Source: a virus
Virus record (IMG/VR): IMGVR_UViG_3300048912_000372
Coordinates: 1-20,294 of that record
Length of the DNA stretch: 20,294 nt
Reading direction: 5' to 3' (one strand)
The notes beneath the pieces were generated by a model. It saw nothing but the letters and a program-made list of their open reading frames with translations. It searched no databases and had not been told where the DNA came from. Positions 1 to 20,294 of the stretch are shown in pieces. Position numbers and translations under genes: made by a program. Each line of letters opens with the position of its first letter. The stretch's first letter is position 1.

Positions 1-936
1 GAACCAGACCGGCTCACCGACAGCTTGCGATGCCGCCAGGTCATAGACCAAGCACTGGTCCGGCAGGTGCACCATCAGCTGGTTGTGGCCCTTGTGCACC
101 TTCGCCTCGACGTAGGCCATGGACAGCTGGCGCTCCGTGTACGCCAGCAGGATCTTGTCGACCTCGGCTGTCGAGATCTTTTCCGTGCTGCCGGCGCCCA
201 TCAGGTAGACGGCCGGCGCCTCGTTCTTGCCGCTTCCGAGGAAGGCGAAGGTCTGCGCGAACTGCGAATAGGTGTGGGTGCCCAGGATTCCGCGCGTCAC
301 CTGGGCGCCGTCGATCCTCTGGAATGGGAAGTTGTCTCCGCCGACGTTGTCGAAGACCTCGATCGTGTAGCGGCCCAGCGCATAGGCTTCATTGCGCAGT
401 TCGTCGACGGCCAGGATCGGGTCGGGGTCCGCCTCGGCGCTGCCGTATTTCAGCGGGTTCACTGCATACGGATCGTTCAGCTCCGTGACGACCAGGCTGG
501 TGCCGTCGGTGCTCATGAAGTAGCCAGCGATCCAGCGCCCATCGATCACGGTGCCAAGGTCAGGATCCAGCACTTGGCTGAGCACCGCGCCGTCCCAGTA
601 GTAGAGCCGGCCGCCCGACCAGATGGCGAGTCGGTCAAACCCGTTGTCCATTGTGACCTGGCCGCCCGGCCCTACATCCCCGAGCACGCTCACGGCGCCA
701 GTGGCGGAGATCGACACCAGGTTCGTGCCCATCACGCGATAACACAGGTCGCCCCAGCGGAACCCCCCGCGATCGACGCCTGGACCGACGCCGAACTGCG
801 TGATGCCATCGGCGGGACTCAGATATCCGGTGCTGATGCCGGTCTGCTTCGGCACCGGCACCAGGTTGCGCGGGTAGCTGGTGCGGAAGTCCGCGACCGG
901 GTCCGCATAGATGCCGTTGAGGATCGGGATCTGCAT
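1..936 (-). CDS. P22 gp10-like packaged DNA stabilisation protein (3' end cut by window edge)
   Basis: The ATG at 936 opens a frame that stays open to base 1, giving 312 residues of a protein about 470 long in P22. The visible part follows P22 gp10 as I recall it: an early segment ending in a conserved aromatic patch, then a segment reading APAVYLMGAGSTEKISTAEV, followed by the HLPDQCLVYDLAASQ stretch, which corresponds to HLPRHVLVYDASSSQ in P22. In P22, gp10 forms a hexameric ring that extends the gp4 ring below the portal and helps plug the head after packaging. The start lies 6 bases after the stop of the preceding small gene. Its position after the coat and gp4 genes is the P22 order. Family assignment is firm; the missing C-terminus is only due to the window edge. 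Confidence 0.88.
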   Translation of the reverse strand, partial: MQIPILNGIYADPVADFRTSYPRNLVPVPKQTGISTGYLSPADGITQFGVGPGVDRGGFRWGDLCYRVMGTNLVSISATGAVSVLGDVGPGGQVTMDNGFDRLAIWSGGRLYYWDGAVLSQVLDPDLGTVIDGRWIAGYFMSTDGTSLVVTELNDPYAVNPLKYGSAEADPDPILAVDELRNEAYALGRYTIEVFDNVGGDNFPFQRIDGAQVTRGILGTHTYSQFAQTFAFLGSGKNEAPAVYLMGAGSTEKISTAEVDKILLAYTERQLSMAYVEAKVHKGHNQLMVHLPDQCLVYDLAASQAVGEPVWF

Positions 937-942
937 GGCAGG

Positions 943-1401
943 TCAGCCGACGCGGTACCAGGACCCGTTCACGCCGTCGTAGCGCAGGCGGAAAAAGCCG
1001 TTGGCGGTCAGCGCGGTCGGCGCGCCGTTCACGGTGGCGCCGTTGCCGGCCACCGTCAGCGCGGCGACGGACTGCGTGCTGGTGACGAGCAGCTCCTGCC
1101 CGTCGACGCACAGCGCCTTGGCGGGCAGCGTCACCGTGCCCGCGGCGTAGCCAGCCAGCGGCGTGAGGAGCAGGTAGATGCCGGCGCCATCCGTTGGCGG
1201 CGCGATCTGCACGTTGAAACCGGTCGCGTTCGGCGCCGAATACTGCGTGATCAGCGTGCCCTGCGGCGTCAGCAGCTCCTGCAGCGCGCGCGCGAAGTCC
1301 GCGAGCGAAGCCTTCGCGTCGCGCCCATTCGGCGTGTCGAGGAACGGGATCTGCGAGTCGGACGCCGGCGTGCCGTTGCCCAGGCGGTTGATCGAGCTCA
1401 T
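943..1401 (-). CDS. Unknown structural candidate between gp4-like and gp10-like genes
   Basis: This gene encodes 152 residues starting MSSINRLGNGTPASDSQIPF. The ATG at 1401 was chosen over an upstream in-frame start because it overlaps the gp4-like stop as ATGA and has an AGGA six bases upstream. The N-terminal third is polar with a helical segment (KASLADFARALQELL). The rest is rich in Gly, Ala, Thr and Val with alternating hydrophobics, and ends in a WYRV motif, suggesting a beta-rich fold. No transmembrane segment or enzyme motif is seen. I do not recognise a named family. Lying between two tail-neck genes it is probably a virion or tail component, but that is inference from position only. 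Confidence 0.8.
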   Translation of the reverse strand: MSSINRLGNGTPASDSQIPFLDTPNGRDAKASLADFARALQELLTPQGTLITQYSAPNATGFNVQIAPPTDGAGIYLLLTPLAGYAAGTVTLPAKALCVDGQELLVTSTQSVAALTVAGNGATVNGAPTALTANGFFRLRYDGVNGSWYRVG

Positions 1402-1895
1402 GGTGCGTCCTGTGGGATGTCGAGGTCGCCGCCCTGGGCCACGCGCAGCGGATCGCGGCACGGGCCAGGGAAGAACGGACCAGGGTAGGAATAGACGGTC
1501 CGGTTGCCGGCGCCGCGCGGGAGGGTGTTGGGCAGCTGCTGCTGGCGTGGCATCGCGGCCGCGGACATGAGTGCGTCGAAGCCCTCGGCGGCCGACCGCT
1601 TCGTGTCCTGGCTGACCTGCTTGCCGTAGCCGGGCGCGAGCCGGACCGCGAGGTTCAGATAGACCGTCTCGACGGCCGTGTCGGGCAGGCCCGATTCGGT
1701 GTCGGGGTCCGAGTCGTCAGGGCTGGACGGGAAGGCGTAGCCCAGGCGGATGCCCTTGGCGTCCCAGGTCGCCATCATCGTGTCGAGGCGGCGCAGCGCG
1801 GTGATCTGCTCCTCGGGCGAGATGTCGAACTCGTAGCCCTGCAGCGAGAGCTCGCTGAGGGCCTCCGAGATCAGTTGCTTCTTCGTCCAGCCCAT
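1398..1895 (-). CDS. P22 gp4-like tail accessory factor
   Basis: The 165-residue product starts MGWTKKQLISEALSELSLQG. It matches P22 gp4 (166 residues) in length and in landmarks: a helical N-terminus, the DTMMATWDAKGIRLGYAF segment (DLEAMMAEWYQDGIIIGYVF in P22), the LNLAVRLAPGYG segment (HNLACRIAPDY in P22), and a C-terminal region LPRGAGN similar to MPTGSGN. In P22, gp4 binds under the portal as a ring and is the first neck protein added after packaging; it has also been reported to have peptidoglycan hydrolase activity. A GAGG lies about five bases before the ATG. The stop overlaps the next start as ATGA, so the two genes are probably translationally coupled. Confidence 0.9.
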   Translation of the reverse strand: MGWTKKQLISEALSELSLQGYEFDISPEEQITALRRLDTMMATWDAKGIRLGYAFPSSPDDSDPDTESGLPDTAVETVYLNLAVRLAPGYGKQVSQDTKRSAAEGFDALMSAAAMPRQQQLPNTLPRGAGNRTVYSYPGPFFPGPCRDPLRVAQGGDLDIPQDAP

Positions 1896-1902
1896 GCCGG
1901 CC

Positions 1903-2244
1903 TCACTGCGCCGCTTCGGCCAGCTTCGCGGCGATGGCCTCGGAGAGCTTCTTGTCCGAGGTCTGCGCCTTGAACGAGATGCCCAGCTCGGTCGCCTTCT
2001 GCTCGAGCTCGGCGCGGGTCGGCGCGCGGTTCTCGTCCTTGGCGTCGTCGTCGGTCTTGCGCTTCGCGTCCAGCACCGCCTGGTGCGCATCGAGCGCGCC
2101 GCGGGCCGTCTCATGCCAGCCGTCGGCCAGCGCCAGCTCGAGCTCGTCCTGCGACGTGACGACGCGTGACGTGACGCCCTCGCCATCGACGAGTTCGGCG
2201 CCGGGCGCGGTGAAGACGGCCTTGGGGAAGTGGATGTTGTCCAT
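1903..2244 (-). CDS. Small phage protein with C-terminal HeH/LEM-like helical domain
   Basis: The 113-residue product starts MDNIHFPKAVFTAPGAELV and has a GGAG six bases before its ATG. Three parts can be seen: a beta-like N-terminus with a DGWH motif; a charged middle (AKRKTDDDAKDENR); and a C-terminal module (TRAELEQKATELGIS, then KKLSEAIAAKLAEA) that has the helix-LGI-helix pattern of HeH/LEM or SAP-like domains common in small phage head-region proteins. It sits just after the coat gene and before the gp4-like gene. Function is not known; a head or DNA-binding accessory role is possible. The domain call is by eye. Confidence 0.8.
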   Translation of the reverse strand: MDNIHFPKAVFTAPGAELVDGEGVTSRVVTSQDELELALADGWHETARGALDAHQAVLDAKRKTDDDAKDENRAPTRAELEQKATELGISFKAQTSDKKLSEAIAAKLAEAAQ

Positions 2245-2315
2245 GTCGATCTCCGGTAGGAGGAAGGGGAAAGGGGCCGCGCGATGCGACCCCCGGGTTC
2301 ACGCCGTCCCGGCGA

Positions 2316-3698
2316 TCAGGTCTGGTTGGCGATGACGATGCCGGCCAGCTCCGGCTGCAGCACCGTCACGGCATACAGCGAGGTGAAGCGGCAGGTCGTC
2401 TTCGCCTTCAGGTGGTCGAACTGGTAGCTCATGATCAGCGGGATACCGTTCTTCGAGGTCGACGTCATGATCTGAGCGCCCTGCCCTTCCGGGAACGCCA
2501 GCTTGCCGGCCATCAGCTCGACCGCGCCTTCGACCCAGAACGGGCAGGCGGGCTTGGTCGCCGTGTTCAGGAAGGTGATGGCGGCACCGTTGGCGCCGGC
2601 CTGAGTCACGTTCTTGTAGGGGCCAGTCGCCACGAGCGCGGGCGTGATCACCAGGCTGGAGGTGCCGCCGCCGCTGATGACGCGGAACGTCTGCAGCTGG
2701 CCGGTGTCGTCCTTGGTGATGTTGTGCACCGAGTTCACCGCGGTGCCGCCCGAGCCGATCGTGAACGCGTCGCCGTTCTTGATGTTGGCGATGTTCGCGC
2801 CGGCGACCGTGATGGTCATGCGACGGTTGTCGGTCGGCAGGTCACCGGTCATCGCCGACGGCGTGAACGACGCGGCCGCACCCAGCGTGGTGCCGGTCAC
2901 GGTACCGACGGCCGCCAGGTTGTACAGGTTGTCCGTGCGGAAGGTGCGGAAGCCGGCGATGTCGGGCACGCGCGAGCGCTCGTACGCATCCAGGTTCACG
3001 TTGCCGAGGTACGCGCGGTTGCCCAGGTCCTTCGCGATGTCCTTGTAATCGAACGGGTTGAAGAAGAACTTGCGGCCGAGGTTCAGCGGCATGCCCTTGG
3101 CCAGCAGCGTGGCTTCGGCCAGCGCGCCATCGTCCCAGCTGATCGCGCCGACCTTCTTGATGACGTTGGCGCCTTGCAGCGCCACCGCCGTGTAGAGGTC
3201 CGAGTCGATCTTGCCCGACAGACGCAGACCGGCGGCGCGGCCGGCGTTGGTCTTGTGCGTGGGGTCACGCATTTCCTTGGCATCCAGCGTGTACAGGATG
3301 TTCTCGGGCGATTTGTAGGTCGCCGGCACCTGGCGCTGGATCAGGTCGGTGGGCGTGGCGGCGCTGATGTCCAGGCCGGTCACGGTGTCCATGTGGTAGT
3401 CCTGCGGCCGGTACACGGTGTCGCCGGCGCGCTGCATCGCCTGCTGGTCCGGGTACATGAAGGCTGCTTCCTGCGAGATCACGCAGGCGGCATCGAAGCC
3501 GACCACGAATTCCTCGAACAGGATCTCCAGGTCCTTGGTCAGCGCGTTGACGCCGAGAGCCAGGCCGCTGCGCTGCGCCTGCTTGAAGACGATCGCGCGC
3601 GCGCGGTTGGAAGCGGAGCGCAGAAGGTCCTGCGCGTTGATGGTCAGGGAGATGGCGGCCGCCGCGACGGCGGTGAGCTTGCGGGTCTTGATGTCCAC
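2316..3698 (-). CDS. P22-like major capsid (coat) protein
   Basis: The best start is a GTG at 3698, preceded by AGAGGAG with six bases between the AGGAG and the GTG; it gives 460 residues (P22 gp5 has 430). Landmarks shared with P22 coat include an N-terminal helical region with QDYHMD and RQVPATYKSP segments, the KFFFNPFDYKDIAKDLGNR stretch (YFFNPQDYKKAGYDLTKR in P22), the REFERENCE-like RRMTITVAGANIANIKNGD insertion-domain segment (RFATVTLSATTGMKRGD in P22), and a C-terminus ending in a Phe-rich beta strand and PELAGIVIANQT. The fold expected is HK97-like with a telokin-like insertion. The 134 bases between this gene and the scaffold gene hold no further gene; they include a short hairpin at 3729-3743 in the leader. 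Confidence 0.92.
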   Translation of the reverse strand: MDIKTRKLTAVAAAAISLTINAQDLLRSASNRARAIVFKQAQRSGLALGVNALTKDLEILFEEFVVGFDAACVISQEAAFMYPDQQAMQRAGDTVYRPQDYHMDTVTGLDISAATPTDLIQRQVPATYKSPENILYTLDAKEMRDPTHKTNAGRAAGLRLSGKIDSDLYTAVALQGANVIKKVGAISWDDGALAEATLLAKGMPLNLGRKFFFNPFDYKDIAKDLGNRAYLGNVNLDAYERSRVPDIAGFRTFRTDNLYNLAAVGTVTGTTLGAAASFTPSAMTGDLPTDNRRMTITVAGANIANIKNGDAFTIGSGGTAVNSVHNITKDDTGQLQTFRVISGGGTSSLVITPALVATGPYKNVTQAGANGAAITFLNTATKPACPFWVEGAVELMAGKLAFPEGQGAQIMTSTSKNGIPLIMSYQFDHLKAKTTCRFTSLYAVTVLQPELAGIVIANQT

Positions 3699-3832
3699 GA
3701 TGGACTCCTCTGGGATGAGTAGGCGGATGCGGCGTGATGCCGCGGCTGCTTGCTCATCCGTTGAGGGCCGGACGGGGGCCACCTGACAGCCCTTGAGGTG
3801 GGCGAATCCTGGTTGGCGAGACGCGTGAGGCG

Positions 3833-4834
3833 TCAGGCCGATTGCTTGGGACGGCTCTTCTCGGCCTGCTGGCGCTTGAAGGCGGTGACCTTCGAGTAAT
3901 CGCCGGACTCGCGCGCTTCCTTGCGCAGGCGTTCGAGCTGGTTGTCCACCGCGGCGGCGCCGGCGACATTGCCGCGGACGACGCGCTCGGGGGCCGGTGC
4001 TGCCTTGGTCTTCGATACCTTCATTTCGGATTCCAGCTTGGTGATTGCGACGGTGAACTTGATCGGGTCGGTGATGGCCGAGAGCTCCTTGAGCTTCTTC
4101 GGCGCGCTGCCCAGTGCATACACCATGAGGGCGGCCTTCTTGGGCTCCATCGCCACGAGCAGGATGCCCTGCTGCGTCTGGTTCAGCGAGTCCTTGACGG
4201 CGTCCTCGGCATCTTCGAAGTGATCGACCTTCAGCGCAGCCTTGGCGGTGTCGTATGCGGACTGCGTGCGCTGCCAGCTCTCGCGCTGCTGCTGCTCGGC
4301 GGTCTCGCGATCGGCCTTCTGCTTGGCGGCGGCGTTGGAGCGGTTGTTCCAGTCGGCCCAGTCCTTCTTGAACTTGGCCTTGCCCTCTTCGGTCCAGGTC
4401 TCGTAGTCGTCGACCTCCGGCTCCTTGCCGACCTCGATCTGCTGCGGCTCGACCGGGCGGCCGGCGCTGATCTGCGATTCGAGCTCGCGGATGCGGCGGT
4501 CCTTCTCGCGGTTGCTCTTGCGCAGGTCGCGCAGCCAGTCGGGGGCGCGCTTCTCGTCCTCGGGCTGCTCCGGCTCCTCGCCGATCGAGACCACGAGCGG
4601 GCCTTCGCCGTCTTCTTCCGAAGCCTCTTCGCCTTCGGCATCCTCGCCGTCAGCGTCATCGGCACTCGACTCGTCACCGTCGTCGGAACCTTCGCCGTCG
4701 TCTTCGGGAGCGTCCTCTCCATCCTGCTCATCGCCGTCGACCGCCTCCTCGCCATCCACCACCCGCAGGAGGTAGGGAGCGAGCAAACGCAGCAGCAGGG
4801 CGGAGAGCTTGGGCATGGTTGAAGTGCTCGTCAT
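3833..4834 (-). CDS. P22 gp8-like scaffolding protein
   Basis: The product is 333 residues from the ATG at 4834, or 327 from the ATG at 4816; neither has a convincing ribosome site, and a TTG at 4876 is also in frame. P22 gp8 has 303. After a short hydrophobic start (PKLSALLLRLLAPYLL) comes an unusually long Asp/Glu-rich tract covering roughly residues 25-90. A charged coiled-coil middle follows, with a QISAGRPVEP linker and a YETWTEEGKAKFKKDWADW segment (INAYLSEEGLAKYDYDN in P22). Then comes the helical EPKKAALMVYALGSAPKKL segment (PEKSAALMYHLGANPEKA in P22). The basic C-terminal helix-turn-helix, which binds coat in P22, is present as QLERLRKEARESGDYSKVT. It lies between portal and coat, as in P22. 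Confidence 0.9.
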   Translation of the reverse strand: MTSTSTMPKLSALLLRLLAPYLLRVVDGEEAVDGDEQDGEDAPEDDGEGSDDGDESSADDADGEDAEGEEASEEDGEGPLVVSIGEEPEQPEDEKRAPDWLRDLRKSNREKDRRIRELESQISAGRPVEPQQIEVGKEPEVDDYETWTEEGKAKFKKDWADWNNRSNAAAKQKADRETAEQQQRESWQRTQSAYDTAKAALKVDHFEDAEDAVKDSLNQTQQGILLVAMEPKKAALMVYALGSAPKKLKELSAITDPIKFTVAITKLESEMKVSKTKAAPAPERVVRGNVAGAAAVDNQLERLRKEARESGDYSKVTAFKRQQAEKSRPKQSA

Positions 4835-4896
4835 CAGAATGGCGGCATTGGAAACCTGCACTGCGGTTGTACGCAAACAGGTTTAGCGGCTCTGCG

Positions 4897-6972
4897 CTAC
4901 AGCCCTCCAGCCGGAGCGGAGACCTGTGGGGCCATGGCACCCATCACCGCTTGGGCCACCGCAAGCTGCTGGTCGCCGACCGCGACGCCAGCCTCGACCA
5001 TCGTCTTGATCGCCTGCGTCTGCTTCAGGTCCGTGTCCGCGTCGGTGTTCACCACCTTCGCCCGCGACAGCGCCGCATCCTGGATCTGCTTCTCTGCCGC
5101 GGCCAGCAGGTACTGCGCGTTCGGATCCGGCTGCTGGTTGGCCTGCTCGACGGCCATTTCCTGCTGCTCCTGCTCGGTCGGGCTGACGACGCCCATGCGG
5201 ACCAGCTTGTTGCGGGCCCAGGCGCGGACATCGTCCATGCCTTCGCCCTCGAGGTTCATCATCACCATGCCGGTCAGGACCTGGATCGTCTCCGGGTCCT
5301 GCGTGAACTGCATCACGCCGATGAGCGAGCGCACGGTGGCGGCGCGCCGGCTGGTGCTGCTCGGGCCGACGTCCACGTCCACCTCGAAGTTCGCCTTGGT
5401 GATGTCGTTCAGCATCACCTGGCGCCCCTCCTCGCGGTTGAACGCCGGCTGATTCATCACCACGCTGCCGATCTCGCCGTTCCGGCCAACCGTCTTCATG
5501 CGGCGGCTCTTCTCCACGACGATGGCGCGCATCATCGACAGCCACACCTCGCCGCTGCGCTTCATCGCGCGCTTGAAGTTGGACACGTAGATGAACGACT
5601 GCATGTCCAGGCGGTTCTGGATCAGCTCGACGGCCTTGCCGCTGAGGTTGGGCTCCATCTGCTCGCCGGCCTGCTGGTTGCCGAGGAGGTCCTGCAGCGC
5701 CTGCTCGGCGATCTGCGCCAGCGCGGCCATCGCCGGCGGCACCTGCGGCGCCTTCGTGTAGGCCATGGGCACGTTCGAGCCCGGGATCGGGTTGCCCTCT
5801 GCGTCCTTGAGCGAGTCGGCCAGCAGGTAGGGGAACTTCTCGACGTTGTCGTTCGCCCACATGTAGGCGTACTTCGCCACCTGCTTGGGGTCAAAGATCG
5901 GCTTCTCGATGTCGAAGCGGGCGGCCATCTCGGCGAGCCACGACATCAGCATGTTGATCAGGCGCTGCGCGTCCTTGGCGTAGCGGACCAGGCCGGAGCA
6001 GCGCTCGACGCCGTCGATCACGCGGCGCTGGCCGTAGGCGATGACGATGGGGATGCAGCGGCCCGGGATCAGCCCGCAGTCCTCGAGGACGCGGCCGCCG
6101 CTGAGCAGGTACTTGTGGACGACGCGGCGCTTGATCTTCTTCTCGCGCACCAGACGGAAGCCGGTGGCGGCCAGCTCATCGAGCATCTGCGGGTCGCGCT
6201 CGATGTCCTCGTCCGAGACACGCATGTCCGGCGCCTCCTCGTCGAGCCCGCGGAAGTAGCGCACCGTGGCGCTCTTCTCCTCGACCTTGTAGAGCTCGGC
6301 GACCCACACGATGTCCGGCGTGCACCAGTCGAATTCGCAGCGCTGGATCTCCTTGGACCAGCTGCTCGGGTCCTCGCCGAACTCTTCGCGGTACTCGTCG
6401 GGCGTGTAGGCGTTGAGCACGTAGCAGCGCTTCGCGTCGGCCTTGTCCTGCCGCTTGGCGCCGAGGTCGAAGAACACGCAGCTGTCGGCGTCGAAGATCG
6501 GCTCCATGACGATGCGCTGCTGGTCGTTCTCGTCGTCCTCCTCGTCCTCGTAGCAGCTGCGCAGCCGCCACGCGCCGATGCCGCCGCCGACAGCATCCTC
6601 GAAGGCGTTGTCGTACGCCTCCTCGGCGGTGCACGACTTCTCGTCGGACCGGTAGAGGCCATCGCAGGCATCGGCCAGCTTGTCGTTCGACGCGCCGTCC
6701 TTGGGCGTGAAGTCGACGGTGATGCGGTTGTTGCGGTACTCGTTGACGACGCGGATGACCGCGAGGTTCACCTTGTTGAACTCGAACCGCGGCTTGTTCT
6801 CGAACTGGCGTCCGAGCGGACCCTCCCACTGCGCGCCGGCCAGCGCGTAGAAGCGCCGGTCCTCCAGGCACTGCAGGCGCTCCTCGCGCACCGCGGCCTG
6901 GATGTCGTCGAACTCGCGCAGCGCCTCGCGGTGGATCTTGTCGAGCCGCTCTTCGGTGGTTTGGCGCGGCAT
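4897..6972 (-). CDS. P22-like portal protein
   Basis: The 691-residue product (725 in P22 gp1) starts MPRQTTEERLDKIHREALRE. It shows the P22 portal pattern: an early W-E segment (LAGAQWEGPLGRQFENKPR), the NEYRNNRITVDFTPKDG stretch, an acidic EDEEDDEND patch, GRCIPIVIAYGQRRVIDGVE, the crown-leading helices (AKDAQRLINMLMSWLAEMAA), and the SSTSRRAATVRSLIGVM segment. The last 100 residues are Gln- and Ala-rich and helical, like the barrel of P22 portal. The dodecameric portal is the vertex through which terminase packages DNA. A GGTGAG lies just before the ATG, and the gap to the preceding hydrolase gene is 4 bases. Confidence 0.93.
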   Translation of the reverse strand: MPRQTTEERLDKIHREALREFDDIQAAVREERLQCLEDRRFYALAGAQWEGPLGRQFENKPRFEFNKVNLAVIRVVNEYRNNRITVDFTPKDGASNDKLADACDGLYRSDEKSCTAEEAYDNAFEDAVGGGIGAWRLRSCYEDEEDDENDQQRIVMEPIFDADSCVFFDLGAKRQDKADAKRCYVLNAYTPDEYREEFGEDPSSWSKEIQRCEFDWCTPDIVWVAELYKVEEKSATVRYFRGLDEEAPDMRVSDEDIERDPQMLDELAATGFRLVREKKIKRRVVHKYLLSGGRVLEDCGLIPGRCIPIVIAYGQRRVIDGVERCSGLVRYAKDAQRLINMLMSWLAEMAARFDIEKPIFDPKQVAKYAYMWANDNVEKFPYLLADSLKDAEGNPIPGSNVPMAYTKAPQVPPAMAALAQIAEQALQDLLGNQQAGEQMEPNLSGKAVELIQNRLDMQSFIYVSNFKRAMKRSGEVWLSMMRAIVVEKSRRMKTVGRNGEIGSVVMNQPAFNREEGRQVMLNDITKANFEVDVDVGPSSTSRRAATVRSLIGVMQFTQDPETIQVLTGMVMMNLEGEGMDDVRAWARNKLVRMGVVSPTEQEQQEMAVEQANQQPDPNAQYLLAAAEKQIQDAALSRAKVVNTDADTDLKQTQAIKTMVEAGVAVGDQQLAVAQAVMGAMAPQVSAPAGGL

Positions 6973-6976
6973 GGTC

Positions 6977-8407
6977 TCACCCGATCATGTCGAAGATCGC
7001 GCCGTAGGTCTCCGCCATGACGCGGTAGCCAGTGGCGTTGGGGTGCAGCACGTTGAAGTACCAGAGCGGGTTGACCTCCTGCGGCCCCCATTTCGTCCAG
7101 GTGTCCTGGAAGACGACGCCGTCGGCCTCGCAGAGGTCACGGATGGCGTCGACGTAGGACTTCTGCGTGGCGCGGGTGGCGGAGGTGATGCGCGACGGCA
7201 CGCCGGACCGGACGATGACGTCCGTGCCCTGAGCTTTCGCGGCCACGATGATCTTGTGCAGGTCGCCGATCACCGTTCCGGGCGTCGACGCGTTCCCGAT
7301 CGCCGTGCCGGCGACCCAGTCGTTGATGCACGGCCCCAGCTCCAGCAGATCCGGGTTGATCAGCTGCATCATGTTCAGCGCGCTGTACGGATTGGTGGAG
7401 TCCGCCCACTGCGCGACCTTCGAACCGGCGTAGGCGCCGCTGATGCAGCGCACCTGCGGGATGGTGCTGTTGTACGCATCGATGCCCAGCACGGTGACCG
7501 GGTTCGTCGTCGCGTCGTGGTCGATGGAGATCGCGGTGGTGGCCAGTGCGCCCTTGAACGTCAGCACGATGACGCCTTCGGCGCCCGCGGTGCTGATCGG
7601 CCCCTGCGAGGTGTCGCCAGCGCGCGAGAGCGTGATGCTTCCGCCGCCGGCTTGGCGTCGCACATAGACGACGTAGGTATCGCATTCCGACCAGGTCGAG
7701 TAGGTCAGCGACGTGCTCGCCGTGGTGGACTTGATCGGCCGGCCGCCGAGCGTGGTGATGGTCGCGTCGCTGGCCCAGCCGCTGCCCAGCGTGACGAGCG
7801 GGTTGTACTGGGTCAGCGTGTTGGCCACGTCGGCCGCGCCGCCGTCGCCCATCCAGTTCTCGGAGAACGCCTGCAGGCCGGGCCGCGTGATGACGTTGGC
7901 GAACTGCTGCGCCAGGCAGTAGAGCCGCGCGCCGACGAGGCCGCCGGATCCCGGGCCGTAGCTGCCAGCCTCGGTGCTGTCGCCCATGTTGAGCGCGATC
8001 ATCATGTCGGTGCCGGCCGCGACCGCGTTCTTCTTCGCCTTCGAGCGAACGAAGCTGGAGGGGCGCGTCGCACCGTACATCGCGAGGTTGCCGGCGTAGG
8101 CGCGACCGGCGTTCAGAGGGAGACCGGGCGCGGTGAGCGCCGTACCCGACGAGTCGGCGACGACGCGGCCCATGCTGCCCGTGATGCGCCCGGCGCTGTA
8201 GCTCAGCGGCAGCAGCGCGGTGACACCGATGGTGCGCGTGTCTCGGAACGGCCCGATGCGGGTTACCGAGGCTCCCAGCGTGTACGACGTCCCGGAGGCT
8301 TGGCCGTCGGCGATGACCGCCTGGCCCTGCCCGACGGCATCGAAGATCAGGTCCTGTCCGGCCTGGAGGGGAATGTTGACGGTCTTGCCGGCGGCGATGG
8401 TTGGCAT
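6977..8407 (-). CDS. SGNH/GDSL hydrolase, probably virion-associated esterase
   Basis: The 476-residue product has about 130 N-terminal residues without enzyme motifs (starts MPTIAAGKTVNIPLQAGQ), then an SGNH hydrolase. Block I is GDSTEAGS with nucleophile Ser144; block III is GPCINDW with Asn362; block V is LHPNATGY with His455. The position three before this His, usually Asp, is Asn452. Between blocks I and III lies a beta-rich insertion of about 150 residues, the kind of module seen in carbohydrate esterases. No signal peptide or membrane segment is present. It is inserted between the large terminase and portal genes, which adjoin in P22. Inference: a structural or tail-associated enzyme acting on surface polysaccharide, perhaps a deacetylase. 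The fold call is firm; substrate and virion location are not shown by sequence. Confidence 0.85.
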   Translation of the reverse strand: MPTIAAGKTVNIPLQAGQDLIFDAVGQGQAVIADGQASGTSYTLGASVTRIGPFRDTRTIGVTALLPLSYSAGRITGSMGRVVADSSGTALTAPGLPLNAGRAYAGNLAMYGATRPSSFVRSKAKKNAVAAGTDMMIALNMGDSTEAGSYGPGSGGLVGARLYCLAQQFANVITRPGLQAFSENWMGDGGAADVANTLTQYNPLVTLGSGWASDATITTLGGRPIKSTTASTSLTYSTWSECDTYVVYVRRQAGGGSITLSRAGDTSQGPISTAGAEGVIVLTFKGALATTAISIDHDATTNPVTVLGIDAYNSTIPQVRCISGAYAGSKVAQWADSTNPYSALNMMQLINPDLLELGPCINDWVAGTAIGNASTPGTVIGDLHKIIVAAKAQGTDVIVRSGVPSRITSATRATQKSYVDAIRDLCEADGVVFQDTWTKWGPQEVNPLWYFNVLHPNATGYRVMAETYGAIFDMIG

Positions 8408-8453
8408 AGCAGTTCATCCTGTGAATCGGATGAGCTGCTGGCGGCTCGGCTAC

Positions 8454-8603
8454 TCAGCGGACGCAGGGCGTCGTGATGGTGTGATGGCCGGCGCTGATCT
8501 CCGGCTTTCCATATGGCGTGCATTGGTGGTCAGCGTGGCATTGAACCTCAGTCGCCACTCTTCGTGTCCTGAGCCGCGCTTCCACGGCCTCTAATGGTTC
8601 CAC
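8454..8603 (-). CDS. Doubtful small ORF between large terminase and SGNH gene
   Basis: The 238 bases between the large terminase stop and the SGNH start hold one frame of 49 codons from a GTG at 8603, containing the segment CTPYGKPEISAGHHTITTPC. No good ribosome site precedes it, though an internal GTG at 8582 has AGAGG two bases upstream. It has a Cys/His-rich middle but no motif I recognise. It may be chance; it is listed because the gap is otherwise unexplained in a genome that is elsewhere tightly packed. Confidence 0.22.
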   Translation of the reverse strand: MEPLEAVEARLRTRRVATEVQCHADHQCTPYGKPEISAGHHTITTPCVR

Positions 8604-8645
8604 GCCAACCGCGCATCAGCCTGCGCATTCATCACGGACCGGAGT

Positions 8646-10010
8646 TTATCGGCGACCGCCCCAATGCGAAACCATGGGCGGCGGCGGCTCCGTCGCTTCA
8701 GGCTCCGGCTCGCGCACGATCGAGGGGAACAGCTCGGCCAGGCCCCAGATGTGCGCGTCCGCTCGGTTCGGCGAGCGCGGGCCGGTGTAGCCACCGGTGG
8801 AGAAGGCGCAGAGCTCGTCCTCCAGCTTCGGGAAGATGCCGGCATGGCGCACCTTGCCCTGCTCGTACAACGCGGAGAACGGCTCAGCGCGCTGCACCTT
8901 GCCGCGGCTGGCGGTTACCAGCTTGAACGGCACCTTGAGCTTCGCCTCGTTCGCGGCGGTCTGCAGCACGTGCTTCACCATGCCGCCGCCGAAGTTCTTC
9001 TCGCCGACGACGACGTCCGCCTTGTGGCGGCTGAAGGCCTGCACGGCGATGCGGCCCCAGACGCTCGGGCCGCCCTTCACCGTCAGGTCCTCGAGCAGGT
9101 AGGCGTTGCCATCGGTGCCCAGCGCGTCGACGGTGATGCCGACCTCGTCGTTGTCCGCGTTCTGCTCGTCGTCGCTGGCGCCGGACGGGTCGACGGACAC
9201 CACGATGCGCACGAAGTCGGGCAGCTCCTCGCCGCTGGCGACGCGCCACTTGTCGATGGAAGCTTCGTCGAACAACGCGTTGGGCGTGGCGTCGGAGAAC
9301 TCGCCGCGCACGAACCGGCGCTTCATCCGCTCGGACAGGCCCTCCAGCGTCTTCAGGTACTCCGGGGAGAGGTTCTCCTCGTTGTCCATCGGGTTCATCT
9401 GGAACGAGGCGTAGTTGTCCGGGTCCGGCAGCGGCTGCTTGGTCTCGGGGTCGACCTTCTGGCGGAAGACCTTGAAGGACCAGTGCGCCTTGCTGGGCGG
9501 GTTGCAGTCGAAGAAGAAGCGCAGCTTGAGCGGCACCGGCTCGCGGCCGGGCAGCACCTGCATGACGAGCTGCGCCAGGCGGGTCAGCAGCAGCTGCACG
9601 CCGGCCCAGCTGATCTGCGAGGACTCGTTGCCGTAGATGGTGGCGAACTCCATGCCGAGCAGCTTCTCCATGCGCTCGCCCTCGTCGAGGCCGCCGAACC
9701 AGATCTCGCTGCCGTTGGTGAAGCGCACGAACCAGTCGGTCTTGTTCAGGTCGTACTGGACGCCGGGGAAGCAGATGCGCATCACCTTGGGGAAGGTGTC
9801 GGAGATGACCGAGGCCTTCAGGTGGATGAAGCGCAGGCGCACGATCAGGTGCCGCGAGCCGGCCGCCTTCAGCGCGCGCAGGACGATGGTGCGCACGATC
9901 AGGAAGGTCTTGCCGCTGCGTCCTCCACCGAAGATCAGCAGCCACGTGGCCATGCTGGCCAGGATGCCGGCGATGGCCTCGCGCTGCTTGTCGGTGGGGG
10001 CGAAGCTCAC
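8646..10010 (-). CDS. terL: Terminase large subunit
   Basis: The 454-residue product starts from a GTG at 10010 that overlaps the preceding stop as GTGA, with GAGG ten bases upstream. The ATPase half shows Walker A GGGRSGKT at residues 28-35, the acidic Glu129 in YGNESSQISW, and the coupling segment FFDCNPPSKAHW near 167-177. The nuclease half shows Asp274 in SVDPSGASDD, Glu337 in VVGEKNFGGGM and Asp418 in NRADAHIWGLAELF, the expected RNase H-like triad. It is shorter than P22 gp2 (499 residues). It cuts concatemeric DNA and drives it through the portal, acting with the small subunit encoded just upstream. Confidence 0.95.
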   Translation of the reverse strand: MSFAPTDKQREAIAGILASMATWLLIFGGGRSGKTFLIVRTIVLRALKAAGSRHLIVRLRFIHLKASVISDTFPKVMRICFPGVQYDLNKTDWFVRFTNGSEIWFGGLDEGERMEKLLGMEFATIYGNESSQISWAGVQLLLTRLAQLVMQVLPGREPVPLKLRFFFDCNPPSKAHWSFKVFRQKVDPETKQPLPDPDNYASFQMNPMDNEENLSPEYLKTLEGLSERMKRRFVRGEFSDATPNALFDEASIDKWRVASGEELPDFVRIVVSVDPSGASDDEQNADNDEVGITVDALGTDGNAYLLEDLTVKGGPSVWGRIAVQAFSRHKADVVVGEKNFGGGMVKHVLQTAANEAKLKVPFKLVTASRGKVQRAEPFSALYEQGKVRHAGIFPKLEDELCAFSTGGYTGPRSPNRADAHIWGLAELFPSIVREPEPEATEPPPPMVSHWGGRR

Positions 10011-10354
10011 AGGTCGACTTCCTCGCCCAGCTTGCTCGCCACGAAGGCGCGCATGGCGGCGATCAAGGGAGCCTGTCCGTAGTGCCGTCTTCCTCGGCTG
10101 AAGCAGGCCGACCAAACGTCTTGGCTGTAGGTGCCCACCGAAATCCGCTCGCGCTCGATGATCGGACCGCCCTGCTCCCAAGCGGTCGATGGGCACCAGT
10201 CGAATCGGCTGTCTTCGGCGCGATGGGGCCCCAAGACGCACGATGCGTCCCGGCTCTCATCGCCCGGATCGATCCAGAAAGAAGCGAAGCCTTCGGCCTT
10301 CGCTACCGCCGCATCCAGCAGCGCGCCTTCTAGTTCTGCGGTCTTGTGCTTCAT
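10007..10354 (-). CDS. DUF2591-family small phage protein
   Basis: The 115-residue product has the signature of DUF2591 proteins: YSPST-type segment (here WCPSTAWEQGGPIIERERIS), a following YSQDVWSACF, and a C-terminus PLIAAMRAFVASKLGEEV. Family members are common in phages and prophages, usually near regulatory or nin-like genes, and have no known function. Here it lies between the small and large terminase genes, overlapping both (TGATG upstream, GTGA downstream), which is an unusual place. AGGAG lies eight bases before the ATG. Confidence 0.88.
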   Translation of the reverse strand: MKHKTAELEGALLDAAVAKAEGFASFWIDPGDESRDASCVLGPHRAEDSRFDWCPSTAWEQGGPIIERERISVGTYSQDVWSACFSRGRRHYGQAPLIAAMRAFVASKLGEEVDL

Positions 10355-10779
10355 CAGTGGCTCTCCTCTGGCGCAGAGAGCTGGAACAGCACCGGGCCGC
10401 CGCCGATGCCGCCGTGCTCGTGCTTCTCGGTGAAGAGCTTCAGGTGCTTGCCCAGCAGCTCCTTGCCCTTGATCGCGTCGCCGAACTTGCCCGCGCTCTC
10501 CGCCTTGTTGGCGATGCGCTCGATGTCGCTGAGCACTTTCTCCGCGGTGAGGTTGAGCTTCTTCGAGATCCGCTTGCGCTCGGCCTCAACGGCTGCCTTG
10601 ATGTGCGGCTTCTTCAGCAGGTCCGAGGCGTACTTGGCCGGAGTCTTGGACGTGTAGCCGGCGGCGATCAGCGCGCGCGTCCCGTTGCCAAGCGCGCCGG
10701 GGTCGCCCGCGACGAAGTGCAGGACGAAGAGTTCCTCTTTCGCGGTGAGCGAGCCGGGGGCGGCGTTGTGGCGTGGCAT
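10354..10779 (-). CDS. terS: Terminase small subunit
   Basis: The 141-residue product starts MPRHNAAPGSLTAKEELFV and fits the Terminase_2 family: an N-terminal helix-turn-helix (residues about 11-60, with FVLHFVAGDPGALGNGTRA and AGYTSKTPAKYASDLLKKP), a helical oligomerisation core (KKLNLTAEKVLSDIERIANK) and a charged C-terminal tail. It recognises the packaging site and regulates the large subunit. No strong ribosome site precedes the ATG; the upstream gene stops 12 bases earlier, so reinitiation is likely. The stop overlaps the DUF2591 start as TGATG. Confidence 0.92.
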   Translation of the reverse strand: MPRHNAAPGSLTAKEELFVLHFVAGDPGALGNGTRALIAAGYTSKTPAKYASDLLKKPHIKAAVEAERKRISKKLNLTAEKVLSDIERIANKAESAGKFGDAIKGKELLGKHLKLFTEKHEHGGIGGGPVLFQLSAPEESH

Positions 10780-10790
10780 GGGCGGAATTG

Positions 10791-11225
10791 TCAGGGGTTC
10801 AGGGTGATCGAGTCGACACCGTTGCCGGTGGCCACGTCGAAAACGGATGCGACGACCACCGCGGCGACTGCGTCCTTTCCGAGGTACATCGCGGCGAGCG
10901 CGAAGTCTCGGCCAGATCCGACGGCCCACTTCTCGGACTCGATCCGGATGGGGTAAGGCGTGTTTTCGTACTGCAGCAGCACACCGCCAGGAAGCACCAC
11001 CAGCATTGAGCAGCAGTCCGAGTTCCGCTGCGCGGCCGGGAACTTGTCGGGGTCCTCGCGATCAAGCCAGTGCACCATCTCGCAGATCCTGGCCGTGTCG
11101 CCGGCACCTGCCACGATGCGGCCACCACTCAGGCGATGCACCTTCGTCGTGGTCGCCGGCAGGCTACCGAAGCTGGTGCGCTTGTCCGCGGCCAGCGTCT
11201 TCCCGTCCCATGCGATCGTGGTCAT
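10791..11225 (-). CDS. HslV/proteasome-like Ntn hydrolase
   Basis: The 144-residue product begins MTTIAWDGKTLAADKRTS. Removing Met would expose Thr2 as the N-terminal nucleophile. Asp14 and Lys28 (in TTTKVHRL) sit where HslV and 20S beta subunits carry their catalytic Asp17 and Lys33, and GRIVAGAGDTA corresponds to the HslV VIAGFAGGTAD stretch. The C-terminal half has AVGSGRDFALAAM, matching the HslV AIGSGGNYAQAAA segment. Phage proteins of this kind are known but their role is not settled. No ATPase partner lies nearby. AGAGGA lies six bases before the ATG; the start overlaps the preceding stop as ATGA. Fold assignment good, proteolytic activity inferred. Confidence 0.85.
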   Translation of the reverse strand: MTTIAWDGKTLAADKRTSFGSLPATTTKVHRLSGGRIVAGAGDTARICEMVHWLDREDPDKFPAAQRNSDCCSMLVVLPGGVLLQYENTPYPIRIESEKWAVGSGRDFALAAMYLGKDAVAAVVVASVFDVATGNGVDSITLNP

Positions 11226-11464
11226 GTGTTGTCCTCTTGAAGTTCTCGGCGTCGACGGCGCTCGATGCGCTGGTGCTTCTCAAGCGCGACGCGCACCTGC
11301 TTCGGCCTACCGATGTGCCAGGCGCGACAGAAGACGCAGTGATAGGCCTGCATCGGCTCTTCGTGCCGGCGGCTGACCGTGCGGGCGAGTTCGCGGGCCC
11401 TGCTGAAGCTGTAGCTCTTCTTGTGCGTGCACGCGGACGCCCTGAAGTCGTCGCGCGCGGTCAT
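11222..11464 (-). CDS. Small zinc-ribbon-like basic protein
   Basis: This gene encodes 80 residues. The N-terminal Cys12 region (ACTHKKSYSF) and the later YHCVFCRAWHIG motif (Cys43, Cys46, His50) form the C...C-x2-C...H pattern of small zinc-ribbon proteins found in many phages. The C-terminal 25 residues are strongly basic (RIERRRRREL), suggesting nucleic-acid binding. The gene is wedged between the M48-like and Ntn-hydrolase genes with ATGA overlaps at both ends. No specific function is known. Confidence 0.8.
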   Translation of the reverse strand: MTARDDFRASACTHKKSYSFSRARELARTVSRRHEEPMQAYHCVFCRAWHIGRPKQVRVALEKHQRIERRRRRELQEDNT

Positions 11465-11874
11465 GGCGTGACGCCCTGAAGTCGTCGCGCGCGCAGCTGG
11501 TCGACCGGGTGGTTGCTGAGCTTGCCGATGGCTCTGGCGAGCGCGGCGGCGTGACCCTGCTGGGCGGCGAAGTCATCGGCCTCGAGCTCCTGCTGGAGCG
11601 CGCGCTGGGGCGTGCGGCTCAGGAAGATGCAGGCCAGCGCGAGGTTCTCGATCGCGTGCAGGTGGTGGATGTGGCCGCGCTCGTGGGCGAGCACCGCGTC
11701 GAGCTCTTCGGGCGTGAGCTGCGCGCGCACGCGGTCGGGGATGACGATGGTGAGGCCGTTCGTCACCGCGAAGCCGAAGGCATGCGCGACCGGCGGCACG
11801 ACCAGCAGCAGAGCCACCTGCAGCAGGCACCAGACGCCCCAAACGCAGAGCACCAGTGTGATCAGATCGAGCAT
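11461..11874 (-). CDS. Short M48-like membrane metallopeptidase
   Basis: The 137-residue product has an N-terminal hydrophobic segment (residues about 4-30, WGVWCLLQVALLLVVPPVA), then a gluzincin core: HERGH at 64-68 is the HExxH zinc motif, and ELEAD at 96-100 supplies the third ligand Glu96 in the E-x-x-A-D arrangement of the M48 (HtpX/Ste24) family. The LTPEELDAVLAHERGH run is typical of M48. It is less than half the length of HtpX and has only one membrane segment. A GAGGAG lies six bases before the ATG. Its start lies inside the 3' end of the double-HTH gene (13-base overlap). Substrate unknown. Confidence 0.85.
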   Translation of the reverse strand: MLDLITLVLCVWGVWCLLQVALLLVVPPVAHAFGFAVTNGLTIVIPDRVRAQLTPEELDAVLAHERGHIHHLHAIENLALACIFLSRTPQRALQQELEADDFAAQQGHAAALARAIGKLSNHPVDQLRARRLQGVTP

Positions 11875-12317
11875 GGCGCGCTCCTCTTCGCCGCCGCCGG
11901 CCGGGCGCCGCTGGCGTGCAGAACGGACAGCGCCGCGCCCACCGCATGACTCGGATCGTTGAGCTGGCCAGACGACAGCTCCAGCAGCGTGCTCAGCCGG
12001 ATGCCCAGGTGCGCGGAGACCTGCAGCTGCGACCAGCCGCGGTCGGCCAGATCGGACAGCACGCCTTTCCAGTCGACGCGCTTGAGCTGCGGGCGGCGTT
12101 CCGCGCGCGGCGGCAGTGGCTCGGTGCCGTAGAGGTGGTCGAAGGTCAGCTCGACGCCCAGCTCGGCGGCCGCGCTCACCAGGCGGCGCGCGATCGTCGG
12201 CGTGATCGTCTGGCCGCGGTCCAGGAACGACACGTTGGACATCGAGCAGCCGATCGCCTCGGCCATTTCGACCTGCGTCAGCGCCAGGAGGTTGCGGATG
12301 TCGAGGAAGCGGCTCAT
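11862..12317 (-). CDS. Regulator with two helix-turn-helix regions
   Basis: The 151-residue product starts MSRFLDIRNLLALTQVEMAE at an ATG preceded by GGGAG eight bases upstream and overlapping the previous stop as ATGA. Residues about 8-60 form an XRE-type HTH (LTQVEMAEAIGCSMSNVSFL). Residues about 90-130 hold a second HTH-like region (LSDLADRGWSQLQVSAHLG, then IRLSTLLELSSGQ). A short linker (LPPRAERRPQL) separates them. It lies after the nin-like genes and before the packaging genes, the place of lambda Q, but it has no similarity to Q that I can see. It may control late transcription or act as a separate switch. Confidence 0.82.
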   Translation of the reverse strand: MSRFLDIRNLLALTQVEMAEAIGCSMSNVSFLDRGQTITPTIARRLVSAAAELGVELTFDHLYGTEPLPPRAERRPQLKRVDWKGVLSDLADRGWSQLQVSAHLGIRLSTLLELSSGQLNDPSHAVGAALSVLHASGARPAAAKRSAPCSI

Positions 12318-12748
12318 CGCGTCATCTCCCTGAGCTGTCGGCGCGCATCCCGCAGCCGTGCTGCAGCAAAGCGACGTCCGCATTGCGTTTGGAGCTCCGG
12401 AACATCCATCTGCACGCATAGCGTCTCGTTGCCTGCTGGAACAGCGACCACGGTGACAGTCATGGCTTCGCTGACCTCCCAGAACGGAACGATTTCTGGC
12501 TCGGGCGACTCCCACCGCGCCTCGCGCTGCACCGACAACGTCCACAGGACTCGATAGCGCATCGGGTCGAAGTCCTTGCTCCGGAAGATCTCCTGCCCGG
12601 GCCGATCCTCACGAAACATCGAAGGCTTCAGCGCTCCCAAGCGGGCGGTGCTGCGGTCGCTCTCGAAGCAGTGCAGCGCCATGCGAGGCTCGAGATCGGG
12701 ATACCGCCTGAGAGCAAGTACCAACAGTTCCGCTTGTTCCTTCTGCAT
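12314..12748 (-). CDS. Hypothetical protein in the early-late junction
   Basis: This gene encodes 144 residues starting MQKEQAELLVLALRRYPDLE, with a near-perfect AGGAGG five bases before the ATG. The sequence is soluble, Arg-rich and mixed alpha/beta: a helical start, a DFDPMRYRVLWTLSV strand region, a WEVSEAMTVTVVAVPAG strand pair and a basic helical end (FAAARLRDARRQLREM). No catalytic motif, metal site or membrane segment is evident and I do not recognise a family. Its stop overlaps the double-HTH start as ATGA, so the two are probably made together. Confidence 0.78.
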   Translation of the reverse strand: MQKEQAELLVLALRRYPDLEPRMALHCFESDRSTARLGALKPSMFREDRPGQEIFRSKDFDPMRYRVLWTLSVQREARWESPEPEIVPFWEVSEAMTVTVVAVPAGNETLCVQMDVPELQTQCGRRFAAARLRDARRQLREMTR

Positions 12749-12771
12749 CCAGTCCTCCTAATTCCCGTTTT

Positions 12772-12787
12772 GTGAGCGCTCGCTCAC
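12772..12787. repeat. Perfect 7-bp-arm palindrome between two genes
   Basis: GTGAGCG and CGCTCAC are separated by two bases, giving a 16-base near-continuous palindrome. It includes the TGA stop of the 52-residue gene and lies upstream of the ribosome site of the next gene. Run as RNA it gives a six-pair stem with a four-base loop. No T-run follows on either strand, so it is not an intrinsic terminator. The half sites GTGAG and CTCAC are those of the immunity operator, but in the opposite order. Confidence 0.6.
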
Positions 12788-12942
12788 TCGAAGATCTCGC
12801 GCACGACCAGCATTCGGTCGCCGACCTGCATCAGCTGCCCGACGCGGAAGAGCAGAGGCACCGGCGCGTACTCGCTCTTCGGGAACGTGATCACCACCGG
12901 CGCCCAGTTGCCGCGGCCGGGCGGACGCAGGACGAGGGTCAT
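12784..12942 (-). CDS. Small hypothetical protein, 52 residues
   Basis: The frame from the ATG at 12942 gives 52 residues beginning MTLVLRPPGRGNWAPVVITF and ending in VGDRMLVVREIFE. The start overlaps the stop of the 97-residue gene as ATGA, which supports translation. The sequence alternates hydrophobic and polar residues (VVITFP, VPLLFRVGQLMQVGD), suggesting a small beta barrel such as an SH3-like fold. No known family recognised. Confidence 0.65.
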   Translation of the reverse strand: MTLVLRPPGRGNWAPVVITFPKSEYAPVPLLFRVGQLMQVGDRMLVVREIFE

Positions 12943-13232
12943 GGGTTAAGCCTCATGTCGTTGACGCCACACTCCAGCACGACGATTCCCGGCTTCGGCA
13001 TCCACCGGTACCGCGCACGGCCCGACGGCGAATAGCCTTGGAACATCACGCTCTCGCCGCGCCGACGCAGCTTCCGCGCGCGCTGGGCACCTACGTCACG
13101 ACCCCAAAGCTTGACGAACATGCGATCGCGCTCCCGGCGCAGCGCCGCTTCGATGTGCTCGACATGCGCAGCTATCGCCGTCTGCGCGCGCTCCTGACGA
13201 ATGAGCATTTCGACTGCGGTGCTCGGATTCAC
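12939..13232 (-). CDS. Hypothetical basic protein, 97 residues
   Basis: The start is a GTG at 13232 that overlaps the previous stop as GTGA, with AGGTGG upstream. The N-terminal half is a long helical stretch (ERAQTAIAAHVEHIEAALRR), followed by a basic patch (RARKLRRRGE) and a C-terminal beta-like segment with MFQGYSPSGRARYRWMPKPG. No motif I recognise. It could be a small nucleic-acid-binding accessory protein, on charge alone. Confidence 0.72.
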   Translation of the reverse strand: MNPSTAVEMLIRQERAQTAIAAHVEHIEAALRRERDRMFVKLWGRDVGAQRARKLRRRGESVMFQGYSPSGRARYRWMPKPGIVVLECGVNDMRLNP

Positions 13233-13513
13233 GCTGCCACCTGCTCAGGCTTGCCGGCGCCGCGGTGGACGGAGTCGATATCCACGCCCGGGAACTTCGA
13301 ATCAGCGATGCGAAACGCGTACACGCGCAGCTTGTTGACGATTCCGTTGCGCTGCAGGTAGTTCGCGGCAGCCATCGCCTGCTCGCGCGTGAGGCTGAAC
13401 TTCACTTGAATGTCGTCGAGGGAGAGGAGCTCTCCAGGGTTCTCCTCGAAGAACCGAATGATGCTGGCGACGTTGCCATACATCTTCAGGCCGGGTCTTG
13501 CAGGTCGCATCAT
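13229..13513 (-). CDS. Small winged-helix-like protein
   Basis: The product is 94 residues (MMRPARPGLKMYGNVASIIR) with GGAGGG eight bases before the first ATG. Residues about 14-68 look like a winged helix: FFEENPGELLSLDDIQVKFS, then LTREQAMAAANYLQRNGIV as the recognition region, then a beta wing (NKLRVYAFRIAD). This pattern is typical of small phage DNA-binding proteins that sense or set a switch, but no closer family can be named. Start overlaps the preceding 32-codon frame as ATGA. Confidence 0.78.
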   Translation of the reverse strand: MMRPARPGLKMYGNVASIIRFFEENPGELLSLDDIQVKFSLTREQAMAAANYLQRNGIVNKLRVYAFRIADSKFPGVDIDSVHRGAGKPEQVAA

Positions 13514-13608
13514 TCGTCAGCCCTCCATCCGTCGTCGAGGATTGCCGCCGCGAGGTCGTCGATCGCCAGCAGCAGCTCGTTCAGCAGGCTTAGCAGGGCG
13601 CGGATCAT
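13510..13608 (-). CDS. Very small ORF, 32 residues, helical
   Basis: The ATG at 13608 overlaps the RuvC-like stop as ATGA and has AGAGG five bases upstream. The product begins MIRALLSLLNELLLAIDDLA and ends DDGWRADE. The stop again overlaps the next start as ATGA. Overlaps at both ends and a good ribosome site argue that it is translated. It would form one amphipathic, Leu-rich acidic helix; it could be a micropeptide, or its translation could serve only to couple its neighbours. Confidence 0.5.
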   Translation of the reverse strand: MIRALLSLLNELLLAIDDLAAAILDDGWRADE

Positions 13609-14144
13609 GTGAGCCTCTTCAGGGCGAAGTGCGCGATCAAAAGGGACTCGGCGCGGTTGTGGTCCTTCTTGCGCTTCAGCTCCTGCCCGAGGCCGGGGTA
13701 CAGCTGGCGCGCCTTGGCGAGGCTGTCTTCCTTGTCCGCGCCGCCCAGGCCGTAGAGGCGTTTCCACACCGCTGGCTGCACGGCCTCGGAGCGGAAGCCC
13801 GCGATGTCGATGGCGGCCTGGATGACGCCGCGGGACATGACCAGGCTGTTCTGGCTCTGGAACGAGTTGAAGTGCGACTCGCCGTTGCCCATCGGCCTGG
13901 CGCGCACGTCCTCGAAGACGACCAGCGCGGTGTGGCCGGCGGGAACGAGCTCGTGCAGCAGGTCCAGCACGCCGCGGCCGGACAGGCGCATTGGCTGGAA
14001 CTCGCGCTTCTTCCCGCGGAAGGTGGCCTCGCGCTTCGGTCCATCGGCCACGGCCTGCAGGTCCACCAGCTTCGGCGCGAGGCCTGGCCCGAGGCGGGCG
14101 GCGCAGCCGCTCAGCCCGATGTCGATTCCGATGATCACGCACAT
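13605..14144 (-). CDS. RuvC-like Holliday-junction endonuclease
   Basis: The 179-residue product, the length of RuvC, begins MCVIIGIDIGLSGCAARLG. Acidic positions of the RNase H-like site are visible: Asp8 in GIDIG, Glu78 in VVFEDVRARP, and the C-terminal DHNRAESLLIAH helix with Asp161 and Glu166. The conserved QPAVWKRLYGLGG and KARQLYPG segments match phage RuvC-like resolvases. It would cut branched DNA before packaging, as rus or RuvC-like nin-region proteins do in other phages. Its ATG lies 10 bases inside the preceding gene. Confidence 0.9.
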   Translation of the reverse strand: MCVIIGIDIGLSGCAARLGPGLAPKLVDLQAVADGPKREATFRGKKREFQPMRLSGRGVLDLLHELVPAGHTALVVFEDVRARPMGNGESHFNSFQSQNSLVMSRGVIQAAIDIAGFRSEAVQPAVWKRLYGLGGADKEDSLAKARQLYPGLGQELKRKKDHNRAESLLIAHFALKRLT

Positions 14145-14704
14145 GCTGCTGCTCCTCTCATGGCGAAGACCGACGACATGGGCGCGGCCGTGGTGGTCCA
14201 GGTCTCGCCGCGGCGGACCTTGCTGATGGTGGTGATGTGGCAGTCGAAGGCGTGAGCGACGTCGTGCAGCACCTGCGTGCTCTCGCGCGCCCACTGCGCC
14301 AGCTCGTGCGTCAAGACGCATTCCCCGGACTTCATCCGCCCTTTGAAGCTGACCACGCTCCGGTGTGGTCCTCGCAGATGCCCCTTGGCGTGCAGCGCTG
14401 CGCCGTGCTCCACGCGGATGCCGGCGGCGCTGTGGCCGGGGCAACAGCAGCGCTCGTTTAAGCAGGTGCCCCAGACGCGCTCGTTGTCGGCGAGCGGCTT
14501 GCCGGACAGCTGCCACGCGAGGCGGCGCGCGGAGACGGCGCGGCGCTCGGCCGCGATCCACGCGACGGGGATGCAGCGCGCGTTCGACTTCTGCATCGCG
14601 CCGGTCCAGATCCAGCAGCCGGTGTCGGCGTCGATCCGGCAGCGACGCTTGAGTCCGGCGAGGTTGCGGATGCCGCCGCAGTCGGTTCCAGTTTTGACTC
14701 CCAT
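14135..14704 (-). CDS. HNH-endonuclease-like protein with C-terminal HTH
   Basis: This gene encodes 189 residues, with TGAGGA five bases before the ATG. The TGCWIWTGA motif (residues 28-36) and the later RRLAWQLSGKPLADNE and VWGTCLNERCCCPGH segments follow the layout of phage HNH proteins (TGCW.W.G, R-x-AW, then C...C-x-x-P-x-H-L). The His usually found just before the first Cys of the second motif is replaced by Gly79, so the nuclease site may be degenerate. The C-terminus (ELAQWARESTQVLHDVAHAF, then DCHITTISKVRRGETW) is a helix-turn-helix of the kind that follows such domains. It may be a free-standing homing-type nuclease or a DNA-binding remnant. Confidence 0.75.
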   Translation of the reverse strand: MGVKTGTDCGGIRNLAGLKRRCRIDADTGCWIWTGAMQKSNARCIPVAWIAAERRAVSARRLAWQLSGKPLADNERVWGTCLNERCCCPGHSAAGIRVEHGAALHAKGHLRGPHRSVVSFKGRMKSGECVLTHELAQWARESTQVLHDVAHAFDCHITTISKVRRGETWTTTAAPMSSVFAMRGAAACA

Positions 14705-14715
14705 GTCGTCGATCC

Positions 14716-16088
14716 TCAGTTGTCGAATCCGCCGGAGCCGGACGTGTAGCTGGGGCCGCGGTGAGCGGTCTCTTCCTCGTATGGGACGAAGCGCTGCCAG
14801 TAGCCCTGGAACTTCATTTGCCACTCGGTGTTGGGCTTGCCCTGCCGGTTCTTGGGCGTGTAGGCGCCAACGATCGTGTTGCCGCCGTCTTGGCGCATGG
14901 GCCAGAGCATCAGCACCACGTCGGCGTCCTGCTCGATTGCGCCCGAGTCGCGCAGGTCCGACAGCGTCGGCTTCGGCGTGGAGCGCTTCTCGACCTCCCG
15001 GCTGAGCTGGCTCAGCAGCAGGACCGTGATGCGGAACTCCTTGGCCATCTGCTTGAGCCCGCGCGTGATCTCCTCGATCTCGCTGTTGCGGTTCTCGCGG
15101 CGCGACACGGCCGCCTTGGAGCCAGCGCACAGCTGGATGTAGTCGATCGCGAGGACGCGCAGGCCACGGCGCACCAGCTGCGCCGCCTTGGCGCGGATGT
15201 CGTGGAGGGTCAGCGCGGGCTGGTCGTCCATGTGCATCGGCGCGTTGCCCAGCCGGTGCACGGCCTCGCTGAGCTTGCCCCACTCCGAGTCGCTCAGCTT
15301 GCCGGTGAGCAACGCGCTGTAGGCGATCCGGCCTTCGTTCGCGATGCACCGGTCGGCCAGTTCACCCTTCTCCATCTCCATGCTGAAGACGGCCGAGGTC
15401 TGATGCAACTCGATCGCGCAGTGCTTGGCGATCTGCAGGGCCGATGCGGTCTTGCCGACGCCTGGGCGCGCGGCGATGACGATCAGCTTGCCCTCGCGCA
15501 GGCCGCCGCCGAGAGCCTCGTCGAGCCCGGGGAGGCCAGTGGTGATGCCGGCTGCGGCCGTCCCTTCGTTCAGCGCGTTGATGTGGTCCATCCGCGCCAT
15601 GACGATGCGGTCCATGCCCTCCACCTGGCTGCGTTGGCCGGTCTGCTGCAGGGCCAAGAGCTTTGTGACGCACGCGTCGACGATGTCGGTGGCTTGCCCG
15701 TCCTCCTGCGCGGCGGTGCGCACCTCGTCGGCGGTCTCCATGAGCGCGCGACGGATGGCCTTCTCCGCGACGATCTCGGCATAGCGCCGGATGTTGGCCG
15801 CCGAGGCCACGCAGTTGCTCAGCTGCGTCAGGTACGGCAGGCCGCCGACATCCTCGTCCTTGCCGGCGGAGCGCAGCCGCTCGAACACCGTCACGACATC
15901 GGCCGGCTTGCCGGCGTTCACGAGCATGCCGATCGTGGCGAAGATCTCGCGATGCGCCGAGGCGAAGAACGACCGGTCGTCGAGCAGGTCGGCCACGCGG
16001 TCCCACGCGTCGTTGCGCTGCAGCAGGGCGCCGAGGACGCTTTGCTCGGCGACCTGGGCCCATGGCAGTTCGGCGATGAGGTCGGGGG

Positions 16089-16092
<4 letters not shown>
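14716..16092 (-). CDS. DnaB-type replicative helicase
   Basis: The 458-residue product starts MTPDLIAELPWAQVAEQSVL and has the full DnaB plan. An N-terminal domain (about 10-110, AEQSVLGALLQRNDAWDRVA) is joined by a linker helix to a RecA-like ATPase. Walker A is ARPGVGKT (208-215), Walker B is VLAIDYIQL (313-321), with SQLSREVEKR (361-370) and the RDSGAIEQDADVV segment (381-393). P22 gene 12 is the same type of protein. It unwinds DNA at the phage origin and probably makes a host DnaB loader unnecessary. The ATG overlaps the initiator stop as ATGA, so the two are made together. Confidence 0.95.
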
Positions 16093-17002
<910 letters not shown>

Positions 17003-17003
<1 letters not shown>

Positions 17004-17200
17004 CAGAACTGCTCCTTGGTGGTCAGCCCGCCGCGCCATGGGCACGACGAACGGTTGTGGTCGGTGGATCCGCAAAGCGCGCAGGCGCACGGAACGGCGT
17101 TTGCCGGTTTCCCCTCCAACGACGCGCGATCCGGCGCAGGGATAGCCCTGGCCGCCAGATCGGCAATCGCGCGAGAGAGGGGTACCGAGATGTGCTGCAT
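17003..17200 (-). CDS. Small CCHC zinc-knuckle protein
   Basis: The 65-residue product starts MQHISVPLSRAIADLAARAI. The segment CALCGSTDHNRSSC fits the C-x2-C-x4-H-x4-C zinc knuckle, a single-strand nucleic-acid-binding motif. The N-terminal 30 residues are helical. No strong ribosome site precedes the ATG, but the previous gene ends six bases before it. Its stop overlaps the initiator start as TGATG. Its place next to the initiator suggests a role in replication or its control; this is inference. Confidence 0.72.
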
Positions 17201-17206
17201 GGCGGT

Positions 17207-17455
17207 TCACGGCTTGCTGGACCGCTCAGCGCGCAGGCGAGCGGTTTCCCGCTCGATCCAGCGCAGGGGCGCATCGCTTCCGGTGACGGTCATGAACAGC
17301 GCGATGCGCGCCGCCCACTGATTGCCGACGTGCCGCATGAAGCGGGAGAAGTAGCCCGGGCAGATGTCGACCTGCTGGGCAATCTCCTGATCGGTGAGGC
17401 CGCTCTCGCGCGCCGCCTCGGACAGCGCCTGGCTGAACGTGTGGTGGGCTTTCAT
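17207..17455 (-). CDS. Small HTH regulator in the cII position
   Basis: The 82-residue product starts MKAHHTFSQALSEAARESGL. The HTH is LTDQEIAQQVDICPGYFSRF (about residues 20-39), followed by WAARIALFMTVTGSDAPLRW, a tail found in several small phage regulators. It lies downstream of cro and upstream of the replication genes, where lambda has cII, and its size (CII has 97 residues) fits, but I cannot show homology to CII. AAGG lies nine bases before the ATG, which overlaps the preceding stop as ATGA. Confidence 0.78.
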   Translation of the reverse strand: MKAHHTFSQALSEAARESGLTDQEIAQQVDICPGYFSRFMRHVGNQWAARIALFMTVTGSDAPLRWIERETARLRAERSSKP

Positions 17456-17799
17456 GCCACGGCCCTTTCCGCCTGCAGCTCTTCCAGCACCGTCAGCCGC
17501 GCGCGGCCCACGATGAACTGGGTGATCGCGGTGTTGCCGCACAGATCCTCGAAGTCGTTGATGCGCTCCGGCGGCAGGTTGCGCCGCGTGCGCGCGTCGT
17601 CGTCGTTCAGGTAGTCGCTGACGTGCTGGCGGGTGAAGCCGTAGTCGCGGCCCAGGTCGGACACGCGCAGCCCCTTGGCGCGTCGCAGCGCCCAGCACAG
17701 GCGCACGGCGTCACGGTACGTGGCGGCGCTCCTCATGAGCGCCGGGGGGACGACGCTCGGACCATTGATGCGGCCGAGCAGCGGAAGTGGATGTTGCAA
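17452..17799 (-). CDS. HTH-containing phage regulator with TTG start
   Basis: The 115-residue product uses a TTG at 17799 because AAGGAGG lies exactly five bases before it; the next in-frame ATG at 17736 (94 residues) has no ribosome site. The conserved part YRDAVRLCWALRRAKGLRVS, then LGRDYGFTRQHVSDYLNDDD, is an HTH with a typical downstream ERINDFEDLCGNTAITQFIV segment seen in phage regulators of the same genomic position. It is the first gene after the non-coding stretch that follows cro. Together with the next small HTH gene (ATGA overlap) it may set the lysis-lysogeny choice. Confidence 0.8.
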   Translation of the reverse strand: MQHPLPLLGRINGPSVVPPALMRSAATYRDAVRLCWALRRAKGLRVSDLGRDYGFTRQHVSDYLNDDDARTRRNLPPERINDFEDLCGNTAITQFIVGRARLTVLEELQAERAVA

Positions 17800-17889
17800 G
17801 GGTGCCTCCTTGAACGGGTTGCTTGAAGACGATGGCTGCACCAGTTGCTGAACCGGTCTGGCCCCGAAGAAAGTGAAGGTCCGACGAAT

Positions 17890-17987
17890 CAGTCCTTCCA
17901 GTTGCGCCCGCCCCGCCACGCCACCGCAGACAGCGGAGGCACCCACCGAAGCGGCGGAGCAGCAGGAGGACGCAACTGGAAGGGCTG
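17890..17987. repeat. Long inverted repeat with nested hairpins in the gap after cro
   Basis: Bases 17890-17906 pair with 17971-17987 in 16 of 17 positions, including a perfect 13-base run (CCTTCCAGTTGCG and its complement). Within the 64-base spacer lie two further hairpins, at 17921-17939 (core CCGC/GCGG) and 17943-17957 (six pairs, three-base loop). The whole could fold as a closed, branched RNA of about 98 bases on either strand. It occupies the only non-coding stretch over 300 bases in the window (17800-18109), on the transcript leaving the cro promoter. No T-run follows. Confidence 0.6.
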
Positions 17988-17990
17988 GAG

Positions 17991-18104
17991 ATGACCAACG
18001 ACGAATGGGCACGCGCCGCGGTGGCGCGCTGGTGGGCAGAGGCCGCGCGAGAGGCGGCCTTCGTACTGGAGCGCTGGAGCCTTGAGCTCCGCGGGGAGGC
18101 ATGA
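17991..18104 (+). CDS. Doubtful 37-residue ORF on the opposite strand
   Basis: The ATG at 17991 is preceded by AGGG six bases upstream; that site is part of the right arm of the inverted repeat. The product begins MTNDEWARAAVARWWAEAAR and forms one amphipathic, Trp-rich helix. It runs against the leftward early operon in the gap after cro. No homology is recognised, and a chance frame is quite possible. Confidence 0.25.
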   Translation: MTNDEWARAAVARWWAEAAREAAFVLERWSLELRGEA

Positions 18105-18109
18105 CCATG

Positions 18110-18364
18110 TCAGCCGCCCTGGGCCGCAGCTTCAGCCGGCGCGGCCTGCTCCCGCAGGACGTCCCACGCGACATCGGGGCGCAGTTCCTCGCAGCGCACG
18201 GCGCCGCCGGTGGCGCGCTCGATCGCGGGGCAGTACTCCGCCGGCACACGGCCACGCTTCTTCCACATGTGGGGGGCGCTGTCGCTGACGCCGATGGCGG
18301 ACGCGAAAGCGGTGGGACCTTTCAGCTGGTCGATGGCTCGTTGGAGGGCTTCCATGGCAGTCAT
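18110..18364 (-). CDS. Cro-like repressor of the YdaS family
   Basis: The 84-residue product from the ATG at 18364 (or 81 from 18355) has a clear YdaS/Cro-type HTH: MEALQRAIDQLKGPTAFASA, then IGVSDSAPHMWKKRGRVPAE, and the family tail AIERATGGAVRCEELRPDVA. It is divergent from the CI-like gene with the operators between, as lambda cro is. Its promoter lies at 18384-18412. It is expected to turn down the repressor after induction and open the leftward lytic operon. Only weak ribosome-site sequence (GAG seven bases upstream) precedes the ATG. Confidence 0.85.
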   Translation of the reverse strand: MTAMEALQRAIDQLKGPTAFASAIGVSDSAPHMWKKRGRVPAEYCPAIERATGGAVRCEELRPDVAWDVLREQAAPAEAAAQGG

Positions 18365-18371
18365 TTCGTTG

Positions 18372-18385
18372 CTCACGTTCGTGAG
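18372..18385. promoter_or_regulatory. Immunity operator, OR copy nearest cro
   Basis: CTCAC-GTTC-GTGAG is a perfect 14-base palindrome. It covers the expected transcription start of the leftward cro promoter. It is the best match of five copies of CTCAC-N4-GTGAG in the window. Confidence 0.8.
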
Positions 18386-18412
18386 TATGCAGCACTCACC
18401 ATCGTGGCGCAA
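18384..18412 (-). promoter_or_regulatory. Leftward cro promoter (PR-like)
   Basis: Read on the minus strand, TTGCGC (18412-18407) and CATACT (18389-18384) are separated by 17 bases. The middle operator lies in the spacer and the first operator begins at the -10, so repressor would block it as in lambda PR. Matches to consensus are partial (3 of 6 and 4 of 6). Confidence 0.55.
18395..18408. promoter_or_regulatory. Immunity operator, middle OR copy
   Basis: CTCAC-CATC-GTGGC matches the palindrome in one full half site and three of five positions of the other. Centre is 23 bases from the first operator. It lies in the spacer of the cro promoter. Confidence 0.6.
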
Positions 18413-18424
18413 GAACCTGCGCCA

Positions 18425-18438
18425 ATCACAGCTGTGAG
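18425..18438. promoter_or_regulatory. Immunity operator, OR copy overlapping the repressor start
   Basis: ATCAC-AGCT-GTGAG matches nine of ten half-site bases. It includes the proposed GTG start codon of the repressor (18434). Binding here would be expected to limit the repressor's own expression, like lambda OR3. Confidence 0.7.
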
Positions 18439-19063
18439 TAAATTTCCCGAACGACTGAAGGAAGCCCGTGAACGGGCTGATTTATCCCAGGCCGCCCTCG
18501 CGAAGAAGGCAGGCGTTTCCGCCGGGTCCATAGGTAACTGGGAGGCTGGAACGCGCCATTCCGCGCGCGGGCTACTGAAGCTGGCGGTAGCCCTCGGAGT
18601 CAGTCCCGAGTGGTTGGCCGGAGCGGAAGCCGAGCCGTCCGACCGCAGCGTGGCCAACTCCACCGAGATGAGCCTTGGAACGCTCGCTCTCGTCATGGCC
18701 CGAGCCATGACGAGCCTCAGCGAGGAAGAACGGGACCTCATCGCGCAGCAGGTCGCCCACCTGCTTCGCCGGGGTCCGGCCGAGCGCATCGCCGCGGCGA
18801 TCGACGCGCTTGCTCCCGTGTCGGTGGTTATCCCACCGTTGGGGGATGGGGGTGGCAAAGACAGCGCTGGACATCTACAACCCGTAGTTCGCGCGGCCTA
18901 CAGAGCCGAGGGGACAACGAAGGTTGGAGGAGGATCAGCATGGGACTCGACGCAACCAAGCTCGCCCGGGAGGGACGTGCACATTCCGATGGAGGAACCA
19001 GGCAGTCAGCCAATACACCGCGTGCCGGGTCGGCCGTCGGCGAGCAAGAGATCAGCGAAATGA
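18434..19063 (+). CDS. CI-like repressor lacking a protease domain
   Basis: The 209-residue product from a GTG at 18434 has an N-terminal XRE HTH (residues about 5-60): PERLKEARERADLSQAALAK, KAGVSAGSIGNWEAGTRHSA, then LLKLAVALGVSPEWLAG. A helical middle follows (MTSLSEEERDLIAQQVAHLL). The last 70 residues are Gly-, Ser- and Pro-rich. No S24 (LexA-like) Ser-Lys site is seen, so RecA-stimulated self-cleavage is not expected. No ribosome site precedes the GTG, which sits in an operator; an in-frame GTG at 18404 is an alternative. The C-terminal part overlaps a second open frame and may be a frameshift product (see findings). Confidence 0.8.
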   Translation: MSKFPERLKEARERADLSQAALAKKAGVSAGSIGNWEAGTRHSARGLLKLAVALGVSPEWLAGAEAEPSDRSVANSTEMSLGTLALVMARAMTSLSEEERDLIAQQVAHLLRRGPAERIAAAIDALAPVSVVIPPLGDGGGKDSAGHLQPVVRAAYRAEGTTKVGGGSAWDSTQPSSPGRDVHIPMEEPGSQPIHRVPGRPSASKRSAK

Positions 19064-19323
19064 CGCGCCGCGAGCGACCATTCCGCCTTGTGCAGCTGAA
19101 GAAGCCCGTCTCGAACGACACGGTGCGCTGCCTGCGGGCGCTTCTGGCGGAGGCCGAGCGCGGCGAAATCCACGGCATCTGCTATGCGGTGATGAAGTCC
19201 GACCGCAACTTCACCTATAACCTCTGTGGTGAGGCTCACCGCAATCCGGCGTGGGCCGCCGGCATGGTTGCAACGCTCATGCACGGGACCATGAAGATCG
19301 TTTTTAAGGAGGATGGAGCATGA
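19060..19323 (+). CDS. Small unknown protein between repressor and SGNH hydrolase
   Basis: The 87-residue product from the ATG at 19060 (overlapping the repressor stop as ATGA) contains VSNDTVRCLRALLAEAERGE, then IHGICYAVMKSDRNFTYNLC and GEAHRNPAWAAGMVATLMHG. The pattern of a helix with AxxGE, a two-strand segment and G-E-A-H-R-N-P recurs in small phage and proteobacterial proteins of unknown function. A second in-frame ATG at 18940 has AGGAGG six bases upstream and would give 127 residues, overlapping the repressor gene by 124 bases. It is co-oriented with the repressor and the hydrolase in the position of lambda rexA, so it is probably made by lysogens. Confidence 0.7.
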   Translation: MTRRERPFRLVQLKKPVSNDTVRCLRALLAEAERGEIHGICYAVMKSDRNFTYNLCGEAHRNPAWAAGMVATLMHGTMKIVFKEDGA

Positions 19324-20018
19324 AGTTGCCCTCCGCTCTTCGTAGCCGCAAAGTGGTCCTTCTTGCATACCTCGCGGCAATCCACGGCGCGCTCGGGATC
19401 GCGCTGATCGGCCCCAGTGTTGCCCAGCACTTGACCGTTCCGACGATTCCAGAAGAGGAGTCGATCATCCCGCGCCTGCGCGAGGTTCACGCCCAGATGG
19501 ACGCTTCGGTTCCCGCGGGCGCGGCTGTCTTCCTGGGCGACAGCATCACCATGGCGCTCGCCACGGCCGCTGTCGAGCCGCGTGCGGTCAACTACGGCAT
19601 TGGCTGGCAGCGCAGCGACCAGCTTCTGGTGTCGATGAAGGGCTATGGGTCCTTGCAGCGAGCAGGCCGCGTCTTCGTGATGATCGGCACTAACGACCTG
19701 CTGCAGGGTCGAGAAGCTGGTATTGGCGAGCGGTATCGCGCCATCCTTTCGACAATCCCAGCCGGGATCCCGGTTGTGATGAGCAGCCCGCCGCCGATTG
19801 GCCCGATCACCTTCTACGGCGTGCACAAGGTTGAGGACGCTGCGGTCCGCCAGGCCGGTATCGAGGCCCGCGCCGCATGCGCAGCGGACCCCCGATGCCG
19901 ATTCGTGGACACCTATTCGCTGCTAAAGGGCACCGAAGGCGCGTTGCTCCCGGACCAGATTCACCTGGCGCCACCCGGTTACACGCTGTGGATCCGGGCG
20001 CTCAAGGGTCTGTCCTGA
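19320..20018 (+). CDS. Membrane-anchored SGNH/GDSL hydrolase in the rexB position
   Basis: The 232-residue product follows AAGGAGG with seven bases to the ATG, one of the strongest ribosome sites here; the start overlaps the previous stop as ATGA. Residues 11-33 (KVVLLAYLAAIHGALGIALI) form a signal anchor after a basic start. The catalytic core is complete: GDSIT with Ser75 in block I, NYGIGW in block II, GTND with Asn125 in block III and DQIH with Asp212 and His215 in block V. It would sit in the inner membrane facing the periplasm or be exported. SGNH enzymes often remove or move acyl groups on polysaccharides, lipids or peptidoglycan; the substrate here is unknown. A terminator follows 25 bases after the stop. 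Confidence 0.88.
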   Translation: MKLPSALRSRKVVLLAYLAAIHGALGIALIGPSVAQHLTVPTIPEEESIIPRLREVHAQMDASVPAGAAVFLGDSITMALATAAVEPRAVNYGIGWQRSDQLLVSMKGYGSLQRAGRVFVMIGTNDLLQGREAGIGERYRAILSTIPAGIPVVMSSPPPIGPITFYGVHKVEDAAVRQAGIEARAACAADPRCRFVDTYSLLKGTEGALLPDQIHLAPPGYTLWIRALKGLS

Positions 20019-20042
20019 AACGAGAAGCAGGTTCGCACCGCC

Positions 20043-20068
20043 ATGCCCGCCGCGCGCGGGCATTTTTT
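20043..20068 (+). terminator. Intrinsic terminator of the repressor operon
   Basis: ATGCCCGC and GCGGGCAT form a perfect eight-pair stem with a five-base loop, followed by a run of Ts (six counting the last stem base). It lies 25 bases after the hydrolase stop and before the distal operators, so it separates the lysogeny operon from the next promoter. Confidence 0.88.
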
Positions 20069-20079
20069 CGGCCGAAACA

Positions 20080-20093
20080 CTCACAAACGTGTT
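20080..20093. promoter_or_regulatory. Immunity operator, OL-like copy 1
   Basis: CTCAC-AAAC-GTGTT matches eight of ten half-site bases of the OR operators. It overlaps the -35 of the distal promoter. Centre to centre spacing to the next copy is 21 bases. Confidence 0.65.
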
Positions 20094-20120
20094 GACCACA
20101 CCCACACATGTGAGTACATT
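20092..20120 (+). promoter_or_regulatory. Rightward, repressor-controlled promoter (PL-like)
   Basis: TTGACC (20092-20097) and TACATT (20115-20120) are separated by exactly 17 bases and match the sigma-70 consensus at five and four of six positions. Two copies of the immunity operator overlap it. It directs transcription away from the repressor block toward the gene at the right edge, the mirror of lambda PL. Confidence 0.78.
20101..20114. promoter_or_regulatory. Immunity operator, OL-like copy 2
   Basis: CCCAC-ACAT-GTGAG matches nine of ten half-site bases. It fills the spacer between the -35 and -10 of the distal promoter. Confidence 0.7.
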
Positions 20121-20188
20121 CACTCCGTCGCCCACCGAACGCCTGACCGGCGCGAGGTGCACCACACGAACCGAACTGGGAGATCGAG

Positions 20189-20294
20189 ATGAGCAGCAGC
20201 ACCACCATCACCAACGGCAGCCGCGCGGTGGTAATCACCGTTCAAGGCGACTACGTCTGGGCGAACCTCTATGTCGGTGCTCGCAATGGCATCG
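20189..20294 (+). CDS. First gene of the distal early operon (cut by window edge)
   Basis: The ATG at 20189 has GGGAG six bases upstream and starts a frame open to the edge, giving 35 residues beginning MSSSTTITNGSRAVVITVQG and continuing DYVWANLYVGARNG. The visible part looks like beta strands. It is the first gene after the operator-controlled promoter, the place of lambda N, but it shows no Arg-rich N-like motif. The leader between promoter and ATG is about 60 bases. No family recognised. Confidence 0.65.
   Translation, partial: MSSSTTITNGSRAVVITVQGDYVWANLYVGARNGI

Follow-up and report, generated by a model that had tools for sequence, protein, structure and literature searches.

What does a gene for an SGNH hydrolase do in the repressor operon of a temperate phage? 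The question is raised by a 20,294-base IMG/VR virus record (IMGVR_UViG_3300048912_000372), the whole of which was analysed and is called the window here. It contains a prophage repressor gene, a gene for a conserved 87-aa protein (p87) and the SGNH gene in one row. According to the original prediction, the hydrolase is a membrane-anchored enzyme in the position which rexAB has in lambda, is made in lysogens and serves as a lysogenic-conversion factor. The window is an incomplete record, a fragment of a temperate phage with a P22-like portal (phrog_156 match), and the integrase lies outside it. The closest annotated portals belong to unclassified Caudoviricetes (54–58%) and to Pseudomonas phage PfAn1 (46%), and portal relatives within IMG/VR reach at most 77%. 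An integrase match (E 0.001 or better) was found in all seven related records tested, for four of them above the curated cut-off. Two further genes of this phage deserve mention. A second SGNH protein of 476 aa (6977–8407, minus strand; PF13472, 7.6e-10) is encoded between the terminase and portal genes and has a 29% identical counterpart in the relative L028; BLAST finds no similarity between it and the SGNH protein of the repressor operon. It is probably virion-associated and possibly acts on the same glycan. Furthermore, a small membrane metallopeptidase of the M48 family (137 aa; 11461–11874, minus strand; PF01435, 5.4e-11, motif AHERGH) is present.

The repressor gene (18434–19063, plus strand, GTG start) codes for a protein with an N-terminal HTH_3 domain (PF01381, 3.8e-13) and a Lys-rich C-terminus that resembles the repressor C-termini of the related loci L082 and L083. 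Since a Pfam search found no S24/LexA-type domain in it, this C-terminus is not like that of lambda CI, and a lambda-type cleavable CI was ruled out. The p87 gene (19060–19323, plus strand) and the gene for the 232-aa SGNH protein (19320–20018, plus strand) follow on the same strand, each joined to its predecessor by an exact ATGA overlap, just as had been predicted. The GC content by codon position indicates coding in the repressor frame up to about 18800, in the p87 frame from about 19000 and in the SGNH frame throughout. For p87 also a start at ATG 18940 was considered, which has a good Shine-Dalgarno sequence and would yield 127 aa, but the homologues support ATG 19060. A wrong frame for the SGNH gene was ruled out by the codon signal and the active site. 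The operon ends at an intrinsic terminator (20043–20070, plus strand), consisting of a hairpin at 20043–20063 and a T-run. Behind it is a pL-like promoter (TTGACC-17-TACATT, 20092–20120, plus strand), the sole sigma70-like site detected between 17900 and 20294; no internal promoter was found within the operon. Divergent from the repressor gene, a Cro/YdaS-like repressor is encoded at 18110–18364 (minus strand; PF15943 YdaS 2.4e-21, P22_Cro 2.6e-5, phrog_35 transcriptional repressor 3.8e-20), in a reading frame open from 18412 and with a likely ATG at 18364.

Putative operators of the palindromic form CTCAC-N4-GTGAG bracket this block, three of them OR-like at 18372–18385, 18395–18408 and 18425–18438 (with 0, 2 and 1 mismatches) and two OL-like at 20080–20093 and 20101–20114 (2 and 1 mismatches), the latter overlapping the pL-like promoter. 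The pattern alone is not over-represented in the window, where 10 matches face 14 expected ones. Five of the ten fall into the two control regions, which together cover 0.7% of the window's length (binomial p 5e-9, for regions picked post hoc). Therefore, the assignment relies on position together with the matching layout in relatives, and the comparative argument is the stronger one. In L082, the nearest relative by p87, a different palindrome, TATGCG-N4-CGCATA, occurs at 3224, 3248 and 3263 before the repressor gene and again at 4581 and 4606, past the terminator. Likewise, L083 has TTGGACA..TTTGTCCA sites 5' of the repressor gene and 3' of the terminator. The operators on both sides that had been proposed are thus reproduced in kind, and the SGNH gene does occupy the rexAB-equivalent position: on the same strand, 3' of the repressor gene and before the terminator and the pL operators.

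The SGNH protein matches PF13472 (E 2.3e-12, above the Pfam cut-off) and phrog_14008 (E 4.5e-21). Blocks I (GDS), II (G), III (GxND) and V (DxxH) are all present, with the catalytic Ser/Asp/His and the oxyanion Gly/Asn. In an alignment with 13 relatives G73, S75, G93, N125, D212 and H215 are invariant, which bears out the complete Ser75/Asn125/Asp212/His215 set read from the single sequence before. An AF2 model computed with this alignment of 14 sequences has a pLDDT above 90 for 125 residues, covering most of the catalytic domain, while the N-terminal 44 residues are unreliable; without the alignment the pLDDT is 37. As modelled, the protein can with confidence be assigned the three-layer SGNH fold. 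The top Foldseek matches are a pneumococcal PAF-AH-like protein (2hsj, E 6.4e-10), brain PAF acetylhydrolase and a sialate O-acetylesterase from Phocaeicola (7pzh, TMt 0.80). The fold matches also include TesA/lysophospholipase L1 and PAF-AH, and the catalytic domain of OatA follows lower down (5ufy, E 2.5e-6). A profile built from the SGNH protein and its homologue in Acinetobacter phages gave a similar picture, with the PAF-AH-like 2hsj (1.5e-16), the sialate O-acetylesterase 6njc (1.8e-14) and acetyl xylan esterases. Judged by model and profile, the protein appears closest to acetylhydrolases and sialate/xylan O-acetylesterases, and the nearest structures are what suggests the hydrolysis of sugar O-acetyl groups.

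At the N-terminus, there are four positive charges within residues 1–11, and a hydrophobic stretch of about 20 residues comes next (transmembrane or signal segment at approximately residues 12–34), a charge distribution which corresponds to an n-in/c-out orientation. From this the protein is predicted to be membrane-anchored with the enzyme outside the cytoplasm. The anchor that had been claimed thus stands as a prediction, but cleavage by signal peptidase after A35 (SVA) is possible as well. The best homologue, 32% identical, comes from Acinetobacter phages; it also has an N-terminal hydrophobic segment, and its gene is located just upstream of a tail gene. Close relatives were otherwise not found: IMG/VR yielded a single distant match, to an SGNH protein of a head/tail region, GTDB genomes only generic members of the superfamily (about 24–35%), and plasmids as well as 35 records of portal relatives none. 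There was no PADLOC match and no homology to RexA/RexB, BstA or catalogued defence proteins. An AT3 domain is neither fused nor adjacent to the SGNH domain: the protein contains a single hydrophobic segment, and its gene is the last of the operon.

The p87 gene is much easier to follow. Used as single sequences, repressor and p87 found no matches; an alignment search with p87 led to 30 loci and later to a few more (L082–L111, L130, L132, L137, L138). Its homologues, 32–69% identical, occur in more than 30 viral contigs, with 38–49% in phages with related portals; none was found in 399 genomes, a sample from one phylum. The family comprises proteins of 80–90 aa with the consensus DTVECL..LL..A..GE.IG.AYAAM...GEAHRNPTFARGM. 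For its function the searches gave no Pfam, PADLOC or solved-structure match, and a weak one to phrog_35043 (unknown function). In most loci the p87 gene is found directly 3' of a probable repressor ORF whose end touches or overlaps the p87 start. Among 29 such upstream ORFs HTH_3 was detected in 13 (E 0.001), HTH_31 in nine and S24 in three, with overlapping counts. Together with the S24-free repressor of the window this indicates that the type of repressor varies, while p87 and the slot behind it stay.

This slot is filled in very different ways. At the DNA level, homology between the window and L082 extends over p87 (70%, 19077–19313), is lost over the cargo and reappears at the terminator (20036–20070), which is 83% identical over 36 nt. 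Stopping at p87 and resuming at the terminator, it marks the SGNH gene as an exchangeable insert. Also among the other loci the gene after p87 is mostly unrelated from one to the next. The cargo includes zinc-ribbon-plus-TM proteins, small proteins with one or two TM segments and lipoproteins (L070/L099, L073/L095, L081/L106). Among the slot proteins are an exported one of the Rap1a family, an immunity-protein family (L109:4308–4637, plus strand; 2.8e-18), a lipoprotein with a BamE domain (9.6e-5) and another lipoprotein that weakly resembles the exclusion protein Cor (E 0.0099). In L028 a second p87-like gene takes this place. The slot genes of L091, L094, L098 and L111 do not code for envelope proteins, and L083, L086, L096, L104 and L105 have no obvious slot gene, the terminator following close behind p87 in L083 and L096. 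By a hydropathy/lipobox rule, 18 of 22 loci have an envelope-exported slot gene, compared to 29 of 184 size-matched control ORFs from the same loci (about 16%; p ~1e-11); the rules are simple, the gene calling for the controls is crude and the loci are partly non-independent. When related cargo was merged and curated by hand, 16 of the 22 cargo families were envelope-exported, be it as lipoprotein, TM protein or by a signal peptide (p 4e-9, and still 3.5e-6 against a pessimistic control rate of 25%). Such companions suggest that the slot alters the host surface and perhaps excludes rival viruses. A search of the related loci for a further SGNH gene in the slot remained negative. Of the gene pair that one might look for in related phages, p87 behind the repressor is conserved, whereas the slot gene differs.

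What, then, is the SGNH gene for? We regard it, with somewhat more belief than doubt, as lysogeny cargo in a replaceable slot, coding for an exported O-acyl esterase that changes the envelope and excludes phages. In the order repressor, p87, cargo, terminator, the enzyme would be expressed from the repressor promoter in the lysogen; we infer this from the operon structure, with the transcription shown for cI-bstA (PMC7067206) and for ltp in the prophage (PMC3952083) as precedents. It would either stay attached to the inner membrane, facing outwards, or be released into the periplasm, and there remove acetyl or other short acyl groups from an envelope glycan or its lipid-linked precursor; the nearest folds point to an enzyme that hydrolyses O-acyl esters of an envelope glycan from the periplasmic side. 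The altered surface may then hinder competing phages in adsorption or DNA entry, and progeny in re-adsorption, that is, act as lysogenic conversion or superinfection exclusion, a step suggested by the slot companions and by precedent. As a lysogenic-conversion factor the gene therefore looks as expected in its operon under repressor control, its envelope-directed product and its swappable slot with mostly exported companions; deacylation and blocked adsorption remain the inferred part. A wider reading, to which we give less credit, is that p87 marks an "envelope conversion slot" common to many temperate phages, in which the SGNH enzyme represents one class of effectors, deacylating the lysogen surface in reverse of Sf6 Oac. 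If so, the p87 gene would be a handle for new surface-acting superinfection-exclusion proteins.

SGNH genes were also found at other lysogeny loci. Vibrio phage ZF14_PE001 (PQ189390; L140:2075–4489) has the order CI (Phage_CI_repr and Phage_CI_C), acyltransferase-3 (AT3, PF01757, 3e-23), SGNH lipoprotein (lipobox FISGC) and integrase, and the first three genes overlap. By its gene content this appears to be an O-antigen acylation cassette in split form, controlled by the repressor. In contig G460, whose p87 slot is empty (L086), a 232-aa SGNH lipoprotein is encoded directly downstream of the integrase (L145:1426–3306, minus strand). An E. coli Lederbergvirus carries an SGNH gene, without evident signal, between tailspike and integrase, the place of the gtr or oac genes in P22-like phages. 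Finally, an N-terminally anchored SGNH protein exists in a Vibrio phage whose replication and partition genes are of the plasmid type. Several unrelated temperate phages have thus acquired SGNH genes at conversion-type positions, and most of the products are predicted to be exported.

The arrangement in ZF14_PE001, with the AT3 gene directly before that of the SGNH lipoprotein in a CI operon, keeps the main alternative alive. The SGNH protein could be that half of an O-acyltransferase which does the transfer in the periplasm, passing an acyl group from a host AT3 or MBOAT protein to O-antigen, capsule or peptidoglycan in the mode of OafB, OatA or PatB. In OafA, LPS acetylation requires the SGNH domain, which is also sufficient for it (PMC7448272), and AT3 and SGNH proteins that are separate from each other are reported to cross-talk (PMC9558356); both count for this possibility. 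As the catalytic domain of OatA, a transferase, also matches by fold, the enzyme may be an esterase or a transferase. Acyl chemistry on surface glycans is backed in part, by the nearest folds and by the AT3-SGNH pair of ZF14_PE001. However, the operon reaches its terminator without an acyltransferase gene, esterases and acetylhydrolases rank first by sequence and fold, and no Pfam model for AlgX or another transferase-type SGNH protein matches. We consider transfer unlikely, though to be taken seriously. A little less likely still is lysogeny cargo with a non-glycan or cell-wall target, such as lysophospholipids or the O-acetyl groups of peptidoglycan, which would serve general host fitness and not phage exclusion. 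SGNH enzymes are promiscuous, with TesA/lysophospholipase L1 and PAF-AH as examples from the fold matches, and the Rap1a and BamE-domain proteins in the slot suggest general envelope roles, but the nearest characterised structures include carbohydrate O-acetylesterases.

Far less credible is a late, virion-associated receptor deacetylase. SGNH domains are common in the tail fibres of many phages (PMC13123978), and in Acinetobacter phage 5W the nearest homologue is encoded just upstream of a tail-protein gene. The gene in the window is part of a repressor operon with its own terminator, the product has an N-terminal membrane signal and lacks a tail-attachment region, and this phage already possesses the separate, dissimilar 476-aa SGNH protein. 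In view of operon position and membrane signal this reading was dropped. That the gene is a neutral recent acquisition, functionless or unexpressed, would fit the missing close homologues and the slots left empty in some relatives, but is very improbable given the intact frame, the codon-position GC signal, the complete active site and the perfect ATGA coupling.

Returning to the exported O-acyl esterase as lysogeny cargo, the slot itself is not a new kind of locus, because the interval between cI and n is already known as a mosaic cargo hotspot (Degnan et al. 2007, as cited in PMC8585504; PMC7067206). No description of an SGNH hydrolase as repressor-operon cargo was found in the openly searchable literature. 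The claim that such an enzyme is not described at this locus thus holds only in part: the slot is known, and ZF14_PE001 offers a deposited, apparently undiscussed example with an SGNH gene in its repressor operon. Within the range of our searches three things are new: p87 as a marker family, the strong bias of its slot towards exported proteins, and the anchored SGNH protein as cargo. Most genes in repressor-linked cargo slots are uncharacterised; with p87 as anchor and with the export bias, candidates for superinfection exclusion or conversion can be listed by position and tested uniformly. The known examples of lysogenic conversion add groups (Oac, Gtr), and acyl-removing SGNH enzymes are known in virions. 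An O-acyl esterase made by lysogens would, if true, convert the surface by a chemistry that is new for lysogenic conversion.

How does this locus compare to known systems? In lambda (cI-rexAB), BTP1 (cI-bstA) and P. putida P1 (RexABpp), lysogeny cargo likewise sits directly 3' of the repressor gene and before pL, and for bstA a transcript shared with cI, from the cI promoter, is known (PMC7067206, PMC8585504, PMC12894663). The mechanisms of RexAB, BstA and RexABpp are abortive ones that operate within the cell or, for RexB, at the inner membrane, whereas the cargo of the window is a predicted exported SGNH enzyme. Unlike in rexAB or bstA, p87 precedes the cargo, and the cargo of the relatives is mostly envelope-exported. 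The same order of repressor, small protein and exported protein is found in Streptococcus thermophilus phage TP-J34 (crh, orf3, ltp), where the lipoprotein Ltp, transcribed in the prophage, mediates superinfection exclusion by blocking DNA injection (PMC3952083). Ltp, however, is a non-enzymatic Gram-positive lipoprotein, the product in the window an SGNH enzyme. ZF14_PE001 shares an envelope SGNH gene in the CI repressor operon of a temperate phage, but differs by its 186-like integrase and regulators, the lipoprotein anchor, the pairing with AT3 and a location outside a p87 slot; with the window protein as tblastn query its SGNH protein gave no match, so that only the superfamily is common to both. 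Sf6 Oac and OafA/OafB are, likewise, envelope proteins of prophage or host that edit O-acyl groups of surface glycans, and in the AT3-SGNH O-antigen acetyltransferases the SGNH domain is located on the periplasmic face (PMC9558356, PMC7448272). In contrast to these, the window operon has no AT3 domain or partner, and its enzyme, as modelled, probably removes the acyl group. The chemistry predicted here is that of the SGNH tail-fibre esterases of phage G7C and Klebsiella prophages, O-acetylesterases of surface polysaccharides (PMC13123978). These are receptor-binding proteins of the virion, whereas the SGNH protein of the window is predicted to be an anchored enzyme of the lysogeny operon.
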